Source of the DNA: Stenotrophomonas sp. ZAC14D1_NAIMI4_1
Lineage (GTDB): Bacteria > Pseudomonadota > Gammaproteobacteria > Xanthomonadales > Xanthomonadaceae
Direction: 5' to 3'
Assembly (NCBI RefSeq): GCF_003086775.1
Contig: NZ_CP026001.1
Location: 2,940,407-3,004,406 of the forward strand
DNA length: 64,000 bases
Positions 1 through 64,000 of the stretch are shown piece after piece (position 1 is the stretch's first letter; each line of letters opens with the position of its first letter). The position numbers were made by a program, and so were the translations under genes. The notes beneath the pieces were generated by a model that made no database searches, was not told where the DNA came from, and saw only the letters and a list, made by a program, of their open reading frames with translations.

Positions 1-593
1 TTGGTCTGCGCAGCCTGGGCGGCCTTGGCCTGCATTTCAGCCTGCTTGGTGCTCATGAACGACTGGATGGTGGCCGTCGCGTCAGCTTCGGTCATCTTCG
101 GCTGGCCCTTGCTCAGAGCGGTGCTGATCGCGTCAAACAGCGAGGCCGTATCGATGTCATCCTTCAGCTGCGCCAGCGACGGGCCGACCGAGTAGGAACC
201 GATCATCTGAGCGACCTTGACGCGGTCGACCTTGGCCGGCTGCGAGCCCGGTGCCATGCCCGGAACCTGCTGGCCGTTGCGGGCCATCACGACCTGGCGC
301 AGGGCCGCGTCGGTGGCCTTGGCCTGGTCCTGGGTGATCTGCGGCTGCAGGCCTTCGAACGAACGCTCGACGGCGGTGCGCAGGGCGGCCACGTCGATTT
401 CATCGGCGATCGGTGCGAACGACTTGGCCACATCCAGACCGATGGCGTAGCCGAGCTTCTGCTTGGGGGAATTCAAGGTTGCGGTCTCCTTGGCGGCCGC
501 CGGTGCGGCCGGTTGTTGCGACAGGGCAGCACCAGAGGTGCCCATCGCCAGAATCAGAACCGACGCCGCTGCGCCGCGCATTCCCATCTTCAT
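1..593 (-). CDS. FKBP-type peptidyl-prolyl isomerase, N-terminal part (Mip/FkpA-like), cut by window edge
   Basis: The reverse strand codes an exported protein that runs off position 1, so only the first 197 or so residues are present. It opens with a signal peptide (basic start, hydrophobic stretch, cleavage near ALSQ). A helical region follows with the KLGYAIGLDVAKSF pattern and a Gln/Ala-rich helix, typical of the dimerisation domain ahead of the FKBP isomerase domain in FkpA and Mip. The catalytic FKBP domain itself lies outside the window. Such proteins fold other proteins in the periplasm. The start at 593 has AGGA at suitable spacing; an in-frame ATG at 602 is an alternative. Family call is by recognition of the N-terminal domain only. 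Confidence 0.75.
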   Translation of the reverse strand, partial: MKMGMRGAAASVLILAMGTSGAALSQQPAAPAAAKETATLNSPKQKLGYAIGLDVAKSFAPIADEIDVAALRTAVERSFEGLQPQITQDQAKATDAALRQVVMARNGQQVPGMAPGSQPAKVDRVKVAQMIGSYSVGPSLAQLKDDIDTASLFDAISTALSKGQPKMTEADATATIQSFMSTKQAEMQAKAAQAAQT

Positions 594-689
594 TCGCTGC
601 ATTCCTGGAAGTGTCTGGGCGCCGACGTCGGCGCGAAAGCAATCATTGTCGCACGCACGCCGGAGATGTCGAGGCGTGCGTGCCGTCAT

Positions 690-1277
690 TCAATGGGTGG
701 CCGGCGCAGCCAGCGCCTTGTCGATGGCCGCTTTCAGCTGCGGATCATCCGGTGTGACCTTGCTGGCGAACTGGGCAATGACCTTGCCATCGCGGCCCAC
801 CAGGTACTTGTGGAAGTTCCAGCCCGGGGCAACGCCGGTGGCGGCGGTCAGGCGCTGGTACAGCGGCGTGGCCTCGGCACCGACCACGTGCACCTTCTCG
901 AACATCGGGAACTTGACGCCGTAGGTCAGCGTGCAGAAATCCTGGATCTGCTTCTCATCGCCGGGCTCCTGGCCCTTGAAATCATTCGACGGGAAGCCGA
1001 GCACGGCAAAGCCCTTGCTGGCGTACTGCTTGTGCAGCGCCTCCAGGCCTTCGTACTGCGGGGTGTAGCCACACTTGCTGGCGGTGTTGACCACCAGCAG
1101 CACCTGGCCGTGGTAGCGCTTTTCCAGGTTGACCTGCTGCTTGCCGGCCAACGGGCGGTAGCTCACATCAAGCAGATCGGCGGCCAGGGCGCTGGCCGAC
1201 CCGGCCAGGCCAAAGGCCAGCACGGTCAACAGGGACAGGCCGCGAAGGCGGCGCGGGAGAGCAGTCGGCAGAGGCAT
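690..1277 (-). CDS. Exported glutathione peroxidase-family protein
   Basis: A 195-residue thiol peroxidase with an N-terminal signal peptide (hydrophobic run 14-32, cleavage near ALAAD), so it probably acts in the periplasm. Family landmarks are the peroxidatic Cys69 in NTASKCGYTPQ, Gln103 in KGQEPG and Trp153-Asn154 in WNFHKYL. The second motif reads GFPSNDF where cytosolic bacterial enzymes have GFPCNQF, so a resolving Cys at that position is absent; Cys115 might substitute. Members reduce hydroperoxides using thioredoxin or glutathione. A cytosolic paralog with the CNQF motif lies at 52719-53198. The 5' side faces a long gap before the YtrA operon. Confidence 0.9.
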   Translation of the reverse strand: MPLPTALPRRLRGLSLLTVLAFGLAGSASALAADLLDVSYRPLAGKQQVNLEKRYHGQVLLVVNTASKCGYTPQYEGLEALHKQYASKGFAVLGFPSNDFKGQEPGDEKQIQDFCTLTYGVKFPMFEKVHVVGAEATPLYQRLTAATGVAPGWNFHKYLVGRDGKVIAQFASKVTPDDPQLKAAIDKALAAPATH

Positions 1278-1597
1278 GAGGGTCGTTCCGCGGTAGCTGT
1301 TTCAGGGCTCCGGCCAGCTCCGGCCGGGAATCGGCCGAACTATAGCACCGGGGCCCGGAGCGCCTGCCGTTGCAGGGGCCGCCTCACTTTGCGCGGCGTG
1401 GCGGCTGCCGCCCCTGGGGCCCGCCAGCGCACCGCCGATGACATAGCATCGATGTTGCTGAATGGAAGCGGGTCCGGAAAACACGGCTGTGCGAAGCCCG
1501 TTCTCCAATCAGATCAATCACTTGACTCGATAGCTTCAGAAGTGTGACCACCCCTGCCATCAGTTGGGTTGCAGCGGGTCTTGCACGACAGCGTGCC
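1278..1597. other. Intergenic stretch without a supported gene
   Basis: About 320 bp between the glutathione peroxidase start and the YtrA operator. Short open frames occur but none has a credible ribosome site or recognisable product. GC-rich inverted segments near 1310-1330 could fold weakly. It must hold promoters for the genes on both sides, but I cannot place one with confidence. Confidence 0.5.
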
Positions 1598-1621
1598 GGT
1601 GTTATAGTTGCATACAACACC
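1598..1621. promoter_or_regulatory. Predicted YtrA operator, GGTG-N16-CACC
   Basis: GGTG at 1598-1601 and CACC at 1618-1621 are separated by exactly 16 bases, and the dyad extends inward (GTGTT/AACAC). From memory, this is the palindrome reported for YtrA-type GntR repressors in Xanthomonas. It ends 24 bp before the ATG of the small protein that opens the operon, so a bound repressor would block transcription. The regulator is the second gene of the same operon, implying autorepression. Confidence 0.7.
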
Positions 1622-1645
1622 AGTCACCTGAGACAGGGGGAAACC

Positions 1646-1894
1646 ATGAACATCCAGATGCGACGCCGCCATGCCGCCCCTGCGGTCACGGCCGTATCCA
1701 CGCTGTTGGCCCTGCTCTGGCTGGCCCTGCCGGCACCGCCGGTGCCCTCCTCCTCCCCCGACAACACCCCGCAGGACGCAGCACCCTTCACGGCCGGGAA
1801 CGCCGAACCCTCTCCCCCTCCCCCGCGTCGGCTGCACAGCTCCCTGTCCATGCCGTACTTCTCGTTCGCACAGCCGCTGACCCCACGGAGCTGA
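1646..1894 (+). CDS. Small exported or anchored protein, first gene of the YtrA operon
   Basis: An 82-residue open frame starting behind a good purine-rich ribosome site (CAGGGGGAAACC). A basic N-terminus (MNIQMRRRH) is followed by one hydrophobic segment (about 12-30), then a Pro/Ser-rich tail with little predicted structure. I do not recognise a family. Its stop lies 2 nt before the GntR start and it is the first gene after the operator, so it is probably translated with the operon. It may be a small membrane peptide or mainly a leader; the sequence does not decide this. Confidence 0.5.
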   Translation: MNIQMRRRHAAPAVTAVSTLLALLWLALPAPPVPSSSPDNTPQDAAPFTAGNAEPSPPPPRRLHSSLSMPYFSFAQPLTPRS

Positions 1895-1896
1895 AT

Positions 1897-2256
1897 ATGA
1901 GCGACATCCAGTGGAGCGACGGCGCTCCCATCTACCGCCAGCTGAAGGAGCGCGTGATCGCCATGATGCTCGACGGAATCCTCAAGCCGGGCGACGCCCT
2001 GCCTTCGGTGCGCCAGGTGGCCGCCGACTACCAGCTCAATCCCATCACCGTTTCGCGCGCCTACCAGGAACTGGCCGATGAAGGCCTGGTCGAGAAGCGC
2101 CGCGGCCTGGGCATGTTCATGACCGAGCAGGCCGCCACGCAGCTGCGCAGCAGCGAGCGTGAGCGCTTCCTCAATGAAGAATGGCCGGCGGTCCTGGAGC
2201 GCATCCAGCGCCTGGGCCTGAGCCTCGACGAATTGCTGCCCCAGGGGAAGATCTGA
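1897..2256 (+). CDS. GntR-family transcriptional regulator, YtrA subfamily
   Basis: A 119-residue protein with a winged helix-turn-helix at about 10-75 (PIYRQLKERV, LPSVRQVAADYQLNPITVSRAYQELADEG) and only a short helical C-terminal tail. That short tail defines the YtrA subfamily; other GntR classes carry a large effector domain. YtrA proteins usually repress an adjacent ABC transporter operon and respond to cell-envelope stress or antimicrobial compounds. Its stop codon overlaps the ATPase start (TGATG), so the two are translationally coupled. The likely binding site is at 1598-1621. Confidence 0.92.
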   Translation: MSDIQWSDGAPIYRQLKERVIAMMLDGILKPGDALPSVRQVAADYQLNPITVSRAYQELADEGLVEKRRGLGMFMTEQAATQLRSSERERFLNEEWPAVLERIQRLGLSLDELLPQGKI

Positions 2257-3131
2257 TGAGTACCGTCGCAAGCGAAGCCGTCATCACCGCCAAGGGCCTG
2301 CGCAAGGCCTACAAGAACACCGTTGCCCTCGACAACGCCAGCTTCTCCATCCCGGCAGGCCGCATCGTCGGCCTGATCGGGCCCAATGGCGCCGGCAAGA
2401 CCACCGCACTGAAGGCCATCCTCGGCCTGACCTCGGTGGAGGGCGAGCTGTCGGTGCTGGGCCGCGACCCGCGGGCGCACCGCGATGAACTGATGAAGGA
2501 CATCTGCTTCATCGCCGACGTGGCCGTGCTGCCGCGCTGGCTGAAGGTGCGCGAGGCCATCGATTTCGTGGCCGGCGTGCACCCGCGCTTCGACCGCGCC
2601 CGCTGCGAACGCTTCCTGGCCAACACCAAGCTGCAGCCCAAGCAGCGCGTGCGCGAGCTGTCCAAGGGCATGATCGTGCAGCTGCACCTGGCCCTGGTGA
2701 TGGCCATCGACGCCCGCATCCTGGTGCTGGACGAGCCGACCCTGGGCCTGGACATCCTGTACCGCAAGGAGTTCTACCAGCGCCTGCTGGAGGACTACTT
2801 CGACGAGCAGAAGACGATCATCGTCACCACCCACCAGGTGGAAGAGATCGAGCACATCCTCAGCGACGTGATGTTCATCCGCGATGGCCGCGTGGTCCTC
2901 AGCGCGGAGATGGACGAGGTGGGCGAACGCTACACCGAGCTGCTGGTGGGTGCAGACCAGCTGGAAACCGCCCGCGCACTGAAGCCGATCGACGAGCGCG
3001 CCCAGGCCTTCGGCAAGACCGTGCTGCTGTTCGACGGCGTGCCGCGCAGCCAGCTTTCCACCCTGGGCGAGACCCGCAACGCGGGCCTGGCCGATCTGTT
3101 CGTCGCTGTCATGAAGGGGACCTACGCATGA
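2256..3131 (+). CDS. ABC transporter ATP-binding protein of the YtrA operon
   Basis: A 291-residue nucleotide-binding subunit. The Walker A motif is GPNGAGKTT (42-50), the signature is LSKGM (135-139, replacing LSGGQ), Walker B is ILVLDEPT (155-162) and the switch His is at 193. The C-terminal hundred residues resemble the regulatory tail of drug/bacitracin-type exporters. It overlaps both neighbours by a few bases and should pair with the permease at 3128. The substrate is unknown; related systems are tied to envelope stress or antibiotic resistance. Confidence 0.92.
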   Translation: MSTVASEAVITAKGLRKAYKNTVALDNASFSIPAGRIVGLIGPNGAGKTTALKAILGLTSVEGELSVLGRDPRAHRDELMKDICFIADVAVLPRWLKVREAIDFVAGVHPRFDRARCERFLANTKLQPKQRVRELSKGMIVQLHLALVMAIDARILVLDEPTLGLDILYRKEFYQRLLEDYFDEQKTIIVTTHQVEEIEHILSDVMFIRDGRVVLSAEMDEVGERYTELLVGADQLETARALKPIDERAQAFGKTVLLFDGVPRSQLSTLGETRNAGLADLFVAVMKGTYA

Positions 3132-4153
3132 ATGCCGTCAACCATCCGGTCAGCCCCGCAGGCACCCTGCGCTGGCTGCTCAAGCGCGAATACTGGGAGA
3201 ACCGCGGCGGCTTCCTGTACGCCCCGCTGATCGCCGGCATCGTCTCGCTGCTGATGAGCGCGGTGGGCATCGGACTGGGCCTGTTCGCCCTGCACCGCGC
3301 CGCCCGCGACGGCGGCCTGCACGTCGATGGCGAGGACGTGAACATCAACGGCCTGGACCTGGCCCTGCTGACTCAGAAGATCAGCGCCAAGGACATGGCC
3401 GACCTCGGCAACGGCCTGGACCTGACCCTGCTGCTCAGCTCCACCTGGCCCTTCCTGGTGCTGGCCTTCGTGGTGTTCTTCTACTGCCTGGGCGCCCTCT
3501 ACGACGACCGCCGCGACCGCAGCATCCTGTTCTGGAAGTCGCTGCCGCTGTCGGACACCCAGACCGTGTTGTCCAAGGTGATCAGCGCCCTGGTCATCGC
3601 GCCGCTGGTGGCCACCCTGGCCGCCGTCGCCACCATGTTCGGCTTCCTGCTGATCATCAGCATCGTCGCGGTCACCCACGGCGGCAGCGCGACCACCCTG
3701 ATCTGGGGCCCGGCCAGTCCGCTGACCCTGAGCGCCGGCCTGCTGACCGCCATCCCGGTGTACGCGCTGTGGGCGCTGCCGACCGCCGGCTGGCTGCTGC
3801 TGTGCTCGGCCTGGGCCAAGAGCAAGCCGTTCCTGTGGGCGGTCATGCTGCCGCTGTTCGCCGGCATCATCGTCAGCACCACCAAGCTGATGCATGTGTT
3901 CGACATGACCACCGGCTGGTTCTGGCAGCACATCGTCGGCCGCCTGCTGCTGGGCACGGTGCCGGGCGTGGACCTGGTCTACCGCCTCAGCGCGAGCGAC
4001 AGGGCCAAGAGCGTCGAGTCGCTGGCCGCGCTGATGAGCCCGGCCGAGCAGCTGAAGACCCTGGCCATGCCCGACCTGTGGATCGGTGCAGCGTTCGGCG
4101 TCGCCTTCATCATCCTGGCCATCCGCCTGCGCAAGCGCGCCGGCGAAATCTGA
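3128..4153 (+). CDS. ABC transporter permease of the YtrA operon
   Basis: A 341-residue integral membrane protein. Hydrophobic segments appear near the N-terminus (after WLLKREYWENRGGF), around residues 100-120, 145-190, 200-240 and 255-280, and at the C-terminus (WIGAAFGVAFIILAIRL). A soluble loop between the first two segments (about 55-95) probably faces the periplasm. The ATG overlaps the ATPase stop by 4 nt. It lacks an ATPase domain of its own, so it needs the protein encoded at 2256. It looks like an ABC-2-type permease; substrate unknown. Confidence 0.88.
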   Translation: MNAVNHPVSPAGTLRWLLKREYWENRGGFLYAPLIAGIVSLLMSAVGIGLGLFALHRAARDGGLHVDGEDVNINGLDLALLTQKISAKDMADLGNGLDLTLLLSSTWPFLVLAFVVFFYCLGALYDDRRDRSILFWKSLPLSDTQTVLSKVISALVIAPLVATLAAVATMFGFLLIISIVAVTHGGSATTLIWGPASPLTLSAGLLTAIPVYALWALPTAGWLLLCSAWAKSKPFLWAVMLPLFAGIIVSTTKLMHVFDMTTGWFWQHIVGRLLLGTVPGVDLVYRLSASDRAKSVESLAALMSPAEQLKTLAMPDLWIGAAFGVAFIILAIRLRKRAGEI

Positions 4154-4174
4154 TCCCTTCCCGGAGAGACCACC

Positions 4175-5062
4175 ATGCGTACCCTGCTCGCCTGTAGTGC
4201 CCTGTTGCTGCTGTTGCCGCTGTCGGTGCAGGCCGCCGACGCACCGAACTGCAAGCTTTCCGCGCCGCGCTCGCTGAAGCTGGACACGGCCGGTGCCAAG
4301 GCCGTGGTGTTCGAGGTCAACCAGCACGATCTGAAGGTGGTCGCCAATGCCGGCGGTGGCCAGCTGGAAGGCCGCGCCTGCGCGTCCAGCCAGGAGCTGC
4401 TGGACCAGCTGCGGCTGGACCAGCGCCGCGAAGGCGACAAGCTGGTGGTCAGCCTGCGCCGTGACAGCCGGCCCGGCCTCAGCCTGGGCAACTTCCATGC
4501 CTGGCTGGACATCCGTGGCAGCGTGCCGGACAACCTGCCGCTGCAGTTCCGCATCGGTTCCGGCGATGCCAGCGTGGACAACGCGCAGTCGCTGAGCATG
4601 GATGTCGGCTCCGGTGATGGCATCGCCCGCGGCACGCGGGGCAGCGTGCATGCTGCGGTCGGCTCGGGCGACCTGGACATCGACGGCGCCGCATCGCTGA
4701 ACCTGCTGTCGCTGGGTTCGGGCGACGTCAAGGCCCGCAACATCGGCGGCGACGCCGTGGTCGGCACCGTCGGTTCGGGTGACCTGAAGATCAGCGACGT
4801 GCGTGGCAACGCGCGGCTGGAAACGGTCGGCTCGGGCGACATCGGCTTCCGCCAGGTGAAGGGCAACGTGGAGATCGGCGTGGTCGGCTCCGGCGACGTG
4901 GACATCGACCAGACCGGCGGCAACGTGCACGTGCGCAGCCACGGCTCGGGCGACATCACCGTCAACGGCGCCGGCGGCAACCTGACCGTCGACCACAGTG
5001 GCAGCGGCGACGTCCGCCATCGCGACATCGGCGGCAAGGTCACCCTGCCGCGCGGCAAGTAA
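4175..5062 (+). CDS. Exported GSGD-repeat beta-helix protein (DUF2807-like)
   Basis: A 295-residue protein with a cleavable signal peptide (MRTLLACSALLLLLPLSVQA). After about 120 residues it shows nine GSGD motifs at roughly 20-residue spacing, each followed by a short hydrophobic strand (VDI, LDI, VKA, LKI). This is the pattern of the right-handed beta-helix in the 'putative auto-transporter adhesin head' (DUF2807) family. It follows the permease by 21 nt with a GGAGA site, so it is part of the YtrA operon. Its job is unknown; location and fold suggest a periplasmic or surface envelope protein. Confidence 0.8.
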   Translation: MRTLLACSALLLLLPLSVQAADAPNCKLSAPRSLKLDTAGAKAVVFEVNQHDLKVVANAGGGQLEGRACASSQELLDQLRLDQRREGDKLVVSLRRDSRPGLSLGNFHAWLDIRGSVPDNLPLQFRIGSGDASVDNAQSLSMDVGSGDGIARGTRGSVHAAVGSGDLDIDGAASLNLLSLGSGDVKARNIGGDAVVGTVGSGDLKISDVRGNARLETVGSGDIGFRQVKGNVEIGVVGSGDVDIDQTGGNVHVRSHGSGDITVNGAGGNLTVDHSGSGDVRHRDIGGKVTLPRGK

Positions 5063-5093
5063 GCCATCCATCCATTGCCTTGAGGAGAACGCC

Positions 5094-5711
5094 ATGAACC
5101 TGCTGCGCCTGATGCCTGCCGTCCTGCTGTGCCTGCCGCTGATCGCCTGTGGCGGCACGTCCTCGTCTTCCTCTTCGCCGTCGGACACGTCGCCGGGCAA
5201 GGCCGTGGCCGATGCCACCGGCGAGATCGGCAAGAGCGTCAAGGAAGCCACCGACAAGGCCCGTGAGGAAATCGCCAAGGGCAACATCAAGATTTCCTCG
5301 GACAAGCAGCCGCGTGCGGAGATCACCCCGGATGGCCGCCTGCTGATCGCCGGCAAGGAAGTGGAGACCACGCCGGCACAGCGTCGCCAGCTGCTGGACT
5401 ATCGCGGCCAGATCGCCGGCATCGCCCAGGACGGCATGGAGATCGGCGTGGCCGGTGCCAAGCTGGGCGCCAGCGCCGCCAGCGAAGCGATCAAGGGCGT
5501 GTTCAGTGGCGACACCGACGGCATCGAGAAGCGCATCAATGCCGAGGCCGAGAAGATCGAAGCCCAGGCCAAGCAGCTGTGCAACCGGCTGCCGGCGATG
5601 CTGGCCAGCCAGCAGGCACTGGCCCGCGACCTGCCGGCGTTCCAGCCCTACGCCACCATGGACCAGCGCGACATCGACGACTGCAACACCAACACCGTGG
5701 TCAACCGCTGA
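5094..5711 (+). CDS. Lipoprotein, DUF2884 (YggN-like)
   Basis: A 205-residue protein with a lipoprotein signal peptide (lipobox LIAC, Cys at about 19). A Ser-rich linker follows, then a Lys/Glu/Ala-rich helical segment, then the DUF2884-like block with ITPDGRLLIAGKEV, QRRQLLDYRGQI and a Gly/Ala helix (IGVAGAKLGASAASEAIKG). A good AGGAG site precedes the start. It lies 31 nt after the GSGD-repeat gene and likely shares its transcript. Function unknown; this family is periplasmic or outer-membrane associated. Confidence 0.75.
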   Translation: MNLLRLMPAVLLCLPLIACGGTSSSSSSPSDTSPGKAVADATGEIGKSVKEATDKAREEIAKGNIKISSDKQPRAEITPDGRLLIAGKEVETTPAQRRQLLDYRGQIAGIAQDGMEIGVAGAKLGASAASEAIKGVFSGDTDGIEKRINAEAEKIEAQAKQLCNRLPAMLASQQALARDLPAFQPYATMDQRDIDDCNTNTVVNR

Positions 5712-5817
5712 CCCTGTGACACTTCGCCGCACCCGGCCGGCAACCTGACCCGTTGCCGGCCGTGCCGGGCCGCCCGGGCTTACAATGGCGGCCCCCGATG
5801 CACCCGATAGAACCGCC

Positions 5818-6243
5818 ATGAAGAAGCTGTTGCTGCTGCTGGTCGCCCTGCTCTGCCTGGGCCTGGCCGGCTGCGACCAGGACTACCGCAACCACCGCGC
5901 CGAGCGCGGCAAGCCCAAGATCTCCGTCAGCGAAAGCATGGTGACGGTGCGCCGCCAGCCGGCGCCGAACATCATCATCCTGCCCGACGGCACGATGAAG
6001 GTGGACGAGATCCAGATCCCGCTGAACGATGGCCAGCGGCAGATGCTGCAGACCATGTTCGGCAAGCTGCAGGTGCTGCGCCAGAACACCCTGGTGGCGG
6101 CCCCGGCCGATCCGAACATGCAGCCGGTGAAGATCCAGCCACCGGAGGGCATGGAGGTGATTCCGCCGGACCTGGTGCAGGCCATCCCGGAGTTCAAGGA
6201 TTACACCGAGACGTTCGGCAACATCGTCGCCGACCGCCGCTGA
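5818..6243 (+). CDS. Small lipoprotein, distant paralog of the upstream DUF2884 protein
   Basis: A 141-residue lipoprotein (MKKLLLLLVALLCLGLAGC). Its middle segment (IILPDGTMKVDEIQIP then GQRQMLQTMFGKLQVL) lines up with the DUF2884 motif of the preceding gene (ITPDGRLLIAGKEV then AQRRQLLDYRGQI), but the long helical C-terminal half is missing. This suggests a duplicated, shortened relative. A TACAAT hexamer about 35 nt upstream may be a separate -10 box. A strong terminator follows immediately. No function is known. Confidence 0.7.
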   Translation: MKKLLLLLVALLCLGLAGCDQDYRNHRAERGKPKISVSESMVTVRRQPAPNIIILPDGTMKVDEIQIPLNDGQRQMLQTMFGKLQVLRQNTLVAAPADPNMQPVKIQPPEGMEVIPPDLVQAIPEFKDYTETFGNIVADRR

Positions 6244-6249
6244 TACGAA

Positions 6250-6276
6250 AAACGCCGCCCCAGGGGCGGCGTTTTC
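6250..6276. terminator. Bidirectional Rho-independent terminator
   Basis: GCCGCCCC and GGGGCGGC form a tight hairpin flanked by A-rich and T-rich tracts. It sits between the convergent lipoprotein gene (+) and fumC (-) and can end both transcripts. Confidence 0.88.
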
Positions 6277-6300
6277 GTTTGGTGCGTGGATGCCGCCAGA

Positions 6301-7740
6301 TCAGCCGCCGGCACCACCACCACCGGCCTGGATGCCACCGGCGGTCAGCGCGGCCGGGTCCAGCAGGCGGCGCAGCTCGGCCTCGTCCAGGCCGCTGTCC
6401 TCCAGCGCCACATCCAGCACCGGGCGCTGTTCCTTGTAGGCCCGCTTGGCGATGGCCGCCGCCTTCTCATAGCCGATGATCGGGTTCAGCGCGGTCACCA
6501 GGATCGGATTGCGCGCCAGCGCCTCGGCCACGCGGTCCTCGCGCACCTTCAGCCCCTTGATCGCGCTGTCGGCCAGCAGGACGGACACGTTGGCCAGCAG
6601 GCCGATGCCATCGAGCAGGTTCACCGCGATCAGCGGCAGGGTGACATTGAGCTGGAAGTTGCCGGTCTGCCCGGCCACGGTGATCGCGGTGTGGTGGCCG
6701 ATCACCTGCGCGCAGGCCATCACGGTCGCCTCGGGAATGACCGGGTTGACCTTGCCCGGCATGATCGAGCTGCCCGGCTGCAGGGCCGGCAGTTCGATCT
6801 CGCCCAGCCCGGCCAGCGGACCGGCGTTCATCCAGCGCAGGTCATTGGCGATCTTGATCAGGGCCACGGCCAGGGCATTGAGCTGGCCGGACAGTTCCAC
6901 GGCATCATCCTGCGCGGCCAGGCCTTCAAACTTGTTCGCCGCGCTGTCGAACTTGACACCGGTCTGCTGCTTGAGGGCCTTGGCCACCTGCTCGCCGAAG
7001 CGCGGATCGGCATTGATGCCGGTGCCGATGGCGGTGCCGCCCAGCGGCAGGCGACGCACGCGCTTGAGGCTGTCTTCGATGCGTTCCTGTGCCGAGGCCA
7101 GCTGCGCCGACCACGCGCCAAATTCCTGCTCGAAGGTCAGCGGCATCGCATCCATCAGGTGGGTGCGGCCGGTCTTGACCACCTTGCGCAGGCTGCGGCC
7201 CTTCTTGTCCAGGGTCTTGCGCAGGTGCACCAGCGCCGGCAGCAGATGCTCGTGCACGGCCAGCACCGCCGACACGCGCAATGCCGTCGGGATCACATCG
7301 TTGGAGCTCTGCCCCTGGTTGACGTGGTCGTTGGGGTGCACCACGGTCTTGCCCGCCTTGCCGGCACGGTTGGCCAGGGTGGCGATGACCTCGTTGGCAT
7401 TCATGTTCGAGGAGGTACCCGAACCGGTCTGGTAGACGTCGATGGGGAAATGCGCGTCCCACTGACCGGCCGACACTTCGGCGGCAGCCACCTGGATGGC
7501 CTTGGCCACGACCTTGGGCAGGTGGCCCAGCTCGGCGTTGACGCCGGCGGCAGCGCCCTTCACCAGGCCCAGGGCACGGATGAAACCGCGCGGCATGCGC
7601 TGGCCCGAGACCGGGAAGTTCTCCACGGCACGCTGGGTCTGCGCGCCCCACAGGGCGTCGGCAGGTACCTGCAGTTCACCCATGCTGTCGTGTTCGATAC
7701 GGAACGTCGCGGTTCCACCCTTGCTTGCAGCTTTGCTCAT
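6301..7740 (-). CDS. fumC: Fumarate hydratase, class II
   Basis: A 479-residue, iron-independent fumarase converting fumarate and malate in the TCA cycle. The superfamily signature GSSIMPGKVNP is at 323-333, the catalytic-site GRTHLMDA has His194, and the GSGTSSNMNANEV and HPNDHVNQGQSSND substrate-binding regions are intact. Length is close to the usual 460-467 plus a Gly-rich tail (GGIQAGGGGAGG). The window also carries an unrelated iron-sulphur fumarase at 46485-48002; FumC-type enzymes usually take over under oxidative stress or iron shortage. It is divergent from purB, a member of the same superfamily. Confidence 0.97.
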   Translation of the reverse strand: MSKAASKGGTATFRIEHDSMGELQVPADALWGAQTQRAVENFPVSGQRMPRGFIRALGLVKGAAAGVNAELGHLPKVVAKAIQVAAAEVSAGQWDAHFPIDVYQTGSGTSSNMNANEVIATLANRAGKAGKTVVHPNDHVNQGQSSNDVIPTALRVSAVLAVHEHLLPALVHLRKTLDKKGRSLRKVVKTGRTHLMDAMPLTFEQEFGAWSAQLASAQERIEDSLKRVRRLPLGGTAIGTGINADPRFGEQVAKALKQQTGVKFDSAANKFEGLAAQDDAVELSGQLNALAVALIKIANDLRWMNAGPLAGLGEIELPALQPGSSIMPGKVNPVIPEATVMACAQVIGHHTAITVAGQTGNFQLNVTLPLIAVNLLDGIGLLANVSVLLADSAIKGLKVREDRVAEALARNPILVTALNPIIGYEKAAAIAKRAYKEQRPVLDVALEDSGLDEAELRRLLDPAALTAGGIQAGGGGAGG

Positions 7741-7881
7741 TGCATCAACTCCGCACTACTTCTGTTGGGGAAAGGGAAGCGGCGGCTGGCAGCGGGTCGC
7801 TTCCCGGGGCTGGCGGCTGTGCCAACGATACTCCCTTGTCCGAAGCATGGAACGCCGCCGATGGGTCGCACCGTCCGATCG

Positions 7882-7903
7882 GTAGCGCCGGCCGCTCGCC
7901 GGC
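7882..7903 (+). repeat. SMAG-like GTAG palindrome
   Basis: GTAG followed by an imperfect CGCCGGC...GCCGGC hairpin in the fumC-purB gap. It is one member of the dispersed GTAG repeat family seen throughout the window. Confidence 0.6.
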
Positions 7904-7936
7904 AACGCCGAAGCGCGGCAGCCCGCAGCGTCGTAG

Positions 7937-9340
<1,404 letters not shown>

Positions 9341-9441
9341 GGGGTTCCTTTGCGGCGGCGGCCGCGGGCGCTGCCTGCGGCAGGCAACTGCAACAGCAAC
9401 AGCTAACGTCAAAGGCGGCTCTGGGTTATGCCTTGCTTGGC

Positions 9442-9539
9442 GGGGCGGGTTGGGTTCGCGGGACACGCCGTGAACCCGTCCATGGGGGCTCGTAGGCGCC
9501 ATCCATGGCGCCTGCGGTCCCGCGAACCCAACCCGCCCC
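9442..9539. repeat. Large structured inverted repeat, copy 1 (three-way-junction type)
   Basis: Perfect 23-bp arms (9442-9464 and 9517-9539) enclose a 52-nt core. The core holds two small hairpins, each with an ATCCAT- or GTCCAT-type apex (about 9474-9486 and 9494-9512). A GACAG-TTCC-type flank follows the right arm. Related copies are at 9726-9829 (inverted) and 49621-49720. The arm sequence differs between copies while pairing is kept. Confidence 0.85.
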
Positions 9540-9597
9540 ACCCCTGACAGATTCCCGGTGACGGATCGAAGAGCATTGGGTTGTCGGGACGGAATTG

Positions 9598-9635
9598 AGA
9601 GGGACGCGGCTTCGCCGCGTCCCTCTTTGTTTTTC
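9598..9635 (+). terminator. Strong Rho-independent terminator in the purB-roxA gap
   Basis: A 13-bp perfect stem (9598-9610 with 9614-9626), a TTC loop and a TTGTTTTTC tail. It lies about 260 nt after purB and could end purB readthrough or a separate short transcript that includes repeat copy 1. Confidence 0.88.
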
Positions 9636-9725
9636 GGCGCTACACGAGCAAGCGCAGCGCGCGACCCGCGTTGCCTTTGCTTTTCTTCTTCCATTCCGTG
9701 GCGGGCCGCGCAGGAAACTGTCAGG

Positions 9726-9829
9726 GGCCGGGTGGGGTGGGTTCGCGGGACCGTTGGCGCCATGGATGGCGCCATCGAGCCCCCATGGATGGGTTTACGG
9801 CGTGTCCCGCGAACCCACCCCACCCGGCC
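9726..9829. repeat. Large structured inverted repeat, copy 2 (inverted orientation)
   Basis: Perfect 26-bp arms (9726-9751 and 9804-9829) around a 52-nt core. The core is the reverse complement of copy 1's, with the same two CCAT-apex hairpins. Its outer flank CTGTCAGGGG (9717-9726) is the exact complement of CCCCTGACAG after copy 1, so flank and element are inverted together. Apart from copies 1 and 2 and the terminator, the 9341-9998 gap shows nothing gene-like. Confidence 0.85.
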
Positions 9830-9998
9830 CAGCGCGGCTTCGGCTTGTGAACCCACCCCGCCACGAGGGGCTCCGCCGTTGGCCGGAACCCCCGCGACAA
9901 ACCCGCGCACGTGCGCAATCCCCACGAACGGCGGACAATGGAGATCTCAGGCGGCCCGCCACGCCGCCCCTCCCGCTTTCCGCTGCAAGGAATCCCCC

Positions 9999-11414
9999 AT
10001 GGCCGCCCGCAAGTCCACCGCTCCCCTCATCGAAGTCACCGCCCGCCCCGGCAAGCCGCTGGGCATGGCCCCGGCCACGTTCCTGCGCGACTTCTGGCAG
10101 AAGCGCCCGCTGCTGATCCGCAATGCCTTCCCCGATTTCCAGACCCCGGTGCAGCCGGAAGACCTGGCCGGGCTGGCCTGCGAGGAAGGCGTGCTGGCGC
10201 GCCTGATCCAGCACGACAAGGCCCAGGACGGCTGGCGCGTGCGCAGCGGCCCGTTCCAGGAAGAGGTGTTCCCCGCCCTGCCCGACCGCGACTGGACCCT
10301 GCTCGTGCAGGACGTCGACAAGTGGGACCCGGACGTGCGCGCCCTGATCGAGCACTTCAGCTTCCTGCCGCGCTGGCGCATGGATGACGTGATGATCAGC
10401 TTCGCCGCCACCGGTGGCTCGGTCGGCGCCCACGTCGACCAGTACGACGTGTTCCTGCTGCAGGCCCACGGCCACCGTCGCTGGCAGATCGACGCCAGCG
10501 AATCGATCAAGGGCAAGCGGCCCCCGCTGGGCTTCCGCCCGGACGTGGAACTGAAGCTGCTGCAGGTGTTCAAGCCGACCCACGACTGGGTGCTGGCGCC
10601 GGGCGACATGCTGTATCTGCCGCCGAACGTGCCGCACCACGGCGTGGCCGAAGACCCCTGCCTGACCTTCTCCTTCGGCATGCGCGCGCCGGCCTCGGCC
10701 GAGCTGATCAGCGACTACCTGGACACGCTCATCGCCGATGCGGACGAGAACATCCGTTACCAGGATCCCGACCTGAAGGTCCCGGCCGATCCGAACGAAA
10801 TCGATACGGTAGCGATGGCACGGGTGATCACCGCGCTCAACGCCATCCGCATGAACGATCCGGACAAGCTGGGCGACTGGTTCGGCCGCTTCATCACCAC
10901 CTACCGCGCGGCGGGCGAAGTGATGGCCCACCAGGCGGCACCGGCACCGGAAGAAGTGGTGCAGGCGCTGGCTTCGGGCCTGCTGCTGCAGCGCCACCCG
11001 TGGGCACGCCTGGCCTGGCGCCGGGCCAAGCGCGGCGCCAGCCTGTATGTCAGCGGCCAGGATTTCGCCCTGCCGGTGAAGGACGCACAGCGCCTGGCCG
11101 GCGCCGAGCAGATGGACGCGGCGGCCTATCGTGGCCTGTCCGACAAGGGCCGCGCGGTGCTGCAGCAGCTGCTGGTCGGCGGCGTGTTCCAGCTGATCGA
11201 CCCGAACGAGGTGTTTGACGCCGAGGACGAGGACGAAGGCGAGGATGCCGCGGTGCTGGGCGAAGTGGTCGAAGGCCACGACCAGGTGGCCGAGCTCGAC
11301 GACGAGGTGGTCTCCGACGACGTGCACACCGTAAACGTGCACGACGACGGCATCGAGGTCATCGTCAACTTCGAAGACCACGACGAAGACGACAGCAACG
11401 ACGGCCGCGCCTGA
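9999..11414 (+). CDS. roxA: Ribosomal oxygenase RoxA/YcfD-type (cupin, JmjC-like) with acidic tail
   Basis: A 471-residue Fe(II)/2-oxoglutarate oxygenase of the type that hydroxylates an Arg of ribosomal protein L16. The metal-binding HVD is at 145-147 (GAHVDQYDVFLLQ) and the distal His is in LPPNVPHHGV (about 213). FLRDFWQKRPLLIRNAF marks the family N-terminus. E. coli YcfD has 373 residues. This protein ends in an added tail (408-471) in which 26 of 64 residues are Asp or Glu. The start at MAARKST has AAGGA upstream. It is followed after 3 nt by a GNAT gene, so the two are probably cotranscribed. Confidence 0.88.
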   Translation: MAARKSTAPLIEVTARPGKPLGMAPATFLRDFWQKRPLLIRNAFPDFQTPVQPEDLAGLACEEGVLARLIQHDKAQDGWRVRSGPFQEEVFPALPDRDWTLLVQDVDKWDPDVRALIEHFSFLPRWRMDDVMISFAATGGSVGAHVDQYDVFLLQAHGHRRWQIDASESIKGKRPPLGFRPDVELKLLQVFKPTHDWVLAPGDMLYLPPNVPHHGVAEDPCLTFSFGMRAPASAELISDYLDTLIADADENIRYQDPDLKVPADPNEIDTVAMARVITALNAIRMNDPDKLGDWFGRFITTYRAAGEVMAHQAAPAPEEVVQALASGLLLQRHPWARLAWRRAKRGASLYVSGQDFALPVKDAQRLAGAEQMDAAAYRGLSDKGRAVLQQLLVGGVFQLIDPNEVFDAEDEDEGEDAAVLGEVVEGHDQVAELDDEVVSDDVHTVNVHDDGIEVIVNFEDHDEDDSNDGRA

Positions 11415-11417
11415 GCC

Positions 11418-12320
11418 ATGGCCACCATCCGGGTCCAGCAGGTCAGCCACGCCGACGCCCACGCCGCCATCCACGACGTGCGGCAGCGGGTGTTCGTGCA
11501 GGAACAGGGCATCGCGGCCGAGCTTGAGCGGGATGCGCTGGACCCGGTCAGCGCCCACGCGCTGGCCCTGGACGCCGATGGCCAGCCGGTCGGCACCGGC
11601 CGGCTCGCCCCCGATGGCCGCATCGGCCGCATGGCGGTGCTGGCCAGCCACCGCAACCAGGGGGTCGGCGAGGCCCTGCTGGACGCACTGGTCGAGGCCG
11701 GGCGCGCGCTCGGCCTGGCCGAGGTGCACCTGCATGCGCAGCTGCCAGCCCGTGATTTCTACGCCCGCCAGGGCTTCCTGCCCGAAGGCGCGGTCTTCGA
11801 GGAGGCCGGCATCGGCCACCAGCAGATGCGCCGCCGGCTGGGCGTGGCCAGCGCCATCGACAGCCGCGCCGAGGCCGTGGCCATCACCACCGCCATCATC
11901 CACCGGGCGCGGCGCCAGCTGTGGCTGCACAGCCGCCAGCTCGACCCCGGCCTGCTGGATGCAGCACCGGTGCAGGCGGCCCTGCGCCGCTTCGTCACCG
12001 CCCGCCACGACAAGCAATTGCGGGTGATCGTGCACGACGCGGCCGCCATTGCTGCTGCCGGTTCCCCGCTGCTGGCGCTGGCCCAGCGCCTGCCCAGTGT
12101 GATCCAGTTCCGCGAGGTCAGCGATCCGATCGACCGTGCGCTGGCCTCGGCCTGCCTCGTCAATGACGCGGGCGACTTCTACTTTCGTCTTATCGGCCAT
12201 CGGCTGGACGGCGAAGCCGGGATCGCGCTGCCCGCACGTTCGCAGCCGTTCGAGCAGCAATTGCAGCGCGTCTGGGACCGTTCGCGCGATTGCAGCGAAC
12301 TGCGCGCGCTCGGCATCTGA
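11418..12320 (+). CDS. GNAT acetyltransferase with uncharacterised C-terminal domain
   Basis: A 300-residue protein. The first 140 residues are a GNAT fold with the acetyl-CoA loop region RMAVLASHRNQGVGEALL at about 75-92, and FYARQGFLPEG near its end. The remaining 155 residues (IDSRAEAVAITTAIIHRARRQ onward) form a second domain seen in related proteobacterial proteins, with the LHSRQLDPGLLD pattern; its function is unknown to me. It starts 3 nt after roxA and is probably translationally coupled. The substrate is not evident. The pairing with a ribosomal protein hydroxylase makes a protein or RNA target conceivable, but that is speculation. Confidence 0.75.
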   Translation: MATIRVQQVSHADAHAAIHDVRQRVFVQEQGIAAELERDALDPVSAHALALDADGQPVGTGRLAPDGRIGRMAVLASHRNQGVGEALLDALVEAGRALGLAEVHLHAQLPARDFYARQGFLPEGAVFEEAGIGHQQMRRRLGVASAIDSRAEAVAITTAIIHRARRQLWLHSRQLDPGLLDAAPVQAALRRFVTARHDKQLRVIVHDAAAIAAAGSPLLALAQRLPSVIQFREVSDPIDRALASACLVNDAGDFYFRLIGHRLDGEAGIALPARSQPFEQQLQRVWDRSRDCSELRALGI

Positions 12321-12407
12321 GCGCGCTGTCCCGGACAAACCTGTCTGGGAGCGACACCGGGGGACGCGCAATGCCGTTGGCGGTGCCCCTTCGTGTCCGG
12401 ATGGGGG

Positions 12408-12413
12408 TACAAT
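12408..12413 (+). promoter_or_regulatory. Possible -10 element upstream of sucA
   Basis: TACAAT sits 94 nt before the sucA GTG, in a 186-bp gap, following GGGGG. No good -35 hexamer is visible 17 bp upstream, so this is a weak call. Confidence 0.35.
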
Positions 12414-12506
12414 TTGGCCGTTTGAACGCGCCCGTGCAGGGCTATTCATTTTCCTGCAGGGTCCTTCTGAAGCCATACCCCACAAAGCGAATCAGCACCC
12501 TCCATC

Positions 12507-15338
12507 GTGGACAATCAACTGAAGCAGTTTGCGCAATCTTCGCAACTCGCCGGCGGCAACGCCTCCTATGTCGAGGACCTGTACGAGCAGTACCTGGTCT
12601 CCCCGGATAGTGTCGATCCCAAATGGAAAACCTACTTCGACGGCTTCAAGGGCCGTGAAGCAGGCGACATTCCGCACTCGGCCGTCATCTCCCACATCGC
12701 GGACGCGGCCAAGGATGCGCTGAAAGCCGGCACCGGCACGGGTGCAGGCGACGAGCGTGAGCGCAATGTCGGTCGTCTGATCACTGCCTACCGCTCGCGC
12801 GGCCACCTCGATGCGCGCCTGGACCCGCTGGGCCTGACCACGCCGGTCAACACCCCGGACCTGGGCCTGCCGTTCCACAGCCTGTCCGACGGCGATCTCA
12901 ACAGTGAGTTCAGCACCGGCGGCGTCGGCGGCCAGCCGCGCATGAAGCTGCGTGACCTGCTGGCACGCCTGAAGGCGACCTACACCGGCTCGATCGGTGC
13001 AGAGTTCATGCACATCGCCGAAGTCGAGCAGCGCCAGTGGATCTACAAGAAGCTGGAACTGGCCGGTGGCAACTACCAGCTGGACGCTGACACCCAGCGC
13101 CGCACGCTGGAGCGCCTGACCGCCGCCGAAGGCCTCGAGCGCTACCTGCACACCAAGTACGTCGGCCAGAAGCGCTTCTCGCTGGAAGGCGGCGACTCGC
13201 TGATCCCGATGATGGACACCATCATCCGCAGCGCCGGCAAGGATGGCGTCAAGGACGTGGTCGTCGGCATGGCCCACCGCGGCCGCCTGAACGTGCTCGT
13301 CAACACCCTCGGCAAGAACCCGCGCAAGCTGTTCGACGAGTTCGAAGGCAAGTTCGAGCACGACGAGCACGCCTCGGCCGGCGACGTGAAGTACCACATG
13401 GGCTTCTCGGCCGACGTGGCCACCGACGGTGGCCCGGTGCACCTGGCGCTGGCGTTCAACCCGTCGCACCTGGAAATCGCCGACCCGGTGGTTGCCGGTT
13501 CCGTGCGTTCGCGCCAGGAGCGCCGCAAGGACACCGCCCGCAAGCAGGTCATGCCGATCCTCATCCACGGCGACGCGGCCTTCTCCGGCCAGGGCGTGGT
13601 CATGGAGCTGTTCCAGATGTCGCAGGCCCGCGGCTTCGCCGTCGGCGGCACCGTGCACATCGTGGTCAACAACCAGGTCGGCTTCACCACCTCCAACCCG
13701 CTGGATACGCGCTCCACGCGCTATGCCACCGACGTGGCGAAGATGATCGCCGCACCGGTGCTGCACGTGAACGGCGATGATCCGGAAGCAGTCGTGTTCG
13801 CCGCGCAGCTGGCCTTCGAGTTCCGCCAGAAGTTCGCCAAGGACGTGGTCATCGACCTGATGTGCTACCGCCGTTGGGGCCACAACGAGGCCGACGAACC
13901 GGCGATCACCCAGCCGCTGATGTACCAGGTGATCCGCAAGCACCCGACCACCCGCGAGCTGTACGCCGAGCAGCTGGAAAAGGCAGGCGTGATCGCCGCC
14001 GGCGCCGGCAAGGCGATGGTCGATGCGTACCGCGACAAGCTGGACGGTGGCGAAGTGACCACCGAACTGGCCAAGGTCGAGAAGACCCCGCCGACCAGCC
14101 CGCTGTTCGTCGATTGGCCGAAGCTGCTGGAAGGCAAGCTGTCCGATGAGATCTCCACCAAGGTGGACAAGGACAAGCTGGTCGAGCTGGCCAAGCTGAT
14201 CAATACCGTGCCGGAAGAAGTGCAGCTGCACTCGCGCGTGTCGAAGGTCTACGACGACCGCCGCAAGATGGCCGCCGGCGAGATCCCGGGCGACTGGGGC
14301 TTTGCCGAGAACCTGGCCTACGCCACCCTGCTGGACGAGGGCAATGCCCTGCGCCTGGTCGGCCAGGACGTCGGCCGCGGCACCTTCACCCACCGCCACG
14401 CGATCCTGCACGACCAGAAGACCGACAACTACTACCTGCCGCTGCGGCAGCTGGTGGATTCGCCGGAGAAGGCCACCATCATCGATTCGCTGCTGAGCGA
14501 AGAAGCCGTGATGGCCTACGAGTACGGTTTCTCGACCACCGATCCCAACACCCTGTGCATCTGGGAAGGCCAGTTCGGCGACTTCGCCAACGGCGCCCAG
14601 GTGGTGATCGACCAGTTCATCGCCGCCGGCGAAGCCAAGTGGGGGCGTATTTCCGGCCTGACCCTGCTGCTGCCGCACGGTTATGAAGGCCAAGGCCCGG
14701 AACACAGCTCGGCGCGCCTGGAGCGCTTCCTGCAGCTGTGCGCGCTGGAAAACATGCTGGTCGTGGTTCCGTCCACCCCGGCACAGGCCTTCCACATGCT
14801 GCGCCGCCAGCAGCACCTGACCACCCGCAAGCCGCTGGTGGTGATGTCGCCCAAGTCGCTGCTGCGCCACAAGCTGGCCGTGTCGACCCTGGACGAGCTG
14901 GCCAACGGCGAGTTCCAGCACCTGATCGGCGATGCCAATGCCGATGCCAAGAAGGTCAAGCGCGTGGTGCTGTGCTCGGGCAAGGTCTACTACGACCTGC
15001 TGGAAGACCAGACCAAGCGTGGCCAGGACGACGTGGCGATCATCCGCGTGGAACAGCTGTACCCGTTCCCGCGTGCGCTGCTGGCCGCCGAACTGAAGAA
15101 GTACGGCAAGGCCACCGACGTGGTGTGGACGCAGGAAGAACCGCAGAACCAGGGTGCGTGGTACCAGATCCGCCACCACCTGCAGTTCTGCCTGGCCGAA
15201 GGCCAGAACCTGCACTACGCCGGTCGCGCACGTTCGGCTTCGCCGGCTGCCGGTCACATGGCTGACCACGTCCGCGAACAGCAGCAGCTGGTCGCCGATG
15301 CACTGGTCAACCCGTTCAACGACACGTTCGCTGAATAA
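12507..15338 (+). CDS. sucA: 2-oxoglutarate dehydrogenase E1 component
   Basis: A 943-residue thiamine-diphosphate enzyme that decarboxylates 2-oxoglutarate in the TCA cycle and passes the succinyl group to SucB. Recognisable segments are the N-terminal NASYVEDLYEQYLVSPDSVD, GMAHRGRLNVLVN, GDAAFSGQGVVMELFQMS, CYRRWGHNEADEPA and HGYEGQGPEHSSARLERFLQ. Length matches E. coli SucA (933). Translation starts at GTG; the next codons (DNQLKQFAQSSQL) fit the family. It is followed by sucB after 40 nt and then lpd, the standard operon order. Confidence 0.97.
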   Translation: MDNQLKQFAQSSQLAGGNASYVEDLYEQYLVSPDSVDPKWKTYFDGFKGREAGDIPHSAVISHIADAAKDALKAGTGTGAGDERERNVGRLITAYRSRGHLDARLDPLGLTTPVNTPDLGLPFHSLSDGDLNSEFSTGGVGGQPRMKLRDLLARLKATYTGSIGAEFMHIAEVEQRQWIYKKLELAGGNYQLDADTQRRTLERLTAAEGLERYLHTKYVGQKRFSLEGGDSLIPMMDTIIRSAGKDGVKDVVVGMAHRGRLNVLVNTLGKNPRKLFDEFEGKFEHDEHASAGDVKYHMGFSADVATDGGPVHLALAFNPSHLEIADPVVAGSVRSRQERRKDTARKQVMPILIHGDAAFSGQGVVMELFQMSQARGFAVGGTVHIVVNNQVGFTTSNPLDTRSTRYATDVAKMIAAPVLHVNGDDPEAVVFAAQLAFEFRQKFAKDVVIDLMCYRRWGHNEADEPAITQPLMYQVIRKHPTTRELYAEQLEKAGVIAAGAGKAMVDAYRDKLDGGEVTTELAKVEKTPPTSPLFVDWPKLLEGKLSDEISTKVDKDKLVELAKLINTVPEEVQLHSRVSKVYDDRRKMAAGEIPGDWGFAENLAYATLLDEGNALRLVGQDVGRGTFTHRHAILHDQKTDNYYLPLRQLVDSPEKATIIDSLLSEEAVMAYEYGFSTTDPNTLCIWEGQFGDFANGAQVVIDQFIAAGEAKWGRISGLTLLLPHGYEGQGPEHSSARLERFLQLCALENMLVVVPSTPAQAFHMLRRQQHLTTRKPLVVMSPKSLLRHKLAVSTLDELANGEFQHLIGDANADAKKVKRVVLCSGKVYYDLLEDQTKRGQDDVAIIRVEQLYPFPRALLAAELKKYGKATDVVWTQEEPQNQGAWYQIRHHLQFCLAEGQNLHYAGRARSASPAAGHMADHVREQQQLVADALVNPFNDTFAE

Positions 15339-15378
15339 CCCTCCCCCTATTTAGAAGACAAACCAGGAAGCTCCCGCA

Positions 15379-16581
15379 ATGGCCACCGAAGTCAAAGCCC
15401 CGGTACTGCCCGAATCCGTCGCCGACGGCACCATCGCCACCTGGCACAAGAAGGTGGGCGACGCCGTCAAGCGCGACGAAAACCTGCTTGACCTGGAAAC
15501 CGACAAGGTCGTCCTGGAAGTGCCGTCGCCGGTCGATGGCGTGATCAAGGAGATCAAGTTCAAGGAAGGCGACACCGTGACCTCCAGCCAGGTCGTGGCG
15601 ATCATCGAAGAAGGCGCCGTGGCTGCTGCCCCGGCTCCGGCCGCTGAAGCCGCTCCGGCTGCCGCCGCTGCCCCGGCCGCTGCTGCCCCGGCCGCTGCCG
15701 CCGCTCCGGCCCCGGCTGCCAAGTCGGCTGCCGACACCCTGCCGCCGGGTGCCCGCTTCACCGCCATCACCGAAGGCGTGAACCCGGCTGACGTCGACGG
15801 CACCGGCCGTCGCGGCGCCGTGACCAAGGAAGACATCGTCAACTTCGCCCGCAACGGCGGCGCCGGCAAGGCCGGTGGCGCACGTCCGGAAGAACGCGTG
15901 CCGATGACCCGCATCCGCAAGCGCATCGCCGAACGCCTGATGGAGTCGAAGAACTCCACCGCCATGCTGACCACCTTCAACGAAGTCGACCTGTCCAAGG
16001 TGTCGGCCGCGCGCAAGGACCTGCAGGACGAGTTCGTCAAGGCACACGGCATCAAGCTGGGCTTCATGAGCTTCTTCGTGAAGGCCGCTGCCAACGCCCT
16101 GCAGCGCTTCCCGCTGGTCAACGCCTCGATCGACGGCGACGACATCATCTACCACGGCTATTCGGACATCTCGATCGCCGTGTCCACCGAGAAGGGCCTG
16201 GTCACCCCGGTCCTGCGCAACGTCGAGCGCATGTCGTTCGCCGACATCGAAAAGACCATCGCCGACTACGCCAAGAAGGCGCGTGACGGCAAGCTGGGCC
16301 TGGACGAACTGCAGGGCGGCACCTTCACCGTGACCAACGGCGGCACCTTTGGTTCGCTGCTGTCGACCCCGATCATCAACCCGCCGCAGAGCGCCATCCT
16401 GGGCATGCACGCCATCAAGGAGCGTCCGATCGCCCAGAACGGCCAGGTCGTGATCGCGCCGATGATGTACCTGGCCCTGTCCTACGACCATCGCATCATC
16501 GATGGCAAGGACTCGGTGCAGTTCCTGGTGGACATCAAGAACCAGCTGGAAAACCCGGGCCGCATGCTGTTCGGCCTGTAA
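15379..16581 (+). CDS. sucB: Dihydrolipoyllysine-residue succinyltransferase (E2 of 2-oxoglutarate dehydrogenase)
   Basis: A 400-residue acyltransferase core. A single lipoyl domain (1-77) carries the modified Lys in [15 protein letters not shown]. An Ala/Pro-rich linker (about 80-115) follows, then the peripheral-subunit-binding domain ([20 protein letters not shown], about 130-155), and the catalytic domain ending in [15 protein letters not shown] with the active-site HxxxD. The linker is almost pure Ala and Pro, as expected for a swinging arm. It lies between sucA and lpd. Confidence 0.97.
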
Positions 16582-16592
16582 GAGACCTCCCG

Positions 16593-16616
16593 CCCCTCCG
16601 CGCCCGCGCGGAGGGG
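16593..16616 (+). terminator. Intercistronic hairpin between sucB and lpd
   Basis: A 10-bp GC stem (CCCCTCCGCG and its complement, four-base loop) starts 11 nt after the sucB stop. It is followed by TTCTGG, not a clear T-run, so it is more likely a partial attenuator or RNA-stability element than a full terminator. Confidence 0.5.
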
Positions 16617-16644
16617 TTCTGGTAATGCATCAAGGAATAATTCA

Positions 16645-18081
16645 ATGGCTGAACAATTCGACGTCGTCGTCATCGGTGCAGGCCCGGCCGGTTACCACGC
16701 TGCCATCCGCGCGGCACAGCTGGGCCTGAAGACCGCCTGCATCGACGCAGCGCTGGGCAAGGACGGCAAGCCGGCACTGGGCGGCACCTGCCTGCGCGTG
16801 GGCTGCATCCCGTCCAAGGCGCTGCTGGATTCCTCGCGCCAGTTCTGGAACATGGGCCACATCTTTGGCGACCACGGCATCAGCTTCAAGGATGCCAAGA
16901 TCGACGTCGAAGCGATGGTTGGCCGCAAGGACAAGATCGTCAAGCAGTTCACTGGCGGCATCGCCATGCTGTTCAAGGCCAACAAGGTCGCCACCTACTA
17001 CGGTTTCGGTGAACTGCAGCCGGGCAACGTGGTCAAGGTGAAGCAGCACGACGGTTCGGAAGTCGAGCTGAAGGGCACCAACGTCATCATCGCCGCCGGT
17101 TCGGATTCGATCGAACTGCCGTTCGCCAAGTTCGACGGCGACGTCATCGTCGACAACGTCGGCGGCCTGGACTTCACCGAAGTGCCGAACCGCCTGGCCG
17201 TGATCGGCGCCGGCGTCATCGGCCTGGAACTGGGCAGCGTGTGGAAGCGCCTGGGCGCTGAAGTCACCATCCTGGAAGCACTGCCGGAGTTCCTGGCCGT
17301 GGCCGACGCCGAAGTGGCCAAGACCGCTGCCAAGGAATTCAAGAAGCAGGGCCTGGACATCCGCCTCGGTGCCAAGGTCTCCAAGACCGAGATCACCGGC
17401 AAGGGCAAGAAGAAGGAAGTCGTTGTCACCTACACCGACAGCGAAGGCGAGAAGACCCTGACCGTGGACAAGCTGCTGGTGGCCGTCGGCCGTCGCGCCG
17501 CCACCAAGGGCCTGCTGGCCGAAGGCACCGGCGTGAAGGTCAACGAGCGTGGCCAGATCGAAGTCGACGCGCACTGCCACACCGGCGTCAACGGCGTCTG
17601 GGCAGTGGGTGACTGCGTGCGCGGCCCGATGCTGGCGCACAAGGGCTTCGAGGAAGGCATCGCGGTTGCCGAACTGATCGCCGGCCTGCCGGGCCACGTC
17701 AACTTCGACACCATCCCGTGGGTCATCTACACCGAGCCGGAACTGGCCTGGGTCGGCAAGACCGAAGCGCAGCTGAAGGCCGAAGGCATTCCGTACAAGG
17801 CCGGCAGCTTCCCGTTCGCCGCCAACGGTCGCGCCGTGGCGATGATCGAGCCGGCAGGCTTCGTGAAGATCCTGGCCCATGCCGAAACCGATCGCATCCT
17901 CGGCATGCACCTGGTCGGCGCCAACGTCTCCGAGCTGGTGCACGAAGGCGTGCTGACCATGGAGTTCAGCGGCTCGGCCGATGACCTGGCCCGCATCTGC
18001 CACGCCCACCCGTCGCTGTCGGAAGTGATCCACGACGCGGCGATGGCGGTCAGCAAGCGCGCCATCCACAAGGCGAACTGA
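16645..18081 (+). CDS. lpdA: Dihydrolipoyl dehydrogenase (E3)
   Basis: A 478-residue FAD enzyme that reoxidises lipoamide for the 2-oxoglutarate complex and possibly others. Features are FAD-binding GAGPAGYHAA (11-20), the redox disulfide in GGTCLRVGCIPSKALL (Cys49 and Cys54), NAD-binding GAGVIGLELGSVW, a second FAD motif (GVWAVGDCVRG), and the C-terminal His-Glu pair in CHAHPSLSEV. It lies 63 nt after sucB behind a GC hairpin, and is followed by a SMAG repeat and a terminator. Confidence 0.96.
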   Translation: MAEQFDVVVIGAGPAGYHAAIRAAQLGLKTACIDAALGKDGKPALGGTCLRVGCIPSKALLDSSRQFWNMGHIFGDHGISFKDAKIDVEAMVGRKDKIVKQFTGGIAMLFKANKVATYYGFGELQPGNVVKVKQHDGSEVELKGTNVIIAAGSDSIELPFAKFDGDVIVDNVGGLDFTEVPNRLAVIGAGVIGLELGSVWKRLGAEVTILEALPEFLAVADAEVAKTAAKEFKKQGLDIRLGAKVSKTEITGKGKKKEVVVTYTDSEGEKTLTVDKLLVAVGRRAATKGLLAEGTGVKVNERGQIEVDAHCHTGVNGVWAVGDCVRGPMLAHKGFEEGIAVAELIAGLPGHVNFDTIPWVIYTEPELAWVGKTEAQLKAEGIPYKAGSFPFAANGRAVAMIEPAGFVKILAHAETDRILGMHLVGANVSELVHEGVLTMEFSGSADDLARICHAHPSLSEVIHDAAMAVSKRAIHKAN

Positions 18082-18092
18082 TCTGCATCACG

Positions 18093-18117
18093 GTAGGTGC
18101 CGACCGTTGGTCGGCAC
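18093..18117 (+). repeat. SMAG-like GTAG palindrome after lpd
   Basis: GTAGGTGCCGACC followed by its complement GGTCGGCAC: a perfect hairpin of the GTAG family, directly upstream of the operon terminator. Its stem matches the copy at 49774-49799. Confidence 0.75.
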
Positions 18118-18130
18118 TCGCCTGCAAACC

Positions 18131-18156
18131 AAAAACCCCGCTTCGGCGGGGTTTTT
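18131..18156 (+). terminator. Rho-independent terminator of the sucA-sucB-lpd operon
   Basis: AAAAACCCCGC, TTC loop, GGCGGGGTTTTT: short strong stem with a T-run, 50 nt after the lpd stop. Confidence 0.92.
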
Positions 18157-18240
18157 CGTTGCCTGCAGCAGCGCCGCGTGTCTTGACCCTGCAATGCTGC
18201 GGTTCAATGATCGGGGCATCTGACCAAGGAAGGAAAGTCC

Positions 18241-18669
18241 ATGCGCTCGACTCCCCTCGCCCGCACGTCGCGCGCCGCTGCGGTGATGTTGATGGCAACC
18301 CTGGTTCCGCTGCTGGCCTGCGCAGCCGAACCGCTGGAAGGCGACTACCGCAGGGCCTCGGTGCAACCGGTTGAAGTAAGCCCGCTAGGCACCAACCAGA
18401 TCAGGATCCGCTACAGCATGCCGGGCGAAACCCTGTTCCACTCACCTGGCGTCGATTACCGCTCCGCCGACGGCACCCTGCAGATCGCCATCCGCCGCTG
18501 CGGCATCAAGGACAGCGGCTGCACTGTCACGGCCAAGGCCACCTCGCCCAAGGGCGATCCGTGGCGGCCCGAAGTCGTGCTGCCCTACCGCGGCGAGAAG
18601 ATCATGATGATGTACAGCGATGGCCAGCAGCAGGTCGTCCCTGCACCGCCGGCAGCGGGTTCACGCTGA
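18241..18669 (+). CDS. Small exported protein of unknown function
   Basis: A 142-residue protein behind an AAGGAAAG ribosome site. An N-terminal signal peptide (hydrophobic about 13-27, cleavage near CAAEP) is followed by a compact domain with two Cys (IRRCGIKDSGCTV), which could form a disulfide. I recognise no catalytic motif; the strand-rich pattern suggests a small beta-fold periplasmic protein. The 3' end overlaps the convergent LysR gene by 9 bp, so the two mRNAs are complementary at their ends. Confidence 0.7.
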   Translation: MRSTPLARTSRAAAVMLMATLVPLLACAAEPLEGDYRRASVQPVEVSPLGTNQIRIRYSMPGETLFHSPGVDYRSADGTLQIAIRRCGIKDSGCTVTAKATSPKGDPWRPEVVLPYRGEKIMMMYSDGQQQVVPAPPAAGSR

Positions 18670-19560
18670 CCCGGACTCACTGGCGGCAGCCGCCGCGCCC
18701 AGTACCTGCATGAAGACCTGCGTTGCCCGCGATGCGGGCGCCGCCGGGGAACAGACCAGGCCGAACACGCGGCGGATGCCCGGGGTGATGGGCAGCACCC
18801 GCAGCCCCTGACGATCCAACGGCAGCGTCGACTCGGGCACCAGCGAAACGCCCAGTCCCTCGCGCACCAGCACGCAGGCGCTGGCCCAGTCGCGCACCGT
18901 TATCCGCACGTCGGTCAGTTGCAGGCCTGCGTCCTCCATCAGCCGCTGGCCATTCACCGTGCACCCGCCTGTGGCAAGGATGAAGGGCTCGGCAACCAGT
19001 TCATCCAGCGCGATTCCGCGCTCGGTGGCGCGCCGCCCCAGCGGATGCGCCTGCGCGAGTACCGCCACCCACGCATCGCTCCCCAGGGCCAACGGCAATC
19101 GCGCGGGTGCAGGGTTCAGCACCACGCCCACCTCGACCGCACCCGAAGCCAGCCACTGTTCGACCTCCTCGTCGGTGCCCTCCACCACCACCACTTCGAT
19201 GCCCGGGTGGCGGCGCTGGAAGTCGCGCAGCAGTGCCGGCAGCACGGTCGAAACGATCGAGGGGAACGTTGCCAGGCGGATGCGCGCACCGCTCAGCCCC
19301 TGGCTGTCGTCGGCCAGCGCGCGGATGGCCTGCAGGCCGTCCAGCATGCGCCGCGCGTGATCGATCACCTGCTGGCCCAGCGCCGTGACGTCGACCTGGC
19401 GGCGCTCGCGGACGAACACCGGAAAGCCGAGTGCGGCCTCCAGCTGGCCGATGGCTTGGCTGGCCCCGGACTGGGTGATGCCGACGCGGTCAGCCGCGCG
19501 CGAGATCGTGCCCTCGTCGGCCACAGCCACCAGCAACCGCCAATGCGCGAGATTCATCAT
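18661..19560 (-). CDS. LysR-family transcriptional regulator
   Basis: A 299-residue regulator. The N-terminal helix-turn-helix (LLVAVADEGTISRAADRVGITQSGASQAIGQLE, about 8-40) is followed by a periplasmic-binding-protein-like effector domain (IRLATFPSIVSTVLPALLRDF onward). It is divergent from the GST at 19683 with a 122-bp gap, the usual LysR arrangement, so that gene is the most likely target together with autoregulation. The effector is unknown. The start is taken at the first of two adjacent ATGs; no strong ribosome site is visible. Confidence 0.92.
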   Translation of the reverse strand: MMNLAHWRLLVAVADEGTISRAADRVGITQSGASQAIGQLEAALGFPVFVRERRQVDVTALGQQVIDHARRMLDGLQAIRALADDSQGLSGARIRLATFPSIVSTVLPALLRDFQRRHPGIEVVVVEGTDEEVEQWLASGAVEVGVVLNPAPARLPLALGSDAWVAVLAQAHPLGRRATERGIALDELVAEPFILATGGCTVNGQRLMEDAGLQLTDVRITVRDWASACVLVREGLGVSLVPESTLPLDRQGLRVLPITPGIRRVFGLVCSPAAPASRATQVFMQVLGAAAAASESGSA

Positions 19561-19682
19561 GTGTTGCAGTAGCTCAACTTATGGCAATGAAGTCGAACAT
19601 TAATTTTACCACCGCTCCCCGGCTGGGCAGACTGCCCTGGATCGGCAGGCCGCTGCCATTTCCCTGCCACCGGAGGCTCCCC

Positions 19683-20285
19683 TTGAAGCTGTACTACGCA
19701 CCCTGGACCTGCTCGCTCTCGCCCCATATCGTGCTGCGCGAACTCGGCCTTCCCTTCGAACTGGTGAAGGTCGACAACGCGACCAAGCGCACCAGCGATG
19801 GCCGCGACTTCCGCACCATCAGCCGCACGGGTTATGTCGCAGCACTTGAACTGGATGACGGGCAGGTGCTGAGTGAAGGCCCGGCCATCGTCCAGTACCT
19901 GGCCGATCTGCGGCCGGACAGCGGCCTGGCGCCGCCGCCTGCAAGCTGGCAGCGCGTGCGCCTGCAGGAATGGCTGAACTTCGTGACCAGCGAGATCCAC
20001 GCCGGCTCGGCGCCGCTGTTCAATGCGGCGCTGCCGGACGAGGCCAAGGCCATCTTCCGGCAGAAGCTGTTCAAGCGCTTCGACCTGTTGCAGGAGACAC
20101 TGGCGACACAGGACTACCTGATGGGCGCCGCCTTCAGCGTGGTCGACGCCTATCTGTTCACCGTGCTCGGCTGGTGCCGCTTCTTTGCGATCGATCTTGC
20201 AACGTGGCCGGCGCTGGAGGCCTACGTGCGCCGGATCAATGCGCGCCCGGCGGTGCAGGCGGCGCTGCGCGCCGAGGCGGCCTGA
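19683..20285 (+). CDS. Glutathione S-transferase (TTG start)
   Basis: A 200-residue GST. The thioredoxin-like N-terminal half begins KLYYAPWTCSLSPHIVLREL (the Cys at about 9 sits where beta-class GSTs have the catalytic residue) and carries the glutathione-binding EGPAIVQYLAD. The C-terminal half is helical. The start is TTG: GGAGG lies 6 nt upstream and the protein begins exactly at the family N-terminus. Divergent from a LysR regulator that probably controls it. Likely role is conjugation or detoxification of electrophiles. Confidence 0.9.
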   Translation: MKLYYAPWTCSLSPHIVLRELGLPFELVKVDNATKRTSDGRDFRTISRTGYVAALELDDGQVLSEGPAIVQYLADLRPDSGLAPPPASWQRVRLQEWLNFVTSEIHAGSAPLFNAALPDEAKAIFRQKLFKRFDLLQETLATQDYLMGAAFSVVDAYLFTVLGWCRFFAIDLATWPALEAYVRRINARPAVQAALRAEAA

Positions 20286-20289
20286 TGCA

Positions 20290-20350
20290 GCGCCGAGCCC
20301 ATGCTCGGCTGGCCGATACAAAAAGCAGCCGAGCGCAGGCTCGGCTCTAC
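20290..20350. repeat. Pair of SMAG-like palindromes downstream of the GST
   Basis: Two hairpins (GCCGAGC...GCTCGGC at 20291-20310 and its inverted partner at 20327-20345, ending CTAC) face each other across an A-rich spacer. This inverted dimer probably acts as the convergent terminator for the GST and the minus-strand gene. Confidence 0.7.
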
Positions 20351-20607
20351 CCCTGCCGGGCGGGCGCCTCGGGCTTTGGCGCATCCTCACACACGCGGTG
20401 CTCGACCACGGTGTCCCTCACCTTCCATTGCTTCACGACCCGACAGCGCTCCTTGGCTTCGGGCGCTTTCGCAGACCTGGACCCGGCCGCATCCGCCTCA
20501 TCGGCAGCGGCCGTCTGCTGGCGCTCCAACCACGCCGAGGACGGTGCCGGCGACTGCGCCAGTGCCGGGCCGGCCAGCGCTGCCAGGGCAACCAGCAGCA
20601 CCTTCAT
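20347..20607 (-). CDS. Small exported protein
   Basis: An 86-residue protein with a clear signal peptide (MKVLLVALAALAGPALAQ). The mature part of about 68 residues is polar and Lys/Glu/Ala-rich with two Cys (KERCRVVK and EHRVCEDA) that could pair. No family recognised. Its start overlaps the stop of the upstream membrane protein by 4 nt (ATGA), indicating a two-gene operon. The last codons run into the repeat at 20290-20350. Confidence 0.65.
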   Translation of the reverse strand: MKVLLVALAALAGPALAQSPAPSSAWLERQQTAAADEADAAGSRSAKAPEAKERCRVVKQWKVRDTVVEHRVCEDAPKPEAPARQG

Positions 20608-20816
20608 GCCGCCACCGCACGGCCGCCCAGCACGCGGGCCGGCAGCATGAACAGCGCACGCAGGAAGGCGAACAACGCCGAGAAGGTGATGCCGACCAGG
20701 CGGAACGGCAGGCTCAGCAGCCAGACGAACGGCCAGGCAATCAGCGCCAGCAGCGCCAACGGCCAGCACAGCACGAACAGCAGGCACCACACGCCCAGCG
20801 CGAACAAGGTCTTCAT
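20604..20816 (-). CDS. Small membrane protein
   Basis: A 70-residue, very hydrophobic protein with two long membrane segments (about 4-34 and 38-60) and a short basic end. AAGGAGA lies 6 nt upstream of the ATG. It is coupled by a 4-nt overlap to the exported protein after it. Similar small proteins are common in Xanthomonadaceae but I know of no function. Confidence 0.65.
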   Translation of the reverse strand: MKTLFALGVWCLLFVLCWPLALLALIAWPFVWLLSLPFRLVGITFSALFAFLRALFMLPARVLGGRAVAA

Positions 20817-20983
20817 GACGGTCTCCTTGGGCGGCACCCTGCCGCCTGTGACCACCGTGCCGCGCGCCCGCGGCCGCCGCAAACGGATTGCGACGAAACC
20901 GGGCTGGGGGCGATGAAACCCGGTGCAGCGGCGGTCGCCGGGCATGGCCCGGTGCCGCCGCTGGCATTATCGCGCTGGCGGCC

Positions 20984-23900
20984 TCAGCGGCTGCCGTTGC
21001 TCAGGCGCAGGCCGACGCTGCTGGAACGATCACTGCCCCGGGCCTGTTCATGGCCCAGCAGCAGCGACAGGATCCAGCCGCGCGCGATGGACATGTCGAC
21101 GCCGGTAGACAGCGACAGCAGATCTTCGTTGTAGCTGCGCATCGCCAGGCGGTAGTCCTGCGGACGCGCCCACTCAGCGTAGTTCAACGTTGCTTCGCCC
21201 CGGTCCTGCAGCGCCTGCCGGTACTCGATGCTCCAGAACGGGCGCATGCGCGCCTCAGCCGATTCGACCGCGCTGCCTTCCAGGCCGAATGCCAGCGCGC
21301 GGCTGTCAACGACGTGGCGGCCATAGGCCAGATCCAGTTCGCCCAGGCCGTGCTCGCGGTAGGCATCCAGCGTGCTGCGGCTGCCGTCCAGCCGTGCGTA
21401 GCCACTCATGCGCATGCCCGACAACACCTGCTCATAGCCCAGCGCCAGCGAACCGAACCACTGCGAACCCTCGCGACGGGCCACCGCCATCGCGCCGGCA
21501 TCGCGGCTCCAGCGCTGCAGGTCGAAGCGCAGGTTGCCGGTGGCCAGCACCGCATCGACGAACACGTGCGCGTTGCCGCGCCACAGGCCATACAACGCCA
21601 GCGACCGCTGGTCGGCCTGCAGGCGCGTGCGGGCATCATCCTGCTCGCTGTCGTTGCGGCCGATGCTGCCGGCCACGCCCCACAGTGCGCTGTCACCGAG
21701 GCGACGATCCACGCCCACGGTCAGGCCGTCGCTGCGCAGGTCATACCGCCCTGCCCCGGTCGGGCCACCCCGGCCGTAGGTGGCCGTGCCGGACACCCAG
21801 GTGCCCCAGCCGGCGGGCAGCAGCGGACGCTCGCTCTCCATGGCCTGGCCCAGCGGCAGCGACGCCGCCTCCGGGCCTCGCGCGCCGGTCGACACCGACA
21901 GCGTGTTGCTGTCGGCATTGCCGCCCGCACGTACCTGCCGCAGGCGCTCGCGGATGTTGGCCTGCTGCGCGTTGGCGAAGCGCACGCTCGCATCCACCTG
22001 CGCCTGCAGCAGCCCGGTCACGCCCGGGTCACGGGTCGGGTCCGGGCGCATGTTCACCACCAGCACCAGCTCGGCACTGGCCGCGGCATAGCTGCCCGCA
22101 GCGGCCTGCTTGGCGGTGATCACCGCACGACCTTCGCCGTGCACATGCACAGTGCGGCCCTCGACACTGGCCACTGCGGTGTCGCTGCTATGGAAGCTGA
22201 AGGCACCCGGGCTGGCGCTGGTCGGCAGCGGCAGTTCGAAACTGCCCTGTTCCAGCAGGCGCTGCAGGTCGGCACTCCACGCCAGCACCGGCACGGCCAG
22301 CGCGATATCGACCACGTGTTGTTGCTGCGCGGCCGCTTCATGGTTGGCATCGCCGTCCTGGTCTACGGTCAGCACGCAGCGCCCTGCCGCCAGCATGGCG
22401 ACGCGCGTGCCGCTGACACTGCAGACCGCGGGGCTGCTGCTGCCGAAACGCAGCGGCTGACCCGACGCACCACCCCGTGCGGAGACCTCGAAGCTGCCGC
22501 CCTCGCTGTAGACCGGCGTTGCCGGGTCCACGCTGAAGCCGGTGATAGCCTGCGCGGCCTGCGCGATCTTCAGCTGGTAGCGCGCCACGCCGGTGAAGCC
22601 GTAGGTGTCGCTGACTTCCACGTCGAAATCGAACACGCCGGCCACGGTGGCCACGCCCTGCACCTGGCCGTCGCTGGACAGCAGCACGCCGGGCGGCAGC
22701 GCACCCGACATCAGGCGGAACGCATAGGGCGCGGTACCGCCACGTGCCTGCAGGCGCAGGCTGACCGGGCCAGCCTGGGTTGCCGCGGGCAGCGGGGCTT
22801 CGACTTCCCCGATCTGCGGAGCCGCCACGTTCAGCACGAATACGCGGCGCGCACGGAACGGACCGCCGCCGGAGCTGCTGTCGGTCACCTCGACCTCGAT
22901 CTCGAAACGCCCTGCGGCCACCGGCGTACCTGCCAGGTGTCCGCTGCGATCCAGGCGGAGGCCCGTCGGCAGACTGCCGCCAACAATGGCGTAGGTGTAA
23001 GGCGCCGCGCCGCCGCTGCTGGACAGCTGCGCGTCGAGCGCCGTGCCAGCCTCGCCCAACGGCAACGCAGCCGACTGCAGGACCACGGTCGGCGTACCCA
23101 CGGTAATCGTGATCGTGGCCGGTGCCGACGTGCGGAAGGCATCGCTGACGGTGTAGCTGATGCTGTCGTTGCCGGCATAGCCTGCGGCCGGCGTGTAGCG
23201 CAGCGTCGTGCCCTGCACGTCAACCTGTCCATGCTGCGGGCCCACGGTCAGCTGCACCTGCTCGGCCACACCGCCCACCGACAGCGGCAGCACGACGGCT
23301 GCGGCACCGTAAGGCACGACGATGCTGGAATCGGCCACGGCCAGGTCCGGCAACGGCACCACCGCTGCCGAGGCGGCCGACACCACGCCGCTGCCGTATT
23401 CGCTGCGTGCGACCACCACGAAACGATAGGCGCTGCCGTTGGCCAGGCCACGCACGGTGATCGGCGAGGTCGTACCGGTTGCGCTGATGCCGCCCGGCTG
23501 CGCGGTCACGGTGTAATCGACGATGGCGCCACTGCCGGCCGACGCTGCATCGAAATGCACCTGCACCTGCCCATCACCGGCCACGCCGCGCACATTGGCG
23601 ACGGCCGACGGCAGGTCGGCGCCGACGCGTACACCGGTGGTCGCCCCGACGTTGGCCAGCGCAGTGCGTGCCTCGGTGCCCTGTGCATTGCGCAGGCTGC
23701 CGGCAGCAGCCTGCACCGATTCCACCTCGACGCCATCCTCGTCGCGGTCATCGGCCTGCAGCGTGTACTGGAAGCGCAGCACACTGCCCTGCACCTCCGT
23801 CTCCACCGCCGAGAGCGTGGCCAGCCGACGCTGGCTGCCGATGCGCAGCAGCAGCTGCGGCGCAGCGCCCACCTGCAGGCCCTGGTCGAACTGCACCGCA

Positions 23901-26593
23901 AAGGACAGCACCTGTCCGGCGAGGTAGCGGCCGACGGACGGCACCTGCACGCCGGTCACCGCCGGTGCGCCCTGCACGGTGAGCGGATCGGACGGCAACG
24001 ATGCCGCACCGGCTCCCGCCGCATTGAAGGCGGTCACCACGAAGCGATGCGCGATGCCAGTGGGCAGCCCGTCGATACGCAGCGGACTGCCGTTGCCACG
24101 CACGCTCTGTCCACCTGGCAGCGCCTGCAGCAGATAGCTGTCGACCGCACTGCCGCCTTCGAACGCCGGCGCCTGGAAGCTCACGTCCACACTGCCCGCA
24201 GCGAGTACGACCGCAGTGATGCGGGGCGCGCCCGGCACCACCGCCAGCACCGCGAACGAACGGCTGACGCGGGTAGCGGCATGGGTCGCGGCGTCACCCG
24301 GCTGATCGGCGTCGATGCTGCAGGTACCGGCCGCAAGCAGGGTCACCCGGCCATCGGCAGCGACGCTGCAGACCCGGGGTGTGCTGCTGGACAGCGACAC
24401 CGCCAGGCCACTGCTGGCACTGGCCAGCACCTGTGGCGTGCTGCCGAAAGCCTGGGCATCCAGGGGTGCGAACTGGATCTGCTGCTGCGCCATCGGCACC
24501 ACGTCGTCCGATGCCATGGACGCCGCGCCCAGCCCGGCTGCGGTACGCGCGGTCACCGTAAAGCGATACGCAGTGCCATTGCGCAGGCCGGTGAACACTG
24601 CCGGAGAAGCGGCCGCCTGCAACTGCAGGCCATCGGGCTGCGCGGTCACCACGTAATCCAGCACCGGGCTGCCGCCATCCTGCGCGGGCGCTGCGAACTG
24701 CAACGTCACCACGCCATCGCCTGCAACCACGCCGGTGATGGACGGCGCGGCAGCCGGCTGCGCGCCCACCAGGATGCCGCCGGTAGCGCCCACGCCTGCC
24801 AGCGCCAGCACAGCATCGATGCCATCGGCATTGCGGATGCTGCCACCGGCCAGCTGCAGGCCGTCGATGCCGATGCCGTCCTCGTCCAACTGGCCCGGCA
24901 ACACGGTGTAGCTGAAAGCCAGCAGATTGCTGCCCGAGCCAGCGCGATAGGTCGCGGCTACGCGCTGCCCGCCGATCGACAGCAGCAGCTCGGGCACGCC
25001 CTGCACGATTGCTGGCTGATCCAGGACCAGCAGGAAATCGAGGCTGGCACCGGCGAGGTAGCGGCCGTCGGCCGGTACCTGCAGGCCGGTCACGCGCGGC
25101 ACGGTCGGCATCGTCACAGGATCGGACTCGGCGGAGAAGGTGCCGGGCCCTGTCGCGGTGCGCGCACGCACGGCGAAGGTATAGGTCGTGCCTGCATGCA
25201 GGCGGCTCATGCGTACCGGGCTGGAGGCACCGCTGACCACAGCAGCACCCGGGCGTGCTGCCACCTCGTAAGAGAGGATGGCACTGCCACCGTCGCTGGC
25301 GGGTACATCGAAGTACACGTCCACGCTGCTTGCGCCGATCCGTTCGACGCGACGCAGGGTCGGCGCCGACGCGCGGGCAGCCACCACGTTGAAGCTGCGC
25401 TCCACCGGCTGCGCCGCGCGCGTGCCCGCGTTGCCGGGCTGCAGCGCGCGCACCGTGCACGTACCGAGCGCGGACAGCCGCAGGTTGCCTGCACGTTCCA
25501 GCACGCAGACCAGTGGATTCAGGCTCTCGTACTCGACGGCCAGGCCGCTGCTCGCGGTGGCCTCCAGTGCCAGCAGCGAACCCAAGGGCTGGTCGCCGGG
25601 CGCATTGAACTGGATCGTCTGCCCGGTCATCGGCGTGACCGCCGCGCTTGCCTGCGACGGCTGGCTGGCCTGACTGCCGTTGTTGGCGATCACCTGGAAC
25701 TGCACGGGCATGCCGTTGGCAAGGCCGGTCACCGTGATCGGCGACTGCGTGCCGAGCATCCATTCGCCCGTGGACGCCATCACGGCGTACTGGACAATGG
25801 GCGCGCCGCCGGTCTGCGTCGGTGCGGTGAAGCTGACCACGGCCTGGCCATCGCCGGCGACGGCCACGACCTGGCCGGGGGCATCGGGCGCGATGGCCGC
25901 GATGTTGACCGACAGCGGCTGGTGCGCGCTGGCGGCCGCGGCATCGGTGACCTCCACGCTGACGCTGAACGTGCCCGCGACCTGCGGCGTGCCATTCAGG
26001 CGCCCCGTCGGCTCAAGCACCAGCCCGGCGGGCAAGGTGCCACTGTTGATGCCGAAGTTGTAAGGCAGGGTGCCGCCGCTGGCGGCCAGGTTGAAATCCA
26101 CCGCCGTGCCGACGGTGAACTGCTGCGTCGCCGGCGGCGCCAGCTGCAGCGGTTGTGCGGCAGCGGAAATGCAGCGGATCTCGACCGGGCTGATGTACCT
26201 TCCGGTCTTGATGCTCATGAACAGGCCGTTGGCCACCAGGAAGCTGCTGTCGACCGTTCCGCTGTGCGCTCCGGCAGACCCGGTGTTGCTGCGGTAGTCG
26301 TAGCCTCCCGGGCCAAAACTCAAACTGCGGAAAATGATGGCGTCGGCCGACGTCGGCGGTTTGCCGATGTTCTCGCCGCTGTCTCTGAAACTGATTGTCA
26401 GCGACTCCCCTGGCAGGAAGGCACCCTGTGCGAACGACCGGATCTCGTTGGTCGTGGCACCTATCAGGTTGATGGCCTCGCACGCCGCCGACGCCGCCTG
26501 CGCAACGCCCGTACCTGCCAGCAGCTGCAACAACACCACGCACATCCAGGCGACGCCGCGCCTCAACCCACTCTTCCCTGCTACCGCCGACAT
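20984..26593 (-). CDS. Giant autotransporter-like surface protein with Ig/Fn3 repeats
   Basis: About 1869 residues. A signal peptide (hydrophobic run ending GVAQAAS) leads to repeated beta-sandwich modules: putative-Ig domains (FTVGTAVDFNLAASGGTLPY is one), five fibronectin-III-like domains with AGDG(Q/V) strands, two copies of a VTG(L/V)QVP-GRYLAG block, three Cys-pair blocks (VCVLE...GTCTV type), and a cadherin-like domain. The last 250 residues form an autotransporter beta-barrel (from WGTWVSGTATYGRG to the C-terminus). It is likely a surface adhesin. The start at 26593 has GGGGA at 8 nt; ATGs at 26608 and 26662 are alternatives. It ends in SNGSR, not the usual aromatic residue. Confidence 0.82.
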   Translation of the reverse strand: MSAVAGKSGLRRGVAWMCVVLLQLLAGTGVAQAASAACEAINLIGATTNEIRSFAQGAFLPGESLTISFRDSGENIGKPPTSADAIIFRSLSFGPGGYDYRSNTGSAGAHSGTVDSSFLVANGLFMSIKTGRYISPVEIRCISAAAQPLQLAPPATQQFTVGTAVDFNLAASGGTLPYNFGINSGTLPAGLVLEPTGRLNGTPQVAGTFSVSVEVTDAAAASAHQPLSVNIAAIAPDAPGQVVAVAGDGQAVVSFTAPTQTGGAPIVQYAVMASTGEWMLGTQSPITVTGLANGMPVQFQVIANNGSQASQPSQASAAVTPMTGQTIQFNAPGDQPLGSLLALEATASSGLAVEYESLNPLVCVLERAGNLRLSALGTCTVRALQPGNAGTRAAQPVERSFNVVAARASAPTLRRVERIGASSVDVYFDVPASDGGSAILSYEVAARPGAAVVSGASSPVRMSRLHAGTTYTFAVRARTATGPGTFSAESDPVTMPTVPRVTGLQVPADGRYLAGASLDFLLVLDQPAIVQGVPELLLSIGGQRVAATYRAGSGSNLLAFSYTVLPGQLDEDGIGIDGLQLAGGSIRNADGIDAVLALAGVGATGGILVGAQPAAAPSITGVVAGDGVVTLQFAAPAQDGGSPVLDYVVTAQPDGLQLQAAASPAVFTGLRNGTAYRFTVTARTAAGLGAASMASDDVVPMAQQQIQFAPLDAQAFGSTPQVLASASSGLAVSLSSSTPRVCSVAADGRVTLLAAGTCSIDADQPGDAATHAATRVSRSFAVLAVVPGAPRITAVVLAAGSVDVSFQAPAFEGGSAVDSYLLQALPGGQSVRGNGSPLRIDGLPTGIAHRFVVTAFNAAGAGAASLPSDPLTVQGAPAVTGVQVPSVGRYLAGQVLSFAVQFDQGLQVGAAPQLLLRIGSQRRLATLSAVETEVQGSVLRFQYTLQADDRDEDGVEVESVQAAAGSLRNAQGTEARTALANVGATTGVRVGADLPSAVANVRGVAGDGQVQVHFDAASAGSGAIVDYTVTAQPGGISATGTTSPITVRGLANGSAYRFVVVARSEYGSGVVSAASAAVVPLPDLAVADSSIVVPYGAAAVVLPLSVGGVAEQVQLTVGPQHGQVDVQGTTLRYTPAAGYAGNDSISYTVSDAFRTSAPATITITVGTPTVVLQSAALPLGEAGTALDAQLSSSGGAAPYTYAIVGGSLPTGLRLDRSGHLAGTPVAAGRFEIEVEVTDSSSGGGPFRARRVFVLNVAAPQIGEVEAPLPAATQAGPVSLRLQARGGTAPYAFRLMSGALPPGVLLSSDGQVQGVATVAGVFDFDVEVSDTYGFTGVARYQLKIAQAAQAITGFSVDPATPVYSEGGSFEVSARGGASGQPLRFGSSSPAVCSVSGTRVAMLAAGRCVLTVDQDGDANHEAAAQQQHVVDIALAVPVLAWSADLQRLLEQGSFELPLPTSASPGAFSFHSSDTAVASVEGRTVHVHGEGRAVITAKQAAAGSYAAASAELVLVVNMRPDPTRDPGVTGLLQAQVDASVRFANAQQANIRERLRQVRAGGNADSNTLSVSTGARGPEAASLPLGQAMESERPLLPAGWGTWVSGTATYGRGGPTGAGRYDLRSDGLTVGVDRRLGDSALWGVAGSIGRNDSEQDDARTRLQADQRSLALYGLWRGNAHVFVDAVLATGNLRFDLQRWSRDAGAMAVARREGSQWFGSLALGYEQVLSGMRMSGYARLDGSRSTLDAYREHGLGELDLAYGRHVVDSRALAFGLEGSAVESAEARMRPFWSIEYRQALQDRGEATLNYAEWARPQDYRLAMRSYNEDLLSLSTGVDMSIARGWILSLLLGHEQARGSDRSSSVGLRLSNGSR

Positions 26594-26735
26594 CGATCCG
26601 TTCCCCATGAATGAAGGGGGCGCACGCGCTGCTCCATCGCCGCGCGTGCAGCGATGGGTCATGGACGGTGATGTTTCCCCCTGTTACCGGTGCGGTAACG
26701 GCAGGTGACGGGGGAACTTGAGCGCCGGCCGGGGC

Positions 26736-28325
26736 TTATACCGGCACGGCCCCCGGTCGGCCGTGGATGACCTGGAAGCGCGCTGCGGTCCGCACCTCGG
26801 CATCGGCACGCAGCACGCTGTCGGCAAAGCGCAGTTCGGCATCCACGGTCTGCCGGTTCAGCTGCAGCTTCCACCAGCCGCGACGGTCGCCGTCGAAATA
26901 GCGGATATGCGGGTTCTGCGGAATCGATGGGCCGTAGTAAGGGCCATACGGGGTATCGTCGCCGCCACTGCTGATTGCCGGCGCGATGAATTCGGTGGCC
27001 ACCACCGGCGAGCTGGCCGCATCGAAGTCCAGCTTCAGGTCGTTGACGAAGGTGGAGTGCCAGTCGCCGCCGAGCACGATCGCGTTGCCCTGCCCGCCTG
27101 TCTGCAGCGCCTGCAGCAGACGGTTGCGCGCAAGCGGATAGCCGTCCCAGGCGTCGTTCCAGAAGCGCTCGCGTGGGGTGCCTGCCTCCAGCCGCAGCTG
27201 GGCCATCAGCAACTGCTGTACCACCACGTTCCAGCGCAACCCCTGTGCCGCCAACATCGACTGGGCGAACCAGGCTTCCTGGCCGACACCGAGCATGCTC
27301 ATGCGCGGGTCCAGTGCCGCTTCGCAGCGCGCCGATTCGCCCACCCCGCAGGGATTGGCGGGACGGAACTGCCGGCAATCGAGCAGGCTGAGCTGCGCAA
27401 GATCACCGTAGCGCAGCCCCCGGTGCACGCGCAGGCCACCATTGCCGGCCGGCGTGCTGCGCATGGGCAGGTGTTCGTAGAACGCGCGGTAGGCCGCCGC
27501 CCGACGCACGATGAAATCTTCCGTCGATACGCCGGGCTTCTCCGGATGGATGCCGGAGTAGTCGTTCTGCACCTCGTGGTCATCCCAGATCACCGCGAAA
27601 GCATGCGCGGCATGCGCTGCCTGCAGGTCCGGATCGAGCTTGTACAGCGCGTACTGGTCGCGGTAACGCTCCAGGCTGACGGTCTCGCCACTGAAGCGCG
27701 CTGCATCCAGCGTGCTGCCGCGTGCATTCTGCAGCGGGCTGTATTCGTACAGGTAGTCGCCGGCGTGCAGCACCAGGTCGACATCGCTCCGCGCGATATC
27801 GCGCAGCACCGGATAGTAGCCGCTGTTCCAGGCCTGGCAGGTGCACAGGGCCAACCGCAGCTGCTGCAGCTGCGTATCGGGCAACGGCGCGGTGCGGAAG
27901 TGGCCGACCGCGCTTTCTTCATCCCCGTCGCAGGCGAACCGGTAGTAGTAGTCACGGCCCGGGCGCAGGCCATTGACCTCCACGTGCACCGAATGCGCCA
28001 GTTCCGGTACGGCAGCAGCAACACCCCGCTGCACCAGCCGGCGCATGCCAGGGTCTTCTGCCACGTACCAGCGCACCGGCACCGCCCGCGCGGGCATGCC
28101 GCCGCCATTGAGCGGGTCCGTTGCCAGCCGCGTCCACAGCACCGCGCCCTGCGGATCCGGGTCGCCAGCAGCGACGCCCAGCGTGAACGGATCGCGCCCG
28201 AGCCGCGGTCGCGGGCCGGCCGTGGCCAGCCCCGGCATCGCCGCCAGTGCGATGGCCGCCCCCGTGCCCTGCCACGCCATGCGCAGCAGGCGGCGACGGG
28301 TTTCCGGATCGACAGGTGCGCGCAT
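26736..28325 (-). CDS. phoD: Alkaline phosphatase D family, Tat-exported
   Basis: A 529-residue phosphodiesterase/phosphatase. The N-terminus has twin arginines ahead of a hydrophobic run (TRRRLLRMAWQGTGAAIALAA), typical of Tat export with metal cofactors. Family landmarks are FTLGVAAGDP, LVLHAGDYLYEY, VIWDDHEVQNDYSG and VLGGDWHSTF, which supply the iron/calcium ligands of PhoD enzymes. Its ATG overlaps the stop of the TonB-dependent receptor upstream (TGATG), so the two are coupled. The pairing suggests uptake of an organic phosphate or another substrate with surface hydrolysis. Confidence 0.92.
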   Translation of the reverse strand: MRAPVDPETRRRLLRMAWQGTGAAIALAAMPGLATAGPRPRLGRDPFTLGVAAGDPDPQGAVLWTRLATDPLNGGGMPARAVPVRWYVAEDPGMRRLVQRGVAAAVPELAHSVHVEVNGLRPGRDYYYRFACDGDEESAVGHFRTAPLPDTQLQQLRLALCTCQAWNSGYYPVLRDIARSDVDLVLHAGDYLYEYSPLQNARGSTLDAARFSGETVSLERYRDQYALYKLDPDLQAAHAAHAFAVIWDDHEVQNDYSGIHPEKPGVSTEDFIVRRAAAYRAFYEHLPMRSTPAGNGGLRVHRGLRYGDLAQLSLLDCRQFRPANPCGVGESARCEAALDPRMSMLGVGQEAWFAQSMLAAQGLRWNVVVQQLLMAQLRLEAGTPRERFWNDAWDGYPLARNRLLQALQTGGQGNAIVLGGDWHSTFVNDLKLDFDAASSPVVATEFIAPAISSGGDDTPYGPYYGPSIPQNPHIRYFDGDRRGWWKLQLNRQTVDAELRFADSVLRADAEVRTAARFQVIHGRPGAVPV

Positions 28326-30589
28326 CAGAAGCGGACGGTGGCGGTGGCCATCACCTGCCGCGGCGCGCCGACCTGCATGGTCGCCAGGCTGCGGGTCGGG
28401 TCAGTGGCGTAGGTGCCATTGGTGTTGATGGAGGACAGGTAGCGCTTGTCGGTCAGGTTGGTCAGGTTCAGTGCAACCGTCAGGTTCTGCGCCGGGCCCA
28501 TCGCACCGAAGTCGTAGGCCACCGATGCATTGACCAGCCAGTAGCTGGGCACCGAAAGATCATTGGTGTAGGTCACGTAACGCTTGCCGACATGGTTGGC
28601 CGACAGGCGCATGTCCCACGGCCCCGGGGTCCATGCGAGCGTGCTGGCGAACATCCATTCGGGCGTGTCCACGGTCTTGCGGCCGCGGGTCGGCACCACT
28701 TCGTTGTTCACGTAATCGTTGTCGTAGGTGCTGTCATTCCAGGACAGCGCATTGGACCAGGCCAGGTCCTGCATCGGCTTCAACTGCAGGGTGGCCTCGG
28801 CGCCGCGGCTGGTGACCGAGCCGACGTTGGAGAACAGCGCCGGGCAGCCAAGGATGCCCACGCACTGGGCAATCGCCAGCAGGCGGTTGTCGAACTTCAC
28901 GTCATACACCGCGACCGACGCTTCATAACCCCGGCCGTAGCCACGCCAGCCCAGCTCGATCGTGCGTGACTGTTCCGGCTTCAGGTTGCCTGCGCTGGCA
29001 TCGAAGTCGGCCTGCGGCACGTTGAACGGGCTGCCGACGCCCAGTGCATAGGCAGCGACATTCTTTGCGAACGAACCGAAGACCTCGTTGCCTTCGTTGA
29101 GCTTGAAGTTGAAGCCAGCCTGCGGCAGCAGGCCCTTCTTCGCGGTGAGGCTGCTGTTGTTCGCGTAGTTGCCCAGCGGCGTGCGCACGCTGGTACGGGT
29201 GTGCGGCGACTTGGCACCGATGTCGATGGTCAGGCGATCATCGAACAGGCGGAAGCGGTCCTGCACATAGAACTGGCGGGTGATGGTGGTGTAGTGCTGG
29301 TTCCACACGCGCTGGTCGGGATTGCGCAGGAAGAAGTCATCGGTGATGGGGCCATCGATGTAGTAGAAGTTGCGCTGCACGCTGTGGCCGTTGTCCTCGT
29401 ACCAGAGGCCGGCTTCCAGTTCGTGGCCGCCGACATTCCAGGTGAACGCAGAGGTCACGCCGGTACGGTCGATCGCGTATTCGGTGGTGCGGATCGAAAT
29501 CGGAATTTCCCGGCTGGTACCCGGGTTGGAGGGATTGGACGGGCTGAACCAATGGCCCTGGCCGCGATTGCTGTGGTTGTAGACGTTGACCTTCAGCCGC
29601 ATCGAATCGTTGAGGCCGAAATCGCCGGCGATGCTGGACAGGTCGTCATTGCGCAGGCCATGGCCGGAGTAATACGCGTCCCATGGGCTGTTGACGCCGC
29701 CACTGTACTGGCCGTTCGCAGCAGCGACCGCGCGATCCCAGTCCGGTGCATAGTTGTCCCAGTTCCAGCCGAGGCGATCGATCATTTCCAGCGACAGATC
29801 CTGGTAATCGGCCTCGACCCGGCGCGATCCGTTGAACAGCGCGGTGATCCTGCTGTCCTCACCGAAGTGGTAGGTGGCCTTGCCGTTGAACTGCTTCGAC
29901 TCCTGCGATCCCTTGCCCTTCCACTTGTCGCCCTCGGAGTACGCGCCGGACAGGTAGGCAGCAAACCCCTGGTGTTCGCCCGTCTCCAGGCGTGCATAGC
30001 TGCGGCGCGCATTGTCACTGCCGAAGCCCTGCGCCAGCACCACGCCGTACTCGGTGGACGGATCGATCGAATAGAACTGGAACACGCCCCCGAGGTTGCT
30101 GGTGGACGGCGTACCCAGTGCGCCGATGCCGGTGGACACTTCCGCACCGCCCAGGTTCTCGCTGATCACGGCGCGGCTGATATGCAGGCCATTGCTGTTG
30201 CCGTAGGACATGTTGCCCAGCGGGATGCCATCAAGCGTATAGCCGAGGCGGTTCTGGTTGAAACCGCGCAGGCTGATGCTGGTGGACCACTCATAGGCAC
30301 CGGTGGCGTCGGCCGATTCGAAATGCACGCCCGGCTTGCTGGCCAGCAGCTTCAGCGGGTTGGCGCCCGGCGGCAGCACCTTCATGTCTTCCGCGGTGAC
30401 ACGCTGCACCTGGCGGGCCTCGCCGCGGCCGATCACCGAGATCGAATCGAGGGTCGTGGCCGACGGTGCTTCAGTGGCAGGAGCGGTTTCAGCCAGAGCA
30501 AGCGACGGCAGCGATGCACAGACCAGCAGGGCAAGCAGGTTGCGGCGAAGCGGAGCATGGGGCGACATGAAGGCGGATTCCTTGGGCAC
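28325..30589 (-). CDS. TonB-dependent outer-membrane receptor
   Basis: A 754-residue receptor. After a signal peptide (to about ALAE) comes a TonB-box-like stretch (LDSISVIGRG), then the plug domain (PLKLLASKPGVHFESADATG, ISLRGFNQNRLGYTLDGIP) and a 22-strand barrel ending in the aromatic residue of VMATATVRF. It is translationally coupled to phoD downstream, suggesting a phosphate-containing ligand, but binding specificity cannot be read from the sequence. The start at 30589 could instead be the ATG at 30568 (MSPHAPLRRN). Confidence 0.92.
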   Translation of the reverse strand: MPKESAFMSPHAPLRRNLLALLVCASLPSLALAETAPATEAPSATTLDSISVIGRGEARQVQRVTAEDMKVLPPGANPLKLLASKPGVHFESADATGAYEWSTSISLRGFNQNRLGYTLDGIPLGNMSYGNSNGLHISRAVISENLGGAEVSTGIGALGTPSTSNLGGVFQFYSIDPSTEYGVVLAQGFGSDNARRSYARLETGEHQGFAAYLSGAYSEGDKWKGKGSQESKQFNGKATYHFGEDSRITALFNGSRRVEADYQDLSLEMIDRLGWNWDNYAPDWDRAVAAANGQYSGGVNSPWDAYYSGHGLRNDDLSSIAGDFGLNDSMRLKVNVYNHSNRGQGHWFSPSNPSNPGTSREIPISIRTTEYAIDRTGVTSAFTWNVGGHELEAGLWYEDNGHSVQRNFYYIDGPITDDFFLRNPDQRVWNQHYTTITRQFYVQDRFRLFDDRLTIDIGAKSPHTRTSVRTPLGNYANNSSLTAKKGLLPQAGFNFKLNEGNEVFGSFAKNVAAYALGVGSPFNVPQADFDASAGNLKPEQSRTIELGWRGYGRGYEASVAVYDVKFDNRLLAIAQCVGILGCPALFSNVGSVTSRGAEATLQLKPMQDLAWSNALSWNDSTYDNDYVNNEVVPTRGRKTVDTPEWMFASTLAWTPGPWDMRLSANHVGKRYVTYTNDLSVPSYWLVNASVAYDFGAMGPAQNLTVALNLTNLTDKRYLSSINTNGTYATDPTRSLATMQVGAPRQVMATATVRF

Positions 30590-30688
30590 GCTGGACGCCG
30601 AAAGGCGGCGTCGAAGAGCAGCAGCGGCGGAATCGTAGAAGCAGCGCGTTACATGTCATTTACACGCTGCATACACAGGAAGAACCCG

Positions 30689-32119
30689 TTACTCGAATGA
30701 ACCGACCGAATCGTGGGACAGGTTGTCGAAGCGGGTGTATTCGCCGAAGAACTTCAGCTTGCACGAACCGGTGGGGCCACCACGGTGCTTGCCGATGATG
30801 ATCTCGGCCAGGCCCTTGTCCGGCGAATTTTCCTTGTTGTAGTAATCGTCGCGGTAGATGAAGACGATCATGTCCGCGTCCTGCTCGATTGCGCCCGATT
30901 CGCGAAGGTCGGCCATCACCGGGCGCTTGTCGGTTCGCGTTTCCAGCGATCGATTGAGCTGCGAAAGCGCGATCACCGGTACGTTCAATTCCTTGGCCAG
31001 GCCCTTCAGCGAGCGCGAGATTTCAGAGATTTCGGTCGCGCGGTTTTCGCTGTTGCCCGGCACGCTCATCAGCTGCAGGTAGTCGATCACGATCAGGCCC
31101 AGGTCGTGCTCGCGCTTCAGGCGGCGGCACTTGGAACGCAGGATCTCCGGCGACACGCCCGGCGTATCGTCGATGAAGATCTTGGTTTCCTTCAGCATCT
31201 TGATCGCGCTGGTGACCCGGCTCCAGTCCTCGTCTTCCAGCTGGCCGGTACGCAGGCGCGAGGCGTTGATGCGGCCGTTGGAGGAAATCAGGCGCATTGC
31301 CAGCTGCGATGCGGACATTTCCATCGAGAACACCGCCACGCCCTTCTTCGACTTGATCGCCGCGTACTCGGCGATGTTCAGCGCGAAGGTGGTCTTGCCC
31401 ATCGCCGGGCGCGCGGCCAGGATGATCAGGTCGGTCGGCTGCAGGCCGGCGGTCATCGCATCGAAATCGGTGTAGCCGGTCGGCAGGCCGGTGATGTTGC
31501 CGCCGTTCTCGAAGCGGTTGCGCAGTTCCTCGAAGGCATCCTTCAGTGCGCCGGGCATGGCCACGAAGTCGGTACGCCCACGTGCGCCCTGTTCGGCAAT
31601 GGCGAACACGCTCTTCTCGGCCGAGGCCAGCAGTTCGCTGCTGTCGCGGCCTTCCGGCTGGAAGCCGTCGTTGACGATGTCGGTGCCGACCTGGATCAGC
31701 TGCCGCAGCACCGCCTTGTCACGCACGATCTCGGCGTAGGCGACGATGTTGGCCGCCGATGGCGTGGTGCTGGCCAGTTCGATCAGGTAGGCGCCGTCGC
31801 CCACCAGCTCCATCCTGCCCTGCGATTCGAACCACTCGCCCAGGGTCACCGCATCGAACGGGCGCTCGCGCTCGGACAGCTCGCGGATCGCCCGGTAGAT
31901 CATCTGGTGGTCGCGGCGGTAGAAGTCGGTCTCGGTCAGCTGGTCGTTGACCCGGTCGTAGGCTTCCGGCGCCAGCATCAGGCCGCCCAGCACCGCCTGT
32001 TCGGCTTCCACCGAGTGCGGCGGCACGCGCAGCTGGTCGATGCGCGATTCGTCGCGATCGCGGTCGAAGCCATCGCCGCGCTCTTTGCGGTTGGAACGGA
32101 AGCCGGAACGGGCGGACAT
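30689..32119 (-). CDS. dnaB: Replicative DNA helicase
   Basis: A 476-residue hexameric helicase that opens the replication fork. The N-terminal DnaB domain starts near PPHSVEAEQAVLGGLM. The RecA-like motor carries Walker A ARPAMGKTTFALN, VFSMEMSASQLAMRL, Walker B-type LIVIDYLQLM and the C-terminal HRGGPTGSCKLKF. No intein or insertion is present. A short basic/acidic extension (first 25 residues) precedes the domain. The upstream gap holds a palindromic repeat at 32274-32312. Confidence 0.97.
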   Translation of the reverse strand: MSARSGFRSNRKERGDGFDRDRDESRIDQLRVPPHSVEAEQAVLGGLMLAPEAYDRVNDQLTETDFYRRDHQMIYRAIRELSERERPFDAVTLGEWFESQGRMELVGDGAYLIELASTTPSAANIVAYAEIVRDKAVLRQLIQVGTDIVNDGFQPEGRDSSELLASAEKSVFAIAEQGARGRTDFVAMPGALKDAFEELRNRFENGGNITGLPTGYTDFDAMTAGLQPTDLIILAARPAMGKTTFALNIAEYAAIKSKKGVAVFSMEMSASQLAMRLISSNGRINASRLRTGQLEDEDWSRVTSAIKMLKETKIFIDDTPGVSPEILRSKCRRLKREHDLGLIVIDYLQLMSVPGNSENRATEISEISRSLKGLAKELNVPVIALSQLNRSLETRTDKRPVMADLRESGAIEQDADMIVFIYRDDYYNKENSPDKGLAEIIIGKHRGGPTGSCKLKFFGEYTRFDNLSHDSVGSFE

Positions 32120-32273
32120 GCTGCGGTGTTTCCTGCGAAAGTGGGCCAGACGAGTGTAGGCATGCGCCGACCCCGGCGGCCATGGACAAGCCTGTGGATA
32201 AGCCGTGGACGAACGGGGGATATCCGCCGCTGTGCGACGTGCCTGTCCGGCCTATGGAGACCCATTATCGCAT

Positions 32274-32312
32274 GGGGTCAGATCCCTCTGCGCAGCAGAG
32301 GGCGCTGACCCC
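32274..32312. repeat. GGGGTCAGA-type palindrome upstream of dnaB
   Basis: A 39-bp inverted repeat starting GGGGTCAGATCCC and ending with its near complement CGCTGACCCC, with CTCTG/CAGAG inner pairing. Related copies are at 49828-49866, 49880-49918 and 55572-55610. Confidence 0.8.
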
Positions 32313-32322
32313 GAGGGCAGCG

Positions 32323-32883
32323 TCAGTCGCCCTTGGCATGCACCGCGATCAGCTGCAGGAAGCGGTCTACATAGCCCTGCAGGAACTTCTGCGTGCCTTC
32401 ATTGTGGATCGTGCCATCCGCCCCGATCAGCTCGTCCTTGAAATGGAGGAACGCCTCCGGCTGGCCGAGCACGTGCATGTCCAGGAAAGCCAGGCTGTTG
32501 CGCAGGTGCTGCTGGGCCACGGCCGTGCCGATCTGGCCGATGGAGGCGCCGATCACCGCCGCCGGCTTGCCGCCAAAGGCGCTGTCACCATAGGGCCGCG
32601 AGCCGATGTCGATGGCGTTCTTCAGCACACCCGGCACCGAGCGGTTGTATTCGGGGGTGACGAACAGCACCGCGTCAGCAGCGCGCACCTCGTCCTTCAG
32701 GCGGGTGCCCTGCGCCGGGTAGCTGCCGTCGAAATCCTGGTTGTACAGCGGCAGATCGTCGATGCGCACGTACTGGAAACGCGCGCGATCACCGGCCAGC
32801 TTTTCCAGTGCCAGGGCCAGCCTGCGGTTGCAGGACTCCCTGCGCAGGCTGCCAACGAACACGGCGATGGTGGGAACAGGCAT
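32323..32883 (-). CDS. NADPH-dependent FMN reductase
   Basis: A 186-residue flavodoxin-like reductase. The FMN phosphate loop is GSLRRESCNRRLA (about 11-23), TPEYNRSVPGVLKNAIDIGSRP contacts the flavin, and GGKPAAVIGASIGQIGT is conserved in the ChrR/YieF group of quinone and chromate reductases. It probably works as a soluble homo-oligomer that reduces quinones or metals using NAD(P)H. It is a single gene, followed on the same strand after a 65-nt gap by asnB and a cluster read in the same direction. Confidence 0.92.
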   Translation of the reverse strand: MPVPTIAVFVGSLRRESCNRRLALALEKLAGDRARFQYVRIDDLPLYNQDFDGSYPAQGTRLKDEVRAADAVLFVTPEYNRSVPGVLKNAIDIGSRPYGDSAFGGKPAAVIGASIGQIGTAVAQQHLRNSLAFLDMHVLGQPEAFLHFKDELIGADGTIHNEGTQKFLQGYVDRFLQLIAVHAKGD

Positions 32884-32948
32884 GGCGACACACTCCTGGC
32901 GGGGGAAAGGGCCAGCCTAGCGGCCGGCCCGGTGTGCCCCGGTGAAGA

Positions 32949-34892
32949 TCAGCCGCGTGCCACGCCCGCCCGCACCTGCCGCCAATGGTCCTGCCAGGCC
33001 TGGAACATCAGCACGTTCCAGAGGTGGGTGTGCCACTTGCGCTGGCCACCCAGGAACTGCTGCCACAGCGGCTGCACGGCCGCCGCCGACAGCACGCCTT
33101 CGCGTTCCAGCCGGGCCGGCTGCAACAGGTCATCGGCCCACGGCCGCAGGTCGCCCTTCAGCCATTCACTCACCGGCGCGCCGAAGCCGCGCTTGGGCCG
33201 GTGCACCATCGACTGCGGCACGTAGCGGCCAAGCACGCGCTTGAGCAGCACCTTGCTGGTGTCCTCGCTGCGCTTGAACGCCAGCGGCAGTGACCAGGCG
33301 AATTCAGCCACGCGCCAGTCCAGCAGCGGTGCCCGCGCCTCCAGGCTGACCGCCATCGAGGTGCGGTCGACCTTGCACAGCAGGTCGTCGGGCAGGTAGC
33401 TGACAAAATCGGCCAGCATCATCGCGTCGGCCGGGGTGCCGGCGCCGTGCAGCGGGTCGGCCAGGTCGTAGAAGCTGCCGGCCTCGCGCGCGCCGATCAC
33501 CGCCGCCGCCGGGTCGCGCCAGCGCGAGATGCGGTTGCGGTAGACATCGCCGATGCCACGCGCGCCGGTCTCGGCCAGCAGCGCAGCCAGGCCGCCGGTG
33601 CGCGAGGCCTCGCCCTGCTGGTGCGCACGCGCGCCCATCCAGCGCCGCAGCGGCGCCGGTACGCGGCCCAGCATCTGCCAGTTGCGCAGCGCGCGCACAT
33701 AGCGGGTATAGCCGAAGAACAGTTCGTCGCCGCCGTCCCCGGACAGGGCCACGGTCACGCCCTGCCGCGCCAGGCGCGCGACCAGCGCGGTCGGCACTTG
33801 CGAGGCGTCGGCAAAGGGTTCGTCGAACATCGCCGGCAGCTGCGGCACCACCGCCAGCGCGTCGGCGCCGCTCACATAGAGCTCGGTGTGGTCGCAGCCC
33901 AGATGGCCGGCCAGTTCCTTGGCCAGCGGCGCCTCGTCATGGTGCGAGCCGCTGAAGCCGATGCTGAAACTGTGCACCGGCTGCGTGCTCTGTGCCTGCA
34001 TCAGCGCGGCCACCAGCGATGAATCGGTGCCACCGGACAGGAACACGCCCACCGGCACGTCGGCCACCATGCGCAGCGCCACGGCATCGCGCAGCAGGCC
34101 GTCCAGCTGTTCCTCGGCGTCCTCGATGCGGCCCTGGAACGGCGCGGCCAGGGCCGCCTGCATGCGCGCACGGGCGTCCCAGTACGGGCGCTGCGCCTGC
34201 TCGGGGCGATGCGCGGATGCACCTGCGGCCACCATCGCCGCATCCAGCCGCAGCACGCGGCCCGGCATCAGCTTGTAGCAGCGCTGGTGGATGCTGTGCG
34301 GGGCCGGGATGTAGTCCAGCCGCAGCAGCAGGGTCAGTGCATCGCTGTCGATGTCGTTGTCGAAATCCGGGTGCTGCCACAGCGCCTTCAGTTCCGAGCC
34401 GAACACCAGGGTGTCGCCGGCCCAGCCGTAATACAGCGGCTTCTTGCCCACCCGGTCACGGGCCAGCCACAGGCACTGCTCGTGGCGGTCCCAGAGCGCG
34501 ATGGCGAACATGCCGTTGGCGCGCTGCAGGGTCTCCTCGACGCCCCACTGCAGGATCGCGGCCAGCAGCACTTCGGTATCGGAATGGCCGCGGAAGGCAT
34601 GGCCCAGTGGTTCCAGCTCGGCACGCAGCGCAGCGAAGTTGTAGACCTCGCCGTTGTAGGCCATCACGTAACGGCCGTCGGCCGAGGCCATCGGCTGGTG
34701 GCCCAGCGGTGACAGGTCGAGGATGCTCAGGCGGCGGTGCGCCAGGGCGATGCCGGCGCTGGCGTCGACCCAGGTGCCGCCGTCATCCGGCCCGCGGTGG
34801 TGCAGCGCCTGCCCCATGGCCAGCGCCTGCGCCTGCAGCACCTCGGCCGGCGACTGCGCCGCCGGCAACAACATTCCCGCCAATCCACACAT
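32949..34892 (-). CDS. asnB: Asparagine synthase (glutamine-hydrolysing)
   Basis: A 647-residue two-domain amidotransferase. The nucleophile Cys2 (MCGLAGM) begins the glutaminase domain, which also has HHRGPDDGGTW, HRRLSILDLS and AYNGEVYN. The ATP pyrophosphatase domain contains the PP-loop FLSGGTDSSLVAAL and SGDGGDELFFGY. It is longer than E. coli AsnB (554) and matches the family found in exopolysaccharide or secondary-metabolite clusters. It starts 3 nt after the fused E1 gene, so they are coupled. Substrate may be Asp or another carboxylate. Confidence 0.9.
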   Translation of the reverse strand: MCGLAGMLLPAAQSPAEVLQAQALAMGQALHHRGPDDGGTWVDASAGIALAHRRLSILDLSPLGHQPMASADGRYVMAYNGEVYNFAALRAELEPLGHAFRGHSDTEVLLAAILQWGVEETLQRANGMFAIALWDRHEQCLWLARDRVGKKPLYYGWAGDTLVFGSELKALWQHPDFDNDIDSDALTLLLRLDYIPAPHSIHQRCYKLMPGRVLRLDAAMVAAGASAHRPEQAQRPYWDARARMQAALAAPFQGRIEDAEEQLDGLLRDAVALRMVADVPVGVFLSGGTDSSLVAALMQAQSTQPVHSFSIGFSGSHHDEAPLAKELAGHLGCDHTELYVSGADALAVVPQLPAMFDEPFADASQVPTALVARLARQGVTVALSGDGGDELFFGYTRYVRALRNWQMLGRVPAPLRRWMGARAHQQGEASRTGGLAALLAETGARGIGDVYRNRISRWRDPAAAVIGAREAGSFYDLADPLHGAGTPADAMMLADFVSYLPDDLLCKVDRTSMAVSLEARAPLLDWRVAEFAWSLPLAFKRSEDTSKVLLKRVLGRYVPQSMVHRPKRGFGAPVSEWLKGDLRPWADDLLQPARLEREGVLSAAAVQPLWQQFLGGQRKWHTHLWNVLMFQAWQDHWRQVRAGVARG

Positions 34893-34895
34893 GCA

Positions 34896-37175
34896 TCAGG
34901 GTTCCTGCGCCAGGTCGAGGGCGGCGCCAATCACCGCATTGTCGCTTGGAAGGCCGAACATTGCTGCCCCCGCCAGCGGCGTGTAGGTATCGGCGCCGCA
35001 GACCCGCCGCAGCGGCAGGTGGCCATGCCCGGCCTCGACCAGGGCGGTGACCACCCCCTCGCCCACCCCGCCGCTGTGGCGGCCCTCGTCCAGCACCAGC
35101 ACCCGCCGCGCGCTGGCGGCCTGGGCGGCGATGAAACCAGCATCCAGCGGCACCAGCCAGCGCAGGTCCACCACCCGTACCTGCCAACCGGTCTGCGCCT
35201 GGATGGCCGGCACCGCGCGCAGCGCCATCGGTACGCCGTTGCCGTAGGTGAAGACCACCAGATCGTCCGCATCAGGCGCGTAGACCCGGCCCTCGCCCAG
35301 CACCAGCGCCTGCCCAGGTGCCGGGTAGTCGAACAGCCACTGGCCATCACCGGGCGCGTGCAGGTCCTTGCTCATGTACAGCGCGATCGGCTCGAGGAAC
35401 ACCGCCACCCGGCCATCCACGCGGGCCAGCGCCGCCAGCGTGCGCAGCATCATCACCGCATCGTCGCCGCGCGACGGGCAACCCACCACCAGGCCGGGGA
35501 TGTCGCGCAGCGCGGTGATCGAGTTGTCGTTGTGGAAATGGCCACCGAAGCCCTTCTGGTAGCCCAGCCCGGCCACCCGCACCAGCATCGGGTTGCGGAA
35601 CTGGTCGTTGGAGAAGAACTGCAGCGAACAGGCCTCCCCGCGCAGCTGGTCGATGGCATTGTGCAGGTAGGCCAGGTACTGGATTTCCGGTACCGGAAGC
35701 AGGCCCATGTTGGCCAGGCCCTGCGCCATGCCCAGGATCATCGTCTCGTCCAGCAGGGTGTTGAACACCCGGCGCGGCCCGAAGCGGCGCAGCAGATCCT
35801 TGGTGACCGTGTAGACGCCGCCCTTCTGCGCCACGTCCTCGCCGAACAGCAGCGCCTGCGGGTACTTGCACAGCAGTTCCTGCAGGCCGTGGTTGATCTG
35901 CACGGCCAGGTGGCGCGGTGGCTGCCGTTCCGGCAACGCGTCAGCGCCGCCGTACAGCGCCTCGCGTGCTTCGGCCGGCACCGCGCGCCCGGCTTCGGCC
36001 ATCACTGCCGCCGGCGTGTAGGGCGCCAGTGGCGCAACCACTTCATCCAGCGACTGCAGCTTGGGCCGGCCTTCGGCGTCGGAGGCGGCCGACAGGCAGC
36101 GCGCGCGCAGCGTCTCGTAGGCGGCCTCGATGCCGGCGGCATCCATCCAGCCTGATTCCAGCGCGATCTGTGCCGACCGCAGCAGCGGGTCCTGTGCCTC
36201 GGCCGCGCAGAGGTCAGCCAGCGCGCGCCATTCCACTTCGAAATCGGTGCCGGCATGGCCCATCAGCCGCGTGGTGCGCAGGTGCAGGAAGGTCGGCCGG
36301 CGGGTACGCCGGCAATGCTCGACCGCCGCCTGTACCTGGGCATGTCCCGCCGCCAGGTCCAGGCCATCGGCGTAGTAGTAGTCCAGCCCCGGCTGGCGGC
36401 TGAAGCGTTCGGCGATCCAGCCTTCCGGGGTCTTCACCGAAATGCCCAGGCCGTTGTCCTCGCAGACGAACAGGATCGGTGCGGGCAGCTTCTGGTAGGC
36501 CGACCACATCGCGGTGTTGAAGGCGGTCTGCGCCGTCGCGTGGTTGGCCGAGGCATCGCCAAAGGAACACAGCACGATGCTGTCGGCGGGGATCGGCAGC
36601 GGCTGGCCCAGGCGCTTGCCGCTCTCGATGGCCAGCGCAGTGCCCAGCGCCTTGGGCAGGTGCGAGGCGATGGTCGAGGTCTGCGGCAGCACCCACAGCG
36701 GGCGGCTGCCCCACACCTTGTGGCGGCCACCGCTGGCCGGGTCGTCGGCACTGGCGGCAAAGGACAGTGCGGCATCGCGCAACGGGTCCAGGCCCGGCAC
36801 CTGGCGCGCGCGCTCGGCCATGAACGCACCGGAACGATAGTGCAGGAAGGCCGGATCGGTATGCCGGCAGGCCCGCGCCAGCAGCGCGTTGCCTTCATGG
36901 CCGGATGAACCGATGGTGTAGAAGACCTTGTTCTGCAACCGCAGCACGCGCGCCATCAGGTCCAGCTGGCGGCTGGCCATCTGCGAATCGAACAACTCGG
37001 CGAACGCGGCTGCGGTGAGCGTGCTGCCCGGCAGGATCGGCGCATCCGGGGCCGGCTTCGGCCGTGGCAGCCCGCGCCAACCACGCAGCGCCTCGAGGAA
37101 ATTGACGTCGCACACTTCGGCGCGGTTGAGCGCGCGCATGCGCGCGGGAATCGGATCGGGAACCACAGCGAACAT
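34896..37175 (-). CDS. Fused alpha/beta 2-oxoacid dehydrogenase E1 (thiamine diphosphate)
   Basis: A 759-residue protein with E1-alpha first (about 45-400) and E1-beta after it (about 420-759). The thiamine diphosphate motif reads SFGDASANHATAQTAFN in the alpha half. The beta half shows LFGEDVAQKGGVYTVTKDLLRRFG and LDEGRHSGGVGEGV. This heterodimer-type E1 is usually encoded by two genes in branched-chain 2-oxoacid or acetoin dehydrogenases; here they are fused. No E2 or E3 lies next to it; lpd at 16645 could supply E3. It is coupled to asnB, so the acyl product may feed that enzyme's pathway. Confidence 0.85.
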   Translation of the reverse strand: MFAVVPDPIPARMRALNRAEVCDVNFLEALRGWRGLPRPKPAPDAPILPGSTLTAAAFAELFDSQMASRQLDLMARVLRLQNKVFYTIGSSGHEGNALLARACRHTDPAFLHYRSGAFMAERARQVPGLDPLRDAALSFAASADDPASGGRHKVWGSRPLWVLPQTSTIASHLPKALGTALAIESGKRLGQPLPIPADSIVLCSFGDASANHATAQTAFNTAMWSAYQKLPAPILFVCEDNGLGISVKTPEGWIAERFSRQPGLDYYYADGLDLAAGHAQVQAAVEHCRRTRRPTFLHLRTTRLMGHAGTDFEVEWRALADLCAAEAQDPLLRSAQIALESGWMDAAGIEAAYETLRARCLSAASDAEGRPKLQSLDEVVAPLAPYTPAAVMAEAGRAVPAEAREALYGGADALPERQPPRHLAVQINHGLQELLCKYPQALLFGEDVAQKGGVYTVTKDLLRRFGPRRVFNTLLDETMILGMAQGLANMGLLPVPEIQYLAYLHNAIDQLRGEACSLQFFSNDQFRNPMLVRVAGLGYQKGFGGHFHNDNSITALRDIPGLVVGCPSRGDDAVMMLRTLAALARVDGRVAVFLEPIALYMSKDLHAPGDGQWLFDYPAPGQALVLGEGRVYAPDADDLVVFTYGNGVPMALRAVPAIQAQTGWQVRVVDLRWLVPLDAGFIAAQAASARRVLVLDEGRHSGGVGEGVVTALVEAGHGHLPLRRVCGADTYTPLAGAAMFGLPSDNAVIGAALDLAQEP

Positions 37176-37203
37176 CGAACACCCTCCGTGTCGTTGTTGC
37201 GTT

Positions 37204-37227
37204 CCGCCGGGCGCGGCCCGGCGCTAC
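37204..37227 (-). repeat. SMAG-like GTAG palindrome
   Basis: Reading the minus strand: GTAGCGCCGGGCC followed by a CGCCCGGCGG arm. It lies in the short gap between the fused E1 start and the GST. Confidence 0.75.
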
Positions 37228-37243
37228 CATGCCGGGTTCTACC

Positions 37244-37903
37244 CTACGCGCGGCCGTCCAGGCGTGCGCGAACCTCGGCGGTCACCGCCGGCATCGCCAC
37301 GAAACGTGGCTGCTCGCGCACCCGCTGCAGCCAGGCGCGCACTTCCGCGAACGGCTGCAGGTCGATGCCACCGTCGGCGGCAACATCGGTGTAGGCGAAC
37401 AGCGCGATGTCGGCGATGCCGTACTCGTTGCCGGTGAACCACTGCGCCTGCCGCAGGTGCTGCTCCATCACCGCCAGCGCAGTGGCAGCACGCTCATGCA
37501 GCCGCGGCAGTTCGGCCCGGCGCGGCGAATCGGCATCTGTCCAGCCACGGATGAAGCGCGCCACGGCCACGCAGGGCTCGTGGCTGTACTGCTCGAAGAA
37601 CATCCAGCTCAGCGCCTGCGCCCGTTCCCAGCCATCGGTGGGCAGGTAGGGCGTGCCTTCGGCCAGCCAGAACAGGATCGCGTTGGATTCGGTCAGCACG
37701 CGGCCATCGTCGCGCACGATCAGCGGCACTTTCGCATTCGGGTTGAGCGCGAGGAATTCGGGCGAGTGGGTCTGCCCATGCGCGCTGTCCACTTCCACCC
37801 AGCGGTAGCGGCTGCCGAGCTGCTCCAGCAGCATCCGCACCTTGTGGCAGTTGCCCGACACCGACATGCCGTGCACCGTCAACGGAACGCGCTCTTCCAC
37901 CAT
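37244..37903 (-). CDS. Glutathione S-transferase
   Basis: A 219-residue GST. VHGMSVSGNCHKVRMLLEQLG carries the N-terminal active site region, and NPNAKVPLIV plus LTESNAILFWLAEGTPYLP make the glutathione site. A helical C-terminal domain follows. The start is put at MVEERVPL because GGAG stands 6 nt before it; the open frame extends upstream without a better site. It is read in the same direction as the E1-asnB pair but lies upstream of it, across a SMAG repeat, so it is probably separate. Confidence 0.88.
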   Translation of the reverse strand: MVEERVPLTVHGMSVSGNCHKVRMLLEQLGSRYRWVEVDSAHGQTHSPEFLALNPNAKVPLIVRDDGRVLTESNAILFWLAEGTPYLPTDGWERAQALSWMFFEQYSHEPCVAVARFIRGWTDADSPRRAELPRLHERAATALAVMEQHLRQAQWFTGNEYGIADIALFAYTDVAADGGIDLQPFAEVRAWLQRVREQPRFVAMPAVTAEVRARLDGRA

Positions 37904-37987
37904 TGCCTGCTCCAGGGCATCCCGGCCGACGGCCGGCTGCCCGCAGTCTGGCAAGCACGCCGGCCGATGCCAAGCGCGGGTGCAGCA

Positions 37988-38530
37988 TCAACGCGTGCGT
38001 TGCCGCCACTGCGCGCGCGACTGCCCCCAGATCTCCAGCGGCCCGCCTTCGTAGGGTGGCGGCAACCGGCCCATGCGCAGCAGGCCACTGCCCAGCTTGC
38101 GCGCCACCGCCTTGGACTTTTCGTTGTCCTCGGCAATGGTGTGGATGACCTCGTCCCAGCCCTGCGTGTCGAACGCCCAGTCAATGGCGGCGACGGCGGC
38201 CTCCGGGGCATAGCCGCGCCCCCAACTGGCGCGGCGGATGCTCCAGCCGACCTCGGGACCGGGCCAGCCCAGGGGTTGCCACGGGCCCATGCGGCCGACC
38301 CACTCGCCGCTGGCCTTCTCGATGACGCTGAACATGGAGAAGCCGAACAGCTGCCAGGCGCCGGCCAGGCTGCAGAAGCTGCGCCAAGCCACCGAAGGCA
38401 GCTGCACGCCGCCCAGGCTGCGCATCACCTCTTCATCGGCACAGAAGGCCAGGTAGGGTTCCAGGTCCTGGGCCTGCGGCGGGCGCAGGATCAGCCGCTC
38501 GGTTTCGATGCGCAGGTCGAAGATGCTCAT
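37988..38530 (-). CDS. GNAT N-acetyltransferase, RimJ/RimL-like
   Basis: A 180-residue acetyltransferase. It opens with IETERLILRPPQAQDLEPYL, the RimJ/RimL/Acetyltransf_3 pattern. The acetyl-CoA site is WSIRRASWGRGYAPEAAVAAIDWAF (about 97-121), followed by the helix IAEDNEKSKAVARKLG. Targets in this family range from ribosomal protein N-termini to small antibiotics and cannot be told from the sequence. It sits 84 nt upstream of the GST on the same strand. Confidence 0.88.
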   Translation of the reverse strand: MSIFDLRIETERLILRPPQAQDLEPYLAFCADEEVMRSLGGVQLPSVAWRSFCSLAGAWQLFGFSMFSVIEKASGEWVGRMGPWQPLGWPGPEVGWSIRRASWGRGYAPEAAVAAIDWAFDTQGWDEVIHTIAEDNEKSKAVARKLGSGLLRMGRLPPPYEGGPLEIWGQSRAQWRQRTR

Positions 38531-38601
38531 GCAGGCTCCGTCATATGCCGTGGCCGGCCATCATCGCCGATCCGGGCGCGGTGACGATGCCCGCAAACGG
38601 A

Positions 38602-38625
38602 ACAGGCCGGCAAAAGCCGGCCTGT
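38602..38625. terminator. Hairpin downstream of the glycine-zipper gene
   Basis: ACAGGCCGGC, AAAA loop, GCCGGCCTGT: a perfect 10-bp stem. Only a short T-containing tail follows on the minus strand (TTCCGTTTG), so termination is likely but moderate. Confidence 0.6.
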
Positions 38626-38652
38626 CCGATGGACGCTGCAGCAGAAACGTTA

Positions 38653-39489
38653 CTAGCGGTTGGCCGCCGCTTCGCCGGCTGCTGCGGTCTGGGTGACCAG
38701 CTGGCCATCCACCACCGGCAGGCGGTCGCTGGCCGGCTTGTTGTCCATGCGCACGGTCTTCTCGGCGCCATCGTAGCGGTAGGTCACGTTGTAGCCCTTG
38801 ACCACATCGTTGGTACCCATGGCGATGCGCGTGCCCGGCTTGCTGGCCATGCGCATGGTGCCGGTGGTGCCGTCTTCATTGCGGTAGGTCACGTTGTAAC
38901 CGGTGACGCGGCTCGACTCGGAGGTCGCCGTTTCAGTGTGGCACTGGCGTTCGGTGCGGTTGACCACGCGGCCACCGACGTGGCGCTTGTCCACCTGGTT
39001 GCCGATGAAGCCACCGGCCACGGCGCCCGCTGCAGTGGCCGCCTTCTTGCCGTTGCCGCCACCGACCTGGTTGCCGAGCAGGCCGCCGACCACGGCGCCC
39101 ACCACGGTGCCGCCCACGTTGCCATCACGCTCGGGCAGGCGCTCCTGCACCACCACGTCCTGGCACACCTCATGCGGGGTCTGGGTGGTGGACGTCTCGC
39201 GCACCGGCTCGGTGCCGATGACCGTCGCGTACGCCTTCTGCTTCTCGGTGAGCGGGTCAACCTTCAGCACATCGGCGTATTCCAGGCCGCGCGGTGCAGT
39301 GGCATCGACCGCGTCGCCGCGCGCGCCATCATCGGCAGCGCTGCCATCGACCAGGCGCGACTCGGAAGGATTGGCGGCGCCCAGCGAATCCGGGGCCTTG
39401 TCACCACTCTTCATGAAGGCGGCGGTTGCGATGCCACCCACCAGCAGCGCGCCCGCTGCGACCAGGACAGTTGTAGTTGTGCTTTTCAT
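38653..39489 (-). CDS. Glycine-zipper 2TM-domain membrane protein
   Basis: A 278-residue protein. An N-terminal membrane segment (VLVAAGALLVGGIATAAF, about 8-25) is followed by an acidic linker (about 30-110). The glycine-zipper region (GGTVVGAVVGGLLGNQVGGG and TAAGAVAGGFIGNQV, about 127-170) is the SlyB/OmpA-like 2TM pattern, flanked by conserved Cys (HEVCQDV and ERQCHTE). Two repeats of a GYNVTYR beta-unit form the C-terminal part. AGGAGCAGGTC precedes the ATG. Probable role in envelope integrity; no direct function known. Confidence 0.82.
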   Translation of the reverse strand: MKSTTTTVLVAAGALLVGGIATAAFMKSGDKAPDSLGAANPSESRLVDGSAADDGARGDAVDATAPRGLEYADVLKVDPLTEKQKAYATVIGTEPVRETSTTQTPHEVCQDVVVQERLPERDGNVGGTVVGAVVGGLLGNQVGGGNGKKAATAAGAVAGGFIGNQVDKRHVGGRVVNRTERQCHTETATSESSRVTGYNVTYRNEDGTTGTMRMASKPGTRIAMGTNDVVKGYNVTYRYDGAEKTVRMDNKPASDRLPVVDGQLVTQTAAAGEAAANR

Positions 39490-39652
39490 GACCTGCTCCT
39501 TGCGGACCGTCCGCAACGTTCTCGATGCAGATTGCAGCATGGCCTGCCTGAACGGAATCTCCACAATTCCTGCTCATGGCCGTAACCCATTCAGCATCGG
39601 GAAATGCAGGGCCCGTGGTAGCGTTTGCACCTCGCCCACGTGGAGCCCCGCC

Positions 39653-39868
39653 ATGGCCAACCCGATGCTGCTGCCGGTCCTGCAATGGGCACGCCGGCTG
39701 CGCTACCCCACCCTGTTCAAGCTGACCGCCGGCCTGTTCGCGCTGACGCTGTTCATCCCCGACCCCATCCCGTTCGTGGACGAACTGGTGCTGGGCCTGG
39801 GCACCCTGCTGCTGGCCAACTGGAAGAACCGCAGCGCGGCGACGCCACCGCCGCTGGAACAGCGTTGA
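39653..39868 (+). CDS. Small membrane protein (DUF6116-like)
   Basis: A 71-residue protein with MANPMLLPVLQWARRLRYPTLFKL at its N-terminus and a long hydrophobic pair (about 23-55, including FIPDPIPFVDELVLGLGTLLLANW). The arrangement fits the small Xanthomonadaceae family DUF6116; I give that name from memory. The stop is only 2 nt before the TatD ATG, so the two genes are translationally linked. No function is known. Confidence 0.7.
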   Translation: MANPMLLPVLQWARRLRYPTLFKLTAGLFALTLFIPDPIPFVDELVLGLGTLLLANWKNRSAATPPPLEQR

Positions 39869-39870
39869 AC

Positions 39871-40638
39871 ATGCTGGTCGACAGCCATTGCCACCTGGAT
39901 GCCAGCGAGTTCGACCCTGACCGCACGGCCGTGATCGAACGCGCCCGCGCGGCCGGCGTGCAGGCCCAGGTGGTGCCGGCGGTGACCGCCGCCAGCTGGC
40001 CGAAGCTGCGCGAGGTCTGCCAGCAGGCACCGGGACTATACCCGGCGTACGGCCTGCACCCGATGTTCCTGGCCGAGCACCGCCCCGGGCACCTGGACCA
40101 GCTGCGCGACTGGATCGAGCGCGAGCGTCCGTGCGCGATCGGCGAGTGCGGCCTGGATTTCTTCGTCGACGGGCTGGACGCGCAGGCGCAGCAGGACTAT
40201 TTCATCGGCCAGTTGAAGCTGGCCCGCGACTTCGACCTGCCGGTGATCGTGCACGCGCGCCGCGCGGTGGATGCGGTGATCGCCGCGATCCGTCGCATCG
40301 GCGGCCTGCGTGGCGTCGTGCACAGCTTCCCCGGCAGCCCGGAGCAGGCTGCACAGCTGGACAAGCAGGGCTTCCTGCTTGGCCTGGGCGGGCCACTGAC
40401 CTACGAACGCGCGCAGCGCCTGCAGCGGCTCGTGCGGGAGATGCCGCTGCAGCAGCTGCTGCTGGAAACCGACGCACCGGACCAGCCCGACGCCGGCATC
40501 CGTGGCGAGCGCAATGAACCGGCGCGGCTGTCGGTGATCGCCCGCCACGTGGCCGCACTGCGCGGCACGGATGTGGAAACCGTGGCGCGGGCCACCAGCG
40601 AGAACGCCCGGCGGCTGTTCGCGCTGCCTGCAGCCTGA
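39871..40638 (+). CDS. TatD-family hydrolase
   Basis: A 255-residue metal-dependent hydrolase (TIM barrel). The metal motif DSHCHLD is at residues 4-10, GECGLDFF near 92, VHARRAVDAVI near 125, VVHSFPGSPEQA near 150, and LETDAPDQP near 205. The set is complete, so it should be active. It is closest in pattern to the YjjV/YcfH group, which have deoxyribonuclease or D-aminoacyl-tRNA deacylase activity. It follows a tiny membrane gene by 2 nt. Confidence 0.93.
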   Translation: MLVDSHCHLDASEFDPDRTAVIERARAAGVQAQVVPAVTAASWPKLREVCQQAPGLYPAYGLHPMFLAEHRPGHLDQLRDWIERERPCAIGECGLDFFVDGLDAQAQQDYFIGQLKLARDFDLPVIVHARRAVDAVIAAIRRIGGLRGVVHSFPGSPEQAAQLDKQGFLLGLGGPLTYERAQRLQRLVREMPLQQLLLETDAPDQPDAGIRGERNEPARLSVIARHVAALRGTDVETVARATSENARRLFALPAA

Positions 40639-40645
40639 CCGTCTC

Positions 40646-40669
40646 CCGCCGGGCATGGCCCGGCGCTAC
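40646..40669 (-). repeat. SMAG-like GTAG palindrome
   Basis: Minus-strand GTAGCGCCGGGCC followed by ATGCCCGGCGGG, located between convergent tatD (+) and tcdA (-). It may end both transcripts. Confidence 0.75.
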
Positions 40670-40672
40670 CGC

Positions 40673-41488
40673 TCAAACCTCGGCGGCTTCGGCCTTCACC
40701 TTCTTCGGCTCCAGCAGCATTTCCAGCGCCTTGCCGACTGCAGCGAAGGCGAACGCGCCGGTGATATGCGTGGCCGCACCCAGCCCGGCACCGCAATCCA
40801 GCTTCAGCGCGGCATCGGCGCCCAGGTTCGGCCGCAGGCCGCAGACGCTGCCATCGGCCTGCGGGTACTTCACGTTTTCCAGCGAGTACACCGCCGGCAC
40901 GCCGAAGTAGCGCTTGGCGTTCTTCGGGAAGTTGAACTCGCTGCGCAGCTTCTTGCGGATCAGCGCCAGCATTGCGTCGTGCTCGGTACGCGAGACATCA
41001 CGGATGCGCACCAGGGTCGGGTCGGTACGCCCGCCGGCGGCGCCCACCGTCAGCAGCGGCAGCTTGCGGCGACGGCACCAGGCGATGGTTTCCACCTTCA
41101 CCCGGAAGCTGTCGCAGGCGTCGATGACCAGGTCGAAACCACGGTCCAGCAGTTCGGCCATGTTGCCGGTGGTGAGGAACGCCTGCACCGCATCGACCTC
41201 GATCTGCGGATTGATCGCGCGGCAGCGCTCGGCCATCGCCTCGGATTTGTTGCGGCCGTAGTTGCCTTCCATCGCCGGCAGCTGCCGGTTGGTGTTGGAC
41301 ACGCAGATGTCATCGGCATCGATCAGGGTCAGGTGGCCGACTGCCGAACGGGCCAGCGCTTCCACGACCCACGAGCCGACGCCGCCCATGCCCACCACCG
41401 CCACGCGGCTGCCCTGCAGGCGCTCGAGCGCGCCTACGCCATACAGCCGTTCGATGCCGGCGAAGCGTTGTTTGACCTGTTCGTTCAT
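40673..41488 (-). CDS. tcdA: tRNA threonylcarbamoyladenosine dehydratase
   Basis: A 271-residue E1-like ThiF-fold enzyme. VAVVGMGGVGSWVVEALARS (about 29-48) binds ATP. IDADDICVSNTNRQLPA and NPQIEVDAVQAFLT follow, and DLVIDACDSFRVKV is typical of CsdL/TcdA rather than MoeB or ThiF. TcdA converts tRNA t6A37 into cyclic ct6A, sharpening decoding of ANN codons. Length matches the E. coli protein (268). No CsdA/CsdE sulfur genes lie nearby. Confidence 0.93.
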   Translation of the reverse strand: MNEQVKQRFAGIERLYGVGALERLQGSRVAVVGMGGVGSWVVEALARSAVGHLTLIDADDICVSNTNRQLPAMEGNYGRNKSEAMAERCRAINPQIEVDAVQAFLTTGNMAELLDRGFDLVIDACDSFRVKVETIAWCRRRKLPLLTVGAAGGRTDPTLVRIRDVSRTEHDAMLALIRKKLRSEFNFPKNAKRYFGVPAVYSLENVKYPQADGSVCGLRPNLGADAALKLDCGAGLGAATHITGAFAFAAVGKALEMLLEPKKVKAEAAEV

Positions 41489-41596
41489 GGGGCTATTTTA
41501 ACGTGCAGGCAGCGGCGGCCATAGCGGGCCGCCATCGAACCCACCGTTGCACGCCCGCGCATCACCCATTCGCGCATCACCCACGGAGGAGCAAGC

Positions 41597-42031
41597 ATGA
41601 ACGCCAGCCCGACCCGTCGTCCCTCCAGCGCCCAGCGCTACCTGTTCGTGCTCGGCCTGGGCCTGCTGATCGGCCTGGTCGCCACGGTGATGGTGGGCCG
41701 CGCCCTGCAGGCGGGCCGCGATCCCTTCCCGCACAGCCTGATGCACGTGATGCAGCGGCAGGCCGAACTGCTGCAGCAGGCCCAGCAGCAGAACCGCTGC
41801 AGCCTGGCTGACAGCGTGCCGCGCCTGCAGTCGCTGCGCCTGCTGTCCAACGACCTGGACCTGGCGTTTCCCGGGCTGAAGGAGGATGCGCGCTTCCAGC
41901 AGCACGCCAGCCAGTACCGGGCCAGCCTCAATGCCGCGCTGGCCGCCCCGCCCGCCGACTGCGCCGCGCTGGGCAAGGTCGTGCAGACCGTGCAGGACGA
42001 CTGCCGGGCCTGCCACCAGGACTTCCGCTGA
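41597..42031 (+). CDS. Membrane-anchored cytochrome c'-like protein
   Basis: A 144-residue protein with one N-terminal membrane helix (YLFVLGLGLLIGLVATVMVG, about 15-34) and a helical domain ending in the haem-c motif CRACH (136-140) just before the C-terminus. That position is typical of cytochrome c' four-helix bundles, where the haem often binds nitric oxide or carbon monoxide. An uncleaved anchor is unusual, since most family members are soluble. The start follows GGAGG (about 6 nt). Haem attachment would need the Ccm system, not seen here. Confidence 0.75.
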   Translation: MNASPTRRPSSAQRYLFVLGLGLLIGLVATVMVGRALQAGRDPFPHSLMHVMQRQAELLQQAQQQNRCSLADSVPRLQSLRLLSNDLDLAFPGLKEDARFQQHASQYRASLNAALAAPPADCAALGKVVQTVQDDCRACHQDFR

Positions 42032-42160
42032 TTCATCTTCCAGCCGGGGAAGGCCGACGTGATTGGCACCTTGTTCACGTTGAAAAGTGGACGATTCGAT
42101 CACCCTGCTGCATGACGCAGTACCACCCTTCCATCCGCCTTCACGGCCAGGAGACGCCCC

Positions 42161-42658
42161 ATGAAGATCCAGCTCATCGCTGCCAGTGCCATTGCTACGC
42201 TCGCCCTGGCTGGCTGCGCCACCTCGCCCGGTTACGGCGGCGGTGGTTACAACAACGGTGGCTACAACAATGGCGGCTATGGCAACAACGGCGGCTACAA
42301 CCAGAACCGTTGCGCCGACTGCGGCATCGTCACCCGCATCAATACCGTGGCCTCGGGCCGCACCGCGCCCAGCGCGACCGGCGCCATCCTCGGTGGCATC
42401 GTCGGCGCCGTGGCCGGCCATGAGATCTCCGACCACACCGGCGGCAGCCGGGGCAACAAGAACGTCGCCGCCGCCGCAGGCGCGGTGGGTGGTGCCCTGG
42501 CCGGCAACCAGATCCAGAAGAACGTGACCAGCGATACCTACGACATCACCGTGCGCATGGATGATGGCCGTACCGTCGTGGTCAACCAGCGCGACCTGGC
42601 CGGCATCCGTGAGAACACCTACGTGCGCGTGGTCAACGGCCGCGTCGTCCTGCGCTGA
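42161..42658 (+). CDS. Glycine-zipper outer-membrane lipoprotein (SlyB/OsmB-like)
   Basis: A 165-residue lipoprotein. The signal peptide ends in the lipobox LAGC (Cys at 19). A Gly/Tyr/Asn-rich low-complexity stretch (about 25-48) with several GGYNN units follows. The glycine-zipper region is ATGAILGGIVGAVAGHEIS and AAAGAVGGALAGNQIQ (about 72-115), and the C-terminal part is a small beta-unit (YDITVRMDDGRTVVV). AGGAG precedes the start. A terminator follows the stop. Probable role in outer-membrane stability. Confidence 0.85.
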   Translation: MKIQLIAASAIATLALAGCATSPGYGGGGYNNGGYNNGGYGNNGGYNQNRCADCGIVTRINTVASGRTAPSATGAILGGIVGAVAGHEISDHTGGSRGNKNVAAAAGAVGGALAGNQIQKNVTSDTYDITVRMDDGRTVVVNQRDLAGIRENTYVRVVNGRVVLR

Positions 42659-42681
42659 TCCGGCAGGTGACGGTGGCAATG

Positions 42682-42709
42682 AAAAAGGCCCGCTTGCGCG
42701 GGCCTTTTT
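42682..42709. terminator. Bidirectional terminator
   Basis: AAAAAGGCCCGC, TTGC loop, GCGGGCCTTTTT between the lipoprotein gene (+) and the cold-shock gene (-); T-runs on both strands. Confidence 0.92.
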
Positions 42710-42731
42710 CGTGCAGCACGCTGCAGGCCGT

Positions 42732-42941
42732 TCAGACCGGCTCTACGGCATCTGCCTGCAGGCCCTTCTGGCCCTGCACGACGGTGAAGGTGACCTTCTG
42801 GCCTTCCTTCAGGCTCTTGAAGCCCTGGGTCTGGATGGCACGGAAATGCACGAACACGTCTTCGCCGTTTTCACGGCTGATGAAGCCGAAGCCCTTTGCA
42901 TCGTTGAACCACTTGACGGTACCGGTCTCGCGATCAGACAT
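42732..42941 (-). CDS. Cold-shock protein, CspA family
   Basis: A 69-residue single-domain nucleic-acid chaperone. The RNA-binding motifs are [15 protein letters not shown] (RNP1 region) and DVFVHFRAI (RNP2), with [14 protein letters not shown] completing the barrel. The start is taken at MSDRETG because AGGGAG lies 8 nt before it; an upstream in-frame GTG has no ribosome site. The 234-bp gap to the divergent DUF456 gene may hold a long 5' leader like those of other cold-shock genes, but I cannot define a thermosensor. Confidence 0.95.
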
Positions 42942-43175
42942 CTCACTCACTCCCTGGTGACTCTCTTGTTGTTGGAAACGCCTGTTGGGCGGCTGACAAG
43001 CAAGGGGGAAGCGAGGTGCAACGATGCAGCGGATCGAAGAGATCTTGCTTCATCAGGCCACGATCCACGGTGACCTTGCCAAGCTCAGCGACTGCAACTT
43101 AACCCGACCAAAACGAAAAAGCAACTGCCAAAATTCTTCACTGTCAACCCCAAAAAGACCACCATACTGGACAGC
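42942..43175. other. Divergent intergenic region with low-GC segment
   Basis: The gap between the cold-shock gene and the DUF456 gene is markedly A/T-richer at 43090-43150 than the rest of the window. It must contain two divergent promoters. On the minus strand, TTGACA (complement of 43141-43146) is a good -35 candidate for the cold-shock gene, but a matching -10 is not clear. Confidence 0.45.
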
Positions 43176-43661
43176 ATGGACCTCTCATTCATCTTGTATC
43201 TGCTAGCGGTCATTTTTGTCCTTGTGGGCATCGCGGGCATCATCCTGCCGGCGCTTCCGGGCGTACCGCTGGTCTTCGTCGGACTGCTGCTGGCAGCATG
43301 GGCTGACGGCTTCGCACATGTCGGCTGGCCCACCCTGGTCATCCTCGGCGTGCTGACCGCGCTCTCCCTGCTGGTCGATGTCCTGTCCACGGTGGTCGGG
43401 GCGCAACGGGTGGGTGCCAGCCGCAAGGCACTGTGGGGCACCTTCATCGGCAGCATCGTGGGCCTGTTCTTCATGCCCGTCGGCCTGTTTGCCGGCCCCC
43501 TGCTGGGCGCCCTGCTCGGCGAGTACTGGCACACCCGCGAGCTTGGGCGCTCGACCAAGGTCGGCCTGGCCACCTGGCTGGGCATCCTGCTGGGCCTGGC
43601 GCTGAAGCTGGCCGTAGTGATCGCCATGCTGGGCCTGTTCGCCTTTGCCTGGTTCCTGTAA
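43176..43661 (+). CDS. DUF456 integral membrane protein
   Basis: A 161-residue protein that is almost entirely hydrophobic. Helices lie near 4-38 (a bent pair), 48-70, 85-112 and 128-160, with conserved GIILPALPGVPLVFVGLLLA, GSIVGLFFMPVGLFAGPLLGALLGE and a short basic loop between. This matches DUF456, a family of small four- to five-helix proteins of unknown function. It stands alone between divergent and downstream genes. Confidence 0.88.
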   Translation: MDLSFILYLLAVIFVLVGIAGIILPALPGVPLVFVGLLLAAWADGFAHVGWPTLVILGVLTALSLLVDVLSTVVGAQRVGASRKALWGTFIGSIVGLFFMPVGLFAGPLLGALLGEYWHTRELGRSTKVGLATWLGILLGLALKLAVVIAMLGLFAFAWFL

Positions 43662-43782
43662 CCGCGCCGCCTTCACGCCACGCGCACGCCCGCGCCGGGC
43701 ATAAACCAAGGGGCTGGCCGTCGCCACGGGCAGCCGCCACACTGTGCGTCTTTCCGTATTCATCCCTGAAGGGCCTGCTGCA

Positions 43783-44937
43783 ATGACCCTCCCCACGCTG
43801 CTCCCCCGCTTCGCGCCGCTGGCGCTGGCCCTGGCCAGTGCGCCGCTTGCCGCGCAGGAAATCGCGCCCACTTCAACCGCTACGCCGGCCGGCTGCGCCG
43901 CCGTCGACAGTGACGCCGCGCGCCTGGCCTGCTACGACCGGCTGTTCGGCCGCAACGTCCAGGCCACGGCCGAGGCGGACGCCGCCGCCCAGCAGGCCGC
44001 ACAGGCCCTGCGCGAACAACGCCAGGCGTCACGCCTCAGCCAGGGCGAAGAAAAGCTGCGCACCCGCGTGGGCGACCTCTTCCGCCCGGCGCCGGACGAC
44101 AGCGCCCTGGCCAACGCCGGCCGCGGCTCGCTGCTGGACAGCCGCTGGGAACTGGCCGAGGACTCCAAGCTGGGCCCGTTCCAGCTGCGCGCCTACAAGC
44201 CGGTCTACCTGTTGCCCGCCTTCTGGACCAGCGACAAGAACCAGATGCCGCAGTCGCCGAACCCGGCCAACAGCGTAACCACGCCGCAGGTGCTGGACAG
44301 CACCGAGCTGAAGTTCCAGATCAGCTTCAAGACCAAGATCGCCGAGAACCTGTTCGGCGACAACGGTGACATCTGGGCCGGCTATACCCAGAGCTCGCGC
44401 TGGCAGGCCTACAACGCCGAGAATTCGCGCCCGTTCCGCGAAACCAACTACGAGCCGGAAGTGATGATGGTGTTCCGCAACGGCTACTCCATCGGTGGCT
44501 GGCGTGGGCGGATGACCGGCATCGGCCTCAACCACCAGTCCAACGGCCGGCCTGACCCGCTGTCGCGCAGCTGGAACCGGGTGATGCTCAACATCGGCCT
44601 GGACCGTGAGAACTGGGCGCTGGTGCTGCGCCCGTGGTACCGCATTCCCGAGTCGCGCAGCGAAGACAACAATCCGGATATCGAAGACTACATGGGCCGC
44701 GGCGACGCGACCCTGATCTGGAACCGCAACGGCCATGAAGTCGCGCTGATGGCGCGCCATTCGCTGCGCACCGGCGACCGTTCGCACGGCGCGCTGCAGC
44801 TCGACTACGGCTTCCCGATCAGCAACCTGCTGCGCGGCCATATCCAGGTGTTCGATGGCTACGGCGAGAGCATGATCGACTACAACCACAAGGCCACCTA
44901 CGTGGGCGTGGGCGTATCGCTGCTGGAGTGGTTCTGA
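43783..44937 (+). CDS. pldA: Outer-membrane phospholipase A1
   Basis: A 384-residue protein. A signal peptide (ending AAQE) precedes a helical N-terminal region of about 100 residues with the Cys-pair motif CAAVDSDAARLACYDRLF and Ala/Gln/Glu-rich coil. The 12-strand PldA barrel starts near GPFQLRAYKPVYLLP. The catalytic block is GIGLNHQSNGRPDPLSRSWNR, with the His and Ser of the HxSNG active site, and the protein ends in an aromatic residue (LLEWF). E. coli PldA has 289 residues, so the N-terminal domain is an addition. It hydrolyses phospholipids in the outer leaflet. Its stop overlaps the arsC start. Confidence 0.93.
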   Translation: MTLPTLLPRFAPLALALASAPLAAQEIAPTSTATPAGCAAVDSDAARLACYDRLFGRNVQATAEADAAAQQAAQALREQRQASRLSQGEEKLRTRVGDLFRPAPDDSALANAGRGSLLDSRWELAEDSKLGPFQLRAYKPVYLLPAFWTSDKNQMPQSPNPANSVTTPQVLDSTELKFQISFKTKIAENLFGDNGDIWAGYTQSSRWQAYNAENSRPFRETNYEPEVMMVFRNGYSIGGWRGRMTGIGLNHQSNGRPDPLSRSWNRVMLNIGLDRENWALVLRPWYRIPESRSEDNNPDIEDYMGRGDATLIWNRNGHEVALMARHSLRTGDRSHGALQLDYGFPISNLLRGHIQVFDGYGESMIDYNHKATYVGVGVSLLEWF

Positions 44938-45278
44938 TGACCGTGACGATCTGGCACAACCCGGCGTGCAGCAATTCGCGCGGCGCGCTGGCGCTGATCC
45001 GCGAAGCCGGCATCGAACCGGTGGTGGTGGACTACCTGGGCGCCCCGCCCGACGTGGCCACCCTGCGCCAGGTGCTGGCCGAATCCAGCCTGTCCGCCAT
45101 CGACCTGGTGCGCAGCAAGGAGCCGCAGTTCGTTGAACTCGGCCTGGCCGGTGCCGATGAAGCCACCCTGCTGGCCGCCATGGCCAAGCACCCGCGGCTG
45201 ATCAACCGCCCCATCGTGCGCACCCCCAAGGGCACGCGCCTGTGCCGCCCGCCGGAGCGCGTCCTCGACCTGCTGTAG
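44937..45278 (+). CDS. arsC: ArsC-family arsenate reductase (glutaredoxin type)
   Basis: A 113-residue reductase. The catalytic Cys is in NPACSNSRGAL (about 12), the glutathione/glutaredoxin-dependent ArsC signature CxxS. RPIVRTPKGTRLCRPPERVLDLL carries the Arg residues that stabilise the arsenate-thiolate. The ATG overlaps the pldA stop (TGATG). No arsB, arsR or acr3 gene is nearby, so the natural role may be broader than arsenate. An inverted SMAG pair follows immediately. Confidence 0.9.
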   Translation: MTVTIWHNPACSNSRGALALIREAGIEPVVVDYLGAPPDVATLRQVLAESSLSAIDLVRSKEPQFVELGLAGADEATLLAAMAKHPRLINRPIVRTPKGTRLCRPPERVLDLL

Positions 45279-45340
45279 GTAACGTCGACCGTTGGTCGAC
45301 TGTCGCACGCAGGGCGGAGTCGACCAACGGTCGACTCTAC
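45275..45340. repeat. Inverted SMAG pair after arsC
   Basis: Two copies of a GTCGACC...GGTCGAC palindrome (45284-45300 and 45319-45335) face each other, the first headed TAGGT and the last ending CTAC. Such inverted dimers fold into a double hairpin and may end both arsC (+) and the GST (-) transcripts. Confidence 0.8.
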
Positions 45341-45359
45341 CCCGCCATGACGCAGGCAA

Positions 45360-45995
45360 TTACAGCCAGTCGGTGATGCCTTCGCGGCGGTAGGTCTCGA
45401 TGAATGACGGTCGCGCCTTCAGGCGCTGCGCGTAGACCTTCAGCACCGGCAGGCTGTCTGCCGGGGTGGGCATGTTGCGCGACCAGCGCATCAGCATCAC
45501 CAGCATGAAATCGACCACGCTCGGCGCTTCGCCCAGCACGTACGGCCCCTGCGTCTGCAGGTGCGCGGCCATCCGCTGCCACGCGGCTTCCAGGCGCTGG
45601 CGCGCCATCGCCTGGGTGGCGGCGACGTTGGCTTCTCCGGCGGCTTCATGCGGGTAGAACCACGCGCGGTAGGCGGGCTGCAGGGTGTTGGCGCACCAGA
45701 ACATCCAGCGGTATGCCTGGCCGCGCGCGGGCGTACCCGGCGCCGGCAGCAGTCCCGCCTCGGGGTGGCGGTCTGCCAGGTACAGCGCGATGGCAGCCGC
45801 TTCGGTCAGCACCTGGCCATCGATCTGCAGCGTCGGCACCACGCCTGCCGGGTTCAACGCCAGGTACGGCGCCGCCTTGTGCTCGCGCGTGTCGAAATCC
45901 AGCAGCACCAGTTCGTGCTCGATGCCCAGTTCGACCAGCAGCCAGTGCACCACCAGCGAGGCGGTGCTGACAGACCCATACAGCGTAGTGCGCAT
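45360..45995 (-). CDS. Glutathione S-transferase
   Basis: A 211-residue GST. TLYGSVSTASLVVHWLLVELG (about 3-23) forms the thiol-binding start, NPAGVVPTLQIDGQVLTEAAAIALYLADRHPEAG the glutathione pocket, and the C-terminal helices include YVLGEAPSVVDFMLVMLMRWSR. This pattern matches the beta/GstA group of proteobacteria. It is one of three GSTs in the window and shows no clear regulatory partner. Exact substrate not predictable. Confidence 0.9.
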   Translation of the reverse strand: MRTTLYGSVSTASLVVHWLLVELGIEHELVLLDFDTREHKAAPYLALNPAGVVPTLQIDGQVLTEAAAIALYLADRHPEAGLLPAPGTPARGQAYRWMFWCANTLQPAYRAWFYPHEAAGEANVAATQAMARQRLEAAWQRMAAHLQTQGPYVLGEAPSVVDFMLVMLMRWSRNMPTPADSLPVLKVYAQRLKARPSFIETYRREGITDWL

Positions 45996-46032
45996 GCGAC
46001 GACTCCGGTTGCGGGAAGCGCCGATTATGCGC

Positions 46033-46365
46033 TCAACCGCCGCCGCACGAGGCCATGCAGCTGTCGGCGTCCTGGCTGCAGCTGATCAACGGCGACTGGT
46101 CCATGCAGGCCTGCGCCTGTGACATGCACGAGCGCCGCATCTCGTCATCCTTGATCCGGTCGCACTTGCTCGCCGCCTGCGCATCGCAGGTCGAGCGGCG
46201 GTCCGAATCGGAGCGGGCCAGGCAGGCGTTGCGGTACTGCTGGCACGCCATCACGCATTGCGCGCTGGCGTTGTTGCCGGGTGCGCCGTCGTAGAGATCT
46301 CCGCCACTGCTGCAGGCGGCGAGGGAAACAACACACAGCACGACAAAGCCACGGAACAATGACAT
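46033..46365 (-). CDS. Small Cys-rich lipoprotein
   Basis: A 110-residue protein starting MSLFRGFVVLCVVSLAAC, a lipoprotein signal with lipobox LAAC. The mature part holds ten or so Cys arranged in pairs with regular spacing (CVMACQQYRNAC, CDAQAASKC, CMSQAQAC, CSQDADSCMASC), which suggests a disulfide-rich helical fold. AGGGAG is 6 nt before the chosen start, so the longer open frame from 46383 is less likely. Family unknown to me. Confidence 0.72.
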   Translation of the reverse strand: MSLFRGFVVLCVVSLAACSSGGDLYDGAPGNNASAQCVMACQQYRNACLARSDSDRRSTCDAQAASKCDRIKDDEMRRSCMSQAQACMDQSPLISCSQDADSCMASCGGG

Positions 46366-46440
46366 TGGACACTCCCTGTTCAATACACCGGAAAAACGCC
46401 AGCCGAGCCTAGCAATGCAGACCTTCGTGCGGCGTTAAAC

Positions 46441-46467
46441 AAAAAACGGCGCCCTGCGGCGCCGTTC
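46441..46467 (-). terminator. Terminator of the class I fumarase gene
   Basis: On the minus strand AACGGCGCC, GCAG loop, GGCGCCGTTTTTTG: a perfect 9-bp stem followed by a T-run, 18 nt past the fumarase stop. Confidence 0.9.
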
Positions 46468-46484
46468 TTCTGCTCCCGGTGGAA

Positions 46485-48002
46485 TTACTCCACCACCACC
46501 GGAATCTTGCCGATGCGGGCCTGCCATTCGCGCGGGCCGGTCTTGTGCACCGATTCGCCGGTGGAATCGACCGCCACGGTCACCGGCATGTCCTGAACGG
46601 TGAATTCGTAGATCGCTTCCATGCCCAGGTCAGCGAAGCCGACGACCTTGGCCGCCTTGATCGCCTTGGACACCAGGTAGGCCGAACCACCGACGGCCAT
46701 CAGGTAGGCCGACTTGTGCTTCTTGATCGCCTCGATGGCGGCCGGGCCGCGCTCGGCCTTGCCGACCATGCCCAGCAGGCCGGTCTGTGCCAGCACCTGC
46801 TCGGTGAACTTGTCCATGCGGGTGGCCGTGGTCGGGCCGGCAGGGCCCACCACTTCGTCGCGCACCGGATCGACCGGGCCGACGTAGTAGATGAAGCGAC
46901 CCTTCAGATCGACCGGCAGTTCCTCGCCCTTGTTGAGCATGTCGACCATGCGCTTGTGCGCGGCGTCGCGGCCGGTCAGCAGCTTGCCGTTGAGCAGCAG
47001 GGTCTGGCCCGGCTTCCAGTTGGCCACGTCTTCCGGGGTGACCGTATCCAGGTCCACGCGGGTGCCCTTGGACGCGTCGTAGGTCAGCTTCGGCCAGTCT
47101 TCCAGCGACGGCGGGTCCAGCATCACCGGGCCGCTGCCATCCAGGGTGAAGTGCGCATGGCGGGTGGCCGCGCAGTTCGGGATCATCGCCACCGGCAGGT
47201 TGGCCGCGTGGGTCGGGTAATCGTTGATCTTGATGTCCAGGACGGTGGTCAGGCCACCCAGGCCCTGTGCGCCGATGCCCAGCGCGTTGACCTTCTCGTA
47301 CAGTTCCAGGCGCAGTTCTTCGATGCGGTTGGACGCACCACGGGCCTGCAGCTCGGTGATGTCGATCGGCTCCATCAGCGCTTCCTTGGCCAGCAGCATC
47401 GCCTTTTCAGCGGTGCCGCCGATGCCGATGCCCAGCATGCCCGGCGGGCACCAGCCAGCGCCCATGGTCGGCACGGTCTTCAGCACCCAGTCGACGATGG
47501 AATCGGACGGGTTGAGCATGGCGAACTTGGTCTTGGCTTCCGAACCACCGCCCTTGGCGGCGACGATGACGTCGACGGTGTTGCCCGGCACGACCTTGAC
47601 GTTGACCACGCCCGGGGTGTTGTCCTTGGTGTTGACGCGCTTGCCGGCCGGATCGGCCAGCACCGAGGCGCGCAGCTTGTTGTCCGGGTGCAGGTAGGCA
47701 CGGCGCACGCCTTCGTTGGCCATGTCTTCCACGCCCATGGTCGCGTCGTCCCAGCGCACGTCCATGCCGATTTCCAGGAACACGGTGACGATGCCGGTGT
47801 CCTGGCAGATCGGACGGTGGCCTTCGGCGCACATCCGCGAGTTGATCAGGATCTGGGCCATCGCTTCCTTCGCGGCCGGCGACTCCTCGCGCTCATAGGC
47901 GGCGGCGAGGTTCTTGATGTAGTCGACCGGGTGGTAGTACGAGATGTACTGCAGCGCGTCGGCGATGGACTGGATGAGGTCTTCCTGCTTGATCGATGTC
48001 AC
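46485..48002 (-). CDS. Fumarate hydratase, class I (iron-sulphur)
   Basis: A 505-residue fumarase of the [4Fe-4S] type. Three Cys expected to ligand the cluster are in RPICQDTGIV, MGAGWCPPGM and MIPNCAATRH, and the C-terminal beta domain has GKLLTGRDAAHKRMVDML and VGPAGPTTATRMD. This is the fused FumA/FumB form. The enzyme is efficient but oxygen-sensitive, in contrast with FumC at 6301. A strong terminator follows. It is transcribed away from the ECF41 module, 148 bp distant. Confidence 0.95.
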   Translation of the reverse strand: MTSIKQEDLIQSIADALQYISYYHPVDYIKNLAAAYEREESPAAKEAMAQILINSRMCAEGHRPICQDTGIVTVFLEIGMDVRWDDATMGVEDMANEGVRRAYLHPDNKLRASVLADPAGKRVNTKDNTPGVVNVKVVPGNTVDVIVAAKGGGSEAKTKFAMLNPSDSIVDWVLKTVPTMGAGWCPPGMLGIGIGGTAEKAMLLAKEALMEPIDITELQARGASNRIEELRLELYEKVNALGIGAQGLGGLTTVLDIKINDYPTHAANLPVAMIPNCAATRHAHFTLDGSGPVMLDPPSLEDWPKLTYDASKGTRVDLDTVTPEDVANWKPGQTLLLNGKLLTGRDAAHKRMVDMLNKGEELPVDLKGRFIYYVGPVDPVRDEVVGPAGPTTATRMDKFTEQVLAQTGLLGMVGKAERGPAAIEAIKKHKSAYLMAVGGSAYLVSKAIKAAKVVGFADLGMEAIYEFTVQDMPVTVAVDSTGESVHKTGPREWQARIGKIPVVVE

Positions 48003-48074
48003 GGCTTGCTCGCTTGCTCGAGGCTGGCGGGGGGTAATCCGCCCATTTTACCCCCTCCCCCGGCCGCAGGGGTG

Positions 48075-48096
48075 GTAGTGCCGGCCGCTGGACGGC
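48075..48096 (+). repeat. Degenerate SMAG-like repeat
   Basis: GTAGTGCCGGCCG followed by an imperfect CTGGACGGCA arm; lies just upstream of the ECF41 promoter, between two divergent genes. Confidence 0.5.
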
Positions 48097-48114
48097 AAGA
48101 TCGCACGACGTCCG

Positions 48115-48141
48115 TGTCACGCTTCATCCCTCCCCGGCGTC
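48115..48141 (+). promoter_or_regulatory. ECF41-type promoter of the sigma factor gene
   Basis: TGTCACG (48115-48121), 16 bases, CGTC (48138-48141). This matches the known ECF41 target consensus TGTCACA-N16-CGTC, with one mismatch in the -35. The same element is repeated at 49014-49040. The ATG at 48151 is 10 nt past the -10, leaving almost no leader. Confidence 0.8.
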
Positions 48142-48150
48142 CTGGTCGAC

Positions 48151-49047
48151 ATGAACACTGAAGCCACCTTCCAGACCCACCGCCCGCGCCTGATGGCGCT
48201 GGCCTACCGCCTGCTCGGCAGCCGCAGCGATGCCGAGGACGTGGTCCAGGATGCCTGGCTGCGCTGGTCCGGCGCCGATGCGTCCGCCGTCCGCGACCCC
48301 GAGGCCTGGCTGGTCACCACCACCACACGGCTGGGCCTGGACCGGCTGCGCGCGGCCCGGCGCGAGCGGGTCCACTACGTCGGCCCGTGGCTGGCCGAGC
48401 CGCTGGAGATCAGCCTGGAACCTGAACCGTCCAGCGACCCGGCCCTGGCCCATGCCCGCGCCGATGAGGTGTCGGTGGCCTTCCTCACCCTGCTGGAGCA
48501 GCTCGGCCCGGAGGAACGGGCCGCCTTCCTGCTGAAGGAGGCCTTCGACCACGACTACCGGCAGATCGCCGCCCTGCTCGGCCTCAGCGAACCGAACTGC
48601 CGCCAGCTGGTACACCGGGCAAAACAGCGCCTGCAGGCCGGGCGGCCGCGCTTCAACGCCGACGTCGGCCAGCACCGGCAGTTGCTGGCGCGCTTCATGG
48701 ACGCCACCCAGCAAGGCGACAGCGAGGCCATCCAGGCGCTGCTGCATGCCAATGCGCGGCTGGTGTCCGATGGCGGCGGCGTGGTCACCGCGGCGGTGCG
48801 CCCGCTGCTGGGCGCCGAGCGCATCGGCCGCCTGTTCTGGGCCATCGCGCGCCGCGGCCTGGGCCATACCGCGCAACTGGGCTGGGTCAATGGCGAGCCG
48901 GCGATCCTGCGCTTCCAGGGCGACCGCCTGCACTCGGTCACCACCATCGAAGTGACCGATGGCCGAATCGCCAACGTGTACAGCGTGCTGAATCCGGAAA
49001 AGCTGCACGGGACTGTCACGAACGCGGACGGTGCGGCGTCCTTGTAA
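48151..49047 (+). CDS. ECF sigma factor, ECF41 family, with SnoaL-like C-terminal domain
   Basis: A 298-residue protein. Sigma-2 (about 8-70: RPRLMALAYRLLGSRSDAEDVVQDAW) and sigma-4 (about 105-162: LTLLEQLGPEERAAFLLKE) are followed by a SnoaL-like domain. ECF41 factors lack an anti-sigma protein and are tuned by this domain; the three family motifs are WLAEP in the linker (80-84), DGGG (207-210) and NPEKL (281-285), close to the published WLPEP, DGGG and NPDKL. It likely drives its own promoter and that of the next gene. Confidence 0.95.
   Translation: MNTEATFQTHRPRLMALAYRLLGSRSDAEDVVQDAWLRWSGADASAVRDPEAWLVTTTTRLGLDRLRAARRERVHYVGPWLAEPLEISLEPEPSSDPALAHARADEVSVAFLTLLEQLGPEERAAFLLKEAFDHDYRQIAALLGLSEPNCRQLVHRAKQRLQAGRPRFNADVGQHRQLLARFMDATQQGDSEAIQALLHANARLVSDGGGVVTAAVRPLLGAERIGRLFWAIARRGLGHTAQLGWVNGEPAILRFQGDRLHSVTTIEVTDGRIANVYSVLNPEKLHGTVTNADGAASL
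49014..49040 (+). promoter_or_regulatory. ECF41-type promoter of the partner gene
   Basis: TGTCACG (49014-49020), 16 bases, CGTC (49037-49040), located inside the last codons of the sigma factor gene. It is identical in both boxes and spacing to the promoter at 48115-48141, so the two genes can be induced together. Confidence 0.8.
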
Positions 49048-49083
49048 TGAAAGACGGCCACCGTGGCCGTCGTGGAGCTGAAA

Positions 49084-49533
49084 ATGTCCGACCATGCCTC
49101 TCCCCGCGTCCCCTACACCCGCCTGGCCGCCGAGGCCTTCAAGGGCCTGCTGGCCACCAGCAAGGCGGTGCATGACAGTTCGATCGACCCGACGCTGATG
49201 GAACTGCTGTTCCTGCGCGTGTCCCAGCTCAATGGCTGCGGCTACTGCATGGACATGCATGGCACCGCGCTGCGCAAGGGCGGCATCGAGCCGCGCAAGC
49301 TGGACACCCTGCCGGCCTGGCATGAAAGCCGCTTCTTCGATGCGCGCGAACGTGCCGCGCTGGGTTGGGCCGAGGCCCTGACCCGGCTGACCGAAGGCGC
49401 ACCTTCGCAGGCCGCATTCGATGCGCTGGCACCGCACTTCGATGAGAAGGGCATCAGCGACCTGAGCATGGGCATTGCGGTGATCAATGCCTGGAACCGG
49501 CTGGGCGCGGGCCTGCTGCCGCCGCTGCCGTAA
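49084..49533 (+). CDS. AhpD/carboxymuconolactone decarboxylase-like protein, ECF41 partner
   Basis: A 149-residue all-helical protein with the AhpD-type redox motif CGYCMDMH (Cys52, Cys55, His59), followed by WHESRFFDARERAALGWAEALT. ECF41 sigma genes are almost always next to such a COE-class gene (carboxymuconolactone decarboxylase, oxidoreductase or epimerase), so the pair is a textbook ECF41 module. GGAG 6 nt before ATG 49084 supports MSDHASPRV as start over an upstream GTG. It may be a peroxidase-like stress enzyme; the real substrate is unknown. Confidence 0.92.
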   Translation: MSDHASPRVPYTRLAAEAFKGLLATSKAVHDSSIDPTLMELLFLRVSQLNGCGYCMDMHGTALRKGGIEPRKLDTLPAWHESRFFDARERAALGWAEALTRLTEGAPSQAAFDALAPHFDEKGISDLSMGIAVINAWNRLGAGLLPPLP

Positions 49534-49620
49534 GGGGGTTTTCTGGCCGGGCTGCGCCCGGCACCCGCAGAGGCAACGGCCAGAGCAGGGCAACGTCAAC
49601 TGCTGGCTTTCTGCGGAATG

Positions 49621-49720
49621 GCGGGGTGGGTCCGGTTGCGGGGGACGCCGTAAACCCATCCATGGGGGCTTGGTCGCGGCATCCATGCCGCTCACACCCC
49701 CGCAACCGGACCCACCCCGC
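49621..49720. repeat. Large structured inverted repeat, copy 3 (three-way-junction type)
   Basis: Perfect 24-bp arms (49621-49644 and 49697-49720) and a 52-nt core with two CCAT-apex hairpins. The arms share the family pattern GGGGTGGGT but differ from copies 1 and 2 beyond it, with matching changes on the other side. The second inner hairpin reads GCGGCATCCATGCCGC here and GGCGCCATCCATGGCGCC in the other copies. A GACAGTTTCCC flank follows. It begins a run of different repeats filling 49534-49950. Confidence 0.85.
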
Positions 49721-49773
49721 CTTCGACAGTTTCCCGCGGCCTGTCGGAACGGCATCCCGTGCCAGCTGCTGTT

Positions 49774-49818
49774 GGTGGGTGCCGACCGTTGGTCGGCACG
49801 GTGGATCCACGCATTGCG
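49774..49818 (+). repeat. SMAG-like palindrome and adjacent small hairpin
   Basis: GGTGCCGACC followed by its complement GGTCGGCAC (stem shared with 18093-18117), then an unrelated hairpin (ATCCACGC...GCGTGGAT at 49805-49822). Both lie between structured repeat copy 3 and the GGGGTCAGA pair. Confidence 0.65.
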
Positions 49819-49827
49819 TGGATATGA

Positions 49828-49918
49828 GGGGTCAGATCCCTTCGCATGGCGAAGGGCTCTGACCCCGAAGCGCGGTAGTGGGGTCAGAGCCCTTTGCGAC
49901 GCAAAGGGATCTGACCCC
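49828..49918. repeat. Two GGGGTCAGA-type palindromes in tandem
   Basis: Copies at 49828-49866 (GGGGTCAGATCCCTTCGC...) and 49880-49918 (GGGGTCAGAGCCCTTTGC...) each end with TCTGACCCC. Stem sequences differ (CTTCGC/GCGAAG versus CTTTGC/GCAAAG) but pairing is perfect in both. Other members are at 32274-32312 and 55572-55610. Confidence 0.82.
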
Positions 49919-49950
49919 ATCTGCACGCCGCACGCGCGCACAATGGCGGC

Positions 49951-51804
49951 ATGCCTGCTGCCCCCGAGAAGAAACCGAGCCTGCGCCAGCGCTTCAAGGC
50001 GATGCGCAACCTGCCGCCCTTCCTGCGCCAGGTGTGGCAGACCAGCCCCGCGTTGACCCTGACCAGCCTCGGCCTGCGCCTGATCCGCGCGTTGCTGCCC
50101 GTGGCGATGCTGTACGTGGGCAAGCTCATCATCGATACCGCGCTGCACCTGAGCCAGCACGACGCCGGCTTCCCGCCGTTGGGCGAGGCGCTGTCCAGTG
50201 GCGTGCTCAATCCGCTGCTGGGCCTGCTGGCGCTGGAATTCGGCCTGGCCATCGCCTCGGACCTGCTCGGCCGGCTGGTCAGCTATGCCGATGCACTGCT
50301 GTCGGAACTGTTCGCCAACGCCACCAGCGTGCGCCTGATGGAACACGCCGCCACCCTGGACCTGGAGGACTTCGAAGACCCCGACCTGCAGGACAAGCTG
50401 GACCGCGCGCGGCGGCAGACCATGGGCCGGATGAACCTGATGAGCCAGTTGTTCGGCCAGGTGCAGGATGCGATCACCGTGGCCAGCCTGGCGGTCGGCC
50501 TGCTGGTCTATGCACCGTGGCTGATCCTGCTGCTTGCCCTCGCCCTGGTGCCGGCCTTCATCGGCGAATCGCATTTCAACGCGGCCGGCTACAGCCTCAA
50601 CTTCCTGTGGACGCCCGAGCGGCGCCAGCTGGACTACCTGCGCCAGCTTGGCGCGAGCGTGGAAACGGCCAAGGAAGTGAAGATCTTCAACCTGCACCGC
50701 TTCCTGGTGGATCGCTACCGGCGGCTGTCGGCGGCGCTGTTCCTGGCCAACCGGGCGCTGGCGCGGCGGCGCGCGTTCTGGGGCACGGTGCTGGCCGCAC
50801 TGGGTACGCTGGGTTACTACACCGCCTATGCCTACATCGCCTGGCGCACGGTGCGCGGTGATTTTTCCATCGGCGACCTGACCTTCCTCGCCGGCAGCTT
50901 CCTGCGCCTGCGCCAGCTGCTGGAAGGGCTGCTGATCGGCTTCTCGCAGGTAGCCAGCCAGGCGCTGTACCTGGAAGACCTGTACTCGTTCTTCCAGATC
51001 GAGCCGGAAATCCATTCGCGCGAGGGCGCGGTGGCCGTGCCGCGGCCGATCCGCGAGGGCTTCGTGTTCGAGAACGTGGGCTTCCGCTACCCGGATGCCG
51101 AGCAATGGGCGGTGCGCCACCTCGATTTCCAGCTGCACGCCGGTGAAGTGCTGGCCCTGGTGGGCGAGAACGGCGCGGGCAAGACCACCCTGGTCAAGCT
51201 GCTGGCGCGCCTGTACGAACCGGACGAAGGCCGCATCCTGCTCGATGGCCGCGACCTGCGCGGCTACGACCTGGACGACCTGCGCGCCAACCTGGGCGTC
51301 ATCTTCCAGGACTTCGTCCGCTACAACCTGACCGCTGGCGAGAACATCGGCGTCGGCCAGGTGGAGGCGATGGCCGACCAGGCTCGCATCGCCGATGCCG
51401 CACGCCGGGGCATGGCCGAAGAAGTGATCGATGCCCTGCCCGGTGGCTACGGGCAGCTGATCGGCCGCCGCTTCAAGCAGGGCGTGGACCTGTCCGGCGG
51501 GCAATGGCAGAAGATCGCCATCGCCCGCGCCTGGATGCGCGACGCGCAGGTGATGATCCTCGACGAACCGACTGCCGCACTCGATGCACGCGCCGAATTC
51601 GAGGTGTTCCAGCGCTTCCGCGAACTGGCCGACAAGCGCACCGCGGTGCTGATCTCGCACCGTTTTTCCTCGGTACGCATGGCCGACCGCATCCTGGTGC
51701 TGGCCGAGGGCCGGCTGGAAGCCAGCGGTACCCACGACGAACTGATGGCCCAGGGCGGGCGTTACGCCGAGCTGTTCGAACTGCAGGCCGCCGGCTACCG
51801 CTGA
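49951..51804 (+). CDS. ABC exporter half-transporter (membrane and ATPase fused)
   Basis: A 617-residue protein. The N-terminal membrane domain (about 20-330) has helices around ALTLTSLGLRLIRALLPVAMLYVG, LLGLLALEFGLAIASDLLG, ITVASLAVGLLVYAPWLILLLALALVP and WGTVLAALGTLGYYTAYAYIA. The ATPase has Walker A VGENGAGKTT, signature DLSGGQWQKIAIARAW, Walker B VMILDEPTAALD and switch His in LISHRFSS. It probably works as a homodimer exporting an unknown lipid or drug-like substrate. It lies alone between the repeat island and the fpr gene. Confidence 0.92.
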   Translation: MPAAPEKKPSLRQRFKAMRNLPPFLRQVWQTSPALTLTSLGLRLIRALLPVAMLYVGKLIIDTALHLSQHDAGFPPLGEALSSGVLNPLLGLLALEFGLAIASDLLGRLVSYADALLSELFANATSVRLMEHAATLDLEDFEDPDLQDKLDRARRQTMGRMNLMSQLFGQVQDAITVASLAVGLLVYAPWLILLLALALVPAFIGESHFNAAGYSLNFLWTPERRQLDYLRQLGASVETAKEVKIFNLHRFLVDRYRRLSAALFLANRALARRRAFWGTVLAALGTLGYYTAYAYIAWRTVRGDFSIGDLTFLAGSFLRLRQLLEGLLIGFSQVASQALYLEDLYSFFQIEPEIHSREGAVAVPRPIREGFVFENVGFRYPDAEQWAVRHLDFQLHAGEVLALVGENGAGKTTLVKLLARLYEPDEGRILLDGRDLRGYDLDDLRANLGVIFQDFVRYNLTAGENIGVGQVEAMADQARIADAARRGMAEEVIDALPGGYGQLIGRRFKQGVDLSGGQWQKIAIARAWMRDAQVMILDEPTAALDARAEFEVFQRFRELADKRTAVLISHRFSSVRMADRILVLAEGRLEASGTHDELMAQGGRYAELFELQAAGYR

Positions 51805-51812
51805 ACGGCCCT

Positions 51813-51864
51813 GAGAACGCCTCTCGTTCCGGATAATGAGAACCCCTCTCATTTGAGGTAGAAT
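51813..51864 (+). promoter_or_regulatory. Tandem GAGAAC-CTCTC dyads and -10 box upstream of fpr (possible Fur sites)
   Basis: GAGAACGCCTCTC (51813-51825) and GAGAACCCCTCTC (51838-51850) are 12/13 identical and 25 bp apart. The second sits in a 19-bp palindrome AATGAGA...TCTCATT (51835-51853), which resembles the Xanthomonadaceae Fur box (AATGAGAAT/ATTCTCATT). TAGAAT at 51859-51864 is a likely -10. Fur is inferred, not shown; another regulator is possible. Confidence 0.6.
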
Positions 51865-51898
51865 GGCGGGGACGAATCCATTGCCTGAATGTGCCCCC

Positions 51899-52678
51899 AT
51901 GTCTTCCGCTTTCGGCGCCGAAACGGTGCTTGAGGTCCGCCACTGGACCGATGCCTACTTCAGCTTCACCCTCACCCGCGACAGCGGTTTCCGTTTCGAG
52001 AACGGCCAGTTCGTGATGATCGGCCTGGAAACCGAGGCGCGGCCGCTGCTGCGCGCGTATTCCATCGCCAGCGCCAACTGGGAAGAGCACCTGGAGTTCT
52101 TCAGCATCAAGGTGCAGGACGGCCCGCTGACCTCGCGCCTGCAGCACATCAAGCCGGGTGACAAGGTGCTGGTCGGCAAGAAGCCCACCGGCACCCTGCT
52201 GATCAGCGACCTGCACCCGGGCAAGAACCTGTACCTGCTGGGTACCGGCACCGGCATGGCACCGTGGCTGTCGGTCATCAAGGACCCGGAAACCTACGAG
52301 CGCTTCGAGAAGGTGATCCTCTGCCACGGCGTGCGCTACGAAAAGGACCTGGCCTACCGCGATTACTTCGAGAAGGAACTGCGCGAGCACGAGTTCCTCG
52401 GCGAGATGATCGGCGACAAGCTGCTGTACTACCCGGCCGTCACCCGCGAGCCGTTCGCCAACCAGGGCCGCCTCACCCAGCTGATGGAAAGCGGCGAGAT
52501 GCAGCGCACCCTCGGCCTGCCCGAACTGAGCCCGGAAAACGACCGCGCGATGATCTGCGGCAGCCCGCAGATGCTGGCCGACCTGCGCACCGTGCTCGAT
52601 GCGCGTGGCTTCCAGGTGTCGCCGCGCATCGGCCAGCCGGGCCACTACGTGTTCGAACGCGCCTTCGTCGAAAAGTAA
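51899..52678 (+). CDS. fpr: Ferredoxin-NADP+ reductase
   Basis: A 259-residue flavoprotein passing electrons between NADPH and ferredoxin or flavodoxin. The FAD site is RPLLRAYSIAS (about 50-60), the NADP site includes LLGTGTGMAPWLSVIKD (about 115-131), and the C-terminus ends in VFERAFVEK, as in bacterial short FNRs. The start is at MSSAFGAET; an in-frame ATG further upstream lies inside the promoter region. Upstream tandem dyads suggest control by iron or oxidative stress. Confidence 0.93.
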   Translation: MSSAFGAETVLEVRHWTDAYFSFTLTRDSGFRFENGQFVMIGLETEARPLLRAYSIASANWEEHLEFFSIKVQDGPLTSRLQHIKPGDKVLVGKKPTGTLLISDLHPGKNLYLLGTGTGMAPWLSVIKDPETYERFEKVILCHGVRYEKDLAYRDYFEKELREHEFLGEMIGDKLLYYPAVTREPFANQGRLTQLMESGEMQRTLGLPELSPENDRAMICGSPQMLADLRTVLDARGFQVSPRIGQPGHYVFERAFVEK

Positions 52679-52687
52679 GCCGCCGCG

Positions 52688-52714
52688 GTAGCGCCGGGCC
52701 ATGCCCGGCGGATG
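52688..52714 (+). repeat. SMAG-like GTAG palindrome
   Basis: GTAGCGCCGGGCC, ATGCCCGGCGGATGA: the canonical SMAG form, located between the convergent fpr (+) and glutathione peroxidase (-) genes. Confidence 0.85.
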
Positions 52715-52718
52715 ACGG

Positions 52719-53198
52719 TCAGAGCAGCGCTTCGATCGCGCTGCGCAGCTGCTCCGGTGCGGTGGTCGGTGCATAGCGCGCCACCACCTGCCCCTGCCGG
52801 TCGAGCAGGAACTTGCTGAAATTCCACTTGATGCGGGCGATGCCAAGCAGGCCACGCTTCTCGTGCGACAGCCACGTCCACAGCGGGTCGGCACCCTCGC
52901 CGTTGACCTCGATCTTCTGCGACAGCGGGAAGCTGACCGGATAGTCCAGCGAACAGAACTGGCGGATCTGCGCCGCGTCACCCGGCTCCTGCCCGCCAAA
53001 CTGGTTGCAGGGGAAGCCGATCACCATCAGGCCACGATCGCGGTATGCCTGCCACAGCTGCTCCAGGCCGGTGTACTGCGGGGTGAAGCCGCAGCGGCTG
53101 GCGACGTTGACCAGCAGCATCGGGCGGCCCTGGTACTGCGCCAGCGCCTGCGCCTGGCCGTCCAGGTCCACGAAACCGAAGTCGAAGGCGTTGGGCAT
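52719..53198 (-). CDS. Cytosolic glutathione peroxidase-family protein
   Basis: A 159-residue thiol peroxidase without signal peptide. Peroxidatic Cys36 is in VASRCGFTPQY, resolving-type Cys64 in GFPCNQFGGQEPG (Gln70), and Trp125 in KWNFSKFLLDR. The complete set is typical of bacterial BtuE-type enzymes, which use thioredoxin or glutathione to reduce hydroperoxides. Start at MPNAFDFGFVDL matches family length; the open frame extends upstream without a good ribosome site. The exported paralog is at 690-1277. Confidence 0.92.
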   Translation of the reverse strand: MPNAFDFGFVDLDGQAQALAQYQGRPMLLVNVASRCGFTPQYTGLEQLWQAYRDRGLMVIGFPCNQFGGQEPGDAAQIRQFCSLDYPVSFPLSQKIEVNGEGADPLWTWLSHEKRGLLGIARIKWNFSKFLLDRQGQVVARYAPTTAPEQLRSAIEALL

Positions 53199-53338
53199 GG
53201 CATGCGGTCCGGGTGGGGTGTCCCATGGTAATCGCAGGCCGTGCCGGTTGGCGCTGCCGGGCATGCCTTTTGACACAAGTGGCGCCCGCCCCGGGCGGGT
53301 TACCCTCGGGCACTTGTTTGCCTTACCGGAGTACCGCC

Positions 53339-55507
53339 TTGACCACCCGCCTTGCCCTTGCCGTGGCCATGACCCTCGGCCTTGCCCTGCCCGCCTATTC
53401 GGCCAGCGCCGCCACCCCGGCCGCTGCTGCCAACGCCCAGCAGGCCAACCCGTTCTTCGCCGAAAGCCCGCTGCCGCTGCACTTCCCGCAGTTCGACAAG
53501 ATCAAGGACAGCGACTTCGCCCCGGCCTTCGACGCCGGCATGGCGCAGCAGCTGAAGGAAGTGGAGGCAATCGCCAACACCAAGGCCAAGCCGACCTTCG
53601 ACAACACCATCATCGCCCTGGAAAAGAGCGGCGACGTGCTGGACCGCGCGACCACCGTGTTCTTCAGCCTGGTCGGCGCCGACACCAACGATGCGCGCAA
53701 GAAGCTGCAGGCCGACTACTCGGCGAAGTTCGCCGCGCACAGCGATGCGATCGCGCTGAACGGCAAGCTGTTCGCCCGCATCCAGGCGCTGTATGACACC
53801 CGCAACCAGCTGGGCCTGGACGCCGAAGGCGTGCGCCTGGTCGAGAAGTACTACGACAACTACGTGCGCGCCGGCGCCAAGCTGTCCGAGGCCGACAAGG
53901 CCACGCTGAAGGGCATGAACGCCGAGCTGGCCAACCTTGGCACGAAGTTCAGCCAGAACGTGCAGTCGGAAGTGAACGCTTCGGCGATCACCGTCGACGA
54001 CGTCAAGCAGCTCGACGGCCTGTCCCAGGAACAGATCGCCGCCGCCGCCGAGGCCGCCAAGGCCCGTGGCCTGGACGGCAAGTACGTGATCACCCTGCTC
54101 AACACCACCGGCCAGCCGCCGCTGACCAACCTGGCCAACCGCGCGCTGCGCCAGAAGATCTACGAAGCCTCGATCACCCGCGGCAGCCGCGGCGGTGAGT
54201 TCGACAACACCGCACTGGTCTCGCGCATCATGCAGCTGCGTGCCGACAAGGCCAAGCTGATGGGCTTTGCGAACTTCGCCGCCTACAACCTGACCAACCA
54301 GACCGCCAAGACCCCCGAAGCGGTCAACGCGATGCTGGGCAAGCTGGCCCCGGCCGCCGTGGCCAACGCCAAGCGCGAAGCCGCCGACCTGCAGGCGATG
54401 ATCGACAAGGAACAGAAGGCCGCCGGCAAGAAGACCTTCGCCCTCGAGCCGTGGGACTGGGCGTTCTACAGCGAGAAGGTGCGCCAGGCCAAGTACAACT
54501 TCGACGAATCCCAGCTCAAGCCGTACTTCGAAATGAAGAACGTGCTGGAGAACGGCGTGTTCTTCGCCGCCAACCAGGAATTCGGCCTGACCTTCAAGCA
54601 GCGTAACGACCTGCCGGTCTACCACGACGACGTCACCGTCTATGACGTGTTCGATGCCGACGGCAGCCAGCTGGCGATCTTCATCTTCGACCCGTACGCG
54701 CGTGCATCCAAGCGCGGTGGCGCCTGGATGAACTCCTACGTCTCGCAGTCCAAGCTGACCGGCTTCAAGCCGGTGGTCGCCAACCACCTGAACATCCCCA
54801 AGCCGCCGGCCGGCCAGCCGACCCTGCTGACCTGGGATGAGGTGAGCACCACCTTCCACGAGTTCGGCCACGCCCTGCACGGCATGTTCTCCAACGTGAA
54901 GTACCCGTACTTCTCGGGCACCGCCGTGCCGCGCGACTTCGTCGAGTTCCCCTCGCAGGTCAACGAAATGTGGGCCGACAACCCGGCCATCCTGAAGAAC
55001 TACGCCAAGCACTACCAGAACGGCTCGGCGATGCCGCAGGCGCTGCTGGACAAGGTGCTGGCCGCGGCCAAGTTCAACCAGGGCTTCGCCACCACCGAGT
55101 ACCTGGGTGCAGCGATGCTGGACCAGAACTGGCACCAGCTGGCAGCCGACAAGGTGCCGGCGGCCAAGGACGTGATGGCCTTCGAGCGCGCCGCGCTGGA
55201 GAAGGACGGCATCTACTACGCGCCGGTTCCGCCGCGCTACCGGACCCCGTACTTCAGCCACATCATGGGCGGCTACTCGGCCGGCTACTACGCCTACATC
55301 TGGTCGGAAGTGCTGGACGCGAACACCCAGAAGTGGTTCAAGGACAACGGTGGCCTGAGCCGCAAGAACGGCGACCACTTCCGCGCCACCCTGCTGTCCA
55401 AGGGCGGCAGCGTGGATGCCATGCAGCTGTTCCGCGATTTCGCCGGCCACGAGCCGCAGATCGAACCGCTGCTGGAAAAGCGTGGCCTGACCGGCGCCGG
55501 CAACTGA
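53339..55507 (+). CDS. dcp: Exported M3-family peptidyl-dipeptidase (TTG start)
   Basis: A 722-residue zinc peptidase that removes dipeptides from oligopeptide C-termini. The signal peptide (LALAVAMTLGLALPAYSASA) implies periplasmic action. The HEFGHALHG zinc motif is near residue 505, with FDKIKDSDFAPAFDAGM at the N-terminus and YYAYIWSEVLDAN near the end typical of the family. Translation starts at TTG, supported by GGAG 7 nt upstream; no in-frame ATG gives the signal peptide a better beginning. E. coli Dcp has 681 residues. A strong terminator follows. Confidence 0.92.
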   Translation: MTTRLALAVAMTLGLALPAYSASAATPAAAANAQQANPFFAESPLPLHFPQFDKIKDSDFAPAFDAGMAQQLKEVEAIANTKAKPTFDNTIIALEKSGDVLDRATTVFFSLVGADTNDARKKLQADYSAKFAAHSDAIALNGKLFARIQALYDTRNQLGLDAEGVRLVEKYYDNYVRAGAKLSEADKATLKGMNAELANLGTKFSQNVQSEVNASAITVDDVKQLDGLSQEQIAAAAEAAKARGLDGKYVITLLNTTGQPPLTNLANRALRQKIYEASITRGSRGGEFDNTALVSRIMQLRADKAKLMGFANFAAYNLTNQTAKTPEAVNAMLGKLAPAAVANAKREAADLQAMIDKEQKAAGKKTFALEPWDWAFYSEKVRQAKYNFDESQLKPYFEMKNVLENGVFFAANQEFGLTFKQRNDLPVYHDDVTVYDVFDADGSQLAIFIFDPYARASKRGGAWMNSYVSQSKLTGFKPVVANHLNIPKPPAGQPTLLTWDEVSTTFHEFGHALHGMFSNVKYPYFSGTAVPRDFVEFPSQVNEMWADNPAILKNYAKHYQNGSAMPQALLDKVLAAAKFNQGFATTEYLGAAMLDQNWHQLAADKVPAAKDVMAFERAALEKDGIYYAPVPPRYRTPYFSHIMGGYSAGYYAYIWSEVLDANTQKWFKDNGGLSRKNGDHFRATLLSKGGSVDAMQLFRDFAGHEPQIEPLLEKRGLTGAGN

Positions 55508-55531
55508 TCGCCCGCGCAGTCGCATGAAACG

Positions 55532-55562
55532 AAAACCGCCCGGGAGACCGGGCGGTTTTTTT
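55532..55562 (+). terminator. Rho-independent terminator of dcp
   Basis: AAAACCGCCCGG, GAGA loop, CCGGGCGGTTTTTTT: a perfect 12-bp stem including the A/T pairs, 25 nt after the stop. Confidence 0.93.
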
Positions 55563-55571
55563 CCATCCGCC

Positions 55572-55610
55572 GGGGTCGGATCCCTTTCCAACGGAAAGGG
55601 CTCTGACCCC
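55572..55610. repeat. GGGGTCAGA-type palindrome
   Basis: GGGGTCGGATCCCTTTCC and its partner GGAAAGGGCTCTGACCCC, between dcp (+) and cfa (-). One arm has a G replacing A relative to the other copies (GGTCGGA). Confidence 0.8.
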
Positions 55611-55620
55611 GACGATGAAC

Positions 55621-56736
55621 TCAACGCGGCGCCACGTACCCGCCGCGCACGCCTTCCGGCGACAGCACCAGCTGCCACAGCTGCGCATGCCGGCAGCGGA
55701 AGGTGGCCATCGACCCGGCCAGGTAGAACCGCCACATGCGGCGGAAATGCTCGTCGTAGCGCGCATCCAGCTGCGGCCACGCCGCTTCCACGTTGCGCCG
55801 CCAGGCCTGCAGGGTCAGGTCGTAGTCGGTGCCGAAGTTGTGCCAGTCCTCCAGCACGAAGCGCCCCTCGAAGGCCCGGGTGATCTGCACCGCCGAAGGC
55901 AGCATCGAATTGGGAAAAATGTAGCGGGCGATCCATGGGTCGGTGCGGTGCCGCGACACATTCGTGCCGATGCTGTGCAACAGCAGCAACCCACGGGGTG
56001 ACAGGCAGCGCCGGGCCACCTCGAAAAAGCTGTCGTAGTTCTTGTCACCCACGTGCTCGAACATGCCGATGGAAAACACCGCATCGAACGGCTCGTCCAG
56101 TTCGCGGTAATCCTGCAGGCGGATCTCGATCGGCAGGCCAGCGCACAGCTCGCGCGCGTAGGCCGCCTGCTCCTGCGAAATGGTCACGCCCACGCCACTG
56201 ACACCATGGCGCTCGGCGGCAAACTTCAATGCCTCGCCCCAGCCACAGCCGATGTCGAGCACGCGCTGGCCCGGCCGCAGGCCCAGCTTGCGGCAGACCA
56301 GGTCGAGCTTGGCCTCCTGCGCGGCATCCAGGTCGGCGGCATTGCGCCAGTAGCCACAGCTGTAGACCATGCGCCTGCCCAGCATGGCCCGGTACAGGTC
56401 GTTGCCAAGGTCGTAATGGCGGCGGCCGACTTCATAGCTGCCCTGCCCGGCCTGCAGGTTGAACAGCCGCGCCTTCAGTGCATCGGCCACCTCGCGCCAG
56501 CCATGCACGCGTTCGTCCAGGTGCGCCATCATCAGGTGGACCAGGAAATCATCCAGGACGTTGGCATCCCACCAACCGTCCATGTAGCTCTCGCCCAGCC
56601 CGAGCGAGCCGTGGCCCATGACCCGCGCGAAGAAGCGCGGGTCATGAACCTGGATATCCTGTGGCTGGGTGCCGCCGATGCGGACCCCGGCTTCCTGGAG
56701 CAGGTCGGCAACCCGCTCCTGCAACCCTGTATCCAC
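55621..56736 (-). CDS. cfa: Cyclopropane-fatty-acyl-phospholipid synthase family
   Basis: A 371-residue SAM-dependent methyltransferase. VLDIGCGWGEALKFAA (about 157-172) binds SAM; FSIGMFEHVGDKNYDSFF and RYIFPNSMLPS supply the bicarbonate/substrate region, and ENLHNFG-like EDWHNFGTDYDLTL follows. Length matches E. coli Cfa (382). It converts unsaturated acyl chains in the membrane to cyclopropane rings, raising acid and stress tolerance in stationary phase. It may be cotranscribed with the lipoprotein gene 17 nt upstream. Confidence 0.9.
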   Translation of the reverse strand: MDTGLQERVADLLQEAGVRIGGTQPQDIQVHDPRFFARVMGHGSLGLGESYMDGWWDANVLDDFLVHLMMAHLDERVHGWREVADALKARLFNLQAGQGSYEVGRRHYDLGNDLYRAMLGRRMVYSCGYWRNAADLDAAQEAKLDLVCRKLGLRPGQRVLDIGCGWGEALKFAAERHGVSGVGVTISQEQAAYARELCAGLPIEIRLQDYRELDEPFDAVFSIGMFEHVGDKNYDSFFEVARRCLSPRGLLLLHSIGTNVSRHRTDPWIARYIFPNSMLPSAVQITRAFEGRFVLEDWHNFGTDYDLTLQAWRRNVEAAWPQLDARYDEHFRRMWRFYLAGSMATFRCRHAQLWQLVLSPEGVRGGYVAPR

Positions 56737-56753
56737 GCGTCCTCCGTCTGCGG

Positions 56754-57608
56754 TTACCCGCGTGCGAACAGCGCCACGTAATCCTTGGCCACGTGCGGCA
56801 GCAGCACTGCGGCCGGCACATCGGCCGTCTGCGTGCCGTCCGAATACGGGCCCACCTGGTAGGGCGGGAACACGAAACGCAGCGCCGTGATCTGGCCCTT
56901 GTCGTCGGTCAGCGGCTGGAACTGGCTGAAGTTCTCGGCCTGCGGGCCGGTGCCCTCGGCAATCATCCGCGAGGCGTTGCGCAGCGATTCCTGCAGGTCC
57001 GCCGGCTCCATGTCCTCACCGCTGAGGCGGGTGGCCACGCGCTCGCGCAGCTGGTCGGCAACGAAATCGCTGATCGCCTTCCAGCCCTTGTCATCGGCCA
57101 CCAGCGTGCTGGCGCTCAGCATCTGCTGCTGCTGCGGCAGCCATACGAAGCGCGCCACCAGCGGCTCGCCGTGGGCGCCACCGGTATAGCGGCTGCCATC
57201 GGCACTGACCACCACCAGCTGCGGGGTCTCCAGCACCTTCTCGAAGCTCAGCGACAGCTCGTAGGGCATGGTCGGCTTGTCGTTGCCCAGGCCGTCCAGC
57301 GCCTGCTGCAGATCGCCGCGGGCGGAGGTGGCGTATTCCTGCAGCGCGCGCGCCAGGCCCGGGTAGCGGTCGATGCCGGCCGGGTAGCTGATGCCGACGA
57401 CTTCGCGTTCGTTGTTCTCCACCACATCGCGCAGATCCAGCGGTGCTTCAGCAGCAGGCGTGGGCTCGGTCGCGGTGGCTTCTGCCGCCGGCGCCGCCTC
57501 GGGGGCCGGAGCTGCCTCTTCGCCACGCTGGCAACCGGCCAGCAGCAGCACGCCCATTGCGCCGGCCAGCGCGCTCGCACGCAGTGGCCGGTTGTTTCCA
57601 GTCTTCAT
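56754..57608 (-). CDS. RsiV-family lipoprotein (DUF3298-type)
   Basis: A 284-residue lipoprotein (signal to LLAGC, Cys at 26). An Ala/Glu/Pro-rich linker (about 30-58) leads to a domain with REVVGISYPAGIDRYPGLARALQEYAT and LSFEKVLETPQLVVVSADGSRYTGGAHGEPLVARFVWLP. The last part reads ALRFVFPPYQVGPYSDGTQTADVP. This matches the C-terminal domain of RsiV/DUF3298, which in Bacillus RsiV binds lysozyme, though here it lacks a membrane anti-sigma part. A lysozyme-binding or envelope role is only an analogy. Confidence 0.8.
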   Translation of the reverse strand: MKTGNNRPLRASALAGAMGVLLLAGCQRGEEAAPAPEAAPAAEATATEPTPAAEAPLDLRDVVENNEREVVGISYPAGIDRYPGLARALQEYATSARGDLQQALDGLGNDKPTMPYELSLSFEKVLETPQLVVVSADGSRYTGGAHGEPLVARFVWLPQQQQMLSASTLVADDKGWKAISDFVADQLRERVATRLSGEDMEPADLQESLRNASRMIAEGTGPQAENFSQFQPLTDDKGQITALRFVFPPYQVGPYSDGTQTADVPAAVLLPHVAKDYVALFARG

Positions 57609-57671
57609 CGGGATCCCCTGTTCATGTTCGTACATCATCGCCTGCGATGGCTGAAGCGTGGCCCGCTGCAT

Positions 57672-57974
57672 TCAGCCTACCAGCAGGTCGTGAAACTCCT
57701 CGTGGCGCTGCAGGAAGGCCTCGGCGTAGGCGCAGGCCGGCACCACCTTGTACTTGTGCTCGCGGGCGAAGCGCAGCGCGACGCGGGTCAGCTCACCGGC
57801 GATGCCGCGGCCGGCGATCGGCTCGGGCACCTCGGTATGGGTGATGACCATGCGCCTGCGCTTGATCTGGTAGTCCAGCAGCGCCCGCTGTCCACGCACA
57901 TGGGCGATGAAACGGTGGTTGGCCTGGTCGTGCTCGACCTCGTAGGCCAGACCGGGGGGCGTGACCGAAGCCAT
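57672..57974 (-). CDS. Small GNAT-like N-acetyltransferase (YidJ/YjdJ type)
   Basis: A 100-residue minimal GNAT with HTEVPEPIAGRGIAGELTRVALRFARE (about 45-71), the short acetyl-CoA-binding version found in the YjdJ/NATD1 group, and VVPACAYAEAFLQRHEEF at the end. Start MASVTPPG is favoured because AGGAGA lies 7 nt upstream. Substrate unknown. It is read in the same direction as the RsiV-like gene 63 nt downstream. Confidence 0.88.
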   Translation of the reverse strand: MASVTPPGLAYEVEHDQANHRFIAHVRGQRALLDYQIKRRRMVITHTEVPEPIAGRGIAGELTRVALRFAREHKYKVVPACAYAEAFLQRHEEFHDLLVG

Positions 57975-58184
57975 GGGACTGTCTCCTGCGACGACTGCGC
58001 GCATGGTGCGCAGCGGGGCGCCATGACCGCGTGAAGCCTGAACAGGGGCAGGTCTGGACGGTTTGCGTCATATCCCGCCCTCAAGCTGCAGCAATGGCGG
58101 CCGCTATCCCCTCTGGAGGGATACGGCCCGATTGGCACGCCCCTTGCGAATGTTGCCCCTGTGTCATGCCTTTGGAGGCCCGCC

Positions 58185-58349
58185 ATGCACCCCAGCGATT
58201 CCCACACCGACACCGACCACGCCCTGCTGGAGGGCCTGCTGCAGCTGGCAGTGGAAGGTCAGACCGACGACCAGGATTTCCAGCGGATCGGCGAGGAAGT
58301 GTTCTCGCGCCTGCTCGACACCTACGGCCAGCAGACCCGGGCGGCCTGA
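58185..58349 (+). CDS. Small acidic hypothetical protein
   Basis: A 54-residue polar protein starting MHPSDSHTDTDHALLEGLL, with a strong GGAGG ribosome site 6 nt upstream. The N-terminus is Asp/His/Thr-rich, followed by one amphipathic helix. No motif recognised. The codon pattern and Shine-Dalgarno support it as real, but no homolog is known to me. A small ATCCTG-AT-type hairpin follows (58361-58383). Confidence 0.6.
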   Translation: MHPSDSHTDTDHALLEGLLQLAVEGQTDDQDFQRIGEEVFSRLLDTYGQQTRAA

Positions 58350-58392
58350 GCCGCCACGCGGGCCGGATCCTGATGGATCCGACCCGTGCCCC

Positions 58393-59016
58393 TCAGCGGC
58401 CGAACCCGAAGGTCGGGTTCGACAGCTGGGCCAGGAAGTGGCTGAAGATGGCCGGCTGCATGGCCAGCATGAAGATCACGCCAAAGGCGGCACCGGCCAG
58501 GTGCGCGCTGTGGTTGATGCGGTCACCGCCACGCTTGTCCATCCAGATGCTGTAGCCGACGTAGAACACGGCATAGATGATGGCCGGCGCCGGAATGAAG
58601 AACACCAGGATGATCGTCCACGGGCTGAGCAGGATGAAGGCGAACAGCACCGCCGACACCGCCCCCGATGCACCCAGGCTCAGGTAGTTCGGGTTCTTCT
58701 GGTTCTTCAGGTAGCTGGGCAGGATCGAGACCAGCAGCGCGCCCAGGTAGAACGCCGGGTAGGTCAGCCAGCTGCCGGTCAACGCCAGCATCACCCTCTC
58801 GATCTGCCCGCCGAAGAAGAACAGCGTGATCATGTTGAAGATCAGGTGCGACCAGTCGGCGTGGATGAAGCCGTAGGTGATCAGGCGGTCGTACTGGCGG
58901 TGGCGATCCACCGCCGGCGGCCACAGGATCAGGCGGTCGGCCAGCTTGCGGTTGTTGAACGCCATCCACGACAGGACGGCGGTGATGGCGATCAGCAGCA
59001 GATTGACGGGGGTCAT
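58393..59016 (-). CDS. Rhomboid-family intramembrane serine protease
   Basis: A 207-residue protease with six or so membrane helices. The active-site Ser117 is in LGASGAVSAVL and its base His172 in NHSAHLAGAAFG; the HxxxN oxyanion pair is His57-Asn61 (DWSHLIFNM). All key residues are present, so it is probably active in cleaving membrane protein helices. Substrates are unknown. It lies 12 nt downstream of the peptide transporter on the same strand and may be coexpressed with it. Confidence 0.92.
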   Translation of the reverse strand: MTPVNLLLIAITAVLSWMAFNNRKLADRLILWPPAVDRHRQYDRLITYGFIHADWSHLIFNMITLFFFGGQIERVMLALTGSWLTYPAFYLGALLVSILPSYLKNQKNPNYLSLGASGAVSAVLFAFILLSPWTIILVFFIPAPAIIYAVFYVGYSIWMDKRGGDRINHSAHLAGAAFGVIFMLAMQPAIFSHFLAQLSNPTFGFGR

Positions 59017-59028
59017 GTCAGCTCAGGC

Positions 59029-60594
59029 TCAGGCAGTGCGGTAGTTGTCGACCATACGATAGCGTTTTGCATACCAACCGAAGGCCAACGCCGCAACGAA
59101 CGCGAACCCGGCGAAGAAGAACATCAGGAACGCCGCCTCGCTGAGGCCGGTCCCGGCGATCTTCTCGGTCACCGTGTGGTTGCGCACCGCCGCATTGGAC
59201 AGCAGCACCCACAGGTTGCCGATGGTGGTGGTCAGGTTCCAGAAGCTCATCACCACGCCCTTCATGGCCTGCGGCGCCTGGCTGTAGGCGAACTCCAGGC
59301 CGGTGGCCGAGACCAGCACCTCGCCAAAGGTCAGCAGCGCATACGGCAGCATCTGCCAGAAGATGGACATGGCGTTGCCGCCGTCCATCACCACCTGGAT
59401 GCCGCCCACCACGATCCAGGCCAGGCCGCTGAAGGCGATGCCTGCGGTCATCCGGCGCAGCGCGGTCGGCTCGAAGCCGAAGCGGCGCAGGGCCGGGTAC
59501 AGCACCAGGTTGTTGAACGGGATCAGGATCATCACCAGCAGCGGGTTCAGTGCCTGCATCTGCGAGGCGGTGAACCAGCTCGGCATCTGCATCTGCTGGC
59601 CCTGCAGCACCCAGGTCGAGGCCTTCTGGTCGAACAGCGAGAAGAACGGCGTGGTCAGCGCGAAGATGACCAGCACGCGCAGCACCGAGCGCACGCCTTC
59701 CACCGCCTCGGCCGGGTGCTGGGCACGGGCGCGGTCCAGCTGCATCCAGGTGCCGCCGCCGATGCCGGCCAGGATCAGCACCAGCGCGATGCACAGGCAG
59801 ATGACGATGCCCAGGCTGCCGACCAGCCCCAGCGAGGCCACGGCCAGGACCACGCCGGCCACGGCGATGGCCAGGCCCGGACGGCCCTGACCAGCCACGT
59901 GCGTGGTCAGCGCGGTGCGCACCACGTTGGCGAACGAATGCGGGTCCTTCGGCGGCAGCGGCACCAGCACGTAGCGCTTGCGGCCCAGCCAGAACACGAA
60001 GGTGGCGATGAACATCAGGATGCCCGGGATGCCGAACGCCCACTGCGGGCCCCAGTTCTTCAGCACCAGCGGGATCAGCAGCGAGGCGAACAGCGAGCCG
60101 AAGTTGATGATCCAGTAGAAGGCATCGAAGACGAACTTGGCCAGGTGCTTGTTGCTCTGGTCGAACTGGTCACCCATGAACGAGGCCACCAGCGGCTTGA
60201 TGCCACCGGCGCCCAGCGCGATCAGGCCCAGGCCGAGGAAGAAGCCCTCGCGGCTGTTCTCGAACAGCGCAAGGCAGAGGTGGCCGGCGCAGTAGACCAG
60301 GCTGAACCAGAGGATGGTGTGGTACTTGCCGAAGAACCTGTCGGCCAGCCAGCCACCGAGCAGCGGGAAGAAGTACACGCCGATCATGAAGCTGTGCATG
60401 ATGTCCTTGGCTTCACCGGCGCGGCCTTCTGCAGTGATTTCCTGCAGCAGCAGCGAGGTGATCAGGAACTGCACCAGGATGTTGCGCATCCCGTAGAAGC
60501 TGAACCGTTCGCAGGCCTCGTTGCCGATGATGTAGGGGATCTGGCGCGGCATCTTTCCCTGGCCGGCGATGGGGGCGACTGCGTCGTGGCTCAT
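59029..60594 (-). CDS. Proton-dependent oligopeptide transporter (POT/PTR2)
   Basis: A 521-residue major-facilitator protein. YIIGNEACERFSFYGMRNILVQFL contains the E-x-x-E-R-like proton-coupling motif at the N-terminus. HSFMIGVYFFPLLGGWLADRFFGKY is the PTR2 motif and FVFDAFYWIINFGSLFASLL the FYxxINxG signature. About 12-14 hydrophobic helices are visible. It imports di- or tripeptides with protons. The start is placed at MSHDAVAPI; ATG 60606 four codons upstream is also possible. Confidence 0.92.
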   Translation of the reverse strand: MSHDAVAPIAGQGKMPRQIPYIIGNEACERFSFYGMRNILVQFLITSLLLQEITAEGRAGEAKDIMHSFMIGVYFFPLLGGWLADRFFGKYHTILWFSLVYCAGHLCLALFENSREGFFLGLGLIALGAGGIKPLVASFMGDQFDQSNKHLAKFVFDAFYWIINFGSLFASLLIPLVLKNWGPQWAFGIPGILMFIATFVFWLGRKRYVLVPLPPKDPHSFANVVRTALTTHVAGQGRPGLAIAVAGVVLAVASLGLVGSLGIVICLCIALVLILAGIGGGTWMQLDRARAQHPAEAVEGVRSVLRVLVIFALTTPFFSLFDQKASTWVLQGQQMQMPSWFTASQMQALNPLLVMILIPFNNLVLYPALRRFGFEPTALRRMTAGIAFSGLAWIVVGGIQVVMDGGNAMSIFWQMLPYALLTFGEVLVSATGLEFAYSQAPQAMKGVVMSFWNLTTTIGNLWVLLSNAAVRNHTVTEKIAGTGLSEAAFLMFFFAGFAFVAALAFGWYAKRYRMVDNYRTA

Positions 60595-60755
60595 CCTGTA
60601 AGGCATTCCTGCAAAGCGAAAGGCGCAAGTTTACGGAAGGCGTGCTTGCGAAGCACGCTGCAGGGCTGCATGACAGCGCCGCCGATCCATGGCAGGCCGC
60701 CGCGACCCTGCCGGAAGTCACGGCACATGCACGGCAAAAGCGTAAACTTATCGTT

Positions 60756-61607
60756 ATGCGCCGCCTTCCCCCTGCCCGCCTCCTGCTCGGTTGCTTCGTG
60801 CTTCTGCTGGCCGTGCCCGCGTGGGCGCGACCACAGGCCACGCCGCTGGCCGGCGGTGCGGGCGACGAGGGCCGCCAGCTGACTGTGGCCGCACTGGAAC
60901 TGCCCAGCCGCGATGACGCGCTGTGGAAGCAGCGCCGCGAGCAGGTGCTGCAGCTGCTGGCCGAACTGCAGCCGGATGTGATCTCGGTGCAGCAGGTACT
61001 GCAGCAGCAGGGCCGCAACCCCGCCTGCTGGCTGGCCAGCCGGCTGCGCTACAGCTGCGATTTCGTCACCGCCGACCCGCCCAGCCAGCCCCTGCGCCAT
61101 GGCAACGCCATGCTGACCCGCCTGCCGGTGAGCGAGGACGGGGTAACCCTGCTGCATCCGCCGGGCACCTTCAGTGCGGCCGGCATGATGCGCGTGCGGC
61201 TGGGCGATGCCCAGCTCAACGTCTACGTGGCCCGCCTGCGCCCGGACCCGGACGAGGCCACGGCGCGCCAGCACCAGACCAGTGACCTGATGACCTGGAT
61301 CGGCGCCACCGCCGAGGGCATGCCGAGCCTGATCGCCGGTGATTTCGCTGCCGGCACCAGCGAACTGGTACGCAGCACGCCCGGCTTCCAGCCGGCCCGG
61401 CGCAACCCCGGCGGCAAGCCGGAAGCACCGGCCGCCAGCGGCGGCGGCGCCAGCGGCCACGGCCTGGACGTGCTGTTCCAGGTCAAGCATTTCGGCGGCA
61501 TCCGCCAGCAACCGATCCTGCTGCCCGCCGACGGCGACCTGCCCGGCCTGCGGCTGGGGGTGATGGCCACGCTGCGGCTGCAGGGCGTGCCGGCTGCAAC
61601 CGAATGA
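60756..61607 (+). CDS. Exported endonuclease/exonuclease/phosphatase-fold protein, degenerate
   Basis: A 283-residue protein with a signal peptide (hydrophobic 8-24, cleavage near AWARP). The EEP fold is recognisable from DVISVQQVL, HGNAMLTRLPV, LIAGDFAAG and SGHGLDVLFQ, but the metal ligands are changed. The Glu of LQE is Gln80, the first Asn motif is lost (AALELPS), GDFN reads GDFA, and the SDH catalytic end is absent (LRLGVMATL). It is therefore probably inactive as a nuclease or phosphatase and may bind a ligand. Start at 60756 matches the signal peptide. Confidence 0.72.
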   Translation: MRRLPPARLLLGCFVLLLAVPAWARPQATPLAGGAGDEGRQLTVAALELPSRDDALWKQRREQVLQLLAELQPDVISVQQVLQQQGRNPACWLASRLRYSCDFVTADPPSQPLRHGNAMLTRLPVSEDGVTLLHPPGTFSAAGMMRVRLGDAQLNVYVARLRPDPDEATARQHQTSDLMTWIGATAEGMPSLIAGDFAAGTSELVRSTPGFQPARRNPGGKPEAPAASGGGASGHGLDVLFQVKHFGGIRQQPILLPADGDLPGLRLGVMATLRLQGVPAATE

Positions 61608-61621
61608 ACGCACCGCTGCGC

Positions 61622-61681
61622 TCGCCGGGCGTGGCCCGGCGCTCCCCCCGTTTCAGGTAGCGCCGGGCCATGCCCGGCGGA
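61622..61681. repeat. Two SMAG-like palindromes in inverted order
   Basis: CGCCGGGC-GTGGCCCGGCG (61623-61641) and GTAGCGCCGGGCCATGCCCGGCGG (61657-61680). They lie between the EEP gene (+) and sod (-), followed by a terminator. Confidence 0.75.
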
Positions 61682-61694
61682 TGCGGTCGCACGA

Positions 61695-61725
61695 AAACAA
61701 AAAGGCCGGGGTTTCCCCCGGCCTC
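61695..61725 (-). terminator. Terminator of the superoxide dismutase gene
   Basis: AGGCCGGGG, AAA loop and CCCCGGCC followed on the minus strand by TTTTTGTTTTCG. It is 26 nt beyond the SOD stop. Confidence 0.88.
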
Positions 61726-61748
61726 TTCGTTTCATGCCATTACGGCAA

Positions 61749-62360
61749 TCAGGCGATCGCTTCCTGGTAACGGCGCTCGACTTCGTTCCAGTCGATGACG
61801 TTGAAGAACGCGCCGATGTATTCCGGACGACGGTTCTGGTACTTCAGGTAGTACGCGTGTTCCCACACGTCCAGGCCCAGGATCGGCGTGTTGCCTTCCA
61901 TCAGCGGGCTGTCCTGGTTGCCGGTGCTTTCCACCACGACCTTCTTGTCCGGGGTCACGCTCAGCCAGGCCCAGCCGCTGCCGAAGCGGGTCAGTGCGGC
62001 CTTGGTGAAGGCGTCCTTGAACTTGTCGAAACCGCCCAGGTCCTTGTCGATGGCCTTGGCCACGTCGCCGACCGGGTTGCCGCCAGCGTTGGGAGCCATC
62101 ACGGTCCAGAACAGCGAGTGGTTGGCGTGGCCACCACCGTTGTTGCGCACCGGACCCTGCAGGTTCTCCGGCAGCGACTTCAGCTTCTTCACCAGCTCTT
62201 CGACCGGCAGGTCAGCGTACTCGGTGCCTTCCAGCGCCGCGTTGACGTTGTTGATGTAGGTCTGGTGATGCTTGGTGTGATGGATTTCCATCGTTGCCGC
62301 ATCGATGTTCGGTTCCAGCGCGTCGTAGGCGTAGGACAGCTTGGGCAGGGTGTAGGCCAT
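61749..62360 (-). CDS. sodA: Superoxide dismutase, manganese type
   Basis: A 203-residue SOD converting superoxide to hydrogen peroxide and oxygen. His27 is in [26 protein letters not shown] follows, and the second half has [17 protein letters not shown] (the Gln of manganese enzymes) and [13 protein letters not shown] with the last metal ligands. No signal peptide, so it acts in the cytosol. Iron or manganese preference is judged from these residues only. A terminator follows. Confidence 0.93.
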
Positions 62361-62582
62361 GATGCATCTCCTGATAGCGAGGGCACCCGACGGCGTCGTC
62401 GGGCGGTGCGCGTTGAATGATGGGGACAGACCGCCAGATTACCAAGGGGGATGTAAAGGAAATTGCGTCCTGCAGGTGATTGCACTGGCAATTGTTACGC
62501 AACGGTGACGCATCGGCCGATCCTCATGCACGGTGCAGCGCGCAGGCGCTACAGTGCACGCATTCCCTTCGCCCGCCCGCCC

Positions 62583-63044
62583 ATGCGCAACCCCCGGCTG
62601 TTGATCACCGCCATCGCCCTGCTGCTGCTCGGCCTGGTCGCCAACCATTTCCTGCAGCGGCCACCGGCACCGCAGTTCGCACCGGACCTGCAGGGCGCAG
62701 CCAACCGCAGCGCACCGGCTGTGCATGGCAGCGGCGGCGACCGCAACGACGGCCTGCCCGGCTTCCTGCCGGCCGAGGCGCGCCAGACCATCGCTCTCAT
62801 CCAGCGCGGCGGGCCCTACCCGCACCGCCAGGACGGCACCACCTTCGGCAACCGCGAGCAGCGGCTGCCGCAGCGGCCGCGCGGCTACTACCGCGAGTAC
62901 ACGGTCGACACCCCCGGTGCCTCCAACCGCGGCGCGCGCCGCATCATCACCGGCGGCGATCCGCCGCAGGCGTGGTACTACACCGACGATCACTACGATT
63001 CGTTCCGCAGCTTCACCGTACCGGCCCCGGGAGAACGCCCATGA
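62583..63044 (+). CDS. Membrane-anchored barnase/RNase Sa-type ribonuclease
   Basis: A 153-residue protein with an N-terminal anchor or signal (LLITAIALLLLGLVANHFLQ, about 6-25), a linker, and a microbial RNase domain. Catalytic residues can be placed: Glu105 in YREYTV, Arg116-120 in NRGARRIITGG, His137 in YYTDDHYDSFRS. The N-terminal LPGFLPAEARQTIALIQRGGPYPHRQDGTTFGNRE also fits barnase. The product is toxic to its own cell unless exported; the next gene encodes barstar. ATG 62583 is preceded by no strong ribosome site. Confidence 0.88.
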   Translation: MRNPRLLITAIALLLLGLVANHFLQRPPAPQFAPDLQGAANRSAPAVHGSGGDRNDGLPGFLPAEARQTIALIQRGGPYPHRQDGTTFGNREQRLPQRPRGYYREYTVDTPGASNRGARRIITGGDPPQAWYYTDDHYDSFRSFTVPAPGERP

Positions 63045-63454
63045 GCCACGACGATTTCGGCCTCGGCCTGCATGACATCAACAACGCCGGCGTCTACGCC
63101 ATCGACACCGGCGACATCAGCGACCTGGCTGCGGCCATGCGCGATGCTTCGCTGAAGGTGATCCGCATCGACCTGCACGGCGTGGCCGACAAGCGCACCC
63201 TGCTGGCGCGGCTGGCCGCACAGCTCGATTTCCCGGCTGGCTTCGGCGGCAACTGGGATGCGCTGGCCGACAACCTGCGCGACCTGCAGTGGCTGCCCGC
63301 ACCGGGCTATGCACTGTTCCTGGCCGACGTGGATGCGCTGCGCGCAGGCGCGGCGAAGGATTTCGACACGCTGCTGGATGTGATGGATGAGGCCAGCCGC
63401 GACTGGGTCGGGCGTGACGTGCCGTTCTGGGTGTTCCTCTCGCAGAGCGAGTGA
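63041..63454 (+). CDS. Barstar-family ribonuclease inhibitor
   Basis: A 137-residue protein of the barstar fold. FPAGFGGNWDALADNLRDLQW (about 64-84) corresponds to the barstar helix and loop that plugs the RNase active site, with the key Trp72-Asp73 pair (Trp38-Asp39 in Bacillus barstar). The N-terminal 20 residues extend the classical domain. ATGA overlap with the RNase stop couples translation, ensuring inhibitor is always present. It stays in the cytosol and protects the producer. Confidence 0.9.
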   Translation: MSHDDFGLGLHDINNAGVYAIDTGDISDLAAAMRDASLKVIRIDLHGVADKRTLLARLAAQLDFPAGFGGNWDALADNLRDLQWLPAPGYALFLADVDALRAGAAKDFDTLLDVMDEASRDWVGRDVPFWVFLSQSE

Positions 63455-63457
63455 GCG

Positions 63458-63480
63458 GTAGCGCCGGGCCACGTCCGGCG
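63458..63480 (+). repeat. SMAG-like GTAG palindrome
   Basis: GTAGCGCCGGGCC followed by ACGTCCGGCG, just after the barstar stop and before the convergent last gene. Confidence 0.7.
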
Positions 63481-63515
63481 AGCGCGCAGCGCGGCATGCG
63501 GCGTACAGTCCGCCG

Positions 63516-64000
63516 TTACCGGCTGCCGTTATCTTCCTGCAGCTCTTTCTTGAACGGGATGTCCGGTGGCGGCCTTGCCACCGCCGGCTGGTCCTGCATG
63601 TTCGGGTCGGTCAGGCCGCAGCCACCACCGGCCTGCAGGATCGAAATCACGCAGGAGATCTTCGTGCTGGTACCCGGCAACGGGATCTCCATCGCCTTGA
63701 CGCCCTTGCGCACCCATTCGGCCAGCAGCGATTCCTGCGGCACCCAGTACTTGTCGAACGAGGTGGGCGTGTAGTCGTACGGCGGCCGCTTCAGCCATCG
63801 GCCCGACTCGGCGATGCGCTCCTTGGTCCAGCCATCGTTGGCCCCACCCGGGGCACCACGCTCGGCCTCACCCTTGCCTTCCCCGCCCGGCACCTTCACG
63901 CTGCCATCGGCATTGAACAGCCCCTGCCCCGCACCCTGCGTGCTGGCCTGCGCTGCACCGCTGCGCGCGCCGTCACGGTTGCGGTCCGAGGCACCCCAAT
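63516..64000 (-). CDS. C-terminal part of a repetitive hypothetical protein, cut by window edge
   Basis: An open frame continues to position 64000 and past it. The visible C-terminal 161 residues include a Gly/Ala/Gln-rich segment (SGAAQASTQGAGQG), then a more conserved block with ESGRWLKRPPYDYTPTSFDKYW, WVRKGVKAMEIPLPGTSTKI and a pair of Cys (ISCVISILQAGGGCGLTD). It resembles the C-termini of long 'transmembrane repetitive' proteins of Xanthomonadaceae, named from memory. The function is unknown. The internal GTG at 63899 is not taken as the start. Confidence 0.6.
   Translation of the reverse strand, partial: WGASDRNRDGARSGAAQASTQGAGQGLFNADGSVKVPGGEGKGEAERGAPGGANDGWTKERIAESGRWLKRPPYDYTPTSFDKYWVPQESLLAEWVRKGVKAMEIPLPGTSTKISCVISILQAGGGCGLTDPNMQDQPAVARPPPDIPFKKELQEDNGSR

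Follow-up and report, generated by a model that had tools for sequence, protein, structure and literature searches.

A Dispersed Palindromic Repeat of Stenotrophomonas with Paired Hairpin Loops of the CsrA/RsmA Type

Introduction

The sponge RNAs of the CsrA/RsmA system, such as RsmY/RsmZ, CsrB/CsrC and the Xanthomonas RNA RsmU (PMC7694677; PMC numbers here and below point to excerpts of the respective articles), are known transcripts of one or a few loci per genome, and carry several GGA hairpin loops of the ANGGAN type per RNA at a spacing suited to the protein dimer. RsmN and RsmA both bind loops of this form, contacting the two guanines and both adenines in a base-specific manner (PMC3791407), and the CsrA/RsmA dimer favors two sites that lie 10-55 nt apart (PMC6028588). 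The family of repeats described in this work, which is known from sequence, shares the loop type and the spacing, but differs from the sponge RNAs in having at least 150 copies in a single genome, and in holding two sites in one rigid junction per copy. Searches of open-licence PMC papers showed us no report in which CsrA/RsmA is connected with a dispersed repeat from these bacteria.

Several families of dispersed palindromes also invite comparison. ERIC, about 127 bp long, is an imperfect palindrome of intergenic regions, and in this respect resembles the present family. It is co-transcribed with its neighbors (PMC2229807). Identity with ERIC is rejected by score, with a best value of 3 bits against our family model, filters off, for one E. 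coli ERIC region. REPs measure 20-40 bp, carry a GTAG foot and are associated with RAYT genes (PMC3733652, PMC3686654); the SMAG/GTAG REPs and the TIR/TIRYT repeats of Stenotrophomonas are likewise dispersed intergenic palindromes, often paired, and occur in the same genome as our family, whose units of about 105 nt differ from SMAG REPs in showing neither a GTAG foot in the alignment nor RAYT genes. By description, the YPAL/RU-2 palindromes of Yersinia are similar, being about 168 bp long with internal inverted repeats and tens of copies, and target sites at or near dyad symmetry (PMC2229807, PMC2267715); the term CsrA does not occur in PMC2229807.

One named relative is Rfam RF02770 (Ysr224, Yersinia sRNA 224), filed as a single sRNA gene, against which a Sodalis copy of our family scores 82.9 bits (gathering score 70). 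The RF02770 model covers the left flank, the left arm and the core of the opposite (UCC) strand, and lacks the right arm; it is a truncated relative, or fragment, of the family. In the genome studied here, at least 49 matches to RF02770 were obtained at E ≤ 1e-3 (150 of 1245 candidates scored), none of which reaches the gathering score of 70 bits. The possibility raised in the initial annotation, that this is an already named repeat, thus holds for a fragment, known from Yersinia, and does not extend to any copy in the present genome at the Rfam cut-off.

Results and Discussion

Three Units in the Window

The window analyzed here is a stretch of 64,000 nt from Stenotrophomonas sp. ZAC14D1_NAIMI4_1 (contig NZ_CP026001.1), which contains three copies of one palindromic element (Table 1). 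Unit 1 is paired with unit 2, which has the inverse orientation, in the interval from a gene that ends at 9340 to one that starts at 10000, and unit 3 is solitary. Each unit comprises arms of 25-27 nt flanking 52 nt of core. The initial annotation had described two perfect arms of 23-26 bp around a 52-nt core with two small hairpins, the whole foldable as a three-way junction. The core and its hairpins are present in all three copies (CCCGTCCATGGG / GGCGCCATCCATGGCGCC in copy 1, CCCATCCATGGG / GGCGCCATCCATGGCGCC in copy 2 and CCCATCCATGGG / GCGGCATCCATGCCGC in copy 3), and the arms are indeed 100% complementary in units 2 and 3, but only 96% complementary in unit 1, where C9441 and A9540 form a single mismatch close to the outer end; read on the reverse strand, these two bases make a G-U pair. 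Either strand of all three units is predicted to fold into a long stem topped by a junction from which two hairpins branch, with fold energy z-scores of -7.8 to -11.3 and none of the 200 dinucleotide shuffles of each unit being equally stable, in agreement with the proposed three-way junction. On the strand on which the loops contain GGA (the GGA strand, opposite to the UCC strand read in the initial annotation), the predicted loop of hairpin 1 in the window copies has 8 bases instead of being a hexaloop, and still exposes the GGA.

Table 1. Positions of the repeat units and associated features in the window.
Feature	Positions	Strand	Description	Basis
Unit 1	9439-9542	minus (putative functional strand)	outer stem 9439-9464 / 9517-9542, two hairpins	model match 9434-9559 +
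Unit 1 strong hairpin	9500-9507	minus	apex CAUGGAUG, candidate CsrA/RsmA-type site	sequence and loop census
Unit 1 second hairpin	9477-9484	minus	apex CAUGGACG, candidate CsrA/RsmA-type site, 23 nt past the first	sequence and spacing
Unit 2	9725-9830	plus (putative functional strand)	stem 9725-9751 / 9804-9830; inverted relative to unit 1	model match 9709-9834 -
Unit 2 strong hairpin	9761-9768	plus	apex CAUGGAUG	sequence
Unit 2 second hairpin	9784-9791	plus	apex CAUGGAUG	sequence
Unit 3	49620-49721	minus (putative functional strand)	second subfamily; stem 49620-49644 / 49697-49721	model match 49615-49738 +
Unit 3 strong hairpin	49680-49687	minus	apex CAUGGAUG	sequence
Unit 3 second hairpin	49657-49664	minus	apex CAUGGAUG	sequence
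Unit 1-2 pair interior	9543-9724		GACAG and CTGTC near its two ends	
Terminator-like hairpin	9597-9627	plus	14 pairs, inside the unit 1-2 pair interior	
Outer leader	9341-9438	plus	stop codon of upstream gene to unit 1; hairpin and CAACAG/CAACGT-type repeats	

The leader upstream of unit 1 resembles those of other copies of the family. The window pair has two terminator-like sites, compared to 1.2 ± 1.1 in shuffles, and a search of units 1-2 returned no promoter-like site. A scan of the window against Rfam gave no family at cut-off over the three units, the sole match being a cspA thermoregulator RNA at 42679-43090 on the minus strand (102.6 bits).

A High-Copy Family in the Home Genome

The genome-wide search proposed with the initial annotation was performed using a covariance model derived from 46 copies, taking matches at E ≤ 1e-3. 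The family has at least 150 matches in this genome of 4.70 Mb (150 of 5750 candidates scored), found in 95 places: 53 inverted pairs, one triplet, and 41 single units, 22 of them minus and 19 plus. All 53 pairs run plus-minus and the triplet plus-minus-minus, such that the plus-minus order is seen in 53 of the 54 multi-unit places, with no other arrangement of units within 1.2 kb. As a result of this order, a transcript that crosses a pair from either side would run through the UCC-strand form before it reaches the GGA form.

The interiors of most of the 53 pairs start near GACAG and finish near CTGTC, and contain REP modules, tracts rich in T or in A, or terminator-like hairpins. Many pairs enclose SMAG/GTAG REPs and TIR/TIRYT repeats. 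In some cases (for example L044, L131 and L036) two classes of REP module take turns in long, regular arrays, as if the inverted pair were a landing zone for REPs. The REP classes present point to a Stenotrophomonas as the source, as we read PMC3686654. Many units are bordered on the outside by a leader of about 75 nt, which has a hairpin and CAACGT-type hexamer repeats of its own; the runs of CAACGT/CAACAG between this hairpin and the unit vary in number (for example at 9383-9415 of the window), and are a possible variable-number marker.

Based on approximate gene orientations from our own gene caller, the outer gene ends toward the unit at 92 of 149 unit sides, with these units starting a median of 82.5 nt past the stop codon (66 of the 92 within 60-100 nt); at the remaining sides the median distance from the start codon is 167 nt.

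The element looks modular in build. The loop of hairpin 1 is replaced by an insert of about 85 nt in seven of the 147 home units of the loop census described below, and in 13 cases across all stretches searched. This insert is conserved and contains GGCCCAGCCGCTGGCGGCT (loci L040, L041, L088, L092, L093, L095, L112, L120, L124, L129, L130 and L133, as well as L193 and L185), and at L124 hairpin 2 is likewise exchanged for a different insert.

Selection on Structure

The arms and inner hairpins of the window copies had been noted to differ while remaining complementary, suggesting selection on shape. This reading gains considerably from the wider family, in which both the arms and the hairpin stems covary strongly. 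Within one genome, 21 of the 38 pairs show changes on both sides with pairing kept. In alignment A3, drawn from the purB locus and from genomes other than the home one (113 distinct rows, including some reverse-strand shadows, fitted to the model), this is the case for 38 of 38 pairs (mean of 31.1 in shuffles), with 95.9% of cells pairing and a covariation score of 0.659, compared to 0.150 ± 0.006 in shuffled alignments and at most 0.091 when partners are slid.

For the purB locus, 18 of the 30 loci retrieved were read in the orientation of the gene. The 11 orthologues of unit 1 found there vary in arms and stems; the hairpin 1 loop reads NTCCNT in all 11, and the hairpin 2 loop ATCCAT in ten and TCCT in L200. 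One of these loci (L183) is without unit 1 and three (L202, L207 and L208) have no unit in the stretch read, which makes them candidate unoccupied sites with approximate boundaries. In L186, a long insertion that is insertion-sequence-like by eye begins at 2397 inside hairpin 1 of the unit 1 orthologue.

These data support selection on the structure of the family, with gene conversion among copies as a factor that could contribute to the covariation. Because arms and stems covary, also between the purB orthologues (more informally in that case), simple duplication is unlikely.

Strand Preference of the Arms

A function exercised in DNA alone predicts arm mismatches that are G-U about equally often on both strands. 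We scored the arm mismatches of 331 units (6 of 337 dropped) as G-U on each strand, and obtained 274 on the GGA strand and 27 on the UCC strand, noting that these counts come from related copies and that the events are not independent. The corresponding numbers are 197 and 27 for distinct contexts, 79 and 4 in the home genome, 195 and 23 elsewhere, and 147 and 20 in the inner 20 columns with one hot column left out. Units retrieved by pattern from records not titled Xanthomonadales gave ratios of 31:8, 23:4 and 12:2 in three settings (33, 30 and 28 units, respectively), and a laxer, gap-rich alignment of 44 units from such records gave 55:36 (p = 0.06).

On account of this 274:27 skew, the arms point to folding of the GGA strand. 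A mutation bias linked to transcription could contribute to the skew, in which case the GGA strand would be the transcribed one, and single-stranded DNA could also be a source. The hairpin stems show no strand bias, with 12 G-U pairs on the UCC strand and 9 on its reverse. The pair adjoining the loop is often G-U on the UCC strand (22 of 46 at hairpin 1, and 40 G-U to 50 A-U in A3); we assign this position to the loop, as its free N, although, if it is a pair, it favors the UCC strand. The G-T wobble that had been pointed out in copy 1 falls, on an ANGGAN reading of the loop, at a position where the family shows free variation. Taken together, the earlier suggestion of a structured transcript receives indirect support from the arms, but for the strand opposite to that originally read.

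Hairpin Loops of the CsrA/RsmA Type

On the GGA strand, the apex of each hairpin reads CANGGANG, the loop of RsmA/CsrA sites. For a census of the loops, alignments A2 (the 150 best of 178 matches), A3 (114 of 114) and A4 (the 150 best of 291) were combined to 414 rows, which, once identical sequences and rows overlapping a better match had been dropped, left 337 distinct units. Among these, 633 of the 643 four-base loops fit CANGGANG: 139 of 140 at hairpin 1 and 146 of 146 at hairpin 2 in the home genome, and 175 of 179 and 173 of 178, respectively, elsewhere. The home values are favored by the choice of the seed copies of the model, which were picked by a pattern that fixes most of both loops; this bias is lesser for variants elsewhere and for hairpin 2 of a pattern set that leaves this hairpin free, in which the apex contains GGA in 112, and A(N)GGA in 102, of 123 units (the home order included). 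The 31 remaining loops are of other lengths, and include the inserts of about 85 nt described above. All four bases occur at each N of CANGGANG across the whole set, and outside the home genome the C, A, G, G, A and G are conserved at 98-100%, while the adjoining stem bases are variable.

Exactly two CANGGANG sites are found in 299 of the 337 units, with a spacing of 23 nt in 281 of these 299, compared to one composition shuffle in 6740 with two sites. This spacing suggests that a unit would suit one RsmA/CsrA dimer. The predicted sites thus have the features of sponge RNAs, namely GGA in hairpin loops of the form ANGGAN and a distance within 10-55 nt. One unit from a distant genome (L072) reads GUACAAGGAUGUAU, which we take to contain the CsrA SELEX consensus.

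The home genome has one CsrA gene. CsrA was detected in 47 of 52 family-bearing genomes and in 26 of 28 genomes without a match; it was not detected in the other five family-bearing genomes, including one that is 98% complete (G524). Since CsrA is frequent with and without the family, its carriage is uninformative.

Spread beyond the Home Genome

Family matches occur in at least 23 of 41 close relatives (up to 85 candidates scored per genome), 73 of 299 genomes and 23 of 85 genera of the order (up to 11 candidates per genome), and 40 of 274 genomes and 36 of 221 genera of the class (up to 12 candidates per genome), with the home genome included in each case. The exact core pattern matched at least 119 stretches, and the 80 of these matches that were listed include Microbulbifer, Marinobacter, Rheinheimera, Alteromonas, Shewanella, Alcanivorax, Pseudomonas, Methylotuvimicrobium and Xanthomonas. 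The family is a real, structured, widespread and high-copy element.

The plus-minus order is also found in other genera (up to 150 candidates scored per genome). Close-lying pattern matches include the exceptions minus-minus (L317 and L358), plus-plus (L356) and minus-plus (L357), where intervening units that do not fit the pattern would go unseen. In another genus of the same bacterial family, a tandem array of six units alternates between plus and minus with a period near 294 bp (L144, 1059-1919). Annotated plasmids and phages gave no family match and viral sequences gave a single viral contig, on which grounds we reject phage or plasmid cargo.

An RNA Element with Paired CsrA/RsmA Sites as the Best-Supported Explanation

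The explanation best supported by the sequences, and one that we consider probable, is that the family is an RNA element presenting paired RsmA/CsrA sites, which has spread in the manner of a MITE and serves as decoys or as RsmA-addressed sites. Each unit would give rise to an RNA of about 105 nt from the GGA strand, in which a stem of 25-30 bp closes a three-way junction with two hairpins, each with a CANGGANG apex, 23 nt apart, and a single RsmA/CsrA dimer would span the two loops. Copies would have spread as a non-autonomous palindromic repeat into intergenic regions, at gene ends more than at starts. The many copies would jointly titrate RsmA/CsrA as decoys, while locally the units may render read-through transcripts responsive to RsmA. 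Transcription, protein binding, decoy function and mobility are each steps that we infer from sequence patterns.

Several observations count against this explanation. A terminator-like hairpin on the plus strand lies between the window units, the window pair shows no promoter-like site, and single units are not preferentially placed in sense with a neighbor able to transcribe the GGA strand (22 of 41). The prevalent gene-end orientation (92 of 149 unit sides) also places the GGA strand antisense to the gene concerned. The inserts at hairpin 1, the 8-base loop predicted on the GGA strand and the modeling of RF02770 on the other strand weigh in the same direction, as do the 102 of 123 units of the pattern set with A(N)GGA at hairpin 2, the five family-bearing genomes in which CsrA was not detected and the 55:36 ratio of the laxer alignment, and our confidence is further lowered because the counts for the hairpin stems and the loop-closing pair lack the bias seen in the arms.

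Among the alternatives, we consider it unlikely that the hairpins are recognized as single-stranded DNA by a one-strand transposase, in the manner of IS200/IS605 or REP/RAYT, with the GGA loops as marks and with no RNA involved. Such a mechanism could account for the many copies with subfamilies, for the plus-minus order in 53 of 54 multi-unit home places, and for the one-strand G-U/G-T bias of the arms, which single-stranded DNA could also produce. The CANGGANG loop with its free N and the 23 nt spacing match, however, an RNA-binding protein, and no true unit is present in the flanks (up to 1.5 kb) of any of 34 Y1-transposase genes (PF01797), four from the home genome and 30 of 52 matches in 16 relatives, out of 56 matches listed, a comparison that pertains to the Y1 type only. 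Two weak model matches beside one such gene (L275) belong to another palindrome. We therefore reject mobilization by RAYT/TIRYT, and the RAYT-like substrate considered in the initial annotation is not borne out at these genes; the non-autonomous mobile element considered alongside it is plausible from copy number and subfamilies.

A different repeat does occur near some Y1-transposase genes. The window contains two inverted copies of 39 nt of GGGGTCAG...CTGACCCC at 49828-49918, and repeats of the GGGGTCAG type flank such genes in relatives (L252, L253, L255, L256 and L258). These repeats fit the GGGGWSAS motif of TIRs (PMC3733652).

It is likewise improbable that the units are purely structural elements of 3'-untranslated regions that terminate transcripts, or block 3'-5' decay, on whichever strand is transcribed and with no specific protein. 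The position of units at gene ends, at the short distance past the stop codon given above (approximate gene calls), would be expected of such elements, and effects on co-transcription and mRNA stability are reported for Yersinia repeats (PMC2229807). This explanation nevertheless leaves six fixed and two free loop positions unexplained, and the arm asymmetry favors the strand that is antisense to those genes.

The GGA of the loops is similar to the Shine-Dalgarno core. A mobile palindrome whose conserved loops pair with or mimic something else, through kissing loops or ribosome/Shine-Dalgarno contacts, is nonetheless quite improbable, as kissing needs mutually complementary loops, which, judging from the sequence, two ANGGAN loops are not.

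Conclusions

Paired RsmA/CsrA sites in RNA would join two fields, that of the long intergenic palindromes, which have no agreed role, and that of the CsrA/RsmA system, in a group where the excerpted literature describes no BLAST match of the classical sponge RNAs in sequenced Xanthomonas (PMC7694677). More tentatively, and at a probability that we would place below even, a mobile palindrome may have spread hundreds of two-site CsrA/RsmA ligands across the class, with total intergenic read-through setting the level of free regulator, so that repeats of the genome would do the work of a sponge in place of one regulated sRNA. Were RsmA to bind the units, this class of repeats would take a direct part in regulation, and the conservation of its loops would have a selective cause.
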